In this document: piece by piece, positions 1 to 56,354 of the stretch
Layout: the number at the start of each line of letters is the position of its first letter
Numbering within the stretch: the stretch's first letter is position 1
NCBI GenBank assembly: GCA_903892355.1
Contig: CAITIE010000053.1
Span: forward strand, 1 to 56,354
Reading direction: 5' to 3'
DNA length: 56,354 bases
Origin: an uncultured Pirellula sp.
Lineage (GTDB): Bacteria; Planctomycetota; Planctomycetia; Pirellulales; Pirellulaceae
The notes under the pieces: generated by a model
The model's input: only the letters and a program-made list of their open reading frames with translations
What the model was told of the DNA's origin: nothing
The model's database searches: none
Translations under genes and position numbers: made by a program

Positions 1-540
1 GCGTTTGGGCTGGTGGATCGGGATTCGGGGCGATTGCTGGCGGAAACTTTGGAAATTCACACGCTCGAGCTTGGGTGGTATAATCTTCAGGAGAGCGAGC
101 TTGGGACCGCTAGCCTGCTGGACCGCTGGCTGTATTGGTTGTTGCACGCCCACCAGTACGATGCACAGACGCTTGTGAGTTTATTCCCCCAGCCCGAGTT
201 CCAGAAGGCCACCGACTCGATAGACCGGATAGCCAAGAAGACCGAGGACAAAGCCATGTACGATACACGTGAAAAAGCCATCCGCGACCAGCAGTGGATC
301 ATGAACGCCGCGCGGCGAGAAGCACGCGAGGAAGGCCTGCAAGAAGGCCGTGAAGTAGGCCTGCAAGAAGGCCGTGAAGTAGGCCGTGAGGAAGGTGAGG
401 TTTTCGGCAAAATTCGCATATTGCAAAATTTGCTGAGCCTCCCTCAGTCGACTGACGAGGAGCTGAAAACCAAATCCAGGACCGAACTGGAGACGTTAGC
501 AACCGAGCTCCAAGCACAGTTGCGAAAGCGGATGACATAG
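1..540 (+). CDS. Rpn-type PD-(D/E)XK nuclease / putative transposase, C-terminal part
   Basis: This is the 3' end of a gene that begins before the window; the frame is open from base 1. The readable first residues (AFGLVDRDSG, then LEIHTLELGWYN) match the stretch after the nuclease core in Rpn (recombination-promoting nuclease) proteins, where a conserved LEIHxLEL strand occurs. A Glu/Arg/Gly heptad-like segment (about residues 100-130, EGLQEGREVG repeated) follows, then a short helical tail ending QLRKRMT, as is usual in this family. The PD-(D/E)XK catalytic residues would lie upstream and cannot be checked. Known Rpn proteins cleave DNA and stimulate RecA-independent recombination. A GTG at base 13 is in frame but is very unlikely to be the real start because the homology runs straight through it. 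Confidence 0.8.
   Translation, partial: AFGLVDRDSGRLLAETLEIHTLELGWYNLQESELGTASLLDRWLYWLLHAHQYDAQTLVSLFPQPEFQKATDSIDRIAKKTEDKAMYDTREKAIRDQQWIMNAARREAREEGLQEGREVGLQEGREVGREEGEVFGKIRILQNLLSLPQSTDEELKTKSRTELETLATELQAQLRKRMT
334..381 (+). repeat. 24-bp in-frame tandem repeat, two exact units
   Basis: Two identical 24-bp units (334-357 and 358-381) lie inside the Rpn-like gene, followed by a degenerate third unit. Because 24 is a multiple of three, the repeat adds eight-residue blocks (GLQEGREV) to a helical Glu-rich linker without breaking the frame. Variable numbers of such blocks are common in this family. Confidence 0.85.
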
Positions 541-574
541 TTTCCATAGGAATCCAGTCCACCTGTCGCCCCCG

Positions 575-1073
575 ATGACGGAGCGTTGGCAGGTAAGTTA
601 TCCATCAGTGAGCGGCCGGTCCACCGCTTCGGTGCCCCGGATTGGTACGCTATTTTCCGTCGATTGGAGGGCCAAACGCACGATTAACATGACCGTGCCT
701 TTGCCAAAGACCGAGCACATTTCTGGTGGTGCCAGTCGAGTCTGCCCGCTGCTCCGCGAGCTCCGAGAAGTCCTTGAGCCGTACCGCAAGGCGTCTGGAT
801 TCGTTGTGGACGCGGATGACTTGCGAGCAAAGACTAGCGGTCTAGACGGTTGGGCAAATGCGAATCTACGGTCTGGTTTATTGGATTGCATGAAACGCGC
901 CGGAGTATTCACATTGGGCGCGTTTGTTCCACTCGATGAGAGCGAGCAGACAGACATAAGTAGAGAAAGACTTTGGTCTAGCCGCAGCATGTGCTTGGCT
1001 AGGCAACACCCAGGCGGTCGCGAAGCAACACTACCTATTGGTCACCTCTGAGGCATGGAAAAAAGCGACGTAA
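575..1073 (+). pseudogene. Degenerate tyrosine-type site-specific integrase (3' part)
   Basis: The frame starting at 575 contains a recognisable integrase segment: VDWRAKR, then VPLPKTEH, then RVCPLLRELREVLEPY, then the NLRSGLLDCMKRAGV helix of planctomycete phage-type integrases. Near 965-972 the homology jumps to another frame, which reads AAACAWLGNTQAVAKQHYLL up to a TAA at 1071-1073; this holds the box with the catalytic tyrosine (HY). In the region where the conserved HxxR arginine of the catalytic core should be, the sequence reads FVPLDES, so that arginine appears to be Asp. A frameshift, a lost catalytic residue and a missing N-terminal half all indicate a dead gene. It ends about 90 bp from the 3' end of the tRNA-Ala gene, a classical integration target. 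The family call rests on motif recognition. Confidence 0.75.
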
Positions 1074-1123
1074 AAAACGACGCAGTCAGACCCGATCAGA
1101 GTCAATCAGAGCACATCAGGAAT

Positions 1124-1158
1124 AAAAAAAGCCTGTGAAAACCAATGTTTCACAGGCT
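1124..1158 (-). terminator. Rho-independent terminator of tRNA-Ala
   Basis: An 11-bp perfect stem (AGCCTGTGAAA at 1130-1140 pairing with TTTCACAGGCT at 1148-1158) has a 7-nt loop. Read on the minus strand it is followed by seven T (1124-1130). It lies 5 bp past the tRNA 3' end and fits termination of the tRNA transcript. Confidence 0.85.
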
Positions 1159-1162
1159 AAAG

Positions 1163-1236
<74 letters not shown>

Positions 1237-1442
1237 GAAATTTTGGACTGGGTTCCAGGTCTCCCCGGAGCCAGCGAAGAAAAGACTATCGACGCCGGTC
1301 GAGTGTGTCAAGGTTCCTCGCAAAAGGAGTAGCCCCATCCCGCAAATGCTGGGTTTATCGCACGGGATCAGCTACACTAGACCGTCGCCCCGCCTTGAAC
1401 TCGCCTACCGCGACCCATCCCACCTTCAGCAACCCCACTGCC

Positions 1443-2492
<1,050 letters not shown>

Positions 2493-2981
2493 ACACTGCC
2501 GAAAAAAATGATAGCGCATCACTAGTTCTTATGCCCCTCAGTTCGAATGCCTTCGAGTGCCTCGGAATCCCAATCCGCCACCTCCCGGTTTTTTTGCGAT
2601 CCTGCTTGTCATCGCTCTCATAAATGCCGTATCGAGCCCGAGCGCCATTTCATGGAGCCCGGGCACCATTTCAATGAGCACGGGCAGGAGCGAAAGCCAA
2701 AGCGTCCGACAACTCACTTCCCGTTTATCGAACCGGCCACCCTCGTGTTCCTCGAACAAAATCGGGCTTCTCGTCGAACGGATCGCATTCGCTATAATCC
2801 GGTCCCGCGGCATTAGGTTCGTGGGGCGTTGTATTCGCGGGCCAATGTATTCGCGGGCCAATGTATTCGCGGGCCAATGTATTCGCGGGCCAATGTATTC
2901 GCGGGCCAATGTATTCGCGGGTATCGCCATCGATCGTTGTGCATACCTATCGACGCTGAACTTTATCAACGCAGGAATATC
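2493..2981. other. Gene-free interval with tandem repeat
   Basis: No convincing reading frame is seen on either strand; the long frames here are repeat-driven or shadows of mtnA. Within 2620-2690 the words GAGCC(C)G...GCACCATTTCA recur loosely (AGCGCCATTTCATGGAGCC, GGGCACCATTTCAATGAGC). The main content is the 16-bp repeat at 2831-2922, which ends about 60 bp before the mtnA start. Confidence 0.6.
2831..2922 (+). repeat. 16-bp tandem repeat, five exact copies plus a partial one
   Basis: The unit GTATTCGCGGGCCAAT occurs head to tail at 2831, 2847, 2863, 2879 and 2895, with a partial copy from 2911. The copies are identical, which implies recent expansion. The period is not a multiple of three, so copy-number change would shift any frame across it; this argues that mtnA begins downstream of it. 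Confidence 0.97.
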
Positions 2982-4079
2982 GTGGAAAATCCTTCCAACA
3001 ATGCAACTCCTCCCTACATTTCCGTACGTTGGATTGGAGACGCGTTGGGGCAGTTGGAACTGCTCGATCAAACCTTGCTTCCTAACACCGTCGAGATGGT
3101 ACCGCTCGATGATTTGCATGGCGTCCATGAAGCCATCGTGGCGCTGCGAGTGCGTGGCGCACCCGCTATTGGGATCGCAGCCGCTTATGGAGTCATCGTA
3201 GGACTTCAAGACGCGATACGTAGACGAGCGTCGACAGCGGAAGCGATCTCGGTCGCCACACTAGCGTGCGAATATCTTGCCACCAGCCGGCCAACGGCCG
3301 TCAATCTGTTTTGGGCTCTCGACCGGATGAAAAGGGTCATTGATCGCAATGCCGGTGTCGCATCCGCAGTGGAATTGGGAAACCAACTCCTTCGGGAGGC
3401 GAGATTGATCCACGATGAAGACCGTAGGATGTGCCATGCGATCGGAGAATACGGAGCCGCTTTGTTTGAAGAAGGCTTCGGTATTTTGACACATTGCAAC
3501 ACCGGGGGATTGGCTACCTCGGAATACGGAACAGCCCTCGCTGCGATCTTGACCGCGCACGACCAAGGCAAGGACATCCACGTCTTTGCGGACGAGACAC
3601 GGCCACTCCTTCAAGGGGCTCGATTGACCATGTGGGAGCTTCAGCAGTACGGCGTTCCGTGCACGTTGATCTGCGATTCCATGGCCCCTCAGGTCATGAG
3701 GGAGGGGCGTATCCAAGCGGTCATTGTCGGTGCGGATCGAATTACCGCTCGCGGTGATACTGCCAACAAGATCGGAACGTACGGCGTCGCGATTGCAGCA
3801 AAGCACCACGGTGTCCCATTTTACGTGGCTGCCCCTACCAGCACCTTCGATCTATCGATCGTCGATGGGAGCGAGATTCCAATCGAGCAACGCAAGTCCG
3901 AGGAGATCACTTGCGCGTTTGGTCGTCGAACGGCCCCGGAAGGAGTCTCCGTTTACAACCCGGCCTTTGACGTAACACCTGCCGAATTGATCACGGCCAT
4001 CGTCACCGAACGCGGAGTGATTCACCCGGTCGACGAGCATCATGTACGAGCCATGGTCGGACGGAACGCATCCGCCTGA
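2982..4079 (+). CDS. mtnA: S-methyl-5-thioribose-1-phosphate isomerase
   Basis: MtnA converts methylthioribose-1-phosphate to methylthioribulose-1-phosphate in methionine salvage. The 365-residue protein has the family blocks RGAPAIGIAAAYG, LTHCNTGGLAT, DETRPLLQGARLT and VGADRITARGDTANKIGT. The catalytic cysteine is Cys172 and the catalytic aspartate Asp252; their spacing of 80 is the same as in the Bacillus enzyme (160/240). I chose GTG 2982, preceded by AGGAA, because the frame upstream runs into the 16-bp repeat and has no homology. No other salvage gene lies nearby. The convergent histidine kinase gene ends 55 bp downstream. Confidence 0.95.
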   Translation: MENPSNNATPPYISVRWIGDALGQLELLDQTLLPNTVEMVPLDDLHGVHEAIVALRVRGAPAIGIAAAYGVIVGLQDAIRRRASTAEAISVATLACEYLATSRPTAVNLFWALDRMKRVIDRNAGVASAVELGNQLLREARLIHDEDRRMCHAIGEYGAALFEEGFGILTHCNTGGLATSEYGTALAAILTAHDQGKDIHVFADETRPLLQGARLTMWELQQYGVPCTLICDSMAPQVMREGRIQAVIVGADRITARGDTANKIGTYGVAIAAKHHGVPFYVAAPTSTFDLSIVDGSEIPIEQRKSEEITCAFGRRTAPEGVSVYNPAFDVTPAELITAIVTERGVIHPVDEHHVRAMVGRNASA

Positions 4080-4134
4080 TCGGCCAAAAGTTCGGCGATC
4101 GCCCCTTCCGGTGCTCACCGCGAACCGATTCGGT

Positions 4135-5571
4135 TCATTGCGAACCAAGTGGGATGCGCACGACGCACTGCGTACCACCGTTGGGAGTACGACTAAATCG
4201 CAACGTACCCCCAAGCCCTTGGATGACGTTTCGTGTCAAAAAGACACCGAGCCCCATCCCTTCGCCAACTTCTTTGGTGGTAAAGAAAGGCTCACCGATT
4301 CGTCGCAACACATCGTCTGTCATCCCGGAACCTTGATCAGCGATCTCCAGCACCCAAGTTCGCTGATCGTTCTCGGCGCGATGGATGGTGGAGTTTACAT
4401 CGACGTGCTGATTGGGTTTGGATGCATCCAAACCATTCTGGAGCAGATTGCGCAGCGCCTGGGAAAGGGCTTGTTTGGGAAGAAGTGCCTTGAAATCCGC
4501 GACCGCTCGTTCCATCGCGATATGGACACGCTGGGGCTCACGCATTGCAATCACCGTTTCATCGAGGATTTCCTGGACCCTTACCGGATGCAAATGCTCC
4601 GCCGCAGCTTCTCCTGCCCCGCTTTTCATCCGATGCAAAATATCTTTACAACGATTGAGCTCCTCTCGGATCAGCCCAAAATCCCGACGAACTTTATCTG
4701 GAATGTCTTGTTTGTCGAGCGTGCGAGACAGCTCGCCAGCGATGACCGCAATGGTCGACAACGGACTTGCTAATTCATGCCCTGCGCCGGCTGCAAGGGT
4801 CGCAAGGGCCTCGAGACGCTGAGCACGCTCACGCTCTTTCTCGGCGATCGCCAATCGCCGATCCCGCTGTCGGACCTGCAAGGCCAACATGGACACGAAG
4901 TAGGCGAGCACGCCGCAACATGTTGTGAATGCAATCAGAAAAGCCGCCTTAGTCACATCCCATGGTGAATCAGCAGCGAGTGGTGAGTTGGCAAAGACTA
5001 CATTGGGGGTCGCTCGATTGAGGAGAAAAAATGCACCGAGCACTGAAGCGGCCGAAATCGCGATCGCCCAGAACCGGGAAAGCACCACACCGGCGACGAC
5101 GATGTTGGCCACATAAAACAGTATAAACGGATTCGCCGCACCGCCGGATAGATAGAGCAGCCCCGTCAAAATCATCACGTCGAACAAAAGCAATCCACCA
5201 AGCGTCCGCGAACCGACCGAACCATGATGGATTCCAAAACTCACTCCAAAGCTCTGTCCGGAATTTGCTTGGCGATCGATCGGCATCTCTGATGACGCAT
5301 TCAGCGATCGGCGGGCCACGAACCACAAAGCGACATTGCTGGCCACGGTGCATAACACCAACGCCAACATCGACACGATCGGCAACTCTATCTTGAGCAC
5401 AAAATAGACAAATCCGATGACGAGCAATTGGCCTGCGACAGCGATCCACCGCAACTGCGTCAACCAAATCGCGGAGGAGCCATGACCATTCGGATCATTT
5501 TGAGAGCGACTCAGCCCACTTGACGCATTAGCTTCCTGCAAGATGCTTTCCTTGTTCTGGTAAGTTAGCAA
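4135..5571 (-). CDS. RegB/PrrB-like membrane sensor histidine kinase
   Basis: This is a 478-residue membrane kinase. The N-terminal half has about six hydrophobic segments (residues 35-240). Between them lies GGAANPF (residues 143-149), which matches the GGxxNPF quinone-binding heptapeptide of RegB/PrrB/ActS redox sensors. The H-box GAGHELASPLSTI has its phosphoacceptor at His265, and the ATPase half has N (LLQNGLDAS), G1 (DQGSGM), F (EPFFTTK) and G2 (GMGLGVF) boxes. The family senses quinone redox state and phosphorylates a RegA-type regulator. No response regulator is adjacent, so its partner is elsewhere. The frame opens at TTG 5571; a second TTG at 5541 with AAGGAA upstream is an equally good start. 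Confidence 0.88.
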   Translation of the reverse strand: MLTYQNKESILQEANASSGLSRSQNDPNGHGSSAIWLTQLRWIAVAGQLLVIGFVYFVLKIELPIVSMLALVLCTVASNVALWFVARRSLNASSEMPIDRQANSGQSFGVSFGIHHGSVGSRTLGGLLLFDVMILTGLLYLSGGAANPFILFYVANIVVAGVVLSRFWAIAISAASVLGAFFLLNRATPNVVFANSPLAADSPWDVTKAAFLIAFTTCCGVLAYFVSMLALQVRQRDRRLAIAEKERERAQRLEALATLAAGAGHELASPLSTIAVIAGELSRTLDKQDIPDKVRRDFGLIREELNRCKDILHRMKSGAGEAAAEHLHPVRVQEILDETVIAMREPQRVHIAMERAVADFKALLPKQALSQALRNLLQNGLDASKPNQHVDVNSTIHRAENDQRTWVLEIADQGSGMTDDVLRRIGEPFFTTKEVGEGMGLGVFLTRNVIQGLGGTLRFSRTPNGGTQCVVRIPLGSQ

Positions 5572-5603
5572 TGAGAATGTTTAGCCACGTTTACGCAAAA
5601 GCA

Positions 5604-5639
5604 GATCGAAATCGCGGGGCCGATCGAAATCGCAGGGTC
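5604..5639 (+). repeat. 18-bp tandem duplication between genes
   Basis: Two near-identical 18-bp units (GATCGAAATCGCGGGGCC and GATCGAAATCGCAGGGTC) lie between the start of the kinase gene and the stop of the UnbV gene. They are one of many short duplications in this window. Confidence 0.8.
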
Positions 5640-5641
5640 AA

Positions 5642-7531
5642 CTACGGCTCCTCGACCACGAGGATATCGCGATCCCATCCATTAAGAATGACTGTTTGCG
5701 ATTTGCCACTTGGCCAATCGATGGTCAGCGAGGGGGAATCGGTAGCCGCAGATGCGGGAACGCCAAAATGAACAAGCGATTCGCCGGTCGCGGCGTAGGA
5801 ACCACCCCCAAAACGCTGGCGCACCCAAGACTTTCCGCCGGCATCCAGTCGGACTGAGGCACCGATGGCGTCTCGATTGGACGATGTCCCAATGAGACGC
5901 ACAACGACGTACTTACCGAGTCGTTTGGATCGATTCTCCACCAATGCAGCATCCATGTTGAGGCGACTGACTGCGTAGTCCAGCAACCCATCGCGATTAA
6001 AATCCGCCATCGCTACGGCTCGTGACGGTTGTGGCACGGCCAAGTAATTTCCGTCGCGAGGCACCAATCGAAAAAACTTGCCCTCGATGTTATCGAGGAT
6101 TTGGGGCCGTTGGTCGAAAGCGGAACCGATCGCGCGGGTTTCGATATGCCCATTCGCGACCACTAAATCTTCATCTCCATCGAGCTCCATATCGACAAAC
6201 GCGGTGCCCCAACCTACCGATGCTTCATCGGTGAGCCCAATCCGAGCCGCATTCGATGCGTAAGTGAAGAACAGATTGCCGTTGTTTTTGTAGAGGGCAT
6301 TAACTTCGTTTTGGTAATTGGTGACCCAAAGATCGAGCTTGCCATCGAGATTGTAATCACCGAATGCGATCCCCATGCTACCCTCTGGTATCCCAGAATC
6401 GTTGCATGCGACACCGCTTCGACGAGCCACCTCCGTAAAATGAAAATCCCCGTCGTTACGATACAACAAGTTAGGATCGACATCGTTGGAAACGTAGATA
6501 TCCACGTCGCGATCTCCATCCAGGTCTGCCGCCATGATACCGAGCCCACGGAGCGTCTCATCGATACCAACGGCCTCTGAGAGATCGGCAAACGTACCAT
6601 CCCCTCGGTTTTCAAACATCGCATCGGTCAATCCCTTGAACTCTCTCGGTCCGCAGTAGTCGACAACGCTCTCCGAACTCCCGGGGCCCGCGGGGACTTT
6701 GCAAATCGGATTGTTGTCAAAGGACCAGTTCGCATAGTGCGCAATGTACAAGTCGAGTAATCCATCATTATTGGCGTCGAAAAACGCCGCTGCCGAACTC
6801 CATTGCGAATCCACTAGTCCGATTCCAGCACCTGCCGACTCAAGCGCCGGTGCCGAGACGAGTTCAAGCGTACCATCACCACAATTACGAAAGAGTTGCA
6901 AACCCGAATATCCGGTAGTCAACACATCGGGGAATCCATCGCCATCGTAATCCGCGATTGCAATGGCGCAATTGTAGGTCGCGGACAGATCAATCCTCGA
7001 TGGTTCCGAAGCCGACTTAAAAACAAACCCGGATTGATTGCGAAGCAAGGCACCCGAGAACCCACGCATGGTTTTGCTTGGCACATCCGGCGCACCACCA
7101 CCTGCCGCGAGTATATCGGGCCGACCGTCGAGATCGTAATCGAAGACCGCGATTCCACCGCCGGTAGTCTCTGGAAGAAACATGTTCCCAAGTTCGCTGC
7201 CATTGCGATACAGGGAGCCGGCCAAGGCTCCTTCGTGCATATGAACCGCGATGTTATTGGTCGCAAGAATTGAAGCCCCGGAACTCGAGGTACCGGGAGC
7301 ACTGGCACCCGGTAGATTGCTTGAGGTTGCACCGTTTGCAATCGTGAAGTTACTCCCCGTGCTGTTATTCGTAGCGTTTCCTTTTAGAAAATCTGGGGGA
7401 TTTTCTTTGGGTTTACAGCCCGACAGCAGCATGCCCACGCCGACTATCGCAACGCAGGACCTGATCGCTGGCCACCGCAGGAGCCGAGTGATGGAACAAG
7501 CAACGAAGGTCGGCAAAGCGTCCAGGCTCAC
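5642..7531 (-). CDS. FG-GAP/VCBS repeat lipoprotein with ASPIC/UnbV C-terminus (CRTAC1-like)
   Basis: The 629-residue product has a hydrophobic N-terminus ending in a lipobox (MLLSGC, Cys39), so it is predicted to be a lipoprotein. The body is a beta-propeller of FG-GAP/VCBS repeats carrying Ca-binding loops such as DYDGDGFPDV, DANNDGLLDLY, DLDGDRDVDIYVSND, DYNLDGKLDLWVTN and DFNRDGLLDY. The end (IGASVRLDAGG, HFGVP, IDWPSGK) is the ASPIC/UnbV domain, so the architecture is that of CRTAC1-like proteins. Function in planctomycetes is not known; an extracytoplasmic binding role is inferred. It starts at a GTG that overlaps the stop of the upstream TPR gene (GTGA), so the two are translationally coupled. 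Confidence 0.9.
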   Translation of the reverse strand: MSLDALPTFVACSITRLLRWPAIRSCVAIVGVGMLLSGCKPKENPPDFLKGNATNNSTGSNFTIANGATSSNLPGASAPGTSSSGASILATNNIAVHMHEGALAGSLYRNGSELGNMFLPETTGGGIAVFDYDLDGRPDILAAGGGAPDVPSKTMRGFSGALLRNQSGFVFKSASEPSRIDLSATYNCAIAIADYDGDGFPDVLTTGYSGLQLFRNCGDGTLELVSAPALESAGAGIGLVDSQWSSAAAFFDANNDGLLDLYIAHYANWSFDNNPICKVPAGPGSSESVVDYCGPREFKGLTDAMFENRGDGTFADLSEAVGIDETLRGLGIMAADLDGDRDVDIYVSNDVDPNLLYRNDGDFHFTEVARRSGVACNDSGIPEGSMGIAFGDYNLDGKLDLWVTNYQNEVNALYKNNGNLFFTYASNAARIGLTDEASVGWGTAFVDMELDGDEDLVVANGHIETRAIGSAFDQRPQILDNIEGKFFRLVPRDGNYLAVPQPSRAVAMADFNRDGLLDYAVSRLNMDAALVENRSKRLGKYVVVRLIGTSSNRDAIGASVRLDAGGKSWVRQRFGGGSYAATGESLVHFGVPASAATDSPSLTIDWPSGKSQTVILNGWDRDILVVEEP

Positions 7532-8925
7532 TGAGTCCCCTTGCGTAGATTGATGTACCGTTGATGACGAGCGGCGAGTTCCATTTGGTTAGTCCTAGTG
7601 AAGTAGATCACAAGATCTTCGTGAGCGGGCAAGTGGTTCGCGTCGACCATCAAGGCCGAGTTGAGCCAGTGCAACCCGTCCTCTCGCGATTGTTTGTGCA
7701 GGAAAATATGTCCTAGCTCATAGTTCTTTTCGGCCGATTGGTCCGTCCCAGAGAGGAGTCGTGCGATTCGGTTGTCGATGGATTGCACGTCGGCTTGTCC
7801 TGCCTCTGCAATCTTCGCATACCTCTCCGCTTCAGAATTGTTACTTAGCGCCTGGTGAGCTTGACTCAAAAGGTTCGCGGTCCGAACATCTTCAGGCCAG
7901 AGGGTGGCGACATTCGATAAAGTATCGATCACCTTTTGCGGTTCATTTTTGGCAATGTAGATTCGCGCGAGAACTTGACGCATGTCCGTAGTCGCTTTGC
8001 CCGACTCCATCATCGGTTGCAATAGTTCGATCACTTCGTCCCCCCGATCCAGATTGGAGAGCGCCGTGGCGAGCACACCGATCGCATCCAAATCGTTGGG
8101 GGAGCCTTTCAAGTAGCGTTGCAAGGACCGGACAGCCCGGTCGTAGTCTCGAGTCATCGAGTACGCTGACGCAAGTTGACGGTAGACAGGCAGAAAATCG
8201 GGTCTCGTTGTAGCGGATTTCTCAAGAGCAGTAATGGCACTTGCAGAATCGCGATTGGAGAGCGCGATCATACCTCGAAAGAAGGGAACCCATGGAGAAT
8301 CCGGTTGCTGTTGGCCCCAAAAGTTCAAGAAGGCATCAACCGTTCCAAATTGCATTTTGCCGAGCAAGCCATAGACCACCGCTGGCCCGACTTCGGAGAT
8401 ATCGGTATCAGGCAAAGCCATCGCTTTGGCGATCGAGGAGTCGACGTCGTCCCCGATCCCCAACTGGGTCTCGCGCAGCAGCTTTTCCCCTTGGATCTTT
8501 TCTGGGGAGTAACCGAGTTGCCGCGCCAATTCCAAAAATTGCGCAAACGCGATGTCGTCCCCAAGGTGCCGGTACGCACGGCTTCTTAAAAACGCCGATT
8601 CCGCAGTAAGGCCATTCGTTTTTTCAAGCTTCTTAATTTCCGTGACCGCAGCCAGATTATCCCAGTTCTCGAGGGCTTTGTTGATGCGGAGGATCGAGGT
8701 GGTATAGCGATTCCGATAATACCCAAAGCCGGCCAAAGGAATGAGGATCGCTAGGAGAATCCCGAGCCGAATCCAGGTCCATGCCGACGACTTTGGTCCC
8801 GCCGACGTCCGCTCCTCCTCCATGGCGTTAGCAGCGGCAATTGCGGCCGCGGCAGAAATCGCATCCGCTTCGGAGAGTGGAATTGCATTGGAAAGATTCT
8901 TCGACTGCGTTTTGGATCGGACCAT
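7528..8925 (-). CDS. Membrane-anchored tetratricopeptide repeat protein
   Basis: A 465-residue protein with a short Ala/Glu-rich cytoplasmic N-terminus, one transmembrane helix (about residues 50-67, LGILLAILIPLAGFGYY) and then a long array of TPR-type helix pairs; examples are VYRQLASAYSMTRDYDRAVRS and NYELGHIFLHKQSREDGLHW. It has no enzymatic motif. Its stop overlaps the GTG start of the UnbV lipoprotein, so the pair probably works together at the cell envelope, the TPR solenoid as scaffold and the propeller as ligand binder (inference). Such TPR + ASPIC/UnbV pairs are frequent in planctomycetes. Confidence 0.85.
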   Translation of the reverse strand: MVRSKTQSKNLSNAIPLSEADAISAAAAIAAANAMEEERTSAGPKSSAWTWIRLGILLAILIPLAGFGYYRNRYTTSILRINKALENWDNLAAVTEIKKLEKTNGLTAESAFLRSRAYRHLGDDIAFAQFLELARQLGYSPEKIQGEKLLRETQLGIGDDVDSSIAKAMALPDTDISEVGPAVVYGLLGKMQFGTVDAFLNFWGQQQPDSPWVPFFRGMIALSNRDSASAITALEKSATTRPDFLPVYRQLASAYSMTRDYDRAVRSLQRYLKGSPNDLDAIGVLATALSNLDRGDEVIELLQPMMESGKATTDMRQVLARIYIAKNEPQKVIDTLSNVATLWPEDVRTANLLSQAHQALSNNSEAERYAKIAEAGQADVQSIDNRIARLLSGTDQSAEKNYELGHIFLHKQSREDGLHWLNSALMVDANHLPAHEDLVIYFTRTNQMELAARHQRYINLRKGTQ

Positions 8926-9191
8926 CAGGAAAAGTTCAAATCAGGATCCAGGAAAGGGGGCGCGGCGTCGGAACACTCGACCGCCATCACATCCCCCCGG
9001 CAATTGTATCCGCGGCGTCCACCGTATTGTAACTTCCACTCGTCACCGATTGGGGCCCCAGAAACGCATGTTGGCCGGAAATCCGCGTAGTAACACTCAT
9101 GCTGAGGTTGAGAATGGTAGATGGCGATCGATCGCGTACCACTCGCCTCGCCCCATAACCCTTACTCCTTAACCCTCAAACCTGCAGGAAG

Positions 9192-10115
9192 CTAGGAACC
9201 TCGCGTCGCTTTGGAGTTGGGTTTACCGGCTCGCGGGTGGGCTTTGACGTACGCCGCCTTGATGTTGGATGTGCTTACGTGGGTGTAGATTTGGGTGGTG
9301 ACCAAGCTCTTATGCCCGAGTAGTTCTTGGACACTTCGAATATCGGCCCCACCGTCGAGCAGATGCGTGGCGAAACTATGCCGCAAGGTGTGGGGGGTGG
9401 TGCGGGTATCGAGTCCGCACTGGAGGATATATTTCTCAAGCATTCTCGCCACACTACGGCTGGTCAATCGGCTGCCGAATTTGTTGCGAAACGTGGGACT
9501 TTCTCGCTCGTTGGTCGGGCAGGGACGCCGAGCGGCAAAATACCGGTGCAAGGCTGCGATTGCGTATTTCCCGAGGGCACCGAAGCGTTCTTTTCGGCCT
9601 TTACCGCGGATCCTAACAACCCCTTCTTCGAAGTCGATATCCCGATCGTTCATACCCACCAGTTCGCTGACCCGAAGCCCCGCGCTGTAGATGACTTCCA
9701 GGATGGCGGAGTCTCGAAGCCCCATCTCGCCGGACGCATCTGGGGCGGCAAGCAAGCTTCGGATTTCGTCGCCGGTCAAGAAATGAGGAAGCTTGCGTCC
9801 ACCACGTGGGTTGCGTAGTGGTTTTGCCGGGTTGGAGTCGACCATTTCCTGTCGCTGTGCGAACCGATAGAAGCTTCGCAGGGAAGCTAGTTTCCGGCTG
9901 ATGCTCGACCGAGCGTACCCCGCTTCATGGAGCGCTGTTACATAACCCCGGAGATCGTTGGGGGATACATCGCTTGGTGCTACGGAGCGACTTCCCTCGT
10001 CGGTCAGAAAATCCGCCATATCCATCAAGTCTTCGCGATACGATTTAATCGTTAGATCCGAAGCATTCTTTTCGACATCCAAGTACCGTAAAAACTGGGC
10101 GACTTCCGTATGCAT
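9192..10115 (-). CDS. xerC: XerC/XerD-type tyrosine recombinase
   Basis: The 307-residue product has the SAM-like core-binding domain (LRYLDVEKNASDLTIKSYR) and a full catalytic domain: Arg in AGLRVSELVGM, Lys in GKGRKERFG, HxxR in TPHTLRHSFATHLL, the second His in LLGHKSL and the Tyr in TTQIYTHVS. Length and layout match chromosome-dimer-resolution recombinases, which act at dif. XerC and XerD cannot be told apart safely from the sequence. I prefer ATG 10115 (GAGG upstream); an in-frame TTG at 10154 would add 13 residues without homology. The gene lies 41 bp after the GT4 gene on the same strand. No dif-like 28-mer was recognised nearby. Confidence 0.93.
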   Translation of the reverse strand: MHTEVAQFLRYLDVEKNASDLTIKSYREDLMDMADFLTDEGSRSVAPSDVSPNDLRGYVTALHEAGYARSSISRKLASLRSFYRFAQRQEMVDSNPAKPLRNPRGGRKLPHFLTGDEIRSLLAAPDASGEMGLRDSAILEVIYSAGLRVSELVGMNDRDIDFEEGVVRIRGKGRKERFGALGKYAIAALHRYFAARRPCPTNERESPTFRNKFGSRLTSRSVARMLEKYILQCGLDTRTTPHTLRHSFATHLLDGGADIRSVQELLGHKSLVTTQIYTHVSTSNIKAAYVKAHPRAGKPNSKATRGS

Positions 10116-10156
10116 TCGACAGAGACCTCGATGAAGGAATGGTGCAACCGCCAAGC

Positions 10157-11263
10157 TTACCCCACGGAACCCCCTCGGGATTCGCGACCAATCTCAAATC
10201 CGACAACTTCTTCGTACATCGCCTCGAGTTTGTCCGCCACCACGGCGGTACCGCAGAGGCTCTGCGTATGTTCGCTTGCGGATTTGCCGAAACGACGTCT
10301 CATTTGGGGATCCACCAGCAGCGATTGGAGTGCCGTTCGAAGAGCCTCTGAGTTTTCCTTGGGAACGACCAAGCCATCCTGATGGTCGCGGACCAACTCT
10401 TTCATCCCTCCGGCGTCGCTAACGACGGCGGCGACGCCAACGGTGGTGGCTTCGATCAACGCCCTGCAGAGCCCTTCGCTACGCGATGGCATCACGAACA
10501 GATCGAAGGCTTTCATGGCACTCGCTGCGGGAGAAATCGGGCCAGGGGCGATCACGCGATCCCGCAGCGACTCATGCCGCAACCAGCGCTCGACGTTGGG
10601 GTCATCGATCACCCCGCCGAGCAATAGTTTCCAAGGAATCGTCGGGGGAAGCTGCGAGGCGGCTTCAAGAAGGATATCGACCCCTTTGACGGGCCGGATA
10701 TGCCCAACGGTCCCGATCAACAACGTATCGTCACCGACCCCCCAACGTTCCCTCCACTGGCTTCGCGTTAGCGTATCCTCAAAATCCCACATCGCGTTGT
10801 AGACCACACGGCACCGCGACTCGGGAATCCCCCCCCGCACCATCGCTTGCTGGACCGCACGCGATTCGCAGGCGTGGAGCGCTACGCGACGAGAAAGGTA
10901 AGTGATCCAGTCCGCTGGATCGAACCATGACGGCACTCGAGTTATTCCGCGGTAACTGATGATCTTGGGAGGACGCCGCATGCCTACGGTCCCGAGAACA
11001 CTCCAAGCAAGCGAATTGGGTATGAAGGCGTGGATCAGATCCGGCTGAAACTCTCTTGCGATTCGACCGACGGTCTTGATCGCGCTAAGGGTGACCTTTT
11101 TCCGGCCATAGAAGTCAATCGATCGCTGCTTGGGCCCCCATTCGGCCGGCAATCGATCCTGCGAATCGAAGCTCTTGTTCGAGTTGCACGAAACAATCTC
11201 ATACCCCCTGCGGCAGAACTCACGAACGATGGGGCTCGGGGCATGGATCATCATTAGACGCAT
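10157..11263 (-). CDS. Glycosyltransferase family 4 (GT-B fold)
   Basis: A 368-residue GT-B transferase. The C-terminal Rossmann half shows the hallmarks of the family: GTVGHIRPVKGVDILLEA, the FDLFVMPSRSEGL loop with the EGLCRALIEA motif (E-x7-E type nucleotide-sugar binding) and GGMKELVRDHQDGLVVP. The N-terminal half (PDLIHAFIPNSLAW) is the acceptor side. Members of this family build lipopolysaccharide or exopolysaccharide from activated sugars; donor and acceptor are not readable here. No other polysaccharide gene is adjacent. The ATG at 11263 has GGGAG upstream. Confidence 0.9.
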   Translation of the reverse strand: MRLMMIHAPSPIVREFCRRGYEIVSCNSNKSFDSQDRLPAEWGPKQRSIDFYGRKKVTLSAIKTVGRIAREFQPDLIHAFIPNSLAWSVLGTVGMRRPPKIISYRGITRVPSWFDPADWITYLSRRVALHACESRAVQQAMVRGGIPESRCRVVYNAMWDFEDTLTRSQWRERWGVGDDTLLIGTVGHIRPVKGVDILLEAASQLPPTIPWKLLLGGVIDDPNVERWLRHESLRDRVIAPGPISPAASAMKAFDLFVMPSRSEGLCRALIEATTVGVAAVVSDAGGMKELVRDHQDGLVVPKENSEALRTALQSLLVDPQMRRRFGKSASEHTQSLCGTAVVADKLEAMYEEVVGFEIGRESRGGSVG

Positions 11264-11652
11264 CGTCGACTCCCAACTCCTTCGAGAACAAACATGTATC
11301 CGTGGGTTGCATCCGGCAGTTTACTGCCAAAACGCAGTTTACCTCCAAACAGGAGCCCAATCAGCTCCCCCGCGAGCAACAGCTTGGGTATCCATAGCCC
11401 CGATGCGCACGATGAACGCGGGCAATTCCAGCGTTTGCACTCATTGAAGCGTATAAATTCCAAAGAATGTTCAATGGTTGTAACGGGAGCTGTTGCCATG
11501 CCAAGGGGGCGATGCCGCGGGCTTGCTCGATCGCGGTGAGCAAGGGCCCTCTCCTGCATAGCCCGCAATCATTGAGCGAGGGAATGAGCTAGGTAAACAA
11601 GTCGGCCGCTGGGCCGATGGCCGGCATAAAAGTATCCTCGAAAAAACCATAA

Positions 11653-11675
11653 AAAAGCCCCTGTTTCGGGCTTTT
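11653..11675. terminator. Terminator-like hairpin, probably bidirectional
   Basis: The arms AAAAGCCC and GGGCTTTT form an 8-bp stem with a 7-nt loop. The minus strand continues into six T and the plus strand into TTTTC. It follows no recognised gene on either strand, which is odd: either it ends an unseen short transcript or it insulates gyrA. Confidence 0.6.
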
Positions 11676-11705
11676 CTCGAAGAACACCGCGAGCGGGTTG
11701 GGCGA

Positions 11706-11733
11706 TTGTGAAAACATGGGATTTTGATATACT
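11706..11733 (+). promoter_or_regulatory. Candidate sigma70-type promoter for gyrA
   Basis: TTGTGA (11706-11711) and TATACT (11728-11733) are separated by 16 bp, about 125 bp before the gyrA start. This is a motif match only. Confidence 0.4.
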
Positions 11734-11857
11734 TTTCCCCGTCACGAATCATGGCATCTGACAGGTCGTTTTGCGGGGCTCCGCCCAAGAGCTTTGAACG
11801 AAACAGCCGCTCGTTTTTTGCCTTTGTTACCTTCCTCGATTAGAAACGAACTTATCC

Positions 11858-14719
11858 GTGTCGAACGTCCCACCCGATGATTTTGACCCGAATGATCCCG
11901 CCAGTATTCCCCCATCGGAGGATGGAGGTGGTTCGGGCGAGCGGATGATCCAGGAGCCGATCGAGGATGAGCTTCGAGACAGCTACCTCAGCTACGCGAT
12001 GAGCGTTATCGTTTCGCGGGCGTTGCCCGACGTGCGAGACGGTCTCAAACCGAGCCAGCGACGGATTTTGGTCGCCATGAACGATTTGAACCTGACCCCA
12101 GGTGCAGCGCGGGTGAAATGCGCCAAGATCGCCGGCGACACCTCGGGGAACTATCACCCTCACGGTGAATCGATCGTTTATCCAACCTTGGTCCGGATGG
12201 CCCAGGAATGGAATATGCGCCACGTGCTGATCGACAAGCAAGGTAATTTCGGTTCGATCGCGGGTCTGCCTGCTGCTGCGATGCGGTACACCGAAGCTCG
12301 ATTGGCCTCTCCTGCAGCGATGATGCTGGAGGATCTCAAGCTCGACACAGTCGATTTTATTCCGACCTATGACGAACGCCGGAATGAGCCGGTGGTTCTT
12401 CCGTCGAAATTCCCCAATTTGCTCGTCAACGGAGCCCAAGGGATCGCGGTCGGGATGGCGACCAGTATCCCACCGCACAATCTCCGTGAAGTCTGCAATG
12501 CGCTCATTAAAGTAATCGACGACCCCGAAGTCTCGATCCCTGAACTGTGCGATATCATTCCCGGTCCCGACTTTCCGACCGGCGGGATCATCTGTGGGAG
12601 GTACGGGATCCGCCAGGCGTACACGACAGGCCGGTCGACGATCGTCGTTCGTTCGCACGTCGACATCGAGGAAGATGGCCGCAAGTCCCGTTTGGTCGTG
12701 CGAGATATCCCATTCCAACAAGCCCGCGATCGGGTGGTTGAAAAGATTGCTGATCTCGTTCGAAGCGACAAGATCAAAGGCATTTCTGGCATCCGGGACG
12801 AAAGCGATTTGAAGGAACCGGTCCGTTTGGTGATCGAGATCAAGCAGAACTCGGATCCCAATGTTGTCCTCAACCAACTCTTCCAGTTCTCACCACTCCA
12901 AGAATCATTCTCGATCATCCTGCTGGCGCTCGTCGACGGCAAGCCTCGCGAACTTAACATCAAAGAACTCTTGCAAGAGTTCATTCGGCACCGTTTCACC
13001 GTCATCCGACGCCGCACCCAGTTCTTGCTCTCATCAGCGCGAAAACGGAAACACGTGGTCGAAGGCCTCTTGCTGGCGCTCGCGGACATCGACCAAATCA
13101 TCGCGACGATCCGATCGAGTCGCACGCAAGCCGAGGCGAAGGAAAAACTGATGGGGGTTGAATGCCCCGCATCGATGATGGAACGAGCTCTCGGAGCCCG
13201 CGGTTACGCCGATTTCCAACTCGAGCGCGGCGTGTCCGACATCTACCGACTAACTTCCGTCCAAACCGACTCCATCCTGCGGATGACGCTGGGACAATTA
13301 GCTGGTCTCGAGCAAGAAAAACTGAGCCAAGAACACGCAGAAATTTTGGGGGAAATCGAGCAATACCGCACGATCTTGAGCGACCCCGCAAACATTTTTG
13401 CAATCATCCGCAACGATCTGATTGAGATCGCCCGCAAGTACGGCAATGATCGCATGACGGAGATCTCCGGCGAAGAACTCGGCAACTACAACATGGAAGA
13501 CCTCATCACTGAGGAAACCATGGTGGTCACGATCTCGCACCAAGGCTACATCAAGCGGCTGTCGGCATCGATCTATAAAGCCCAACGACGCGGTGGCAAG
13601 GGGATCACAGGCCTCAAGAGCGAGGAAGCAGATCCCGTTGAGCATCTTTTCGTTGCCAGCACGCACGCTTACTTGCTGTTCTTTACCAACCAAGGCAAAG
13701 TCTATTGGCAGAAGGTTTGGGAGATCCCCCAGATGAGCCGCGAAAGCCGCGGTCGAGCCATCGTCAATCTGCTGAACTTGACCCCCGAAGAAAAGATCCT
13801 CGATTGCGTCCCCGTACGCGACTTCAATTTGCCTGGACACTTTCTGACCATGGCAACCAAGAAGGGGATCATCAAGAAGACCGAACTCGAAGCCTACAGC
13901 CGTCCCAAAAAAGGTGGCATCATCGCGATCAAACTTCGGGAAGATGACGAACTGGTCGATGTTGTGATCACGAAACCGAACGATCAAATCGTCCTCTCGA
14001 CCGCCAACGGCATGGCTATCCGCTTCGCGGAACACAATGTCCGCTCGATGGGCCGAAACACCTCTGGCGTGAAAGGGATCTCGCTCAAGAAGGGAGATTC
14101 GCTCGTCGGCATGGTCGTCGCAGACCCCGCGGCAACCTTGCTCACCGTCTGCCAAAACGGCTACGGCAAACGAACACCATTCGGACTTGGTGATGAACTC
14201 GCCGCGAGAGAAGAAGCCATTCCGACCGATGATGAAAATCTGGACGAGAACGCTCCAGTTGAGGAAGAAGTCGTCGAAGAACCCGAGGACTCTGACGATG
14301 TCAGTTCCTCCATGCGTTACCGAACCCAACGGCGGGGCGGCAAAGGGGTTATCGACATCAAAACCACCAAACGGAACGGCCCCGTCGTCGGCATCGTTCC
14401 TGTCGTCGACGGTGATGAACTGATCATGATGACGTCGCGAGGAAAAATCCAACGGATCGCAGCAGCCGACATTAGTGTGATCGGGCGAAACACCCAAGGC
14501 GTCCGGATTATGAGCCTGGACGAAAACGACACGCTGGCTGCTATCGTGCGAGTGCTCGGCGAAGACATCGAAGAGGCTGCTGCCGCTGAGGCGGCCGCGG
14601 AAGCTGCGAGGATCGCTGCGGCGTCGGCAGCGCAACCTTCGATGACGAATGAGGCAGACGCCGAGACGTTAGCCAACGACGAAGCTGAAGAGGACGATTC
14701 AGCCGACGGCGAGGAATGA
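11858..14719 (+). CDS. gyrA: DNA gyrase subunit A
   Basis: GyrA breaks and rejoins DNA during negative supercoiling by the A2B2 gyrase. The 953-residue protein starts at GTG 11858. It has the winged-helix/tower region with DGLKPSQRRIL, GNYHPHGES and the active-site tyrosine Tyr144 in AMRYTEARL. The C-terminal pinwheel carries a GyrA box QRRGGKG at 576-582, which marks gyrase rather than topoisomerase IV. An identical QRRGGKG occurs again at 824-830, just after a Glu/Asp-rich insert (about residues 785-815). The extreme C-terminus is Ala/Glu-rich and very acidic. gyrB is not in the window. The mannosyltransferase-like gene follows closely on the same strand. Confidence 0.97.
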   Translation: MSNVPPDDFDPNDPASIPPSEDGGGSGERMIQEPIEDELRDSYLSYAMSVIVSRALPDVRDGLKPSQRRILVAMNDLNLTPGAARVKCAKIAGDTSGNYHPHGESIVYPTLVRMAQEWNMRHVLIDKQGNFGSIAGLPAAAMRYTEARLASPAAMMLEDLKLDTVDFIPTYDERRNEPVVLPSKFPNLLVNGAQGIAVGMATSIPPHNLREVCNALIKVIDDPEVSIPELCDIIPGPDFPTGGIICGRYGIRQAYTTGRSTIVVRSHVDIEEDGRKSRLVVRDIPFQQARDRVVEKIADLVRSDKIKGISGIRDESDLKEPVRLVIEIKQNSDPNVVLNQLFQFSPLQESFSIILLALVDGKPRELNIKELLQEFIRHRFTVIRRRTQFLLSSARKRKHVVEGLLLALADIDQIIATIRSSRTQAEAKEKLMGVECPASMMERALGARGYADFQLERGVSDIYRLTSVQTDSILRMTLGQLAGLEQEKLSQEHAEILGEIEQYRTILSDPANIFAIIRNDLIEIARKYGNDRMTEISGEELGNYNMEDLITEETMVVTISHQGYIKRLSASIYKAQRRGGKGITGLKSEEADPVEHLFVASTHAYLLFFTNQGKVYWQKVWEIPQMSRESRGRAIVNLLNLTPEEKILDCVPVRDFNLPGHFLTMATKKGIIKKTELEAYSRPKKGGIIAIKLREDDELVDVVITKPNDQIVLSTANGMAIRFAEHNVRSMGRNTSGVKGISLKKGDSLVGMVVADPAATLLTVCQNGYGKRTPFGLGDELAAREEAIPTDDENLDENAPVEEEVVEEPEDSDDVSSSMRYRTQRRGGKGVIDIKTTKRNGPVVGIVPVVDGDELIMMTSRGKIQRIAAADISVIGRNTQGVRIMSLDENDTLAAIVRVLGEDIEEAAAAEAAAEAARIAAASAAQPSMTNEADAETLANDEAEEDDSADGEE

Positions 14720-14807
14720 TTTGGCCTCGCCTGAACCAAGCAACTCAGACTCGCACTCACACACGGATCGCTCAGCGATCCGTTCCGGGACCGTTGAGCG
14801 AGATCCC

Positions 14808-15536
14808 ATGGACCATACGCTGGTACGCCCCAACCTGCTGATCCTTGTTTGCACCTACAACGAACGAGAGAATCTCCCGCTCCTGTTCGAGCAGATTCAG
14901 TCCGTAGTACCGACCGCTCACCTCTTAGTGGTCGATGACAATTCCCCCGACCAAACGGGACCGTGGGTAGAAGAGCAGTCGCGCATCGACCCACGTATCC
15001 ATTTAATCGCTAGGCCAGGCAAACTGGGGTTAGGAACTGCGATAAGGGATGGAATGAAATTCGGAAGGGAGCATGGGTACCAATGGCTAATCAACCTCGA
15101 TGGAGACCTCAGCCACGATCCGAGAGCGATCCTAAGGATGCTTCGCGAACAGAATAACTGCGACATCGCAATCGGCTCCCGATATGTTCCAGGTGGGGGG
15201 ATGGTCGGATGTTCGTGGCGACGGATCGGTGTGAGCCGCTGCGCCAACATTTTGGCACGTTGGATTGTGGGTTGGCCCATTCGAGATTGCAGCAGCGCCT
15301 ACCGCATGTATCGGCTCGATAGTTTGCGTGCCATCCAACTCGATGCGATGAAAGAAACAGGATACGGCTACCTTGAAGAAATCCTCGCGCATTTGATCCG
15401 CTCGGGCGCCAAAATCGTCGAGCTGCCGATCATCTACACCGAACGTCGACAAGGAAAATCGAAGATCTCGCTACGAGAAGCTCGCTCCACTTTTTCGGCG
15501 CTCCTTCGCTGTGCCCAAATCCTCAAGCACCAATAG
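14808..15536 (+). CDS. Polyprenol/dolichyl-phosphate mannosyltransferase-like GT2
   Basis: A GT2 (GT-A fold) enzyme of the DPM1 type, about 242 residues from ATG 14808: LVCTYNERENL, the LLVVDDNSPDQTG nucleotide-binding segment, INLDGDLSHDP (the metal-binding acidic motif), IGSRYVPGGG and DCSSAYRMYR. It lacks C-terminal transmembrane helices, like soluble DPM1. Enzymes of this group charge polyprenyl phosphate with a sugar on the cytoplasmic membrane face. An in-frame TTG at 14721 with GAGGAA only 4 nt upstream would add a 29-residue Ser/His/Asp-rich leader and nearly abut gyrA; I prefer the ATG because homology begins there. Confidence 0.88.
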   Translation: MDHTLVRPNLLILVCTYNERENLPLLFEQIQSVVPTAHLLVVDDNSPDQTGPWVEEQSRIDPRIHLIARPGKLGLGTAIRDGMKFGREHGYQWLINLDGDLSHDPRAILRMLREQNNCDIAIGSRYVPGGGMVGCSWRRIGVSRCANILARWIVGWPIRDCSSAYRMYRLDSLRAIQLDAMKETGYGYLEEILAHLIRSGAKIVELPIIYTERRQGKSKISLREARSTFSALLRCAQILKHQ

Positions 15537-15778
15537 ACCAGCACCGCGACGTAACTGGGATAAAGGATCCACCGGGCTAACCTCGTACTCAGTCCGCTCG
15601 AGGACGGTACTCGTACTTGTCATCGCCATCGTACTCGCTGCTCCTGCCAAACCGCGATGATGATTACGACACTGCTCAACATCGACAATTACCACTACCG
15701 TCTAGAGCCATCGAGAAAACCGATAACAGCCTTCGAGTACGAGTTCTGCTGCGCTGACTACGAGTAGGTTAAAAACAG

Positions 15779-16834
15779 TTACGAAGTCAGCGATTCGATC
15801 ATGTCGAGGGTCGCATTCCGTACGGAATCGGTCCACTCGGCACCGCGGTACTTCGGATTGTCGTGGGCAAAGATGATGCCGCGTGAACTATTGATGATCG
15901 CACCGAGCCCGCGGGCATCCATCCCATGCTTAACATCGGACGCCGAGCCACCTTGGGCACCATACCCAGGAACTAGGATCCATGCACTGGGCATGCGCTC
16001 GCGCATCGCGGCGAGTTGATGCGGATAAGTAGCACCGACGACGGCTCCGATCGAGCCGTAGCCATCGGTACCACGCGACTCGGCGGCGAGCATTTCCACG
16101 TGCGATGCCAGTTTCTCCGACAGCGAAACTCCTGTTGTTGATAACTGGCTACCATCAATAACATCTTGTAAAAACCCACTTCCAGGATTCGACGTTTTCA
16201 CCAACACGAAGAGTCCAGAGCCACTCGCATGGCAACGTTGCGTAAATGGCTCCAGCGTATCGATCCCTAAAAATGGATTCACGGTCAATGCATCAGCGCC
16301 CCAAGGGCTAAACGCGGTGGTACCTTCGGGGCCCGAGCCCAGGAACGCATTCGCGTAGGCGGTCGCCGTCGTACCGATATCCCCGCGTTTCGCATCCATC
16401 ACCACCAGCACTCCACGCTTGGTGGCGTATCGAACGACTTGAGCCAATGCGTCCATGCCATACGGACCAAGCTCTTCGAAAAATGCCGCTTGGGGCTTGA
16501 CGATCGGGACCAATTCATGAACCGTATCGATGATCTCAAAACAGAAGACTCGAAATGCGTCCGCTTGTTCTTTCACCGATGCCGTCGCACCAGGTCGAAT
16601 CGACTCAGGAAGAGAACTTGTTCGCGGATCCAATCCAACACATACGGGATTTTTTTTGGCGAGCACCGCATCGACCAATCGCTGTCCGAAAGGGACCAAC
16701 GGAGCATTATTGGACTGAGTCGATTTATCTGGATTGGCAAGGGATGCTTTGGAATCGGATGTCACGGTATTTGGAACGTTATTGGGATCGGAGTGGTGAT
16801 AAATTTTGAGCGATAGTGGGGAATGAATCCGCAC
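15779..16834 (-). CDS. pyrF: Orotidine 5'-phosphate decarboxylase (type 2)
   Basis: PyrF decarboxylates OMP to UMP, the last step of de novo pyrimidine synthesis. The protein has the type-2 signature VMDAKRGDIGTTA with its catalytic Asp-Lys pair, the N-terminal PVCVGLDPR strand, KPQAAFFEELG and the C-terminal VPGYGAQGG phosphate loop. The frame opens at GTG 16834 and gives 351 residues, but the catalytic domain begins near residue 49. A GTG at 16765 or a start even later is likely, since the first 45 residues are Ser/Asn-rich and unlike the family. Confidence 0.93.
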   Translation of the reverse strand: MRIHSPLSLKIYHHSDPNNVPNTVTSDSKASLANPDKSTQSNNAPLVPFGQRLVDAVLAKKNPVCVGLDPRTSSLPESIRPGATASVKEQADAFRVFCFEIIDTVHELVPIVKPQAAFFEELGPYGMDALAQVVRYATKRGVLVVMDAKRGDIGTTATAYANAFLGSGPEGTTAFSPWGADALTVNPFLGIDTLEPFTQRCHASGSGLFVLVKTSNPGSGFLQDVIDGSQLSTTGVSLSEKLASHVEMLAAESRGTDGYGSIGAVVGATYPHQLAAMRERMPSAWILVPGYGAQGGSASDVKHGMDARGLGAIINSSRGIIFAHDNPKYRGAEWTDSVRNATLDMIESLTS

Positions 16835-16907
16835 AAGCTACCGGAGCTAGGACCAATCGCTGCGTGAACTGGCAACACAAACTACATGTTGCCACCAACG
16901 GTTTGGA

Positions 16908-17843
16908 TTACTGGGGCTTGCGAGCCGGCAAGAACATCAGGATTCTCTCCGGTACGGGATCGGTGAGGTGCTTGGGAACGTGCCCGCCGGTGTCGTTGCT
17001 CTCGCTTTTACCCCCTTCGCCTTTTGTATCTTCATTTTTTGTTTCCTCGCGAGTTGTGTCATTTTCTACACCTGCGTAAGGAACCTCGTCGCTCAAAACG
17101 AGCGCCAACCGAACAGGAGTTTCACGTTTCGGGATGCGATCGGTGAACGCATCGAATACGAGTCCCGAGTTTGCCGCATCGCTTTTTACCGCGACATCAA
17201 GGGTCGACGTCATGAAGTTTGCCACGCAGACGAGTTCCCCTCCGTCCCCGAGATAATTCTCTTTTCCGGTATCAGGATCCTTGTAGATTTTGCTTCCGGC
17301 AAAGACCCAGTCCCACTCCATCGCTTTATTCTTTCCTGTCTGTCGCACCCAGTTTTGTGCGAGCGTACCCTTCGTCTTTCCATCGTCGTCATGCCATAAC
17401 ACGTAGATTCGAACTGTTGTTCCCGAAGCGGGAGTAAATCTTGGTTCGAAAGCAACAGGTTTTCCAGGTACCCCACCAACGGCGAGAAGAGCGGCATGGA
17501 CGAAACGGGATCGTGCAAAGACAGCTACGATGGATTCATGCTCTTTAGTTCCGGTCGGGCACGCGAACATTTCGAGCGGCGCATTGCGTTGACAAATGTA
17601 TCCATCCACGAGGACAGCTTGTTCGTCGCGATGGATCCAGATCCGACCATCCGCAAGCATTTTCTTGCAATCGGGAGGATCAAGTAACGCCTTTTCCACA
17701 ATCGTCTTGATGTCCGGCTTTTCAGGCGGATCTTCGTCTTGTGCAAAGATTGTTGAGAAACTCGATAGAGCCGCAAACAACCACAATGCGGCCCCAATCG
17801 GAAGGGTATGGGTCCTGTTGGAGGCCAATCGAAAATTCGTCAT
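16908..17843 (-). CDS. Secreted YdjY-domain protein
   Basis: A 311-residue protein with an N-terminal signal peptide (hydrophobic LPIGAALWLFAALSS, probable cleavage after IFA) and a single YdjY-like domain: GYICQRNAPLEMFACPTGTKEHESIV, HAALLAVGGVPGKPV, QNWVRQTGKNKAMEWDWVFAG and GELVCVANF. The domain is widespread in planctomycetes and of unknown function; it is predicted to act outside the cytoplasm. The C-terminus is a Glu/Lys/Thr-rich stretch. Its first bases overlap only unlikely upstream frames of the divergent gene. Confidence 0.82.
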   Translation of the reverse strand: MTNFRLASNRTHTLPIGAALWLFAALSSFSTIFAQDEDPPEKPDIKTIVEKALLDPPDCKKMLADGRIWIHRDEQAVLVDGYICQRNAPLEMFACPTGTKEHESIVAVFARSRFVHAALLAVGGVPGKPVAFEPRFTPASGTTVRIYVLWHDDDGKTKGTLAQNWVRQTGKNKAMEWDWVFAGSKIYKDPDTGKENYLGDGGELVCVANFMTSTLDVAVKSDAANSGLVFDAFTDRIPKRETPVRLALVLSDEVPYAGVENDTTREETKNEDTKGEGGKSESNDTGGHVPKHLTDPVPERILMFLPARKPQ

Positions 17844-18107
17844 AAATCAAGTCCAAAAAACAGTTTTCAAGTTTCGCCGAGAACATCCTTGCATCTTGAG
17901 ATCCAGCAACAACAATTGGCGATGCCTTCCGGACGTGCTCGATTTCTGAAATCGATTCGACCGATCAAGGCGGAGTGCAAGCCTAAGCTTTGCAAAGCGT
18001 GGATGCTGTGCAAATGTTATGCTGTGCGAATGGTGTGCTGTACAAGCGTAGGTGAGCTGGCGGCACTGGGTATCCTAACACTTTTCCATCACGTGGACGA
18101 GAGACCT

Positions 18108-20093
18108 ATGGACTGGGTAAAGCCCAAACATCGAGCGCGCCGACTGAAATCGGCCGAGAGTGCCGAGGCGGAAAACCAAACCGCCATGCAATGGTTGGAG
18201 CGACTCTGCGAAGAGAACGTCACTCTGCTGCAGTCCTCACTTCCGGTTGGAAATGCTGCGAGTAAAGTGAAATCGAGCGATCTACCGATCGATCGCTATT
18301 TGAATGCCATGCTATGGGGCACCGGGGATTGGGAGGTGGCCAAGCCGAGCCATCGCGAGTTTTTGAACGACTTGGTCGAAGCCTTTGGCTCCCAGCCCTT
18401 CAGCGATTCGACCAACCCGACCAGTTTGCGTCGCAAGAAAAAATCGCCTGCGGTAAGTCCTGAGATCCGATCGCAGCAAGTGGCACATGCTACGAAGATT
18501 GGCAAATGGATCACACAGCAATTGCCCAAGTCCAGTTATGATCCATATGTCGCACTAACGTGCGCAGGATGGCTGCACGCACTGCCTGAAGTCGGTCGCG
18601 ATATCCCTCCAGCACTCTGGCTGGAAGTGCTCCAATCGACGTTGACCCAAGTCGACCGGGCGTGGGCCAATGGGAACGAAGACGGTCTCTTTCCATGGGT
18701 GATTTGGGCATGCGAAGTCCCCCTCGCGCTTGCTAAGCAACTATCGCACCTGGGTGGCAAAGACCGCATCGTCAGTGAGACGCTCAACCGCATCGCTCTT
18801 ATCCTCGAACAATCTGCGGAGAGCCACGAAACCCTTTTATCGTTTGGAGCTCAAGATTTACGAGCTGTCGTCGCTAGTCTCGTACGCAGTCGCTGGGCCG
18901 CAAATAGCGTGGGAGCACGCAAGTGGTATCCGCCGCAGCGCAAGGCGCTTTCGAAGCTGCTTACCACCATGCTGCATTTAACCGATGCCGAAGGGAAAGC
19001 TATGCTGACCGAGGCGCAGAACACACGCCATGATGCTGATTTATGGACGGCGGTGATGGAGCTGTGCGGCGCGAACAAAAAAGCTCTCTTGGCCGCCGCT
19101 GCTGCATTGCCCGATGATGTCGGTACTGCTGCTGGCTTCAAGCCTGCCAAGATCCGAAAAGACAAATCGAACGACGCTCGGCTTCCAAAGCCAAGTGTTT
19201 ACTGGGAGAAAAGCAACGTCGTATCAATGCGACGGTCATGGCGTGATATTGGATGCCGCGTCGTCGCGGACTTTTCAAGCGACGTGATTTGGCTCGACAT
19301 TACCGACGAACGAGGCCAACGTGTTTTCTCCGGCGATTGGGATGTCGAATTGACTCGCAATGGCAAACCCGTGAATATCGATGTCGCGTGGCAAGAGGTA
19401 TGCTGGTTCTCGGACGATGATGTCGACTACCTGGAACTGGAATGCGATCTCGAAGGGACCTGCAAGATCCAGCGTCAATTGATGCTGATGCGAGAGGAAG
19501 GGATCGTCTTCATGGCGGATGCTGTGATCGCTTATCCCGCTGCTTCACGTTCGCATTGGCAACTTCGGTCCTCCTGGAAGCTCGACGATCGTGTTGCGTT
19601 TGAAGCGGAAGCAAAGACCACCGAAGGCCGGCTGATTCGGGTCAAAGGCCCCGACGATGCCGATGGCTCCGAATCCCAATCCCACACACCGTCGGCGTCG
19701 GCTCTCGTCATGCCGATCGGCTTCCCCGAGTGGAAACGCGCGTTGAAGTCCGGGGGATTGTCCGCCAAAGGTAAAACTCTCTTGATGGAGACTCCTTCTG
19801 ACAAGGATCGTTTCTATGCACCATTGGTGGTGGCACTGAAGGGAGCCCCCAAAACGCCGGTTTACACATGGCGTCAATTGACCCTCGCCCAGGACTTGAA
19901 AATCGTCGGTGCTGATGCGGCTCAAGGCTTCCGCGTGCAAATCGGCAAAGATCAATGGGTGATCTATCGCTCATTGACCCCGTGCATTCGCCGAACCTTG
20001 ATGGGACTGCATCTGAACACCGAATTTTATGCAGCTCGCTTCCAACCCAAAGATGGTTCGTACGAGCCGATGATCGAGGTTAACCCGGAGTAG
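18108..20093 (+). CDS. Unknown conserved protein, 661 residues
   Basis: The product is not assigned to a family. The N-terminal 400 residues are mostly helical, with many Trp, Leu and Ala (VALTCAGWLHALPEVG, LWLEVLQSTLTQVDRAW). From about residue 360 it turns to beta-rich sequence with frequent Trp and Asp (SNVVSMRRSWRDIG, DVIWLDITDERGQRVFSG, QLMLMREEGIVFMADAVIAY), reminiscent of the C-terminal sandwich of heparinase II/III-type proteins, but no catalytic motif is visible. There is no signal peptide. ATG 18108 has GGACGAGAG upstream; the frame extends another 300 bp upstream without plausible protein. The SRAP gene follows after 25 bp, so they may be co-transcribed. Confidence 0.75.
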   Translation: MDWVKPKHRARRLKSAESAEAENQTAMQWLERLCEENVTLLQSSLPVGNAASKVKSSDLPIDRYLNAMLWGTGDWEVAKPSHREFLNDLVEAFGSQPFSDSTNPTSLRRKKKSPAVSPEIRSQQVAHATKIGKWITQQLPKSSYDPYVALTCAGWLHALPEVGRDIPPALWLEVLQSTLTQVDRAWANGNEDGLFPWVIWACEVPLALAKQLSHLGGKDRIVSETLNRIALILEQSAESHETLLSFGAQDLRAVVASLVRSRWAANSVGARKWYPPQRKALSKLLTTMLHLTDAEGKAMLTEAQNTRHDADLWTAVMELCGANKKALLAAAAALPDDVGTAAGFKPAKIRKDKSNDARLPKPSVYWEKSNVVSMRRSWRDIGCRVVADFSSDVIWLDITDERGQRVFSGDWDVELTRNGKPVNIDVAWQEVCWFSDDDVDYLELECDLEGTCKIQRQLMLMREEGIVFMADAVIAYPAASRSHWQLRSSWKLDDRVAFEAEAKTTEGRLIRVKGPDDADGSESQSHTPSASALVMPIGFPEWKRALKSGGLSAKGKTLLMETPSDKDRFYAPLVVALKGAPKTPVYTWRQLTLAQDLKIVGADAAQGFRVQIGKDQWVIYRSLTPCIRRTLMGLHLNTEFYAARFQPKDGSYEPMIEVNPE

Positions 20094-20118
20094 TCCCACT
20101 TTGGGACTTCACCAAGCG

Positions 20119-20895
20119 ATGTGTGGCAGATTTACGCTCAAGACGCCGGTTCTCGATTGGTTGATGAGTTTGCTTCCCGAGCATTCGAAGCATTGGGAAC
20201 GCATGGTCACTGAGCTTCAGTCAAAGCATCCCGAGCTGTGTGTACCCAGGTACAATATCGCCCCCAGCCAAACGATCGTTGTAATTACACAAAGTCCGCA
20301 TGGTACCCCCCCGCAACTGGCCAGCATGCGATGGGGATTGATCCCAAGTTGGGCGGATTCTCCCAATATCGCCTTCAAAATGATCAATGCCAGAAGCGAG
20401 ACTCTGGTGGAGAAACCCAGCTTTCGAGGTCTGTTAGGAACCCATCGCTGTGTCGTCGTTGCCGATGGTTACTACGAATGGCAACGAACACCGGCGACAG
20501 GATTGCGGCGAGAACAAAAACACCCCCACTGGATCCATCGCCCCGATGATGGTCCGTTGGCAATGGCTGGACTGTGGACCTCCAACCGAAAAATCGATCC
20601 ATCAAAAGAAATCAAAAGCGTTACCGTCATCACCGCAGACGCGAATGAAGAACTGCGACCTATCCATGACCGAATGCCATCCTTCCTCGGGGAGACGGTC
20701 GCGTTGCAGCAGTGGCTCGATTTGGACTTTCTCAGCGAGAAGATCCCAACGTTGCTCGGCACGAGCCCCGCTGGATCGCTAGACGCTGTTCCGGTCGGAA
20801 GTGAGGTAAACTCACCGAGGAACGATGGGCCACAACTGCTGGTCAAGATCACAACTGCTGGTCAAGGCATAGACGCCGATTCGGCGAACAGCTAG
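20119..20895 (+). CDS. SRAP-domain abasic-site protein (YedK/HMCES family)
   Basis: SRAP proteins form a thiazolidine crosslink with abasic sites in single-stranded DNA. The start MCGRFTL fixes the catalytic Cys2 and therefore the start at ATG 20119, not at the earlier TTG. The other active-site residues are present: Asn in YNIAPSQ, Glu in ADGYYEWQ and His in RPIHDRMP. Also typical are MRWGLIPSWA and INARSETL. The length of 258 residues is slightly above usual because of a C-terminal tail that contains a 19-bp duplication. Its stop overlaps the 3' end of the convergent small gene by 4 bp. Confidence 0.95.
   Translation: MCGRFTLKTPVLDWLMSLLPEHSKHWERMVTELQSKHPELCVPRYNIAPSQTIVVITQSPHGTPPQLASMRWGLIPSWADSPNIAFKMINARSETLVEKPSFRGLLGTHRCVVVADGYYEWQRTPATGLRREQKHPHWIHRPDDGPLAMAGLWTSNRKIDPSKEIKSVTVITADANEELRPIHDRMPSFLGETVALQQWLDLDFLSEKIPTLLGTSPAGSLDAVPVGSEVNSPRNDGPQLLVKITTAGQGIDADSANS
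20831..20867 (+). repeat. 19-bp tandem duplication in the 3' end of the SRAP gene
   Basis: The units CACAACTGCTGGTCAAGAT (20831-20849) and CACAACTGCTGGTCAAGG (20850-20867) are adjacent. The 19-bp period shifts the frame between units, so the protein tail after the first unit is probably recent sequence rather than a conserved part of the SRAP fold. Confidence 0.8.
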
Positions 20896-21194
20896 GCAGC
20901 CCTGCGAATTCGCTGATAAGCGAGAAGAACGTCGTATAGATCTTTAGTAATCGCAATCGGATCGTCGCGGAAATCCTCGATCCATGCCAAGTTCCTACCG
21001 GCGGACTGAGCGAGCGAGGAAAGTACATCGCCGACACGCACGGTTACCATGGTATGGCATTCCACGGTCGGGATCGCAATTACCGGTTTTTGAGCTTGGA
21101 TGGGTACGGCTTGGGTCGCGGTCAGCGAATCGCCATAACAATCATCGCACGTGGAGTCGGTCAGCCCAAAAATGCGGAGGTTCGGTGTCGTCAT
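20892..21194 (-). CDS. Small conserved-looking protein, 100 residues
   Basis: No family is assigned with certainty. The C-terminal half reads as a compact folded unit (MVTVRVGDVLSSLAQSAGRN, LAWIEDFRDDPIAITKDLYDVLLAYQRIR), which resembles small planctomycete proteins that I recall with a VTVRVG...FxDDxxxISxDLYxVLLAY pattern. The N-terminal half has two close cysteines (CDDC). ATG 21194 is used. It is convergent with the SRAP gene, overlapping by 4 bp. The recollection of homologues is not verified. Confidence 0.6.
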   Translation of the reverse strand: MTTPNLRIFGLTDSTCDDCYGDSLTATQAVPIQAQKPVIAIPTVECHTMVTVRVGDVLSSLAQSAGRNLAWIEDFRDDPIAITKDLYDVLLAYQRIRRAA

Positions 21195-21384
21195 ATTGCC
21201 TTGGAAAGGTACGAGAGCGAGATCTACGTAACACTAGGGACGGATCGTTCCGAGTGCTAGATGCATCGACTGGGAAGACTTTGCGGCTTGAGAAAAATTT
21301 TCTAAATCCTGCCTCGACCGGTCCCGTCGATTCGCCAGCCCCCCTAACTTCACCATCCGCCGCCCCCTTCTCCCTTGAGAATGC

Positions 21385-21413
21385 TTGACAATACGTGGGT
21401 TCTCCCCTAGATT
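21385..21413 (+). promoter_or_regulatory. Candidate sigma70-type promoter of the Tex-like gene
   Basis: A perfect TTGACA (21385-21390), a 17-bp spacer and TAGATT (21408-21413). Transcription would begin near 21420 and give a leader of about 170 nt before the ATG. Confidence 0.55.
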
Positions 21414-21513
21414 CCCAAGCTTGATTGTTTTGCGCGGCCCGTGAAAAAACGCGTTTAAAAGCCCCCGTACACACCTCTTCTTAGGACCTTGATTCGATAT
21501 CTGCGACGCTCGC

Positions 21514-21574
21514 GTCGGTTCGGTTCACCGAAACCGACTGCGTGCACCTTTCCGTCGGTCGACGATCCGACGGA
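21514..21574 (+). promoter_or_regulatory. Two consecutive stem-loops in the 5' leader of the Tex-like gene
   Basis: The first hairpin (21514-21538) pairs GTCGGTTCGGT with ACCG-A-AACCGAC, 11 bp with a single bulged A and a 2-nt apparent loop that would open to 4. The second (21551-21574) pairs TCCGTCGG with CCGACGGA, 8 bp and an 8-nt loop. Both lie between the predicted promoter and ATG 21593, and the second ends 18 nt before the start codon. A cis-acting RNA control element is inferred. Confidence 0.5.
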
Positions 21575-21592
21575 CACCGCCGAAGTGAATCC

Positions 21593-24500
21593 ATGCAATC
21601 CCTTATGAAAGATCTACCTGCGATCGCGCGTTACATGCGCCTTCCGGAAGAACAACTCCGGTTTCCTGTTGAATTGCTCAATCAAGGTTACGAGCCCAAT
21701 TACTTGGCTACGTACCGCCCTGATGAGCTTGGGGGGATCGACGTGCAAACATTGGCACGTCTCAAGCGGTCCGTCGCCTACGAAGGAAAACTCGCGGCGC
21801 ACAAAGAACGTGTGCACCAAGCCCTCGAACGGGATCTGCATTGGTCGGACGCGGTGGCCAAGGTGATCGATGAGTGCACGTCGGTTTCCCAAGTGGACTC
21901 GATCGCGCGATACCTTCGCAGCAAGAAAAGCGCGAAGACTTTCTCTGAGAACAATCCCAACGTCGAGAAGCTCGGTCAAGCGATCTTGATGTTGCAAGGG
22001 GAACCGCCCAAGGACTTGCATGCATGGGTTGTTGAACAAACCGGTGTCGCCCCTGAGTCCGCAGAAGAACTGTTGAACCAAACCAAACGCTGGCTTCAGT
22101 TGCTCATGTGCGAAGATGCAAAACTGATTCTTACGCTGCAACGTGCCGTGCTGCGCAATGCAAACGTGTCGCTCAACATCCTTCCGGAACCAGCCAAGAT
22201 AGCCGATACGGACTCCGATGAAAAAGCCACGGCGGATCTTCCCAGGACCGGTGGTGATACCCCAACCGCAGAAACGCCACTCGCAACCGCCTCCGCACCA
22301 ACTCAGGAACCGAGCGGCGAAATGGTAGCCGCCGTCGCAACCGAAACAGCACCAACCGAAACAGCACCAACCGAAACAGCACCAACCGAAACAGCACCAA
22401 CCGAAACAGCACCAACCGAAACAGCAGCAGCCGAAACCACAACTCTGGAAGCCTCCGATGGTGGCGATTCCGTAGTTGTTGCTCGTGATACCTCTACCTC
22501 CGAGGCAGCGGAGTCGGAAGCTGGCCCAACAGAGGGTTCCAAAGAATCCACCGTTGCACCGTTGATCGAACAGTTTCATAAAGGTCGCAAGCAGCCCAAG
22601 GGAATCAAGACAAAGAGTCTGTCGGACAAGCAACTCTCACCTCGTCAACGTCGACGCCGCTGGTTGCGGAGCATCGTTGAATCCTATGCGAAATTGCGCA
22701 AGCCGCTTCGTGCACTGACGCCCTACCAAGTTCTCATGTTCTCGCGAGGTATCCGCTCGCAGATCATGACATTGCAGTTCCAACAGGACATGCGCCCACT
22801 GGTCCAAGCATGTCGCGATTCGTTGTGCGAAGGCCGACATCCTCTCCATCCGTTGCTAATGGAAGTCGCCGAAACCGGGCTTCGCGAAATCCTTCTGCCG
22901 AGACTCCAACAAGACGCACTGATCATTTTGGAAGAGGATTCCAATCAGGAATTGATCGAGTCGTCGGTGCTCCATTTACAAGCCTCCTTGCTGCAACGAC
23001 CTGTTCGTGGACATCGCATCTTGTTGATCGATGCCGTCGGCCAGAAGATGGCTGCGGTGGCGATGATCGATGCCGATGGGCAGTTGCTAGGCACCGGTGA
23101 ACTACCCTGCAACACGAGCAAAGCGGATGTTGTCGCTCAAAACGTAGCAATGCTAGGCCAATGGGTTCATGAACATCAAATCACTTTGGTGGTTCTCTCC
23201 AATGGTGTTGCGAGACGTTACCTGATCCACTCCATCGCGGAACTAATGAAGCAGTCGAGCGAAGGTTCACTGTACTGGACACTGGTCGATCGAGCGGGCT
23301 GTGATGCGTATTGCATGTCGCGGACGTCGCTCGTGGAACTGCCAAAGATCTCGCGCCGGCATCGCGCTGCGGCTTGGTTAGCTTGGCGCCTCCAAGATCC
23401 ATTGCGTCAGATCCTTAAGATCGATCCAGCCCGATTGCGACTCGGTTCCTACCAACGCGAACTGCCGCAACAGGAACTTGAGGAAGCTCTCCACGAATCG
23501 ATTTCGGCTGCCATCACCAAAGCGGGAGTCGATGTATTCCATGCAGACGTTGAGGTGTTGAAACGAATACCGGGAATGAACGAAGAGGCGGCCAAGCAGA
23601 TCGCCGCAGACCGACAAGAAGGGAAAATCACGAACCGCGAGACGCTCATGCAGTGCCTCCGGTCGAGCTTGACCGAAATGCAAGCCCGTCAAGCGATCGG
23701 TTTCTTGCGGGTATTCGGCAGCGAGAACACGCTCGATGGAACCATCATCCATCCCGATGATTACCGCTTGGCGCAACGACTAATCGCTCATGCTCAGTTG
23801 CCTGCCCCTCCAGCAACACCCGAAGGATGGTCCAAACCCGACTACGAGAAACTAGCCGCAGCACACGCTGCGGTAGCATCGCTCGCTATCGAATCTACCC
23901 TTGCCGATGAAACATCGTCCTATGGGTTCGATGGTGCGACCAACGAAATCAATCCCAACTTCGGCGTGATCGACGAAGGAACCGAAGGCGAATCGTCGCC
24001 TAGCGTCGACGAGACTTCAGAAACCACTGCGGACGTTGTAGCGACTGAAATAGCAGCCGCAGAGCCCACCGCAGAAGAGTCCGCCGTAGCCGAGCCAACA
24101 TCGGACAACGCGGAGGTAGCAGCCCACCTCGAAGAAGCTGCCACCCCGAGCGATACTCCTGAATCGATTGTCGATGCGGCAGCGACCGGTGAGACAGCAA
24201 CCAACGCTGCTGGGACGGAACGTGCCGACAGTCGTATGCCCGAGATCCCAGATTCCCCGATGGCCCGTCCAGCCCTCAGCGTCGATGCAGAAAAACTTGC
24301 TAGGAGCTGGCAGGTAGGCCGAGCGAAGCTGATGTCGGCTTCGTCCTCGCTGCAATTCCCCTTTGCGGACACGCGGGATTTCCAATACCCAGTACCTATC
24401 CGCAGCCAAGTTCCACGCTTGGACCAACTGCCGACCGGAACGATGCTTTCCGCGTTGGTGATTGGGGTTGCGGATTTTGGTGTGTTCGTGGAACTGGGCC

Positions 24501-25255
24501 CCGATTGCAGTGGGTTGGTCCATATCAGCCGACTAGCCGATGAATTTGTCGAGGACCCACATCAGTTCGTTCAGGTTGGAGACGTTATCCCCGTTTGGGT
24601 TTTGAGCGTGGATGAGAAACGCAAACGCGTTGGACTCACAGCCATTTCACCCGCCGCGGAAGAAAAACGCCGCGAAGCGCAACGGGCCGAAAAACGGATC
24701 GAACAAGAATCGCGCGGCGATCGACGGCCTAACCGAAACGATCGCGGGCCGCGTTCGAATGCCCCCGCTAACGCTTCCAGTGCCGGTGGGGAACGAACAA
24801 GCAACGCAACCGGTGGTGATCGTCGCCCTGCTGGGGTTGGACGAGGCGGCCCGGGTGGAGGTAACCAAGGCGGCGGCCAAGGCCGTGGCGGGCAGGGGCG
24901 TGGTGGTGACGGTGGACGTGCTGGAGGTCGCAACCAAGGTGGTCGAGGCCGGGACGAACGCGGTCGAGATCGACGAGACCGTAACGAAGGATCCGATACA
25001 GATTCCGCACCCCGCCGTCCAGTCAAGATCGAGCGGGCTCAACCTGAGAAGCCAATCACCGAGGCGATGCAACAAGGCAAAGAACCGCTCCGATCCTTCT
25101 CGGATTTGATGCAGTTCATGAAACAACCGAAACCAGCAGCCGAATCCCCGGAAACGCCAAAGCCAGCTACTCCGGTCGAGAACGCACCATCCTCGGATTC
25201 TAGTTCGCCATCCGATAACCAAGGGCAGGACTCAGACGCCAACACCACCGCCTGA
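21593..25255 (+). CDS. Long Tex-like S1 RNA-binding protein with low-complexity inserts and RGG tail
   Basis: A 1220-residue relative of the Tex/Spt6-type transcription accessory protein. Order: N-terminal Tex-like helical region (1-210); an Ala/Thr/Glu-rich insert with six TETAP units (about 230-330); a YqgF/RNase H-like domain starting GHRILLIDAVGQKMAAVAM (about 470); the family's RHRAAAWLAWRLQDPLRQI and KIDPARLRLGSYQ; helix-hairpin-helix repeats (LKRIPGMNEEAAKQI); a second acidic insert (about 760-900); an S1 domain (GVADFGVFVELGPDCSGLVH, about 945-1020); and a Gly/Arg-rich tail with RGG repeats. Standard Tex is about 780 residues, so this one is enlarged by disordered sequence. ATG 21593 is chosen; GTG 21542 would translate the second leader hairpin. 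Confidence 0.85.
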   Translation: MQSLMKDLPAIARYMRLPEEQLRFPVELLNQGYEPNYLATYRPDELGGIDVQTLARLKRSVAYEGKLAAHKERVHQALERDLHWSDAVAKVIDECTSVSQVDSIARYLRSKKSAKTFSENNPNVEKLGQAILMLQGEPPKDLHAWVVEQTGVAPESAEELLNQTKRWLQLLMCEDAKLILTLQRAVLRNANVSLNILPEPAKIADTDSDEKATADLPRTGGDTPTAETPLATASAPTQEPSGEMVAAVATETAPTETAPTETAPTETAPTETAPTETAAAETTTLEASDGGDSVVVARDTSTSEAAESEAGPTEGSKESTVAPLIEQFHKGRKQPKGIKTKSLSDKQLSPRQRRRRWLRSIVESYAKLRKPLRALTPYQVLMFSRGIRSQIMTLQFQQDMRPLVQACRDSLCEGRHPLHPLLMEVAETGLREILLPRLQQDALIILEEDSNQELIESSVLHLQASLLQRPVRGHRILLIDAVGQKMAAVAMIDADGQLLGTGELPCNTSKADVVAQNVAMLGQWVHEHQITLVVLSNGVARRYLIHSIAELMKQSSEGSLYWTLVDRAGCDAYCMSRTSLVELPKISRRHRAAAWLAWRLQDPLRQILKIDPARLRLGSYQRELPQQELEEALHESISAAITKAGVDVFHADVEVLKRIPGMNEEAAKQIAADRQEGKITNRETLMQCLRSSLTEMQARQAIGFLRVFGSENTLDGTIIHPDDYRLAQRLIAHAQLPAPPATPEGWSKPDYEKLAAAHAAVASLAIESTLADETSSYGFDGATNEINPNFGVIDEGTEGESSPSVDETSETTADVVATEIAAAEPTAEESAVAEPTSDNAEVAAHLEEAATPSDTPESIVDAAATGETATNAAGTERADSRMPEIPDSPMARPALSVDAEKLARSWQVGRAKLMSASSSLQFPFADTRDFQYPVPIRSQVPRLDQLPTGTMLSALVIGVADFGVFVELGPDCSGLVHISRLADEFVEDPHQFVQVGDVIPVWVLSVDEKRKRVGLTAISPAAEEKRREAQRAEKRIEQESRGDRRPNRNDRGPRSNAPANASSAGGERTSNATGGDRRPAGVGRGGPGGGNQGGGQGRGGQGRGGDGGRAGGRNQGGRGRDERGRDRRDRNEGSDTDSAPRRPVKIERAQPEKPITEAMQQGKEPLRSFSDLMQFMKQPKPAAESPETPKPATPVENAPSSDSSSPSDNQGQDSDANTTA
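22339..22428 (+). repeat. 15-bp in-frame tandem repeat, six units
   Basis: Five exact copies of AACCGAAACAGCACC and a sixth variant copy encode TETAP repeats in the first disordered insert of the Tex-like protein. Period three-divisible, so copy number can vary without loss of frame. Confidence 0.95.
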
Positions 25256-25276
25256 TCCTTCGCTGAAATCCCTCTT

Positions 25277-25765
25277 ATGTCAGAATTTGAAGATCGATTG
25301 AAAAATGCGATCTCCCGAGGTGCGAACCGCGCGGAGTCGCTCCATTCCGAAGCCGAACGCAAGCGGTTAGAAGCTGAAGAGCTTAAAAAGGCCCACAGCA
25401 AGTATCGGTTGGAACTCTCCGACAGAATTGAAATTGTCGTCAAAAAATTGATCGACATGTTTCCGGGCTTTCGCTACCAATCTGTTTTCAACGATTCAGG
25501 ATGGGGCAGCGCCTGCGTTCGAGATGACTTGGTCATCGAAAAAGGTTCTCGAACCAACAAGTACAGCCGATTCGAAATCGTCGTCCGTCCTGTCAATGAG
25601 TTCAACGTCCTCGACATCCAAGCCAAGGGAACGATCGCCGATAAAGAGCTGATGACTCGAAGTTTGTACCAGCAGGTAGGCCAAGTCGAAATCGATAAGT
25701 TTTTAAAGGCGATCGATGACTGGGCCGTTTCCTACGCCGAGTTGTACGCGACGAAACGAGGATAG
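25277..25765 (+). CDS. Unknown protein with N-terminal coiled coil, 162 residues
   Basis: No family is assigned. The first 45 residues are a charged helix (SEAERKRLEAEELKKAHSK) likely to form a coiled coil; the rest is a mixed alpha/beta unit with VVKKLIDMFPGFRYQSVFND, RFEIVVRPVNEFNVLDIQAKG and a C-terminal helix. There is no signal peptide or membrane segment. It begins 21 bp after the Tex-like gene on the same strand and probably shares its transcript. Confidence 0.75.
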   Translation: MSEFEDRLKNAISRGANRAESLHSEAERKRLEAEELKKAHSKYRLELSDRIEIVVKKLIDMFPGFRYQSVFNDSGWGSACVRDDLVIEKGSRTNKYSRFEIVVRPVNEFNVLDIQAKGTIADKELMTRSLYQQVGQVEIDKFLKAIDDWAVSYAELYATKRG

Positions 25766-25864
25766 CCGTCGCCGTGGTTGCGAGCATGCAAACCGGATTC
25801 GACGCGACTTACCAATAGCCCATCTTGCGTGCACAATGCTTCGGCGAATGCGAGAACACGCTGG

Positions 25865-27163
25865 TCAAAACGCTGCAGTGTAGAGTTTACGACCGGCGAC
25901 CAAACTGCACCGAACCAAGCCGTAGAGTTCGGCCCCCTCAAGTGGCGTGTTGTACGATTTGCTTTGGAACAACGCCGCTTCAACAGTCCATCTCCGATCG
26001 GCATCGATCACCACCAAATCGGCAGGGGAACCGATCGCGAGCGAACCACCGGGTTGCTTGAGGAGCCTGGCGGGGTTCAAACTCATTTTCTGTAGTGCCG
26101 TCACCCAATCGATGATACCCGGTCGAATCAGGAAAGTAATCACTTGGGCCAACGCTGTCTCCAACGCAATCATGCCAAATGGAGCCGCGTCGATTTCCAA
26201 CATCTTCTTTTCCAAGGAGCACGGCCTGTGACCTGAACTGATGATGTCGATCGTTCCGTCTTGGATACCCTCCAAACAAGCCTCAAGATGATCTAGCGAT
26301 CGGAGAGGCGGTTTGACTTTCCGATTGGTATCGAAGGATCGCATTGAATTGTCCGTCATGTGAAGATTGGCCGCATGGATACCGACCGAGAACGGAAGCG
26401 AGCGATGCTTTGCTCGCCGGCACAATTCGACACTGCCAGAGGTGCTGATGCTGGTCAAGTGGAGCTTGCCGCCAGTCGCTTCCACCAATCGCAGGTCCCG
26501 TGATGTTGCCAAATCCTCAGCTTCTGCCGGGATAGGTGACAACCCTAACTTCAACTGCTCGAGTCCCTCGTGCATGACTCCACCGCGCGAGAGCGAGCCG
26601 ATCTCCGGATGATCGAATACGTAGCGATCAAACATGCTGCAATATTCCAAAGCCCGTCGCATCAACCCTGTATTTTCAAGGGCTGATGGCGTATCGCTCA
26701 ACGCCACGGCCCCCGCCTCGACGAGGGAACCGATTTCCGCAAGACTTTCGCCTTTGCGTTCCTTGCTAACACAACCGATCGGCAGCAATCGACATCGATC
26801 CGCCCGCAACCCCTTCGAGTAGATAAACTCTACGCTGGCCGCAGTATCGATGGGTGGATCGGTGTTGGGGGACAGTGCAACCGAGGTGTATCCACCCGCA
26901 AGGGCCGCGGCGGTACCGGTCGCTATCGTCTCGTCTTCCTCGCGCCCAGGCTCTCCAAATTCCGTAGCCAGGTCAAACAAACCTGGCCCTACGATGCAGC
27001 CGCGAGCGTCGATACGCTCAATGCCCCTCGGCACATCTCCATCGGTTGGATCCAACGCGGCAATTTTTCCATCAATGACCAAGAGTCGCCCTTCGCGGTC
27101 CATACGTGCCGCAGGGTCTATCAACCGGCCATTTTCAATCAACCAATTATTCGTGTCGCTCAA
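25865..27163 (-). CDS. Dihydroorotase-like protein lacking the metal-binding histidines (PyrC family)
   Basis: The 432-residue product has the length and whole-chain pattern of type I dihydroorotase, which closes carbamoyl-aspartate to dihydroorotate. Yet the metal site is gone: the usual PGxIDxHxHxREPG reads PGLFDLATEFGEPG (residues 60-73), so both His and the substrate Arg are replaced; HxED-type and TDHAPH-type motifs read VFDHPEI and SSGHRPCS. The fold landmarks remain (GGYTSVALSPNT, HLTSISTSGSVEL, PADLVVID). Such inactive homologues (PyrC') are known as structural partners of aspartate transcarbamoylase in some bacteria. No pyrB is adjacent. I use TTG 27163 because it gives the family length; an upstream ATG (27289) adds 42 unlikely residues. 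Confidence 0.85.
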   Translation of the reverse strand: MSDTNNWLIENGRLIDPAARMDREGRLLVIDGKIAALDPTDGDVPRGIERIDARGCIVGPGLFDLATEFGEPGREEDETIATGTAAALAGGYTSVALSPNTDPPIDTAASVEFIYSKGLRADRCRLLPIGCVSKERKGESLAEIGSLVEAGAVALSDTPSALENTGLMRRALEYCSMFDRYVFDHPEIGSLSRGGVMHEGLEQLKLGLSPIPAEAEDLATSRDLRLVEATGGKLHLTSISTSGSVELCRRAKHRSLPFSVGIHAANLHMTDNSMRSFDTNRKVKPPLRSLDHLEACLEGIQDGTIDIISSGHRPCSLEKKMLEIDAAPFGMIALETALAQVITFLIRPGIIDWVTALQKMSLNPARLLKQPGGSLAIGSPADLVVIDADRRWTVEAALFQSKSYNTPLEGAELYGLVRCSLVAGRKLYTAAF

Positions 27164-27722
27164 GATGGGGGATTCCAAGTCACGGGAAATTCCAGGGCAA
27201 AGGAAACTGTGATTACAATAACACGGACGACAAGATCGCGAAACAAGAGTCCGACGGCGATGATTTAGTAGCGTATAGAATCCACGCAAGTCCTGGGGGT
27301 TGGGGTAGAAGACTAGCGGAAGCTTGAAGTTCGAATCTTGAAGTCTGAAATAGGAACCTGGACGATTCGGCTCCTTCTATGATCAAAGACACACCCGCAA
27401 TCTCCGAACAATTCCGCCCCACAACGTGGAACGACGGCGGAGCGTCGAACCACGTTTTTCTCTGCTGCCAGCCCCCCTTCCAAAACCTCGCCTGACACTT
27501 CTAAAGTGCGAGCGTTTCTAAATCCCGGTCCGATGCATTGACGGTCTGCTTCGATCTCCATCAGTAGGCTCAGTGCTCGAACGATAGCATTAATCGATTC
27601 GATCGACGATATCCCTACGAGCATCCCCAGCGAGGATACACGGCAATCCAGCAGCTTCGTTCGGCAACCCAGCATCGCGACGCCAATACCGTCCAACTCC
27701 AACCAACTCGCCCCTAGGGCAA
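27164..27722. other. Interval without a supported gene
   Basis: A 137-codon frame (27313-27726, minus, TTG start overlapping the ybeY stop) is open but shows no family pattern and is not supported. Near 27325-27345 the word CTTGAAGT occurs twice, 14 bp apart. Nothing else was recognised. Confidence 0.4.
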
Positions 27723-28166
27723 TCAACCACCCACGTGAGAATCCCCGACCAATTTCTCCATATAAAATCGCTCGGCCTCGCGCATGGCCCGAATGTCCTT
27801 GGGGGATTTGTCCCGCAGTCCAATGATATGCAGCATTCCATGGACTACATAGAGCAGCAATTCATGGTTCGGATTCCAGCCGTTTTCCTCGGCGACACGT
27901 TTCGCCGTATCCATGCTCACCACGATTTCCCCCTCGAGGAAGTCCTCGGATTCCGTCGTATCAAAACTGATCACGTCGGTCGGGTAATCGTGGTTGAGGA
28001 ACTGCCGATTGACCCGGTGAATTTCCCGGTCATCCACCATTGCAAGCGATATCTGGCCATCCTCCCAACCATAATCTTCGGCGATCATTTCGACGGCTAG
28101 GGTAAGGAGCGAGCGAGGAATGCGACCCATGGAGGGGCCACGGTGGATTTGAATCGAAATAGCCAT
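27723..28166 (-). CDS. ybeY: Endoribonuclease YbeY
   Basis: YbeY is the zinc-dependent endoribonuclease needed for 16S rRNA 3'-end maturation and ribosome quality control. The 147-residue protein has the family pattern (MVDDREIHRVNRQFLNHDYPTDVISF, then LLLYVVHGMLHIIGLRD). The zinc motif normally reads HGxLHLxGYDH; here it is HGMLHIIGLRD, so the third ligand is Asp rather than His, a variation also seen in some other phyla. The usual neighbours (phoH, CBS-domain transporters) are not adjacent. Confidence 0.93.
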   Translation of the reverse strand: MAISIQIHRGPSMGRIPRSLLTLAVEMIAEDYGWEDGQISLAMVDDREIHRVNRQFLNHDYPTDVISFDTTESEDFLEGEIVVSMDTAKRVAEENGWNPNHELLLYVVHGMLHIIGLRDKSPKDIRAMREAERFYMEKLVGDSHVGG

Positions 28167-28554
28167 GGAAAACTGGGAAGAATAGAGGACGATTGCGGAT
28201 GACGAAAACTAGTGCTATCCGAGAACCTTTTTGTTCTACGCAAACTCGCCAGCTCCTCGAAGGGGTCCTACGTTAGGAATCCTCGCGAAGAGCGTCAAAA
28301 TTGATAAAAACCTTTCGTTTCGGTGCCGGTTATGCCGAAACATACGGTTGTATTCGCAAACCAGCACGTCTGGTCGAGTGTGGGGGGCCGCGTTTGTTGA
28401 ATACAGGGTTTCGGCGTCTTGTCGAACCCCCTGTGATAACGTGTGTATCGCCTTCCATCCAAGTCCGGAAAAGAGAGTTTGCAGGTGCCGAGGTTCTGAG
28501 TGAATGGCTCCAAAGCGCCGTAGTTCCCGCAAAACATACCGTAGGAGGATATCC
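28167..28554. other. 388-bp leader region of the BON-domain gene
   Basis: No gene is supported. A hairpin lies at 28317-28341 (GTTTCGG/CCGAAAC, 11-nt loop). The downstream gene has a strong ribosome binding site, AGGAGG six nucleotides before its ATG, which is rare in this window. Confidence 0.45.
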
Positions 28555-29595
28555 ATGCGACGATTCTTTTTGGGCATGGCGATTGCCTCGCTGACCGCCG
28601 GTGCTCCTTTGACGGCGTTTGGTGGAGATCGCGAGATCGCTGATGCCATCATTTCGACCGTCAAGCAAACTCAAATCAGTTTGAAGGGGCTGGAGGTTGA
28701 CCTGACCGTCAAAGACGGAAACGTGGTCATCTCCGGTACCGCAGCCAGCCAAGCACAATTGGACCGCGTTTTGGCAGCCGCTCGCGACACCGATGGAGTG
28801 AAATCCGTCGACAATCTGGCGAAAGTCAATGTTGCTGAAACGACCGCAACAGAAACCAAGACCGCACCATCGACCAACGAAGTTGTTCCCGCTTCCGCGA
28901 GTGAGCCACCCGCACTACTCAGCGAAGCAACCACCGTTGTCGAAGAAGAGTCGAGCGCTGATGCAGCGATCACCTCGGATCTTCTCGGAAAGCTCGGCAC
29001 CGCCCAAAAGGCTGGTCAGCTGAAGAACTTCGATCTCGATGTATCGACCGTCAATGGCGATGTTTGGGTTCGGGGTTACGTGGCCACCGCTCAGCAAAAA
29101 GCGATGGTCCTCGGAACCGCTCAACGCATCCCTGGCGTTCAACGCGTTATTGACGAAGTAAGTGTTACCGGTGTTCGTCAAGCAAGCACTGCAGTTGTTC
29201 CACAACAATCTGCAATGCCAACCGTGGGCGGTGGTGTACCTCGTCCTTTCGCACCGAGCAACTTGGCAAATGCTCAAGTTGGTGTTGTTGAAGGAGCCGT
29301 TGGTGGTGTGGTTGGTGGAGTTCAAGCTCCCCAAGCTCCAGTGCCGATGCAAGGCGGCCCAACCTACGGTGGCGGTGTACCTCGCTACGACCAACCGTAC
29401 ATGCCAAACTACGCATGGCCCAGCTATGCAGCGTATCCAAACTATGCTGCTGTGACCTATCCAAAGCAATACAGCGCCTCGGCGTGGCCATACATCGGTC
29501 CGTTCTATCCATACCCCCAAGTTCCATTGGGATGGCGACGAGTCTCCCTCGAATGGGATGACGGACTGTGGTACCTCGATTTCACCCACAAATAG
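28555..29595 (+). CDS. Exported protein with two BON domains and Gly/Pro/Tyr-rich tail
   Basis: The 346-residue product has a signal peptide (MRRFFLGMAIASLTAGAPLTAFG). Two BON domains follow: about residues 22-95 (LKGLEVDLTVKDGNVVISGTA, DGVKSVDNL) and about 140-205 (FDLDVSTVNGDVWVRGYV, PGVQRVIDEV). BON domains usually bind membranes or phospholipids in the periplasm. The tail is rich in Gly, Pro and Tyr (YMPNYAWPSYAAYPNYAAV) and ends in a Trp-rich block (GWRRVSLEWDDGLWYLDF), a layout seen in planctomycete surface proteins. The ATG at 28555 is fixed by the AGGAGG upstream. It ends at a strong terminator. Confidence 0.88.
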   Translation: MRRFFLGMAIASLTAGAPLTAFGGDREIADAIISTVKQTQISLKGLEVDLTVKDGNVVISGTAASQAQLDRVLAAARDTDGVKSVDNLAKVNVAETTATETKTAPSTNEVVPASASEPPALLSEATTVVEEESSADAAITSDLLGKLGTAQKAGQLKNFDLDVSTVNGDVWVRGYVATAQQKAMVLGTAQRIPGVQRVIDEVSVTGVRQASTAVVPQQSAMPTVGGGVPRPFAPSNLANAQVGVVEGAVGGVVGGVQAPQAPVPMQGGPTYGGGVPRYDQPYMPNYAWPSYAAYPNYAAVTYPKQYSASAWPYIGPFYPYPQVPLGWRRVSLEWDDGLWYLDFTHK

Positions 29596-29625
29596 TGAGT
29601 GATGCGAAGGTAAAACTTCAAAATG

Positions 29626-29658
29626 AAAAAGCTCCAGTCATAAGACCGGAGCTTTTTT
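29626..29658. terminator. Bidirectional rho-independent terminator
   Basis: AAAAAGCTCC pairs with GGAGCTTTTTT, with an inner GTC-ATAA-GAC stem and one mismatch. There is a T tract on both strands, and it serves the BON gene (plus) and the convergent 1463-residue gene (minus). Confidence 0.9.
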
Positions 29659-29718
29659 CGTTGGATGGTTGACGCAGTTGTTCCCTGGACTCATCGAATC
29701 CATTCTGGCAGCCGCCGG

Positions 29719-32700
29719 CTATTCCTTGCGAGACCGAAGGTAGCTGATGATGTCCGCGATCTCTTCGGTCGACATGAGTTGTTCAAAGCCTTCGGGCATG
29801 AGCGACTGCTGGGACTCTCGAAGTTCCGCAATCTGCGACTTGAGCAATCGGTCGATCCGTCCAGCATTGTTGACCCATTCGATCGCATCGGAATCCTCGC
29901 GAAGTCTCAGACCCGTAACCAGTTCTCCGTCCTCCGTACGAGCTTGGAACACCCAGTACTTCTCTTCGACAGAGCGGTTGGGATCGAGAATGGCGGTCAC
30001 CCACGCCTCATTGGTCCAATGGATCAACCCCAAAAGATTGGGTCCCACGCTCGGGTCCGTCTGGTCTCCGTGGACGCGAGGCTCATGGCAAACCGCGCAA
30101 TGTTTCTGATAACCCCGTTCTCCGCGAACCAGATCCACTCCAACGTCTGAATCGTTCCCTTTGGCTTCCTTAGCTCGAACGGGCCATTGCCCCAACGCAT
30201 TTCGAACAATCGCGGGTCGGTCCGCCCCGGGTGCTGGCCCAAACAATGCGAGAACTTGTTTTTCTTGTGAACCTTTTGCGAACTGCCGCAACTTCTGAAG
30301 TGTCGCCGCGTCAACTTCGTTCACCGGGATTGCACCCGCTTCAACGGCATCCAGCAATCGCCCCATGGTTTCCGCGTTGCGAGACAACTCGGTCAAAAGC
30401 ACAGTATGGCTGGTCTGTGACAACGAAGACCACTTGGAGAGCAACCTAGCCGATGACTCCACTCCAGTACGCAATAGACCTCGTGTCAGCTCTGCATCCA
30501 ATGGGTTTCGACGTTCCATCGATAATGAATCCAAAAACAATTCGTGGTGCCGGTTCCAAACGGAACCCATCTGCGAAAGGACGAGTTCCATCGCGGCGAA
30601 TCGCGTTGCGATCGAGGCGTCGCTCGACACCATCTCCTTGCGCGCTGCTTCTATCAATCGATCGACCGCCTCCGACTCCAAGCTCTTGGAATCGCTTCCC
30701 GCCGAAAATTGGCGGGCGAGCAGATAGTGCCATGCGGGATGCTGCTCGGTCTGCGCGGCAACTTTCGCCAACAAACGATTGCGAAGTCCCTCCGAGGACT
30801 TGGGGATCAGTTTCTCCACCAAGTGATTTACACCTGTGGCATAATCGATCGATCCCTCGTCCAAAGATTCCAGGAGTGATTCAATAACGCCATCGACAGA
30901 ATTGGGGGCGATGAATATCGCGCAGTCCACCACCCATGGATCCTGTCCGTGCATCGCGAGTGCCGATGCGATCGCGCGAATGTCTGGCGTATCAGAAAAA
31001 CTTGATTCGATCGCCAGCCGTAGCGCGAGCGAGGCCGAATGAGCAACCAATTTCGGGTCGATGTTCTCCCAAAGCATCGATCGCATTCCTGACGGTTGTT
31101 GCGTGCGATCGATTTGCTTCACGAGCGATTCGACCCAGGATGCTTGTTCGTCCATCCCTCGGTTGGAACCCGTGCCAGAGAACGGCTGGTCCTCCGTGAG
31201 GTTGCGAGTCGCGACCAGCATCTTCTGGTAATCCTTGTCCGTACACTTACCCATCGCAAGAAGCGTATGCAACGCTCGCACGCGCGCTCGATAACTTTCG
31301 AAATTCAACGCGACATCGCGAATCTGTTCGATCGTGGCTGCACCTACTTTCGACTCCAAAGCGCGATCGATAAGGGTTTGCTGAGCTAGATCGGCGCGAG
31401 CTGCATCGCTTCCCATAAGTTCCACCAGCAACTTCGATTCCGACGCACGCGTAAAATCGATCATTGGACGAGGAGAGTAGTCGGATCGGCGGACGCGGTA
31501 GATCCGTCCACGATCATCGCCTGCGCGAACATTGATGCGTCGCTGCCACTCTTCAGGAATCCACTCCGGGTGTTCGATCACATAGCGATACATATCCACG
31601 ATCCAAACGGTTCCGTCGGGAGCGTTCGCGATGCGTACGGGACGGAACCACGGATCGCTGCTTCTGACAAACTCCGACTTGGCATCCTCCTCCGTGCGGA
31701 TCGCTGACCATGTTACCCCGTTCCTCTTGAGTTGGAACCGCGAAACCAAGTTATGCACGGGCTCGCATACCAACGCATAATCGCGCATCTCGCCTCCCTG
31801 GCCATCACCGCGATTGACGATGGTGCTGCACGCCGAGGTGAAGCGGTTGATCGCGTAAAGATCATTAAAGCGGTCTGCTTGCTGGCTGATTGGGAAGACC
31901 GGTGGAATACTCGGAGGATTGGTGATCAATTGATAACGGCGGCGGGGCGATGTCCCCGACCTCTTGATCCATGCTGGGTCGACGACGTAATGAAACATCG
32001 GAAGACTATTCTCGTTCCCAAACCAGTTCCCCCAATCGTCGCTGGCGCGAATGTATTGGGTTACGCCTGTCTCCAGCCGCATCTCCCCTGAGTTTGGATC
32101 GAGACTGATATCGTACCCCGCGACTCGAAAATCCTGCGATGGACTGGTGCGACGAACCCCTTTGCCCACCGCGGTGATCTGCTCGGCTCCCCCGCCAGGA
32201 CCAAAGTGCAAACGATGATCGAGACCGTAGGTGAAACCGTGGACACGGTGCTGCGGGTTACCTTCGGGGAATCCGGTCAGTAGCGTTATGCGTTCATCGC
32301 ACTTCCCATCGCCATCGGTATCGCGCGCGAAAAAAATCTCAGGAGCGCAAGCGATCACCACACCATCTCCCCAAGCATACACACCAGCCGGATAGTGAAG
32401 ACCATCCAGGAACATTGTGCTCGCATCCATGCGACCGTCTCCATCGGTATCCTGCAGCGTCTTCACACAACCGGTCTTGCTACCACCCAGCGGATAATCC
32501 CCCATCTCCACAACCCATAGCTTGCCATCCGCACCGAACGCGATACCGACAGGATCGGTGATGAGCGGTTCACAAGCCACGAGTTCAATCGTCCAACCAT
32601 TGGGGACTTCGATCGTAGCGAGAGAATCCTCGGGCGATCGAGGCATGTCCGCCAACTGCTTTTGTCGGGTCATTTGCAGAACACGATCAACGATCTTCTC

Positions 32701-34110
32701 TTCGGTCAGAGACTCCCATCGACCGGGTTGACCGTAGTACAGCATCGAGCCATCGACTTCATAACCACCCTCGCCCCGAACACGTTCGCTCGCGACATAG
32801 GCAAACACATCATCCACGTAACCAGCAACCCAAACGTTGGCGAACTGACTCAACTCGCGTTCGAGTCGGATTTGGTAATCAACGACCACTTCGCCACCCA
32901 TGAACACCCAAGCGAGCTCGTTTCCGAACGACCAGTAATGAACCGGTGCTGGATAAGTTTCGGGGATTCGATCTTTGCGTTGGAGGAGTTCCAGCCAAGT
33001 ATTCGCAAAATTACGCTCATGGCCCGAGGCGCTAGTTTGCATCTCCTCCAGTCGAGCTTTGGTCGGCCGCTCAGAGGCCAAGGCAACAAGGGTAAAGGCT
33101 GCTTGGGTGGGAAACGGCAACGCCTTGAGAGGCTTGGCGACAACAGCGAGAACACTCGTCGCTAACTCATCCCCGTGGGCTCGGGCATTCTCGATCGAGC
33201 CGCGAGGATTCGGATTCGCATCTGCCCCGCAGCCGATAATAGGCAACGCGACACAACCCGGAAGCTCCGATTCGATCTTGGTAGCGCTGATCCCCGCCCA
33301 ATCCGCGCTGACTTTATTCGCGTCGGGCGAGATAGACGTACAGTGGCATCCGTACTGGTACGCAACGGCGATCGGTTTACCGCTCGCATCCGAAGCCTTG
33401 ATCACGCGCACATTCCGATCGACAGGCCCATCATCCACGGTCCCGATCGCAACCCATTCCTTGTTCTTCAACATCCGTCGATTGATCGCGAACTCGGCTC
33501 GGCCCAGTCCGTATTCGACGGTACCATCTTGCAGATTGCCGGCCGCTCGCTGCACCGTATCGACGATGGAATCCAGCAACTGACGGCTGTATTTCTTGGT
33601 CGATTCTAGATGCGTCCCATCCAGTGGAGCAGCGAACAAGTTCGGAATCACTCCATCGAGATGGGGAGCCGTATGGGAATGCGTTGTGCAAATAACAATA
33701 CGAGACCGCGGAATCATGAGCACCGGCGTTACTCGTTCGAGAATCTCCTCTGTCATGACCGCAGAGATACCGATCGCATCCACCGAGACGATGACCAGAG
33801 GTTCCGCAGCCGAATCGCGGACGGGTGCCAGGACGAGCGCCCTCGCGAAAAGCCGGTCCTCGACTTCCAGAGCAGGCTCGGTTCGCGATGCGTAGCCACT
33901 CAATCGGACCGGCTCAGCAGGAGTGATGTCGGTTTTGGCAACGCCAATCCTCCAAGCATCGGTGGCGAAGACGATCTTCTGCGTCGTCAACGACAGCATC
34001 GTCAACACAACCCAATGCCAAAGAACGCAGCGTCGCTGCGGTAACCTTGTCGAGTGGTCGATGGGATAGGAATAAGACGAAATAACGCGGGAGATTCCAA
34101 ATAAGGACAT
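29719..34110 (-). CDS. PVC-type fusion: ceramidase-like domain, beta-propeller, HEAT repeats and CxxCH cytochrome c domain
   Basis: A 1463-residue exported protein; the ATG has CAGGAG 8 nt upstream and a hydrophobic leader (WVVLTMLSLTTQKIVFA). Residues about 50-460 resemble neutral/alkaline ceramidase N-terminal domains (GVAKTDITPAEPVRLSGYAS, CTTHSHTAPHLDG, GCGADANPNPRGS). Then comes the PVC-type propeller, also called the membrane-bound dehydrogenase domain (PNGWTIELVACEPLITDPV, DTDGDGKCDERITLLTGFPE, WIVDMYRYVIEHPEWIP), then HEAT-like repeats (about 890-1300), and last the planctomycete heme-binding domain with CAVCH at 1338-1342 and a possible axial Met in SLMPEG. The propeller-HEAT-heme part is common in planctomycetes; the ceramidase-like part is usually a separate protein. 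An extracellular hydrolase/oxidoreductase is inferred. Confidence 0.9.
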   Translation of the reverse strand: MSLFGISRVISSYSYPIDHSTRLPQRRCVLWHWVVLTMLSLTTQKIVFATDAWRIGVAKTDITPAEPVRLSGYASRTEPALEVEDRLFARALVLAPVRDSAAEPLVIVSVDAIGISAVMTEEILERVTPVLMIPRSRIVICTTHSHTAPHLDGVIPNLFAAPLDGTHLESTKKYSRQLLDSIVDTVQRAAGNLQDGTVEYGLGRAEFAINRRMLKNKEWVAIGTVDDGPVDRNVRVIKASDASGKPIAVAYQYGCHCTSISPDANKVSADWAGISATKIESELPGCVALPIIGCGADANPNPRGSIENARAHGDELATSVLAVVAKPLKALPFPTQAAFTLVALASERPTKARLEEMQTSASGHERNFANTWLELLQRKDRIPETYPAPVHYWSFGNELAWVFMGGEVVVDYQIRLERELSQFANVWVAGYVDDVFAYVASERVRGEGGYEVDGSMLYYGQPGRWESLTEEKIVDRVLQMTRQKQLADMPRSPEDSLATIEVPNGWTIELVACEPLITDPVGIAFGADGKLWVVEMGDYPLGGSKTGCVKTLQDTDGDGRMDASTMFLDGLHYPAGVYAWGDGVVIACAPEIFFARDTDGDGKCDERITLLTGFPEGNPQHRVHGFTYGLDHRLHFGPGGGAEQITAVGKGVRRTSPSQDFRVAGYDISLDPNSGEMRLETGVTQYIRASDDWGNWFGNENSLPMFHYVVDPAWIKRSGTSPRRRYQLITNPPSIPPVFPISQQADRFNDLYAINRFTSACSTIVNRGDGQGGEMRDYALVCEPVHNLVSRFQLKRNGVTWSAIRTEEDAKSEFVRSSDPWFRPVRIANAPDGTVWIVDMYRYVIEHPEWIPEEWQRRINVRAGDDRGRIYRVRRSDYSPRPMIDFTRASESKLLVELMGSDAARADLAQQTLIDRALESKVGAATIEQIRDVALNFESYRARVRALHTLLAMGKCTDKDYQKMLVATRNLTEDQPFSGTGSNRGMDEQASWVESLVKQIDRTQQPSGMRSMLWENIDPKLVAHSASLALRLAIESSFSDTPDIRAIASALAMHGQDPWVVDCAIFIAPNSVDGVIESLLESLDEGSIDYATGVNHLVEKLIPKSSEGLRNRLLAKVAAQTEQHPAWHYLLARQFSAGSDSKSLESEAVDRLIEAARKEMVSSDASIATRFAAMELVLSQMGSVWNRHHELFLDSLSMERRNPLDAELTRGLLRTGVESSARLLSKWSSLSQTSHTVLLTELSRNAETMGRLLDAVEAGAIPVNEVDAATLQKLRQFAKGSQEKQVLALFGPAPGADRPAIVRNALGQWPVRAKEAKGNDSDVGVDLVRGERGYQKHCAVCHEPRVHGDQTDPSVGPNLLGLIHWTNEAWVTAILDPNRSVEEKYWVFQARTEDGELVTGLRLREDSDAIEWVNNAGRIDRLLKSQIAELRESQQSLMPEGFEQLMSTEEIADIISYLRSRKE

Positions 34111-34155
34111 GTTCGACTCCTGAGTTAGGAAATGGCCGAACTCAGTATAGCGTCC

Positions 34156-35196
34156 TCAGCGCGAGATTGCGTGGTTGTCGATCCCAGCATTGCCGCGGGC
34201 CCAAAGCTGCCACGACACGAGAGTCCCAGCGAAATCCGCGGGGCGAGGAACCAGTGCGTCGACGCCGAGTTCGAGCCAAGCCCCCCAACGCTCCCAAGCC
34301 GGGAACGGGTCCGCGAGGACCAGAAACGCTTCCGGGTACATGCCGCGGGCGTGAATGACGACCTCCCGCATGGATGGAGAAATCTGTTCCGACGGATGAT
34401 CGTCGCGAGCCGAACAGTCGATCACCATGAGATCCGGCGTTGCCCAAAACTTCCCATCGCCCGGCCGACTAGAGACGGTTCGAACGCCATAGCTCACGAG
34501 TGTTTCTTGCCATGCCATCCGGTGCTCGCGATGATCGCTAACAATCCATGCAAGTTGATTTTGGGTAGCGAGTGGCTCTAACGTTTTTTCATACCAACCA
34601 TAATGCTCCAGCAATCGGACAACGCGGGGGTTGGTCCCGCCGCTGCCAGTCCCGCCGCTGCCAGTCCCACCGGTGCCAGTCCCACCGCTGCCAATGGCGA
34701 GCTTCGATTTCCGAAGCGAAGAGGGGGGCTGTTCGATTTGGCTAGTGCGCAAAACCCAAGGGATCATCCGATCGAAGAGTTGGAACCAGTAAAACGATTC
34801 CGTAGCATCCGGACGAGGCAAGGTCCGGCGATGCCCTTGCCAATCGCTACCCAAAACCGTGGCGATACGTGATGAAGAGGTCGGAAACTCGGCAAATGCG
34901 GAGTGCCAAACGTTGAGCCGCGGATCGTTTCGATGCTCGAAGGCCGCGATCAGCAATGCTTCGCGAGAGTCATTGGGCGCTTTGGTTTTCGAAGCAGCGT
35001 TCCTCGCTGCCCCTTTTTTCGCAACGGTTGTTGACGACCAATCCGATTGCTGCTCGAGCCATCCGCGAACCTCGAGGGCAGAGAGTAGAGAGACTCGTTC
35101 AAAATGCTGAAGCAACCATGCCCAACATCCATCGGTAGGTCCGAACCATGCTAACTCGACGTTCCGGCCTTTTGAGTCTCCTTGGCCCAATTGCAT
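34156..35196 (-). CDS. Unknown protein, 346 residues, with Gly/Ser/Thr linker
   Basis: No family is assigned. The N-terminal part (about 1-165) is rich in Trp and Phe; then comes a flexible linker GSGGTGTGGTGSGGTGSGG made by a 15-bp DNA repeat; the C-terminal part (about 190-346) has an alternating strand/helix pattern (LAWIVSDHREH, DLMVIDCSARD, EAFLVLADPFPAW, GVDALVPRPADF) that recalls a degenerate response-regulator receiver fold. No signal peptide. The ceramidase-type gene starts 45 bp away downstream on the same strand, and the HTH-PTS gene lies 31 bp upstream, so an operon is possible. Confidence 0.7.
   Translation of the reverse strand: MQLGQGDSKGRNVELAWFGPTDGCWAWLLQHFERVSLLSALEVRGWLEQQSDWSSTTVAKKGAARNAASKTKAPNDSREALLIAAFEHRNDPRLNVWHSAFAEFPTSSSRIATVLGSDWQGHRRTLPRPDATESFYWFQLFDRMIPWVLRTSQIEQPPSSLRKSKLAIGSGGTGTGGTGSGGTGSGGTNPRVVRLLEHYGWYEKTLEPLATQNQLAWIVSDHREHRMAWQETLVSYGVRTVSSRPGDGKFWATPDLMVIDCSARDDHPSEQISPSMREVVIHARGMYPEAFLVLADPFPAWERWGAWLELGVDALVPRPADFAGTLVSWQLWARGNAGIDNHAISR
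34636..34695 (+). repeat. 15-bp tandem repeat, four units
   Basis: The unit CCCGCCGCTGCCAGT occurs exactly at 34636 and 34651, with variants at 34666 and 34681. Read on the minus strand it encodes the GTGSG-type linker of the unknown protein at 34156-35196. Confidence 0.93.
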
Positions 35197-35227
35197 CCCT
35201 CAATCCGTTTCTAATTCGCTTGAATAT

Positions 35228-35947
35228 CTAGTTCGTTTGAATGAGTTCCAGTTCCGTGGTGCGGATAATCTCGAGCGCTTCTGCAGGCGATTGCGCAGAG
35301 CGGAGCATCGTCAGGAGAACTTCATCCCCCACCAGTCTAGCCAATCGGGCGAGAATCCTCAGGTGGACTTGATCGTCCGTCGAGCAAATCAAAAAGAAAA
35401 TATCCGTCCTATGCCCCGAGGTGTTGCCAAAGGGGATCGGCTGATGCGAGATTCCGAGGGCTACGAAGGAATCGGCGAGGATCGATGTTTGAGGGCGGCG
35501 GGGGTGAAGCAAAGCCACGCCATTTTCTAGGGCCGTAGGATGCAGAGACTCGCGAGCTTGGACGGCCTCTGCCATGACTTCGGGATCCCAAAGAAGGCCC
35601 GTCGAAGCCGCCAATTTGCACATTTCCCGCACGACCGACCCGCGGGTTCTCGCATCCAACGGGACCGCGATGGCTTCCAAAATCATGAAGTCCGAGAGCA
35701 TGGTTCGATCATCGATCGTGGTATCCCAGTTTTTCTCCAGGATACGTTCTACTCTCTCAAGCTCTTCAGCGTCGCTGACACCGATTTGTTCTTCGAGCCA
35801 GTGGTGGATTTCCGACTCCGAAAACCGCCATTGCCCATTGACCTTCCGTCCAGGAATTTTACCACGGCTTGCCATTTTCGTCACTTGGCCAGGCGTCACG
35901 TGCAGGTATGCGGCTAGCTGGTCGATATCAAAGTCTTTGCTGGCCAT
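35228..35947 (-). CDS. Helix-turn-helix + PTS IIA (PtsN-like) fusion protein
   Basis: The 239-residue protein joins an N-terminal excisionase/MerR-like DNA-binding helix-turn-helix (DIDQLAAYLHVTPGQVTKMA, then RKVNGQWRFSESEIHHWLEE) with a C-terminal PTS EIIA domain of the fructose/nitrogen type. The IIA part has the active-site histidine in GVALLHPRRP, and IFFLICSTDDQVHLRILARLARL as in PtsN. Such fusions would let a phosphorylation signal act directly on DNA binding; this is inference. No EI or HPr gene is nearby. ATG 35947 starts MASKDF; the frame opens five codons earlier at a TTG. Confidence 0.88.
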   Translation of the reverse strand: MASKDFDIDQLAAYLHVTPGQVTKMASRGKIPGRKVNGQWRFSESEIHHWLEEQIGVSDAEELERVERILEKNWDTTIDDRTMLSDFMILEAIAVPLDARTRGSVVREMCKLAASTGLLWDPEVMAEAVQARESLHPTALENGVALLHPRRPQTSILADSFVALGISHQPIPFGNTSGHRTDIFFLICSTDDQVHLRILARLARLVGDEVLLTMLRSAQSPAEALEIIRTTELELIQTN

Positions 35948-36114
35948 GGGCTTAAGGATCAAAACCTAAAAATTGAAAACCTGGACGTTGGTGCTCGGAT
36001 TTGCTCTCGGGGAGTCAATTCCCCTTAGAAATAGAGTAGGATCTTAGGGCAAGCTGCTTGAAGTGTACTTGCGGCGACCCCTGGGGCAATCCCGATTCCC
36101 TTCCTTCTGCCGAG

Positions 36115-37008
36115 ATGTTTCCAATGTTTCCAAAGAGTTCCCAATCCAACTCGTCCCGTCATGGGAGTTCGCGACGCGAATTTCTAGTCGGAGCTGCTGC
36201 GACCGCTTGCACCGCCGGACTGAGCATGAGTCCCATCGCGCGGTTGATCGCGCAAGAAGCCAAAGCAGCCGGGCTGAAACTCGGTCTGCAGATCTATTCG
36301 CTGCGAGGCTTTCCGGTCGATGTCGCCTTGGATCACACGAAGAACCTCGGATTCGAGCAAGTCGAATTCTTTAGCGGGATGTTTCCGCTCGATGCAAGCG
36401 ACGATGACATCAAGAAGATGGTCGCCAAGGTCAAGGGACTCGGATTGACGATCTCCGCACACGGCGTGAATGGCTTCACCAAGGACGCTGCAGCCAATCG
36501 ACGCGTGTTTGAGTTCGCGAAGAAGGCGGGGATCAAGAACATTTCCGCCGCACCAACACCCGATTCGATGGACTCTCTGGAGGAACTCGTCAAGGAGTAC
36601 GACATCCGTATAGCTATCCATAACCACGGCCCTTCCGACCGATTCAACAAAGTGGTCGATCTATTGCGTGCTGTAGAAGGCCGGGATGTTCGCATCGGGG
36701 CGTGCGCGGACCTTGGGCATTACATCCGATCGGGAGAGAAACCAGTCGATGTCATTCGCTCGCTAGCCGGCCGATTGTACGGTATCCACTTAAAAGATTT
36801 CGCCGAGATGAAAGAAAACACGCGAGGTGTGTTGCTCGGCCAAGGCCACCTCAACTGCGAAGCGGTCTTCGATGCAATGATCCAAGCCAAATTCCCGGGC
36901 GATGGCGCACTGTCACTCGAGTATGAAGAAAATCCACAGGATCCGACCGAGGATATTCGCAAATGCGTCGCCACCGCGCGAGCCGCACTCGCCAAAGTCC
37001 GCGCATGA
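36115..37008 (+). CDS. Tat-exported TIM-barrel protein (sugar phosphate isomerase/epimerase family)
   Basis: A 297-residue protein with a twin-arginine signal (SSRREFLVGAAATACTAG) and an AP endonuclease 2-type TIM barrel: KLGLQIYSLRGFP, FEQVEFF, ISAHGVNGF, IRIAIHNHGPSD, IGACADLGHYIRSG, YGIHLKDF and GALSLEYEEN. The Glu, His, Asp and Glu residues at the ends of these strands fit the metal site of xylose-isomerase-like enzymes. Secreted members are numerous in planctomycetes and are thought to act on unusual sugars; the substrate is unknown. ATG 36115 is preferred, ATG 36124 is also possible. A strong terminator follows. Confidence 0.87.
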   Translation: MFPMFPKSSQSNSSRHGSSRREFLVGAAATACTAGLSMSPIARLIAQEAKAAGLKLGLQIYSLRGFPVDVALDHTKNLGFEQVEFFSGMFPLDASDDDIKKMVAKVKGLGLTISAHGVNGFTKDAAANRRVFEFAKKAGIKNISAAPTPDSMDSLEELVKEYDIRIAIHNHGPSDRFNKVVDLLRAVEGRDVRIGACADLGHYIRSGEKPVDVIRSLAGRLYGIHLKDFAEMKENTRGVLLGQGHLNCEAVFDAMIQAKFPGDGALSLEYEENPQDPTEDIRKCVATARAALAKVRA

Positions 37009-37135
37009 GCCACCCCCACAGTGAGGGGCTCAGTAAATGCGACTGCATCGCTTGAGTTTGTCCTCGGTCGATTGCATCTACTTAATCCAAAAGTTATTTC
37101 AGGCCAACGAGTTCATCGGCCAATCCTGAATTGAC

Positions 37136-37172
37136 AAGCCACCTTCCCAACCTTGAGGGGGTGGCTTTTTTT
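37136..37172 (+). terminator. Rho-independent terminator
   Basis: AAGCCACC pairs with GGTGGCTT, the loop contains a secondary CCC/GGG pairing, and seven T follow. It closes the TIM-barrel gene and isolates recA. Confidence 0.88.
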
Positions 37173-37320
37173 ATATCTTTTTTCTTTTCCCGCAGGCCGT
37201 GACCAAACGTGTCACTAGGCTAGGCGAAACTCTATCCTAGGTTGTTGACGTGCCAGCAGCGCGTTAGCATGAACGATTCAACGGGATGGGAATAGGTAAT
37301 ACAAAACGAGGAGAGACGCC

Positions 37321-38451
37321 GTGGCCGCATCAACTGGCAAGGGATCAAATAGCAAGAAAAAGGGTGACAAGGGAGCTCCAGCGGAACCGATCACCGGGTT
37401 GGAGGGAATCCTCAAGCGAGAGCCAGGGCTGAAAACTACTCTTCAACAAATTGAAAAACAGTTTGGCGAAGGATCGATCATGCCGCTCGGTGGCGAAGCG
37501 CTGCTGAAGGTGGAGTGCATCAGTACAGGCTCGCTGTCGCTGGACCTCGCGCTCGGCGGTATGGGCTTGCCACGAGGTCGTATTATCGAAATCTTTGGCC
37601 CGGAATCGAGCGGTAAAACCACGATTGCCTTGCATGTTTGTGCTGAAGCCCAGAAGGCGGGGGGCATCGCAGCGATCGTCGACGCCGAGCACGCATTCGA
37701 CCCGAGCTGGGGAAAGAAGCTAGGAGTGGATCTTGGGTCGTTGCTCGTCAGCCAACCCAGCAGCGGTGAAGAAGCGATGCAGATTACCGAGATGTTGGTC
37801 AAGAGCAACGCCGTCGACGTCGTCGTCATCGACTCGGTTGCTGCCTTGGTCCCGCGGCAGGAACTCGAAGGTGAAATCGGGGATTCCCACGTCGGTCTTC
37901 AAGCCCGATTGATGAGCCAATCGATGCGTAAACTGACCGGGGCGATCGCTCGTAGCAAAACCTCAGTGATCTTCATCAACCAGATCCGCGAAAAGATCGG
38001 CGGCATGAGCTACGGATCTCCAGAAACCACCCCCGGTGGTCGCGCCCTCAAGTTCTATGCATCCTGTCGAGTCGATGTGCGACGTATCGGGCAACTAAAG
38101 GATGGCGAAGAAGTCGTCGGTCAACGCGTGAAAACGAAGATCGTAAAGAACAAGGTAGCTCCTCCGTTCCGCGTCGCCGAGTTCGACATGATGCACACCA
38201 ATGGCATCAGCTACGAAGGGGACTTGATCGACATGGGATTGGCTCACAAGATCCTCAGCAAGAGTGGGGCTTGGTTCAAGTACGGAGAAACGTACATCGG
38301 CCAAGGGAAAGAAAAGTCCCGAAACTTCCTCATCGAGAACAAGGAAGTGGCCCAAGAGATCCGCGATGCAATCGTCGCCGCAGGTGGCTATGCCGGCCCC
38401 GAAGGCCCCGCCGCAGCGGAAGAAGCTGAAGAAGAAACCGCAGATTCCTAA
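37321..38451 (+). CDS. recA: Recombinase RecA
   Basis: RecA forms filaments on single-stranded DNA for homologous pairing and activates the SOS response. The 376-residue protein has Walker A GPESSGKT at 93-100, the [18 protein letters not shown] block, [10 protein letters not shown], Walker [13 protein letters not shown], the L1/L2 DNA-binding loops ([31 protein letters not shown]) and an acidic C-terminus. It starts at GTG 37321, with GAGGAGA upstream. The 148 bp between the preceding terminator and the gene contain TTGACG (37245-37250) but no clear matching -10 at normal spacing, and I saw no convincing LexA site. Confidence 0.97.
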
Positions 38452-38467
38452 TGAACGGCAGCGATGC

Positions 38468-38493
38468 GGTCTGGGCCCAGAGGGGCCCAGACC
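38468..38493. terminator. Perfect 11-bp hairpin after recA
   Basis: GGTCTGGGCCC pairs with GGGCCCAGACC around an AGAG loop, 16 bp past the recA stop. No T tract follows, so it may be a processing or stabilising 3' structure or a weak terminator rather than a classical one. Confidence 0.65.
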
Positions 38494-38580
38494 CAAATCG
38501 TTGTTGAAAGGCTTATTAAAAAGGCCTATCTACCACGGATAATACCGATGCTGTAGGGTGCAACACCAAGCCCTCTTTAG

Positions 38581-38657
38581 CAGTGCCAGCCGTGTTTGCA
38601 GTGCCAGCCGTGTTTGCAGTGCCAGCCGTGTTTGCAGTGCCAGCCGTGTTTGCAGTG
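38581..38657 (+). repeat. 18-bp tandem repeat, four exact copies plus a partial one
   Basis: The unit CAGTGCCAGCCGTGTTTG is repeated at 38581, 38599, 38617 and 38635, with a 5-bp partial copy after. It lies between the convergent recA and rnd genes and is not part of a credible gene, though it keeps frames open on both strands. Confidence 0.97.
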
Positions 38658-38698
38658 TTAGCACCACAACTGCAAGCATGATTCCAGAAACATCAAAT

Positions 38699-39883
38699 TC
38701 AGGTTTCGATGAATTTGATCGGAATCTCACTGTGTGGGTCGTCCAGCACAATCGCTAACTTGCCATCGAGCAAATCATCCAACTCTCGACCCACGATATC
38801 TGCACGCCACCCCTTAAGCAAACTCGGTGGATGGTCGGGATCACTCTCGTTAGACAATCGGTACTGCACAAAATCTCGAAGGTCGTCGGAGGTAGCTACC
38901 AGCATCGGTGCCATGTGTTTCTGATGGCAAATGAAAGCCATCGCCGCCGACAAAAACTGAGTCAACATGCTTGCAGGCTGGCCTTTGCCATACCGATGCT
39001 TGCGAGGCCACGCCGGCGGTGGATGCTTGATAGAATCCTCGATCACGTTCGATAACTCTGGGATCAACTGACGTGTGTTTCGATACTCCATTCCACGCAG
39101 CGCAGAAACACGGCGGGGATCCGCAGAGCCTCGGCGGGCCAACTCAATGATCAAATCGTCTCGGAGGATCTTGCGCGGAGGCAAGTTCCGTTCGCGGGCT
39201 CGATTGTCTCTCCAATTCCAAAGCCCACGCGCAATGCTCAACGACTGACCGGAGAGCGCAGAGATACCGCTGAGCCGATGCCAATTCTCGCTCGATTCCA
39301 GTTCCGAAAGTTCTTCCTGACGCAGATGGGTTTCTTCTGCCAACCACGTCAATCGGCCATGCTTGCGAAGCTTCTCCGAGAGGTACTTGTAAATACGTAT
39401 CAAGTCACGGACGTCTTGAGCAGCGTAGTCCAACTGCTGGCTCGACAGTGGACGATGCCTCCAATCCGATCGTGTTTCCTCTTTATCGAGGGTCTTGCCG
39501 ACAATCCGTTGCACCAGTTTTCCGTACGACGCAGGGTACTCAAATCCATTGAAGCCCGCTGCGACTTGAATGTCGAACAGATTCGGAATTCGTTTGCCAG
39601 TCGCTCGGTAACAGAACAAAATCTCTTCGCGCCCGGCATGCACAATCACCGTGCGTTCCGGGTCGACCAACAAATTCCAGAACACGGTCAAATCGTCGAT
39701 CTCCAGCGGATCGATGATTGCAATATGGTTTTCCGTGGCAACTTGCAACAAACACAGAAGCGGGCGGTAGGAATCTTCCGCAACAAATTCCGTATCGAAC
39801 GATATCAACGACTCCTTGTCCAACTGTTCGCACAATTGCTGGAGGGATTCTTGAGATCTGATATAAAGAAAATCGGTGCCCAA
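38699..39883 (-). CDS. rnd: Ribonuclease D
   Basis: RNase D is a 3'-5' exonuclease that trims tRNA precursors. The 394-residue protein has the DEDDy exonuclease motifs: SLISFDTEFV (Exo I), the Exo II region with TVIVHAGREEI, and YAAQDVRDLIRIY (Exo III, Tyr-x3-Asp). The HRDC-type helical domain follows (about 210-290) and a second one is partly recognisable near the C-terminus. The frame opens at TTG 39883 with GGT upstream; no better start lies close. It is divergent from mfnB, with 63 bp between them. Confidence 0.93.
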   Translation of the reverse strand: MGTDFLYIRSQESLQQLCEQLDKESLISFDTEFVAEDSYRPLLCLLQVATENHIAIIDPLEIDDLTVFWNLLVDPERTVIVHAGREEILFCYRATGKRIPNLFDIQVAAGFNGFEYPASYGKLVQRIVGKTLDKEETRSDWRHRPLSSQQLDYAAQDVRDLIRIYKYLSEKLRKHGRLTWLAEETHLRQEELSELESSENWHRLSGISALSGQSLSIARGLWNWRDNRARERNLPPRKILRDDLIIELARRGSADPRRVSALRGMEYRNTRQLIPELSNVIEDSIKHPPPAWPRKHRYGKGQPASMLTQFLSAAMAFICHQKHMAPMLVATSDDLRDFVQYRLSNESDPDHPPSLLKGWRADIVGRELDDLLDGKLAIVLDDPHSEIPIKFIET

Positions 39884-39946
39884 ACTCGAACTTACCTAAT
39901 TCGAAACGTGAAAATATTGCAAAACGCCAATGTTGTACCCGCAACC

Positions 39947-40879
39947 ATGGCCATCGACAACGAGAGCCAACCCAATCCGGTGGATAAACACGCACAATCC
40001 AATACTTTCGCTAAGAGCGAGACTCCGCCTGCGATTCAATCGGCAATCGGCACTGATTTCCTGAGCCAACGCATCGCGTGCCCTTCGTTGCTCATCAGTG
40101 TTCGGTCGCCCGAGGAAGTCGTATTGGTCTGCTCCCGACCAGTCGACTGGATCGACTTGAAAGATCCCGACCTAGGCCCACTCGGACGGCCAGAATTGAA
40201 TACTCTCCACGCATTTCGTAACAAGTTATTGCTCGACCAGGGGCAGGGCTCTCCCTCTGAAACCACACGCGATCCTTCGGACCTCGCCGAAAGCACATCG
40301 AACTCGCCGCAGCGCCGCTGGAGCGTCGCCGGCGGCGAACTGAGAGACTGGGACATCGATGCAGACCAACCATACCTCGAAGCCTTAGGAGATACCGGAG
40401 CGATCAAATGGGCTCTCGCCCATTGCGACGCCGATCCGAATTGGCAAACAAAGGCGAGCGATCTGGCAAATCGATTGCCCCGTCGCGATCAAGCCATCCT
40501 CGTGCATTACGCTGACCATACAGCGGTCAATGCACCCAACTGGCACGCTACGCTGCAGGCCACACGACAACTGAATCTCAAATACCTATTGATCGACACC
40601 GCGATCAAAGACGGCCGCACGTTAATCGATTACTATCCGCCGCAGGCGTTAACAGCCATGATAGCGGATGCCTCGAAGTGGGGGATCGATGTTGCCATCG
40701 CAGGCTCCATCCCATTGGACTCCATCCCATCGCTTGCCGATGTAGGTGCCGCATGGATCGGTGTTCGAGGCGCTGTCTGCTCCGGGAAATCACGATCCTC
40801 AACGATATCTCCAGAAAAGCTCGATCGTGCTGTCGCTTTAGTCCATGCCTCTGGTACAACAACGGTATCGAACCGATAG
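39947..40879 (+). CDS. mfnB: (5-formylfuran-3-yl)methyl phosphate synthase-like protein (MfnB, DUF556)
   Basis: MfnB condenses two glyceraldehyde-3-phosphates into the furan precursor of methanofuran. The 310-residue protein shows LLISVRSPEEVVLVCSRPVD followed by WIDLKDPDLGPLGRP, with the Schiff-base lysine in DLKDP, and later LLIDTAIKDGRTLIDYY with the second active-site lysine, then WGIDVAIAGSIP and a terminal IGVRGAVC. Planctomycetes are known to carry archaeal-type C1 transfer genes, so a bacterial MfnB is expected. The other pathway genes are not in the window. It is longer than archaeal MfnB (about 235) because of an N-terminal Asn/Ser-rich extension and an insert at about 95-130. Confidence 0.82.
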   Translation: MAIDNESQPNPVDKHAQSNTFAKSETPPAIQSAIGTDFLSQRIACPSLLISVRSPEEVVLVCSRPVDWIDLKDPDLGPLGRPELNTLHAFRNKLLLDQGQGSPSETTRDPSDLAESTSNSPQRRWSVAGGELRDWDIDADQPYLEALGDTGAIKWALAHCDADPNWQTKASDLANRLPRRDQAILVHYADHTAVNAPNWHATLQATRQLNLKYLLIDTAIKDGRTLIDYYPPQALTAMIADASKWGIDVAIAGSIPLDSIPSLADVGAAWIGVRGAVCSGKSRSSTISPEKLDRAVALVHASGTTTVSNR

Positions 40880-40942
40880 CGTACTTGAAACGGGGATCAC
40901 CAATTCGGTCGCGGTCGATCTTTTCATCGAAGGGATGCGAAC

Positions 40943-41449
40943 ATGTCTTCCGGCAGCCAACGCGAACAACCGACTGGGGTGATACGCCAAGGGAATCGGG
41001 TCGTCGGTTGCATCGTGATGCCAGAAGCGGACGACGTTTTCATTCGCGAGTTCAATCATTGCTATGGCCAATTGCGGCTGTCGGTTGCCAGCACCCCCAA
41101 CCCTGTTCCAAAAACCACAGACCCTCACACGTTCCAATTGCCTACTTGGTTTCGGCACGTATGGCATTCAGTGCACCCGGAACCTGCGGCAACTGGTTCA
41201 ATGGGACAGATATCAACCGAGCCAAACTCACCCCCTGGAGTTCCTACAGCCGGTATTCCTACACCCGGTATTCCTGCGAGCGAAAACGCCACGGCTGCCC
41301 AAGCCCCCCTCAATTCTCTTCCTGCCCCAACTGCGAAACCAGCCAAGTCTTCGAGGAAAATTGAATCCACAAGTGATGATTCGGTCGCAAAGGCGAAACC
41401 GAGAAGGCGGAAATCCTCCGAATCTACCGAGCAGAACCAAGAAGAGTGA
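40943..41449 (+). CDS. Unknown protein with Pro/Ala-rich, basic C-terminus, 168 residues
   Basis: No family assigned. The first 75 residues look folded (GVIRQGNRVVGCIVMPEADD, VFIREFNHCYGQLRLSV), the rest is low complexity: a Pro/Thr/Gly stretch partly built from a 15-bp duplication (41241-41270) and a Lys/Arg/Ser-rich end (KAKPRRRKSSES). It follows mfnB by 63 bp on the same strand. Confidence 0.6.
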   Translation: MSSGSQREQPTGVIRQGNRVVGCIVMPEADDVFIREFNHCYGQLRLSVASTPNPVPKTTDPHTFQLPTWFRHVWHSVHPEPAATGSMGQISTEPNSPPGVPTAGIPTPGIPASENATAAQAPLNSLPAPTAKPAKSSRKIESTSDDSVAKAKPRRRKSSESTEQNQEE

Positions 41450-41658
41450 GTGTCATCCGTCCCGCTGAAGCGACTTCAAAGAAGCATCTGCAATCTCGAC
41501 GCGACCCGCAAGGTCTACCGCACCTCGATCCCTTCTCCAATCGGCACGACCCGAAACGTGGGTATTGCTATGCTCCCGGCACTCTCCTGCAGTCGAGTTC
41601 TAACCCGTCGAGTCGTTATCAACACGCTACGTCCAAGTTCCGCGAACGAAACGGATGC

Positions 41659-41871
41659 ATGCAAATGGAGAGTGAGCCAGAAAACTATTCGTCGCTGAAA
41701 ATCGACGAAGCTGACCAAATCGACGAGTTGGTGGGACGTTACGACGAACTTCTCCTGGAAATCGAGGATTTAGGGAAGGAAATCGAAGTGATTCTCGGCC
41801 AAGTAACCGCGATCCAGAAGGCAAACCCGGAGGTCCTGGTTGACTTGAGCGCCCCCGCTAGCCATAACTAA
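41659..41871 (+). CDS. Small coiled-coil protein, about 70 residues
   Basis: The frame is open from 41446, but only the part after ATG 41659 (or 41665) looks like protein: IDEADQIDELVGRYDELLLE, then EIEDLGKEIEVILGQVTAIQ, a regular heptad pattern that predicts a coiled coil. The upstream 70 codons are Ser/Arg/Pro-rich with no pattern. Function unknown; coding status moderate. Confidence 0.45.
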   Translation: MQMESEPENYSSLKIDEADQIDELVGRYDELLLEIEDLGKEIEVILGQVTAIQKANPEVLVDLSAPASHN

Positions 41872-42075
41872 ATGACGCGATCGGCCGCCGACAAGGTTGC
41901 CAATGCTCGCCCAGTCGCCGGAATCAATCACGGTTGGAACGGTCCGCCGCCAACCGCCCGCCCTAACGCAACCTAACTCCCCAACGCAAACTACCTTCCC
42001 GTCCGACCTCACATTCGATCGGCAGTCCATGCCGCGTCGTCAGGTTGGATCCCACCTCCAAACGGTAGCTACAAC

Positions 42076-45057
42076 ATGCACTCTCGCGCCACTGCAAGGT
42101 CGGCTCGTTTCCGAGCAAGGTCGTTCGCTGCGTTTTTTCCCCAAACGCTAGCGCAGGTCTTCGTGATGCTGCTCGTCGCCATCCCATCCCAAGGGCTGGG
42201 ACAACTCGCGACCTTGCACGAACAGATCGACCAGTCCCTCTCCAAATCCCCGGTGTGGCTTCAAGCTTCCCAGCAACCAGATAGCTTGAGCCTTCGACGT
42301 CTCTCTTTGGATCTCCGAAACATTATCCCGACCCAGGAGGAACTCGATGCCTTTGCCAGCGAACCGGTGGAAGGACGCTGGGAACGATGGATCGATCGAT
42401 TCCTTAGCGATCCGCTCTATCGTGAGCGAATGGTCGACTGGTTCGATAAAGGCTTGATGCAGCGCAGACCGTTCCAAAACGTCGATCGACCCACCTGGAT
42501 CCGGTATCTACGGGATTCGGTCGATGCGAATTTGCCACTTGATCAAATGATGCGGGAAATGATCCAGAGCGCATGGTGGGACAAAAGCCAACGCGCTCAG
42601 CAACGATTCTATTTGGACCGAGGTGGCGACTCTCATGCCATCGCGCGAGATCTGGGCCGCGTCTTGTTCGGTCGGGACATGCAATGCGCTCAATGCCATG
42701 ACCATCCGCAAATCGACGACTATCTACAAATCGATTACCACGGGCTCCTAGCGTTCGTCTCCGCCGGTTCGATGGTGGAAGGAAAAACAACGGATGAAAA
42801 AGGTGCTGAACAAAAACTACAGATGTACGTCGAGCGCGCAGCAGGAGATGCACCGTTTGAATCGGTATTCAACAAAGGGGTTTCATTCCGCACCGCAAGC
42901 CGCATGCTGGAGACTCCGGAGAAGCTCGAACCTTACCTGGCCCCAGACGCTCGTTATCAACCCGCCGCCATGCCCGGCACCTTCGCCGGTGTACCGGCAC
43001 CACCTGTTTCAAGCCGCCGCGCACTCCTTGCGGCTCAACTGACTAGCGAGAACCGCGCCTTCGCAGCCAACTGGGCCAATCGGATTTGGGCGATCATGTT
43101 CGGACGGGGCTTGGTCCATCCACTAGACATGCACCATTTCGATAATCCGGCCAGCCATCCGGAATTACTCCAGCAACTAACCGCCTCCCTTGTCGAATCT
43201 AAATTCGACATCAAGCCGGTGCTGCGTCAGATCGCACGCAGCCAAGCATACCGTCGTGGGCGTTCGACACCGCTTCACCAAACCCTCGACATTGATTCCG
43301 TAATCGCCACCAACCCCGATCTGCTCAAGCAGTGGTACGATCAGGTGCAAGCCGAACTCGCATCTTACAAGAGCCGTATCGAACAAGCCGATGGAATCGT
43401 TAACGCGCATCACTCCACGATGGAAACCGCATCGAACTCGTGGCGGGATGTCCAAAAAGACCGAGTGACACTGCGTTTGGAACTCGATGGGGCTGAAGCC
43501 AAATTCCAAGATTCCAACAAGAAGTGGAACGATGCCGTTGCGGCCGCCGACAAAGCCAAAGGAGCCCATGCCGCTTTGGCTCAGAAAATCCAGTTGATCG
43601 ATGAAGCGGCCCAGAAGCTTGAACAAGCCAAATCGATTGGCGATGATCCTGAAGTCCAAGCTGTCATCGCGACAACGAAGGCCAAGGCGGATGCGTTGCG
43701 ACCGCAGTTAGTCCCGCTCGAACAAGCTTCCACGGCAGCAGCAATGACTCGCGATACGGCGGCACAAACCAAAGAAGGTGAACGTGTTGCATGGCAAGCT
43801 GTCGTCACCAAATTGCAGCCGGTCGAAGAACGGCTTTTGCAAGCAGACATTGCCATGGTTCAAGCGAGAATGGCATACCAAACCGCCCGCCGCAATGCCG
43901 CATGGCTCCGCGAGGACCAGAACCGCTGGGAACGCCTGGCTGAATGGTTCTCGATATCCGCCAAAGTACGAGACGCCGAAGCTCAACTGTTGCAGATCGC
44001 CGAGAGCCTGCGAACGACCGGCGAGAGGATAAAGGTATTGGGGGATTCGATGGCCTCCGCGGAACAGTCGCTCGCAACCCACCAAAAAGAACACCAAGAA
44101 TACGGTCTTCAAGTTGCCTCTAAAATCTCATCGATGAGCGAGGTTGTCTCGCAACGCGATCGATTGTCAACCGCCGCCAAGGCACTCGCGGATGCGAGCG
44201 GATTGGTCACCAATGGGGGTAATGTTGAACCTGCTAAGCAAGAACTCGAAGCAGCCATCGCCGCCCGAACCACACAACTAGCTTCGCTCGAAACAGAACT
44301 TGTTTCGATGAAAACCCAAGCCACCGCATTGGAATCCAAAGTCAATGCAGCAGCACAGGTGGTTGGAAAATCGAAGGAGGATGCCCAAGCCGCCCAACTC
44401 GAACTACAAACGATCACCACAAAGAACACCGAAGTTCAAACGCAGCGAAAAACATTGCGAGAACAATGCGGTGTGATGCGAGCCGAAGTCGAGTCGGATT
44501 TGCAAGCCGTTGGTTCGATTGCGGCCGAGCGAGCATTGAGCCCTGAGCAGTTCGGCTGGTCGATTCTGGTCGCAACCAACGTCTTCGCAGGGTACCTTCA
44601 GAACGAAAAGAACGAACTCGACAAGAATGCTCCTCTTCCTCAGGATGCCCCACCTGAACAAATAGCAGCGAGGGAACTTCAAATCACTCGCGGTGCGATC
44701 GACAAACTGCAGTCGAGCGTCGACAACTTTTCTCGACTATATGCATCGGGTGTCGGCCAAACTGCAGACGAGTTCTTCGCGTCTCCGGATCAAGCCCTCT
44801 ATGTTGCGAATGGAGGGGCGGTACACAGTTGGGCTGCCCCCAGCGGAAACAATATTTCTGCCAAATTGGTGCAGGCCACGGACGTCCAGCAAGCGGTTAA
44901 ACTGTTGGTTTGGGGATTGCTCTCGCGCGAACCCCAGCCTGACGAAATGCGTTTGATTTCCGAATTGATCGCCAAGAGCGGGGATACAAAACCGGCTGTT
45001 GTGCAAGAGTTGGTATGGAGCATTCTCGCAGGAGTCGAGTTTCGCTTATATCCATAA
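42076..45057 (+). CDS. DUF1549/DUF1553 protein with CxxCH motif and long coiled-coil insert
   Basis: A 993-residue exported protein. After a hydrophobic leader (QVFVMLLVAIPSQGLG) comes DUF1549 (SLRRLSLDLRNIIPTQEELD, RERMVDWFDKGL) with CAQCHDHP at 204-211, a possible heme or metal site. DUF1553 follows (FAANWANRIWAIMFGRGLVH, DIKPVLRQIARSQAYRRG). At about 415-815 a roughly 400-residue Ala/Glu/Gln-rich coiled coil is inserted, and the DUF1553 C-terminus resumes with LLVWGLLSREPQPDEMRLI and ends EFRLYP. The pair DUF1549/1553 + DUF1501 is a planctomycete hallmark of unknown function; the coiled coil is not typical. It is the first gene of a three-gene operon. Confidence 0.9.
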   Translation: MHSRATARSARFRARSFAAFFPQTLAQVFVMLLVAIPSQGLGQLATLHEQIDQSLSKSPVWLQASQQPDSLSLRRLSLDLRNIIPTQEELDAFASEPVEGRWERWIDRFLSDPLYRERMVDWFDKGLMQRRPFQNVDRPTWIRYLRDSVDANLPLDQMMREMIQSAWWDKSQRAQQRFYLDRGGDSHAIARDLGRVLFGRDMQCAQCHDHPQIDDYLQIDYHGLLAFVSAGSMVEGKTTDEKGAEQKLQMYVERAAGDAPFESVFNKGVSFRTASRMLETPEKLEPYLAPDARYQPAAMPGTFAGVPAPPVSSRRALLAAQLTSENRAFAANWANRIWAIMFGRGLVHPLDMHHFDNPASHPELLQQLTASLVESKFDIKPVLRQIARSQAYRRGRSTPLHQTLDIDSVIATNPDLLKQWYDQVQAELASYKSRIEQADGIVNAHHSTMETASNSWRDVQKDRVTLRLELDGAEAKFQDSNKKWNDAVAAADKAKGAHAALAQKIQLIDEAAQKLEQAKSIGDDPEVQAVIATTKAKADALRPQLVPLEQASTAAAMTRDTAAQTKEGERVAWQAVVTKLQPVEERLLQADIAMVQARMAYQTARRNAAWLREDQNRWERLAEWFSISAKVRDAEAQLLQIAESLRTTGERIKVLGDSMASAEQSLATHQKEHQEYGLQVASKISSMSEVVSQRDRLSTAAKALADASGLVTNGGNVEPAKQELEAAIAARTTQLASLETELVSMKTQATALESKVNAAAQVVGKSKEDAQAAQLELQTITTKNTEVQTQRKTLREQCGVMRAEVESDLQAVGSIAAERALSPEQFGWSILVATNVFAGYLQNEKNELDKNAPLPQDAPPEQIAARELQITRGAIDKLQSSVDNFSRLYASGVGQTADEFFASPDQALYVANGGAVHSWAAPSGNNISAKLVQATDVQQAVKLLVWGLLSREPQPDEMRLISELIAKSGDTKPAVVQELVWSILAGVEFRLYP

Positions 45058-45073
45058 ACGAAAAAAATGGTGC

Positions 45074-45096
45074 CCGCCAACATCGCGTGTTGGCGG
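45074..45096 (+). promoter_or_regulatory. Intercistronic hairpin between the DUF1549/1553 and DUF1501 genes
   Basis: CCGCCAACA and TGTTGGCGG form a perfect 9-bp stem with a TCGCG loop, 17 bp after the stop and 35 bp before the next start. There is no T tract, so it is more likely a stability or processing element than a terminator. Confidence 0.6.
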
Positions 45097-45130
45097 AGCA
45101 GAGGTCCGTATAGGAACGAGGAGCATCGCT

Positions 45131-46432
45131 ATGAAGATTGCTAAATACGCTTGTGGTTCGACGGATCACATCGTCAATCGACGCAGGTTTCTTTCGGGGG
45201 TAGCAGGAAGCGTCGCAACAACCGGCGCGGTCGTGGGTGGCCTCGGGACGCTTACGCAGGGAATCGCTGCTGCCGAAATCCAGCGACGGGACATGCGCGT
45301 CGTGGTCTTTAACATGCACGGCGGCTTGAGCCAACTGGAGAGCTGGGATCCCAAACCTCTCACGCGGACCGGCGGACCATTCCGAGCTATCCCAACGAGC
45401 GTTCCTGGAATCCACGTCAGCGAATTGCTACCGATGACGGCCAAGCAGATGCATCATCTTTGCTTGCTGCGAGGTGTGAACACCTCTGAAGATGATCACG
45501 GTAAAGGGGCTTACATGATGCTGACCGGTCGAAGGCAAACACCCTCGGCAGAGTTCCCGCAAATCGGTTCCGTCGCTGCAAAGATGCTGCATGATGACCA
45601 AACTGGTTTACCTGGACACATCGTCGTAACTCCGGGCGGAGGTGGGGGTCGCGGTAATGAGGCCGCTTATCTGGGCCCCAAGTTCTCCAGCATTCAACTC
45701 GGCGGAGACAAACCACCTCAGAACTCGAACAAACCGGATGCGGTCTCCGATGAAGCCGAAAAGCGGCGGCATGAGATTCGCCGCAAGATCAACGAACAGT
45801 TCCTGAACCAACGCCGCAGCGCGATCACGGATGCATACACGCATTCCTACGAGCAAGCCCTAAGACTCATGGAACGCCGCGAAGTGTTTGATGTCTCCAA
45901 GGAACCCGACAGCGCCAAGCAACGCTATGGCAGTTCCGACCTCGGCCGCCAATGCTTGATGGCGCGTCGATTGCTCGAAAATGGCGTGTCGTTCGTTCAA
46001 GTCACCCACTCCAATTATGACACCCATAACGACAACTTCAATTTCCACATCGAACAAGTCGGTGAGTTCGATCAAGCCTTCGCAACCTTCATCGACGATC
46101 TCGCGCAGCGTGGCATGCTGGAGAAGACCTTGGTCGTGGTGCTGAGCGAGTTTGGACGCACTCCGAACATAAACCTCTACTACGGCCGCGATCACTGGTC
46201 CAAAGCGTGGTCGATCGCCATGGCGGGAGCAGGTGTGCAACACGGGGTAGCGTTTGGCAAGACCAACGACGAGGGGACCGAGGTTATCGACGGCCAATGC
46301 GATCACGGAGATATCTTCCATACGATCTTGCGAGCCGTCGGAGTCGACTCCAGCCAATCCCTCATCGTTGATGGACGCGAGGTTCCGATCGCCGATCCGG
46401 CCGCAGAGCCGATCTGGAAGGTTTTGGCATGA
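45131..46432 (+). CDS. Tat-exported DUF1501 protein
   Basis: The 433-residue protein starts at ATG 45131 (GAGGAG 8 nt upstream) and has a twin-arginine signal (NRRRFLSGVAGSVATTGAVV). The DUF1501 body, which has an alkaline-phosphatase/sulfatase-like fold, shows VVFNMHGGLSQLESWDPKP, LCLLRGVNTSEDDHGKGAYMM, GSDLGRQCLMARRLLENG-like sequence, FVQVTHSNYDTHNDN and VVVLSEFGRTPN followed by GRDHW. These His/Asp-rich motifs suggest a metal site. No activity is established for the family. Its TGA overlaps the ATG of the WD40 gene (ATGA). Confidence 0.92.
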   Translation: MKIAKYACGSTDHIVNRRRFLSGVAGSVATTGAVVGGLGTLTQGIAAAEIQRRDMRVVVFNMHGGLSQLESWDPKPLTRTGGPFRAIPTSVPGIHVSELLPMTAKQMHHLCLLRGVNTSEDDHGKGAYMMLTGRRQTPSAEFPQIGSVAAKMLHDDQTGLPGHIVVTPGGGGGRGNEAAYLGPKFSSIQLGGDKPPQNSNKPDAVSDEAEKRRHEIRRKINEQFLNQRRSAITDAYTHSYEQALRLMERREVFDVSKEPDSAKQRYGSSDLGRQCLMARRLLENGVSFVQVTHSNYDTHNDNFNFHIEQVGEFDQAFATFIDDLAQRGMLEKTLVVVLSEFGRTPNINLYYGRDHWSKAWSIAMAGAGVQHGVAFGKTNDEGTEVIDGQCDHGDIFHTILRAVGVDSSQSLIVDGREVPIADPAAEPIWKVLA

Positions 46433-47418
46433 TCGATTTGGACATCCAAAAGTCGCACGTCATCCATCAATGGAAAGCCGACTCGCCCTTGATTGCTTGC
46501 CGGATTTCCCCGCGCGGTGATCAGTGCGTCAGCGCCGCTCAAGACTCAACGCTCCAGCGTTGGAATATCCCGGGTGGTGAAAAGGTCGTGCTCAAGGGTC
46601 ACGAGAGCTGGGCACATGCGTTGACGTACAACACGACCGGGGATTTGCTGATATCGGGTGGTTGTGAAGGCCGATTGATTTGGTGGTCGATCGCAGACGT
46701 TGAACCTAAAGCGATCCGCACCATCGATGCACACCAAGGCTGGATTCGAGGGGTGGAGCGATCGCCGGACGGACAGACGTTGGTTTCCGTAGGGAACGAT
46801 CGAACCATCCGATTGTGGAAGACAGATAGCGGTGAAAAATTAGCTGAATGGTCAGCCCACGACCGGCACATCTACAGCGCGGCATTCCATCCCGATGGAG
46901 TCCATTTATTGACCGGTGACTTGATGGGTAAAATCCACGTGTGGAAGCTAGCCGATCGCACGTTGGTGAGGACACTCGATGGGAGTACGCTCTATGGCCC
47001 CAACCCAGGCCAAGCCGCCGAGTTCGGGGGAGTGCGGTCTTTAGCGATCTCCCCCAATGGCACTGAGGTCTTTGCGGCAGGGACGCATAAGGGGAGCAAT
47101 CCGTTCGGCGCGGTGCACGAACCGCTGTTGCTACGCTTCCAATGGACCGATGGTGCACTCACGAAATCGCATGTGTGCGATGGAATTCCAGGCGGGTTGC
47201 TTTTCCGCGCGTGCTCGCTCAACGATGCCACGGTGGTGAGTGTCTCCGGTGGATCGACTGGGGGTATTTTGTTGTTCTTCAATGCGACGCAAGAGAAAGA
47301 AGTGCATCGCGCGATGCTGCCGAACATCGCCCGCGACATGGACCTTCATGCAGCGACGGGGTTGGTCGCGAGCGCCCACCACGATTCCCATCTCCGAATC
47401 AGTGGACTCTTTGCATAG
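46429..47418 (+). CDS. WD40 repeat beta-propeller protein
   Basis: A 329-residue protein built almost wholly of WD40 repeats (six to seven blades): SAAQDSTLQRWNI, ISGGCEGRLIWWSI, VSVGNDRTIRLWKTDSGEKL, LTGDLMGKIHVWKLADRTLV, and degenerate later blades. It has no signal peptide and no catalytic domain, so it should be a cytoplasmic adaptor unless it is exported with a partner. Translation is coupled to the Tat substrate DUF1501 by an ATGA overlap, which implies a stoichiometric or folding relation (inference). Confidence 0.9.
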   Translation: MIDLDIQKSHVIHQWKADSPLIACRISPRGDQCVSAAQDSTLQRWNIPGGEKVVLKGHESWAHALTYNTTGDLLISGGCEGRLIWWSIADVEPKAIRTIDAHQGWIRGVERSPDGQTLVSVGNDRTIRLWKTDSGEKLAEWSAHDRHIYSAAFHPDGVHLLTGDLMGKIHVWKLADRTLVRTLDGSTLYGPNPGQAAEFGGVRSLAISPNGTEVFAAGTHKGSNPFGAVHEPLLLRFQWTDGALTKSHVCDGIPGGLLFRACSLNDATVVSVSGGSTGGILLFFNATQEKEVHRAMLPNIARDMDLHAATGLVASAHHDSHLRISGLFA

Positions 47419-47823
47419 ATCTTTGTCGGTGAATTGCCGTTGCATTTTGGGCATCGCTTCCAATCGATACACGACGTCCATTTCCAGATTCGACAGTCGC
47501 TCGACGAGCCCATCAATGAGATCCCTTGGGAACAAGCGTTCGCGCCGCCCTCGAGCGTTGACGGATCGAGGATTATGAAAACGCGAATCACGAACGCTGT
47601 GCGGGTGGGTGGTTGGTACACCGTCGTGTTTCGTGTGATGCTCGATGGCATCGGAGGTCAGTTCCACTTCGATCACGAAATCGGGAGGAGGGCCGGACAA
47701 AACCGGACGGCGAACTGCATTTTCACGCGCCGATCAGATGCTTTCGTCGCTTGTAGTCGCGATGTATATTGAAATGCTTGAGTTCGTTGATAGCCCGGTC
47801 CTGCAAGTGAGGAGCCAAGCGCG
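47419..47823. other. 405-bp interval of unclear content
   Basis: Frames are open on both strands: plus 47434-47772 and minus 47131-47700, the latter running antisense into the WD40 gene. Neither has a recognisable family pattern, a signal or a good start, and they overlap each other. I leave the interval unassigned. Confidence 0.4.
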
Positions 47824-48441
47824 ATGAGTAGCGCGGAACAACCCAAATACCACAGCGTCGAAGAGTACCTGGCGTTCGAGGAGCACTCGCTCACCAAGAG
47901 CGAGTACATCGACGGTTGGATCCGGGCGATGACTGGGGCAACTTTTCGCCATGTTCGTGTTGCGACCAATAGTTTAGTCGCTCTGGGCGTACGGCTCAGA
48001 AATAAACCCTGTATGCCTCTGGGTTCCGATATGAAACTGCGCATCGATCGCGAGGGGACAAAACGCTTCTATTACCCGGACGTGCAAGTCGTTTGTCAGC
48101 CCAATGCCCCTTCGACAGTCTTTCAAGACCAGCCCGTATTGATCATCGAAGTCCTTTCCCCCTCGACGCGGCGTTACGACCTCGATGAAAAAATGACGGC
48201 CTACCTGACCATCCCGTCGCTGGAGTGCTACATCGCGTTGGAGCAGCATCAGCCGATCGCGATCGTGCTGCGGCGAGCCAACGGCGGTTTCTTGCGTCAG
48301 ACCATCGAAGGGATCGACGAGACCGTCGACTTACCGTTCCTCGGCAGCTCGTTGCCGATGCGGGAGCTCTACGAAGGAATCGAGTTCACCGCCGAGTGCG
48401 TCCAAGAACCAGATCCCGAGTACGAGTTGACAGCGGATTGA
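47824..48441 (+). CDS. Uma2-family (DUF820) PD-(D/E)XK nuclease-fold protein
   Basis: The 205-residue protein has the Uma2 layout: YHSVEEYLAFEEHSLTKSEY at the start, a first acidic position in YYPDVQVVC, and VLIIEVLSPSTRRYDLDEKM with the Glu of the nuclease core, then YLTIPSLECYIALE. The ExK-type motif reads IEVLS, so the lysine is displaced as is usual in this family. Uma2 proteins abound in cyanobacteria and planctomycetes in many paralogues; their role is unproven and may be DNA cleavage in mobile or defence contexts. ATG 47824 has GAGGAG upstream. Confidence 0.9.
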   Translation: MSSAEQPKYHSVEEYLAFEEHSLTKSEYIDGWIRAMTGATFRHVRVATNSLVALGVRLRNKPCMPLGSDMKLRIDREGTKRFYYPDVQVVCQPNAPSTVFQDQPVLIIEVLSPSTRRYDLDEKMTAYLTIPSLECYIALEQHQPIAIVLRRANGGFLRQTIEGIDETVDLPFLGSSLPMRELYEGIEFTAECVQEPDPEYELTAD

Positions 48442-48580
48442 ACGCGGGGGCGGAGAGCGGCCTCGTTGGATGCCAAGAACAAATGGTACGCGCCTCCACC
48501 CGGCGATCACGCTGAGTGCTCCGATGGGTTTCGCTTCGCGAAAACTAGAGTGCGCTAAATCAAGCCTCAAAACGACTCAA

Positions 48581-48612
48581 GGGATGGACGGTTCCTAAGA
48601 ACCGGCCATCCC
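48581..48612. terminator. Hairpin between convergent Uma2 and TolC-family genes
   Basis: GGGATGG/CCATCCC, a 2x2 internal loop and GGTTC/GAACC around CTAA form a long stem. There is no clear T tract, so termination is only likely. The rest of the 252-bp interval shows nothing. Confidence 0.5.
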
Positions 48613-48693
48613 CGAGTACTCCCCCTGCCTCTCGTTCACAGCTTTCGCTGTTCGCTTACTAACTTCTTTTGATTTCTTTGGTTCGGCGTTGCC

Positions 48694-50907
48694 TTACGAC
48701 CCCCAGTCGAATTTGGGCTTCGACTCTGCACTCGCCTTTTTAAGGGGCTGATTTACTTTCTCGGCTGCCGGTTCATTCTTTTTAGGTTCGCTCGATGCTG
48801 GTGCCGCCGACGGTGTTCCGCTCGTCGTGACTCGCTTTGGAGTCGCTGCAGAGTTCGCGGTCCCAGTCATCTGCTGAACTTCGCCTCGGCTAACGACGCG
48901 TGGCCGACTGGCTCCGTTCTCGACGAACGTCGCTGCATCTCGCTCCCGAGCTCGCTCGGTCGCATCCCAGTAAGCCTTGTCCGGCCAGAGCCCTTCTTCG
49001 AGACTGATGTTGTTGTACTCGAGCAATGACCCCTTCAGCGTGTGGACTTCGACAATTGATTTGTTGTACTCGGCCAAGGCTCGGATGTAGTTACGCCCTG
49101 CGTTGGCTCGTGACTGTTGGGCTCGCAGCAGCAAATCCATAATCTGTTCGGAGGATCCTTCGCCAACATTGAATCGTTCTTCGTGCAGAGCGACCAATCG
49201 TTGGGCCGAGGTTAGGGCCGCGAGCTGCTCCAGCATCTGTGCATAGTTGCTGTTCAGCTCCCGCAACGTTTGGGTAAGCGAGTAGCTTGCAGCGAGTTCT
49301 TTCTCTTCGAGAACGCAGTGAGCACGAGCGAGTTCGAGCTGCGAGTTGCGGATCGCGGCACTGGCTCGACGAGCACCAAACGCTGTTGGTGTAAAGTCGA
49401 CGCGGAAAGCAGCTTCTTGGTAATCACCGCTGTTGAGGACTTCGAAAGCACTAGGTGCTGGTTGGCCAGGGTTGGGTGGGAACGGTCCGTTGCCACCTGT
49501 TTTATCCAATAAGGAACCACCGACACCGAGCCAGCGATAGATCAAGGACACATCAAGGTCTGGGAGGATTTGGTTCTTTGCGGATACCAATTCCAATTCT
49601 TTCTGCTTGATGACCCAGCGTTGGCGAATCAAATCGACGTTTCGGTTGAAGGCTTCGTTGACCGCATCGTTGAAATCGAACTGAGCCATACCGATTGCAG
49701 GTTTGTCGGAAGGTCGGATCAATCGTCCATCGGTCGCCCCCCAGCCCATCAGGAGCCGGAGGTTTTGCTCTCGACCAAACACGCCGAGGCCGTCTGGTGC
49801 TTGGATGTTAACGCCGCCTCCCAAGGCCGCATCGAGTTGGGCTTGAAACTCGTGGTAAGTAACCTTTGCTTGAGCTTCAGGGGTCTCCGAAGCGCCTTTT
49901 TGCATCTTGTGGTAAGCCACGTGGTAGGCACGAGCTGCACTATCGCGAGCGATGCGAGCGTTCTCCACGTTCCAGTAGCTTTGGTAGAGATCCCAGTAGG
50001 CATACTCGACGTCGCGAACCAAGTTCCTAACTCGTTCGTTGAAGTCGACCAGCGAAACATCTTCATTGATCCGAGCCAGAACCACCGGGATACGGTTGAC
50101 CAAGGCACCGCGACCGCGGAGCAATGGCTGCTGGATTTGAGCTTCGAAGATTTGCGTGTAGTCGCTTGGTACAGCCCGACCAAAATTGTTTAGACTCGCC
50201 GGCGTCTGAACGGGAATATTGTTGTACCCATAGAGCGTCTGCGATCGGAACGTCACTACGTTACCGGAAGCGGTTCGCTTCGAGACCGCCATTTGACCAC
50301 TGCTGTCACGAGCTCGGAAGTCTTGTGGATTGAAAACGTTACCGGAGCCTACGTTTCGAGGACGATCGGTGTTGTTGTAGGAGAAGAACGACGAGAATTG
50401 AGCATCGAACTCGCTCAGTGCATCTTCGACCCCGCCGACTTGAGTCGCTTTGACGGAACCATTGGATTGAACGCGGTTACCACTTTGATCGACAACGACT
50501 TGTTGGGAATTGGTAGTCGTAGCGACGATGGCTGGATCGTAGATCGTCGATAGAGCAGCACCTGGGGTCGATAGGATCGACCCTGCCATGTCCGGGTTGG
50601 GACCTTGGGATCCAGGAGTCGTCCGGATGAGCTTGCTATTGACCAGGGCGTAGGAAATGCATTGCTCTAAGGTCAGATCGAGGAACTCGAATTTTTGATT
50701 GTCTAGCGTCAGTGGCTCAAGGGTCTTGGTCGCTTCTGGAATCGGGTTGATTTCCAGGTCTGGATATTCGATCTTCTGCGATTGATCGAGATAGTGAGCG
50801 AGGTCGCCACGTTCTCGAATGAAGTATGGTTGGGTAGGATGGCAACCGGCGAGAGCGATCCAGCCGATCTGAAGTCCTACAAACCATTTTTGGAAGATGC
50901 GTTTCAT
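48694..50907 (-). CDS. TolC-family outer membrane efflux lipoprotein
   Basis: A 737-residue outer-membrane channel protein. It has a lipobox (ALAGC, Cys22), so it is lipid-anchored like OprM-type proteins. The TolC signatures are duplicated: FLDLTLEQCISYALVNSK, VRNLVRDVEYAYWDLYQSYWN and, in the second half, ELVSAKNQILPDLDVSLIYRW, with LNSNYAQMLEQLAALTSAQRL and the closing helix RALAEYNKSIVEVHTLKGSLL. It is longer than TolC (about 490) because of an Asn/Gln/Gly-rich insert at about 110-200 and a Lys/Ala/Pro-rich tail. No inner-membrane pump or adaptor gene is adjacent. Confidence 0.92.
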   Translation of the reverse strand: MKRIFQKWFVGLQIGWIALAGCHPTQPYFIRERGDLAHYLDQSQKIEYPDLEINPIPEATKTLEPLTLDNQKFEFLDLTLEQCISYALVNSKLIRTTPGSQGPNPDMAGSILSTPGAALSTIYDPAIVATTTNSQQVVVDQSGNRVQSNGSVKATQVGGVEDALSEFDAQFSSFFSYNNTDRPRNVGSGNVFNPQDFRARDSSGQMAVSKRTASGNVVTFRSQTLYGYNNIPVQTPASLNNFGRAVPSDYTQIFEAQIQQPLLRGRGALVNRIPVVLARINEDVSLVDFNERVRNLVRDVEYAYWDLYQSYWNVENARIARDSAARAYHVAYHKMQKGASETPEAQAKVTYHEFQAQLDAALGGGVNIQAPDGLGVFGREQNLRLLMGWGATDGRLIRPSDKPAIGMAQFDFNDAVNEAFNRNVDLIRQRWVIKQKELELVSAKNQILPDLDVSLIYRWLGVGGSLLDKTGGNGPFPPNPGQPAPSAFEVLNSGDYQEAAFRVDFTPTAFGARRASAAIRNSQLELARAHCVLEEKELAASYSLTQTLRELNSNYAQMLEQLAALTSAQRLVALHEERFNVGEGSSEQIMDLLLRAQQSRANAGRNYIRALAEYNKSIVEVHTLKGSLLEYNNISLEEGLWPDKAYWDATERARERDAATFVENGASRPRVVSRGEVQQMTGTANSAATPKRVTTSGTPSAAPASSEPKKNEPAAEKVNQPLKKASAESKPKFDWGS

Positions 50908-51401
50908 GAGCCAGGAGGTCCGTCCAACGGCGCTCGGTCAACACAGGCCATGCGGCCTTGGCCCAGAACTAGAACTGCCACAAGGCAATCCGAACTGAAA
51001 CCGGCGTTTTCCGAAATTGGTGTTAGGCCCCCCCTAACATGCTCGCTGAAATCGTGGCCGCCCGTCTCCGGACGTCTCGTTGCCAACTCGCATACCCATT
51101 AGATCGGCAGTTGAGTTGGTAAACTTTGACGCTTACGAAAGAAATTCCGAAAGAAAAGGACTCTACTGGGAAAAACAGGGGGTTTGGCGAAGCGGCTGAA
51201 AAAATAGGAGGTTTCTTGTTCGAGAAACCTTACCAAGTGCTAGCAAACGGAAGCGGGTTGGGTGTATCTTGCTAACTGTTCCGCCGTCATGATCGTCGGC
51301 GGTGGCGAGGCGTGGCGGGCTGGTTTCGCAACTCCGGAGTAGGGGTGAGGAATCGGTCGACTCACGAAACACCCCAAACCCATCTCTGGCAGGGATTTCG
51401 C
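50908..51401. other. Divergent intergenic region between the TolC-family gene and dcd
   Basis: No gene is seen. A perfect hairpin lies at 51209-51230 (AGGTTTCT/AGAAACCT, 6-nt loop) in an A-rich stretch; it has no T tract on the plus strand and is about 170 bp before dcd. Promoters for both genes must be here, but no clear pair of hexamers was found. Confidence 0.45.
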
Positions 51402-52034
51402 ATGATTCTTTCAGGTGAAGAGATACGCGCTCGGCTGGGTTCGGAAGTCCAAATCTCGCCATTCTGTGAGGATGCCCTCAACCCCAACAGCGTGAATTTG
51501 ACGCTCCATAATGAACTTCTCGTCTACGAGGAAGTCGTTCTCGACGTCAAAGAGCCGAACCGATTTCGGCGGATCCAGATCCCCGAAGATGGATTGATCC
51601 TCAGTCCTGGGCAACTTTATTTGGGCCGGACCGTCGAGTACACGGAAACCCACAATTTGGTCCCGATGATTGAAGGTCGTTCGTCGTTGTCGAGATTAGG
51701 TTTATTCGTTCATTGCTCTTCGGGTATGGGCAATGCTGGCTTCTGCGGGCATTGGACCATTGAAATGTTCGCCGTCCAACCGATTCGGATCTACGGTGGT
51801 ATCCGGATTTGCCAGATCGCCTATCATGAGGTTGTCGGTACTATCCGCGAGTACTCGAGCGAAAAGTACCAGAACAATCGGGACATCCAACCAAGCATGA
51901 TGTACAAGGAGTTCGGGTACAGCCGCGAGTATGAGCAACTCCAACTCGATTTCAACGCGTTGACGGCTTCTTGCCGGGAAACGTCGAGTTATGGGGTTGC
52001 CGAAGGCCGATCGTCCGACAGCCATACCGCCTGA
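51402..52034 (+). CDS. dcd: dCTP deaminase
   Basis: Dcd deaminates dCTP on the route to dUMP for thymidylate synthesis. The 210-residue protein has the dUTPase-superfamily trimer motifs: DALNPNSVNLTLHNELLVYE, MIEGRSSLSRLGLFVH with the phosphate-binding Ser/Arg, GHWTIEMFAVQPIRIYGG with the catalytic Glu and IRICQIAYHEV. ATG 51402 starts directly with the family's MILSGEEIRARL. The C-terminal 20 residues (Ser/Thr-rich) are unlike the enzyme core. It is alone, but fabZ begins 140 bp further. Confidence 0.93.
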   Translation: MILSGEEIRARLGSEVQISPFCEDALNPNSVNLTLHNELLVYEEVVLDVKEPNRFRRIQIPEDGLILSPGQLYLGRTVEYTETHNLVPMIEGRSSLSRLGLFVHCSSGMGNAGFCGHWTIEMFAVQPIRIYGGIRICQIAYHEVVGTIREYSSEKYQNNRDIQPSMMYKEFGYSREYEQLQLDFNALTASCRETSSYGVAEGRSSDSHTA

Positions 52035-52080
52035 GTTGGCCTCAGCCCGATTCCAATCGGCTTGATCCATCCCTTGCACC

Positions 52081-52133
52081 TGCTTGTTTGCCTGCCAGCT
52101 TGCTTGTTTGCCTGCCAGCTTGCTTGTTTGCCT
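52081..52133 (+). repeat. 20-bp tandem repeat, two exact units plus a partial one
   Basis: TGCTTGTTTGCCTGCCAGCT occurs at 52081 and 52101, and a partial copy from 52121. It lies 41 bp before the fabZ start and so is part of its leader. Confidence 0.95.
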
Positions 52134-52173
52134 ATTTACTAGCTTGCCTATTTGCACTGACCAAAAAATCACG

Positions 52174-52611
52174 ATGAGTTCCGCATCCCTGGAAAAAATC
52201 CACGCTCTTATTCCGCATCGCAAGCCGATGCTGCTGGTCGATGAAATCGTCGATCAAACCGAGAAAACGATCCATTGCCGAAAAACGTTTTCCTCCGATG
52301 AGTTTTTCTTGCAAGGACATTTCCCAAACTACCCGCTTGTGCCAGGAGTTATCCTTTGCGAGTGCTGCTTGCAAAGTGGTGCCATTCTTTTGGCAAGTGT
52401 CACTCCTGCCGAAGGAGTCGTGCCGGTAGCAACCCGGCTCGATGGCGCGAAATTCAAACGGATGGTAAGGCCAGGGGACACGATCGATATCGAGGTCACC
52501 CTCAACGAGGTGGTTTCGACCGCTTACTTCATGACAGGTCGTGTGACCGTCGGGGGCCAACTCGCAGCCCGGTTGGATTTTGCTTGTAGCGTCGCAAAGC
52601 CGGAGGCATAA
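52174..52611 (+). CDS. fabZ: 3-hydroxyacyl-ACP dehydratase FabZ
   Basis: FabZ removes water from 3-hydroxyacyl-ACP in fatty acid elongation. The 145-residue hot-dog protein begins at ATG 52174 and has IHALIPHRKPMLLVDEIVD, GHFPNYPLVPGVILCE with the catalytic His, and the later VPVATRLDGAKFKRMVRPGD and VTVGGQLAARLDF. Upstream in-frame codons come from the 20-bp repeat and are excluded. It forms a cluster with the next two genes (gaps 6 and 36 bp). Confidence 0.92.
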   Translation: MSSASLEKIHALIPHRKPMLLVDEIVDQTEKTIHCRKTFSSDEFFLQGHFPNYPLVPGVILCECCLQSGAILLASVTPAEGVVPVATRLDGAKFKRMVRPGDTIDIEVTLNEVVSTAYFMTGRVTVGGQLAARLDFACSVAKPEA

Positions 52612-52617
52612 ACAAAC

Positions 52618-52932
52618 GTGGCCAATAAGTTACTCGTCCACGCAGTAGGACGTAGCGATGTCGCGCCCCTGGAAATGCCTGAACGCTTCCGGTTGGAAGT
52701 GGTTTATTTTATGACTCCAGGGGATCATGGAGGGGCCCCTACACTCAACACCAACGAATACTGGATCGAGTCCGCAAATATCAATCGTTGGCTTGACGAT
52801 GGTGGTTTCTCGGTGGTTTCACCGCTCGATGCGGAAACAGTTGCCGAGATCGATCTTTCCGAAGACCAAGAACGTTGGCTGGAATGGATGAAAAAAAACA
52901 ATCTAACCCACATCCGTGTTGTTCCAGCCTAA
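52618..52932 (+). CDS. Unknown small protein, 104 residues
   Basis: The product starts at GTG 52618 with GGAGG 11 nt upstream, 6 bp after fabZ. It looks like a folded soluble protein (MPERFRLEVVYFMTPGDHGG, YWIESANINRWLDDGGFSVV, LSEDQERWLEWMKKNNLTHI) without known motifs. Because it sits between fabZ and folA it is probably co-transcribed with both; no function is proposed. Confidence 0.8.
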   Translation: MANKLLVHAVGRSDVAPLEMPERFRLEVVYFMTPGDHGGAPTLNTNEYWIESANINRWLDDGGFSVVSPLDAETVAEIDLSEDQERWLEWMKKNNLTHIRVVPA

Positions 52933-52968
52933 CCCAGTTGTTCTAGCGACTCGTCGCGCGATCCCGAC

Positions 52969-53481
52969 ATGAGTAATCCTTGCTCCAATGAGTCCCCCCC
53001 CCTACAGATGGTGGTAGCGGTTGCTCGCAATGGAACCATCGGCGACCGCGATGCATTGCCTTGGCGATTGAGTTCCGATTTGCAGCGGTTCAAGCGATTG
53101 ACGATGGGGCATGCCCTTATGATGGGGCGTAAAACCTACGAGTCGATTGGCAGGCTTCTACCAGGCCGCCAGACGATCATCCTATCCCGCTCTCCATCGT
53201 ATCGCGTGCCTGGGGCTGTTACGGCAACCTCCATCGATGAAGCACTGGCGGGGCTTCCTTTAGGGATCATTCCGTTCGTTGTAGGTGGCGCTGAGATCTA
53301 TCGGCACTGTTGGCCTCGCGTTGGGCACCTTCACATCACCCATGTGTTGGCCGATGTCCCAGGCGATACGCAACTCGCTCCGCTTGCATTGGAAGCCTTC
53401 ACGCGAATGGAACAAGAGTATGTCCCCTCCGATGAGAAGAACGATTGGCCCAGCATCTACGAGCACTGGGTAAAACGTTGA
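52969..53481 (+). CDS. folA: Dihydrofolate reductase
   Basis: DHFR reduces dihydrofolate with NADPH. The 170-residue protein has VVAVARNGTIGDRDALPWRL, the acidic active-site residue in LSSDLQRFKRLTMG, the NADPH motif MMGRKTYESIG, PGRQTIILSRS and the FVVGGAEIYRHCWP glycine loop. The first ten residues are an extension. No thymidylate synthase gene is adjacent. The gene is the last of the fabZ cluster. Confidence 0.95.
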   Translation: MSNPCSNESPPLQMVVAVARNGTIGDRDALPWRLSSDLQRFKRLTMGHALMMGRKTYESIGRLLPGRQTIILSRSPSYRVPGAVTATSIDEALAGLPLGIIPFVVGGAEIYRHCWPRVGHLHITHVLADVPGDTQLAPLALEAFTRMEQEYVPSDEKNDWPSIYEHWVKR

Positions 53482-53923
53482 GAAATCGCATGTTTTGCGA
53501 GCTCGTTTTTTTCGATCGCAACGATTTCCAACGCAATCTATCACCCTACCAAAAACATCAAACAGGTTTTCCACGCACCTTACTTGCGGTGCTCTCGAAA
53601 GTCGCACTCGCCCCCATCGCTGTTCCATTCGGTCTTTACCGCATCTTCACACTCGCTCCCCAAAATCTTCCTTCGGTTCGCATCAATATTGTTTGACTCA
53701 TTAGCTAGCAATTTTACAATCCGGACCCGCTCAACCAACTCGGCCCGTTGAACAAAGACGGCCCGTTGGATGAGCACCGCGCGGGATGGTTCCCGCTCGG
53801 ACTGGAATCTGTTGAGTCATCAATGCTGCTGTTCGAATGCAGGATTCCCAACACGGGCACTCCTGACGATGGCGGCAGCATGGTGATCCTCGGTGGAACT
53901 GTCGCAAGGCTTAGGAGTTCGCG
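53482..53923. other. Interval before dnaA
   Basis: 442 bp without a supported gene. A 68-codon frame (53490-53696) is open but patternless. One TTTTCCACG (near 53567) differs by one base from a DnaA-box variant; no cluster of boxes or AT-rich unwinding region was found, so there is no evidence for oriC here. Confidence 0.4.
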
Positions 53924-55702
53924 ATGCGGATAGCGCACGAAGTTGCTGTACGTCAGAACATGCTCGCGCAAATGGTGGAATCCACCGTACGGCAGCGACT
54001 GGGCAAAGAGCGCATGGAATTGTGGTTTGGAAACGGCTCGACATGGTCGGTCGTCGGCGATGATGCAGCAGCCCAAGGCACCGAAGCGGGGATCGCCCCG
54101 GCCGGAAAAACGATTCGCATCGGCGTTGCTAATAGTTTTATGGCCGATTGCATCGTCAAGATGTTTCGTAGCGATTTGCAGGCTGCGGTAACCCAGTGTG
54201 GCGGTACCGAATGGGGGTACGAGGTTGTCGTCTCAGGGGGGATTTCCTCGCCGAAAATCGTCGAAGAGGTCCCATCTCAATCTCAAATAACGTACCATGG
54301 AGGCTCCCCGACGGACGGCCACACACGCACCCCTAGCACGACCATTTCCCCCACTGTGAGCAAACCCGCAACGAACACTTCATCGACGAGGCCAACGCAG
54401 CGACAAACTGCGTCCGAACTCGACGGGCAGCAGATTGCCGGGCAGTCTATTGCAGGCCGGGGTGTGGGAAGCCAATCTTCCTGCGGTGCGACTCCCAACC
54501 TGCGAGTCCTCAGGATTGATTCTGCCCGGGTTGATTCTGCTGAAGAGTCGGCGACGGCACCGTTGCATGCTAATCCACCGTTGCATGCTAATCCACCGGC
54601 CCCCCTCAAAGCTTCTCACGTCAGTTCGGACGAACTCGAGATGGATCGGTTGCTCGCGGTCCGCAAGCAGAACGAGAGGCGATGGGATGATTTCATTTTG
54701 GGGGAGCACAACCGGTTCGCGTACACGGGGGCCCAAATGGTTCTCGAACGCCCCGGCAGCATTAATCCGCTTTTCATCCACGGGCCCCACGGCGTCGGCA
54801 AATCTCACTTGGCCCAAGGCCTCGCGCAGCAGCTTCGGCATCAGTATCGAATGCGACGCGTTTTGGTTCTGACCGGTGAGCAGTTCACGATTGAGTACAC
54901 CGAAAGCGCCCGTGGCGGCGGTTTCGCCAATTTTCGTCGCAAGTATCGCGATGTGGAAACGCTGGTGATCGACGACATTCAGTTCTGCTTGGGCAAGGCT
55001 GGAACACTCGTGGAACTTCGAAACACGATCGATATGCTGATTCGAGACCGCCGACAAGTCATCTTGGTCGCCGACCGAAGCCTGCATGAAATGTCGGGCT
55101 TGGGCTCGGATCTCTATGCTCGACTATCCGGCGGCATGAGTTGTAGCATTGAGCCGATGGACGTTGAAACCCGCCAGCGATTGCTCCAGAAGCTATGCCT
55201 GAAGCACTTTGTATCGATCAGCGACGAAGCATTGGAAGTGATCGCCAAGCAGTGCGGCGGCGATGCTCGTGTTCTGCATGGAATCGTTCACCGCTTGGTG
55301 GCTCAGCAGCGGATCCAAGGCTCAACGCTCAATACAGATGATGCGATTCGATGTACCATGGATTTGGTCCGCGCCAGCCAACCGATCGTTCGGCTCAATG
55401 ATATCGAACGAGCCGTTTGCGACGCATTCGGACTCGATGATGAAATGCTGCGTACCAAAACGAAATGCCAAAGCGTCAGCCAACCGCGGATGCTGGCGAT
55501 GTTCTTAGCCCGCAAGTACACGCGGACCGCTCTTTCGGAAATCGGTGAGTTCTTCGGCAACCGACAGCACTCGACTGTGATCTCTGCTCAAAAGAAGGTG
55601 GAGCAGTGGCTGAGCAGCGACGACGCCATCCAAGTCGGTCGCAATCGCGTTACCGTTCGCGAAATACTTCGCAGTCTCGAGTCGAACCTCCAAGTAGGCT
55701 AA
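53924..55702 (+). CDS. dnaA: Chromosomal replication initiator DnaA
   Basis: A 592-residue DnaA. Domain I is at 1-100 (MLAQMVESTVRQRLGKERME). Domain II is a very long Ser/Thr/Pro/Gln-rich linker (about 105-230), partly built from an 18-bp duplication. Domain III is AAA+: Walker A GPHGVGKS at 287-294, Walker B ETLVIDDIQF and DLYARLSGGMS. Domain IV has the DNA-binding signature KCQSVSQPRMLAMFLARKY, then TRTALSEIGEFFGNRQHSTV. The usual dnaN neighbour is absent; folA is upstream and a membrane protein is downstream. Confidence 0.93.
   Translation: MRIAHEVAVRQNMLAQMVESTVRQRLGKERMELWFGNGSTWSVVGDDAAAQGTEAGIAPAGKTIRIGVANSFMADCIVKMFRSDLQAAVTQCGGTEWGYEVVVSGGISSPKIVEEVPSQSQITYHGGSPTDGHTRTPSTTISPTVSKPATNTSSTRPTQRQTASELDGQQIAGQSIAGRGVGSQSSCGATPNLRVLRIDSARVDSAEESATAPLHANPPLHANPPAPLKASHVSSDELEMDRLLAVRKQNERRWDDFILGEHNRFAYTGAQMVLERPGSINPLFIHGPHGVGKSHLAQGLAQQLRHQYRMRRVLVLTGEQFTIEYTESARGGGFANFRRKYRDVETLVIDDIQFCLGKAGTLVELRNTIDMLIRDRRQVILVADRSLHEMSGLGSDLYARLSGGMSCSIEPMDVETRQRLLQKLCLKHFVSISDEALEVIAKQCGGDARVLHGIVHRLVAQQRIQGSTLNTDDAIRCTMDLVRASQPIVRLNDIERAVCDAFGLDDEMLRTKTKCQSVSQPRMLAMFLARKYTRTALSEIGEFFGNRQHSTVISAQKKVEQWLSSDDAIQVGRNRVTVREILRSLESNLQVG
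54561..54596 (+). repeat. 18-bp in-frame tandem duplication in dnaA
   Basis: Two exact CGTTGCATGCTAATCCAC units encode the PLHANP block twice in the DnaA linker. Confidence 0.93.
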
Positions 55703-55727
55703 CCCCGGCAACGAAGCTTTATTACCC

Positions 55728-56354
55728 ATGCAATTGCCGAGATCCTGGTCCGACATCGATGGATTGGGAAAGCTTTCGATCGCGATCCTTTTCTTGTCCG
55801 GATTGATCCACGTCCCGTGCTTTGCTTTGTCCGATCTGCCGTGGGAGGACCCTCGCTCATTCCGCAAACCGATCCTGTTCGGCCTATCGACAAGCGTTAC
55901 CCTTTGGTCGCTGCTAACCGTCCTCTATTCCTTCAAGCCGAAACGTACAGACCCTGGGATAGGAAGGCTTCTATCGATCTCGTTGGTCGTAGAGGTCGCT
56001 CTTATTACGCTGCAACCCTGGCGAGGACAAGCGAGCCATTTCAATCCAAAGGGCTTCCTGAATCAAGCGATCGAGACCGGGATGCTGTTCTGGATTGTGA
56101 TCGCATCCTCTCTGATTTTCATCTGGACCGCCCGCAGCATGAGCCGCGATGAACTCCCGATGCTCTCCCCAGAAATGCGATTGGCCCTACGCGCTGGGAT
56201 GGGCTTTCTATCAATTTCCTGCCTTTTAGGCTTCGCGATTTCAGGGATGGGGCAGTGGCTCGCAGCCAACGAATATCCTCCGGAATTATTTGCACCGCGA
56301 GGCGTGCTTAAGTTCCCTCACGGATCAACGTTGCATGCCATACAGACGCTCGCA
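55728..56354 (+). CDS. Integral membrane protein, N-terminal part (cut by window end)
   Basis: The frame opens at ATG 55728 and stays open to the last base, giving 209 residues so far. About five transmembrane helices are visible: LGKLSIAILFLSGLIHVPCF, ILFGLSTSVTLWSLLTVLYS, LLSISLVVEVALITLQPW, GMLFWIVIASSLIFIWTA and MGFLSISCLLGFAISGMG. A polar segment (FAPRGVLKFPHGSTLHA) follows, with His residues that could be functional. No family was recognised. It starts 26 bp after dnaA on the same strand. Confidence 0.75.
   Translation, partial: MQLPRSWSDIDGLGKLSIAILFLSGLIHVPCFALSDLPWEDPRSFRKPILFGLSTSVTLWSLLTVLYSFKPKRTDPGIGRLLSISLVVEVALITLQPWRGQASHFNPKGFLNQAIETGMLFWIVIASSLIFIWTARSMSRDELPMLSPEMRLALRAGMGFLSISCLLGFAISGMGQWLAANEYPPELFAPRGVLKFPHGSTLHAIQTLA

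Follow-up and report, generated by a model that had tools for sequence, protein, structure and literature searches.

Gene pairs that join a PSCyt2/PSD1 protein to a DUF1501 protein were reportedly described by Kamneva et al. in 2012. In twin-arginine (Tat) export, partnerships of proteins take the form of hitchhiker pairs and REMP proofreading chaperones, e.g., hydrogenase subunits, TorD/DmsD, and NapD, and we know of no WD40 propeller in either role. PSCyt2/PSD1 (DUF1549/DUF1553) and DUF1501 pairs occur in Planctomycetes and Verrucomicrobia, and the available text of the papers that treat them assigns them no function, considering them redox, carbohydrate, or envelope related (PMC5615132, PMC2754498, PMC4452313, PMC4960237). 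In the available portions of these and a further source, WD40 is listed among the domains inside PSCyt proteins (PMC5615132), proteins of DUF1501 clusters are ascribed Sec-type rather than Tat signal peptides (PMC4452313), and WD40 genes beside DUF1501 are called frequent in Planctomycetes on the basis of 7 species (PMC5587647). The DUF1501-WD40 neighborhood itself is therefore already known; unlike the present work, the available part of that account holds no A-B-C gene order, no signal tag, no signal- or coil-bearing propeller, and no mechanism (PMC5587647). Among the listed papers combining "twin-arginine" and "WD40," titles and abstract openings gave none on a propeller as a Tat partner, and the literature searched yielded no tested function of a DUF1501 or PSCyt2 protein.

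The locus studied here lies on a contig of an uncultured Pirellula sp., within a stretch of 56,354 nucleotides (the window), and comprises genes A, B, and C in that order on the same strand:

42076 to 45057, plus strand: gene A, PSCyt2 (DUF1549) and split PSD1 (DUF1553) protein, 993 aa, ATG start
42685 to 42708, plus strand: CAQCHDHP in A, residues 204 to 211 (sequence)
43315 to 44508, plus strand: predicted coiled-coil insert of A, residues 414 to 811 (AlphaFold model)
45131 to 46432, plus strand: gene B, DUF1501 protein, 433 aa, ATG start, twin-arginine signal
45152 to 45184, plus strand: n-region tag in the signal of B, C8-x4-H13-x3-R17-R18 (sequence and locus comparison)
46416 to 46421, plus strand: GGAAGG, Shine-Dalgarno-like, within the 3' end of B (recognized by eye)
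46429 to 47418, plus strand: gene C, WD40 propeller, 329 aa, ATG start, without signal peptide

This layout agrees with the initial annotation, which had described three same-strand genes with a 73-bp gap, here between A and B, and a 4-bp overlap, here the ATGA shared by B and C at 46429 to 46432; GGAAGG and the start of C are 7 nt apart. PSCyt2, PSD1, and DUF1501 all exceed their Pfam cutoffs. Scans for promoters and terminators at the locus gave results at chance level, and a candidate hairpin in the A-B gap (about 45071 to 45100; gap z of −2.6 in the window) was dropped, its stem not being kept in loci L031 and L032. The locus resembles the known pairs in its domains, in the position of A directly ahead of B, and in keeping CxxCH, and differs from them in having a separate gene C, a tag on the signal of B, and a coil that splits PSD1.

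In A, Pfam places PSCyt2/DUF1549 at residues 65 to 229 and PSD1/DUF1553 in two stretches, the best at 314 to 398. The CAQCHDHP that had been noted in the first protein lies inside PSCyt2 and consists of the c-type heme motif CxxCH followed by HP; its residues C204, C207, H208, H210, and P211 are invariant in 38/38 aligned A proteins (cut or frameshifted A excluded), and A is predicted to bind heme. The N-terminus is signal-like by eye, and A is a predicted Sec-exported protein. A roughly 400-residue coiled coil had been proposed to split DUF1553, and the AlphaFold model agrees: helices at 414 to 521, 525 to 707, and 717 to 811 (108, 183, and 95 residues; mean pLDDT of 88.4) give a predicted coil of 398 residues that interrupts PSD1, the central helix measuring about 27 nm in the model if straight. 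The other members of the clade that bears C have open frames of 535 to 700 aa for A. A sequence search found no solved relatives of A, an absence that is uninformative, and comparison of the model with the PDB gave no match at an E value of 0.001 and, above that value, long-helix resemblances only. Among the 66 PSCyt2 matches of its own genome, A ranks third from the bottom (85.5 bits).

B matches DUF1501 with 330 bits, as one of 72 such matches in this 6.2-Mb genome. The twin-arginine signal claimed for it is present as an RR-x-F-L-like motif ahead of a hydrophobic stretch, and RR-x-[FLMWVI] falls within the first 45 residues in 97/97 B sequences (L134, which lacks the N-terminus, and the low-scoring L081 left out); B is predicted to be exported via Tat. 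The model of B has the overall fold of the alkaline phosphatase superfamily (NPP, PafA, sulfatases), at an identity of 10 to 15%, with Foldseek TM-scores of only 0.27 to 0.44 and a large rmsd; profile comparison aligned only 39 columns, and residues were mapped by eye. The fold and the invariant D/H/E residues suggest a metal site. The D-H/N-G of that superfamily is E-F-G in B, and because the presumed nucleophile position, as read from motifs, holds an invariant histidine (H123), phosphate or sulfate ester hydrolysis is no more than a default guess. Solved relatives of B by sequence were limited to weak matches or short stretches, which is likewise uninformative.

B carries a cysteine and a histidine in the n-region of its signal, a tag that, together with its association with C, looks new. 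C-x4-H-x(2-4)-RR is found in 79/88 loci with a linked C against 1/31 without (Fisher P = 5e−19, not corrected for shared ancestry; L134 and L174, whose N-terminus is incomplete, are left out, and the 31 include L211, which has an unrelated DUF1501 protein at that place). At a fixed distance from RR, cysteine is kept in 89/96 and histidine in 88/97 B sequences, with entropies of 0.42 and 0.66 bits compared to 1.9 to 3.8 bits at other places outside RR-x-F-L; in this comparison L081, despite its WD40 neighbor, is counted among the 29 rows without C. A second sample of 20 further loci, fetched regardless of the tag, gave the same picture: all 4 tagged B with sequence downstream have a C-like gene, compared to 2 of 13 untagged B (11 without C; P = 0.006), the remaining loci being two tagged ones that are cut off and one without RR. 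Two of those four tagged loci lie in G006 and G032, genomes that the propeller search had scored as empty. Within the Pirellula genome, L088 alone among 21 other DUF1501 frames examined carries the tag, and it alone belongs to the same kind of A-B-C set. The association has exceptions: the tag is absent beside a signal-less C in L133, L129, L139, L252, L265, and L274, and in L128, which the counts above place with the contig-end loci and not among the 31, the tagged B is followed by 6 kb in which tblastn finds neither A nor C. Nor is the border in B score between loci with and without C sharp, though most follow it; L247 (364 bits), L249 (361 bits), and L254 (348 bits) all have a tagged B, with C present in L247 and L254.

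The set as a whole is widely inherited. At an identity of at least 50%, B is found in 40/60 related genomes (own included), and C (E value of 1e−50) in 39/60, all of them, by hand count, among the 40 with B; the sole B-bearing genome without C is G046, where B lies at a contig end. Across an even draw of the phylum, C is present in 20/294 genomes. Because the A-B-C order is conserved at the amino acid level across genera, families, and orders, the set is not a product of chance, and the order also spans two phyla as labeled in database records. On the B tree (143 sequences, 12 of them removed at 97% identity or under 300 aa), the B proteins of three-gene sets group apart from the DUF1501 proteins of two-gene pairs, and one change suffices to explain linked C (L211, L081, L134, L167, and L174 left out). 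An AU test on the linked-C rows (87 against 39 others; rejected at P = 8e−9) was set aside, as the others include tagged B with C unlinked or cut off. Pairwise scores over 71 loci correlate with rho values of 0.91 for B-C, 0.76 for A-B, and 0.81 for A-C, using the first 420 residues of A. The survey of WD40 genes beside DUF1501 had been set as a test beforehand, and the earlier model survives because this adjacency occurs beyond the Pirellula genome; what stands of its envelope operon is the three-gene unit, the lasting pairing of B and C, and an exported setting as judged by sequence. Translational coupling of B and C fared less clearly, being common (an overlap of 4 nt in 40/87 loci, L113 left out) but not needed, since gaps reach 209 nt and C lies on a different contig from B in G044 and G034.

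As proposed initially, C is a signal-less WD40 protein: it matches PF00400 with an E value of 6.7e−25, three stretches passing alone, and its N-terminus has no hydrophobic stretch, the mean hydropathy of 11-residue segments within the first 45 residues peaking at about 0.7 (the value of the orthologues L031 and L032, 99% and 94% identical). Judged by hydropathy and eye, C is signal-less in 80/88 loci with a linked C; that of L088 passes the hydropathy cut, but with a stretch inside the first blade, and was counted as signal-less. Among copies unlinked from B, L226, L227, and L229 have no clear signal, and L225 is ambiguous, as the choice of start codon decides whether it begins with a short hydrophobic stretch. 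A search with B and C joined revealed no fusion among the best 120 of 2,755 matches, all of these being of DUF1501 length and covering at most 57% of the query, an outcome that counts neither for nor against contact. One seven-row clade departs from the common form: its coil belongs to C rather than to A, and the same C has a signal-like N-terminus, a swap that looks new. Coil and signal-like N-terminus are both on C in L107, L112, L113, and L218 to L222, where A is short (open frames of 579 to 649 aa); a signal-like N-terminus on C is further seen in L138 and in L081, the latter outside the clade. Over 72 loci the coil is on A in 34, on C in 6, and on both in none, 32 having no coil by the length cuts used, and tethering of the complex by the coil is plausible. 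Once near copies are removed, 3/9 cases with a signal-bearing C (L107, L113, and L138) retain the tag, against 77/80 with a signal-less one; five of the six tagless cases fall in one clade and therefore count as one event, L081 being outside it. The composition of C leans toward a cytoplasmic home: signal-less propellers contain 1.26% cysteine, compared to 0.75% in mature B and 0.58% in A, and have a mean net charge of −4.4 (78 sequences) against +7.7 in 7 signal-bearing ones; comparison within one genome narrows this difference in charge somewhat (8 against 17; 2 against 9).

Our preferred reading, which we put forward at somewhat less than even confidence, is that the three genes form a conserved envelope module. 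While still in the cytoplasm, C would dock on the twin-arginine signal of B with its Cys/His tag, would then be carried out of the cell together with B, and both would reach the predicted Sec-exported, heme-c-type A with its predicted coiled-coil rod. In layout the arrangement resembles Tat hitchhiker pairs and REMP chaperones, where a signal-less partner and a twin-arginine substrate share an operon. On this reading C may bind B, the tag may be its docking site, and the rod may space or anchor the complex; we infer that C crosses the membrane with B, and consider co-export likely. The earlier suggestion that the propeller meets B before export gains support from the position of the tag in the n-region. 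The signal-like N-termini of some C relatives and the coil swap favor action outside, whereas the cysteine-richer, more acidic composition of the signal-less propellers favors the cytoplasm. A more specific version, which we regard as doubtful, would have the propeller serve a single clade of Tat substrates as a cytoplasmic escort specialized for them: reading the Cys-x4-His tag as an address, it would exit the cell alongside the folded client and then work as a subunit of a heme complex that carries the rod in the planctomycete envelope. In a Gimesia-like lineage, the propeller would have gained its own signal and coil while the tag drifted.

A close rival to co-export, though on balance rather unlikely, is that C is a cytoplasmic guard, binding the tag as a twin-arginine proofreading chaperone would, holding B until it is folded or metal loaded, and staying inside. 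The missing signal on most C, their composition, and the location of the tag in the cytoplasm-facing part of B are all consistent with this, as is a second, shorter C retained in 8/8 genomes that have the signal- and coil-bearing form (G107, G128, G239, G285, G296, G352, G353, and G354). This second copy is signal-less in all five genomes looked at (G128, G239, and G352 to G354) and may fill a role in the cytoplasm that is closed to the exported form. Yet C relatives bear signal-like N-termini in L107, L112, L113, L138, and L218 to L222, and a guard cannot act from outside, even though the signal-bearing C overlaps B by 4 nt in L112 and L218 to L222; the coil, moreover, occurs on either A or C, as though the two proteins shared a location.

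The tag itself might instead be an element of B that senses metal, heme, or redox state, linked to C by shared ancestry alone, an explanation that is compatible with the other alternatives and that we likewise think unlikely. The single origin of linked C on the tree gives tag and C a common history, and about 9 of the 20 untagged DUF1501 frames of the genome have, by eye, a cysteine shortly before RR. Against this, cysteine and histidine are held in a signal n-region, which is normally free to vary, and the Gimesia-like clade, where C has its own signal, shows an altered tag (one event). It is less probable still that C is an independent cytoplasmic sensor or regulator that never contacts B and is kept in the operon for dosage: B and C are not linked in G044 and G034, and Planctomycetes are described as enriched in WD40 genes in the available part of PMC5587647, but the scores of B and C follow each other more closely than those of either follow A, and the tag on B accompanies C. 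That the locus is an ordinary paralogous PSCyt2-DUF1501 pair with a functionally unrelated WD40 neighbor, as the many matches to both families in the genome could imply, is highly improbable in view of a gene order conserved over genera, families, and two phyla (as labeled in the records), and is contradicted by the survey.

DUF1501 and PSCyt2 genes are greatly expanded in this organism (72 and 66 matches in 6.2 Mb), and the three-gene clade delimited within them, in which B has a marked signal, its partner C has none, and the coil is naturally swapped, now poses a question that can be tested at the bench. Through the module one could test how bacteria might export proteins as folded pairs. 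Should the tag prove to be a docking site, Tat clients would be recognized in a new way, with a propeller taking the place of the known chaperone folds.

The pairing of a WD40 propeller gene (C) with the adjoining DUF1501 gene (B), described in the initial annotation, holds up beyond the window's own genome, and A-B-C, with the PSCyt2/PSD1 gene (A) first, is the usual order around B orthologues. Counted by hand and with the window's own genome included, B occurs at at least 50% identity in 40 of 60 related genomes and C at 1e-50 in 39 of the 60, all within those 40; in the sole B genome without C, B lies at a contig end. A profile search at 1e-35 found C in 41 of the 60, and two genomes that it scored as empty (G006 and G032) carry a weak C after a B with the signal tag C-x4-H-x(2-4)-RR. 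The A-B-C module is common near the window's lineage and patchy farther out, because C at 1e-60 is found in 20 of 294 genomes drawn evenly across the phylum, a count that takes in the window's own genome and rests on just 7 scored candidates in each. A strong hairpin in the window's A-B gap (~45071-45100; gap z -2.6) is absent from the two nearest relatives and was rejected as a conserved element. The window's own genome (G000) also contains the following:

L088 (G000:C58:21000-33000), 3890-8006, minus strand: second A-B-C set, with a short A, a tagged B and a signal-less C
L081 (G000:C120:38500-50000), 3107-8135: further A-B-WD40 row outside the C-bearing clade, with an untagged B and a WD40 protein starting with a signal-like segment
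L076, L079, L082, L091, L093: WD40 proteins near PSCyt2 genes, with CxxCH and a signal-like N-terminus; L079 is a single open frame of 1729 aa joining WD40 and PSCyt2

Among the 80 named B loci, the best 80 of 598 matches, 49 score above 365 bits and 44 of these have a linked C, including L113, where C comes after a second DUF1501. In the others, C lies one gene further along (L107) or elsewhere in the genome (L098), is absent (L128), or the locus runs into the contig end (L120, L123). None of the 31 loci below 360 bits has C downstream, and the score border is blurred by L247 and L254. One of the 31, L167, has a 1319-aa WD40 frame (125-4084) that strongly matches the propeller profile and lies directly upstream of A. 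An extra gene separates B and C at L113 (6378-7832, the second DUF1501), L107 (4302-6185) and L214 (4982-7156). By record title, C-bearing loci are mostly Planctomycetota, with four Verrucomicrobia (L130, L131, L141, L142). In a 131-row tree of B, linked C is confined to one 98-row set (SH-aLRT 93), except for L081, a long branch; leaving L081 out, one change explains the distribution of linked C.

In the n-region of window B's signal, CGSTDHIVNRR, residues C8, H13, R17 and R18 do not vary among the 40 aligned B. Across the 97 B of the clade, 89 of 96 have Cys at -9 and 88 of 97 have His at -4, and the remaining n- and h-region positions outside RR-x-F-L are variable; the Cys/His pattern was not found in 29 lower-scoring DUF1501. 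By regular expression, the tag is present at 79 of the 88 loci where C is linked, at all 5 where C lies elsewhere than directly downstream, and at 1 of 31 without C. In 20 extra loci, fetched later and blind to the tag, the tagged ones were four with C and two cut off, the untagged ones two with C and 11 without, and one more had no RR found and no C. The tag stands beside signal-less C at 77 of 80 loci and beside signal-bearing C at 2 of 8 and, in addition, at L107. Of the six losses beside signal-bearing C, five form a single clade, where the spacing is now C-x2-H. Because linked C arose once, much of the association of tag and C comes from shared descent. Signal n-regions are normally variable and usually cleaved off, and the fixation of two residues in such a stretch is unexplained by shared descent. 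In about 9 of 20 untagged DUF1501 frames examined in the window's own genome a Cys lies, by eye, a short distance ahead of the twin arginines, a hint that this Cys may have a wider role.

The predicted long coil, where there is one, stands on A or on C. Long A proteins (793-1114 aa where the frame is complete) form one 49-row set (SH-aLRT 94), in which L064 is a short version (690 aa, 90-residue stretch); in the remaining C-bearing clade A has 535-700 aa. At L164 and L081, outside the clade, A is long without a coil-like stretch of matching length. The rows of a separate 7-row clade (SH-aLRT 99) have a short A (579-649 aa), and there it is C that carries a coil-like stretch, placed after a signal-like N-terminus and ahead of the propeller. 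This stretch was called on the sequence, which has few Gly/Pro and a heptad signal ranging from weak to fair, and Pfam confirmed the WD40 after it.

Loci with the coil on C: L107, L112 (Gimesia sp.), L113, L218, L220, L221, L222; L219 is a near copy of L218

Across the 72 loci where A is complete and C is linked, the coil is on A in 34, on C in 6, on neither in 32 and on both in 0. From this swap, we infer that A and C share one complex in one compartment.

In B itself, the residues invariant in the 40 aligned proteins are G64-G65-x-S67-Q68-x-E70-xx-D73, H123, D297-x-H299, E340-F-G and D354-H355. By eye, H123 stands at the place of the formylglycine Cys of sulfatases.

45296-46417, plus strand: conserved stretches of B (residues 64-75, 123, 297-306, 340-355)

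A membrane-targeted electron-transport role for the DUF1501 module is reportedly proposed in the abstract of Kamneva et al. 2012. The available portion of a 2017 WD40 survey (PMC5587647) reports that planctomycete WD40 genes often have DUF1501 as a neighbour, and those of PMC4452313 and PMC4960237 place a DUF1501 gene module in compartmentalised PVC bacteria, citing Kamneva et al. 2012. In the same excerpts, PMC4452313 ascribes Sec-type signals to the module and PMC4960237 gives Akkermansia muciniphila as lacking it; DUF1501 genes occur in three records titled Akkermansia muciniphila (L102, L122, L171), titles that may be wrong. Guessed roles are carbohydrate metabolism (accessible text of PMC5615132) and redox reactions (that of PMC2754498). 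Nothing on a tag in the n-region or on a coil swap was found in the accessible parts of the DUF1501/DUF1549/DUF1553/PSCyt and WD40-Tat literature, which take in few subscription papers, and the available sections of PMC8567305 and PMC11495043 do not mention the A, B or C families.

Prior to export, the tag on B is exposed to the cytoplasm, where the best candidate to read it would be C, the only other product of the unit without a signal. At the same position in the operon, some relatives of C carry a signal and a coil, which suggests that a propeller of this family is at home outside. Taken together, tag reading by C and a propeller at home outside would have C dock on tagged B inside and then leave together with folded B. 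Because the composition of signal-less C, higher in Cys and more acidic, favours staying in the cytoplasm, we hold co-export of C with B only tentatively, at somewhat under an even chance, and take as a close, somewhat less likely rival that C is a cytoplasmic guard of B that remains inside. Co-export and guarding would have one proposed step in common, the cytoplasmic binding of C to tagged B. The CxxCH of A and the predicted fold of B suggest that the envelope complex would be of a redox or metal-enzyme kind.
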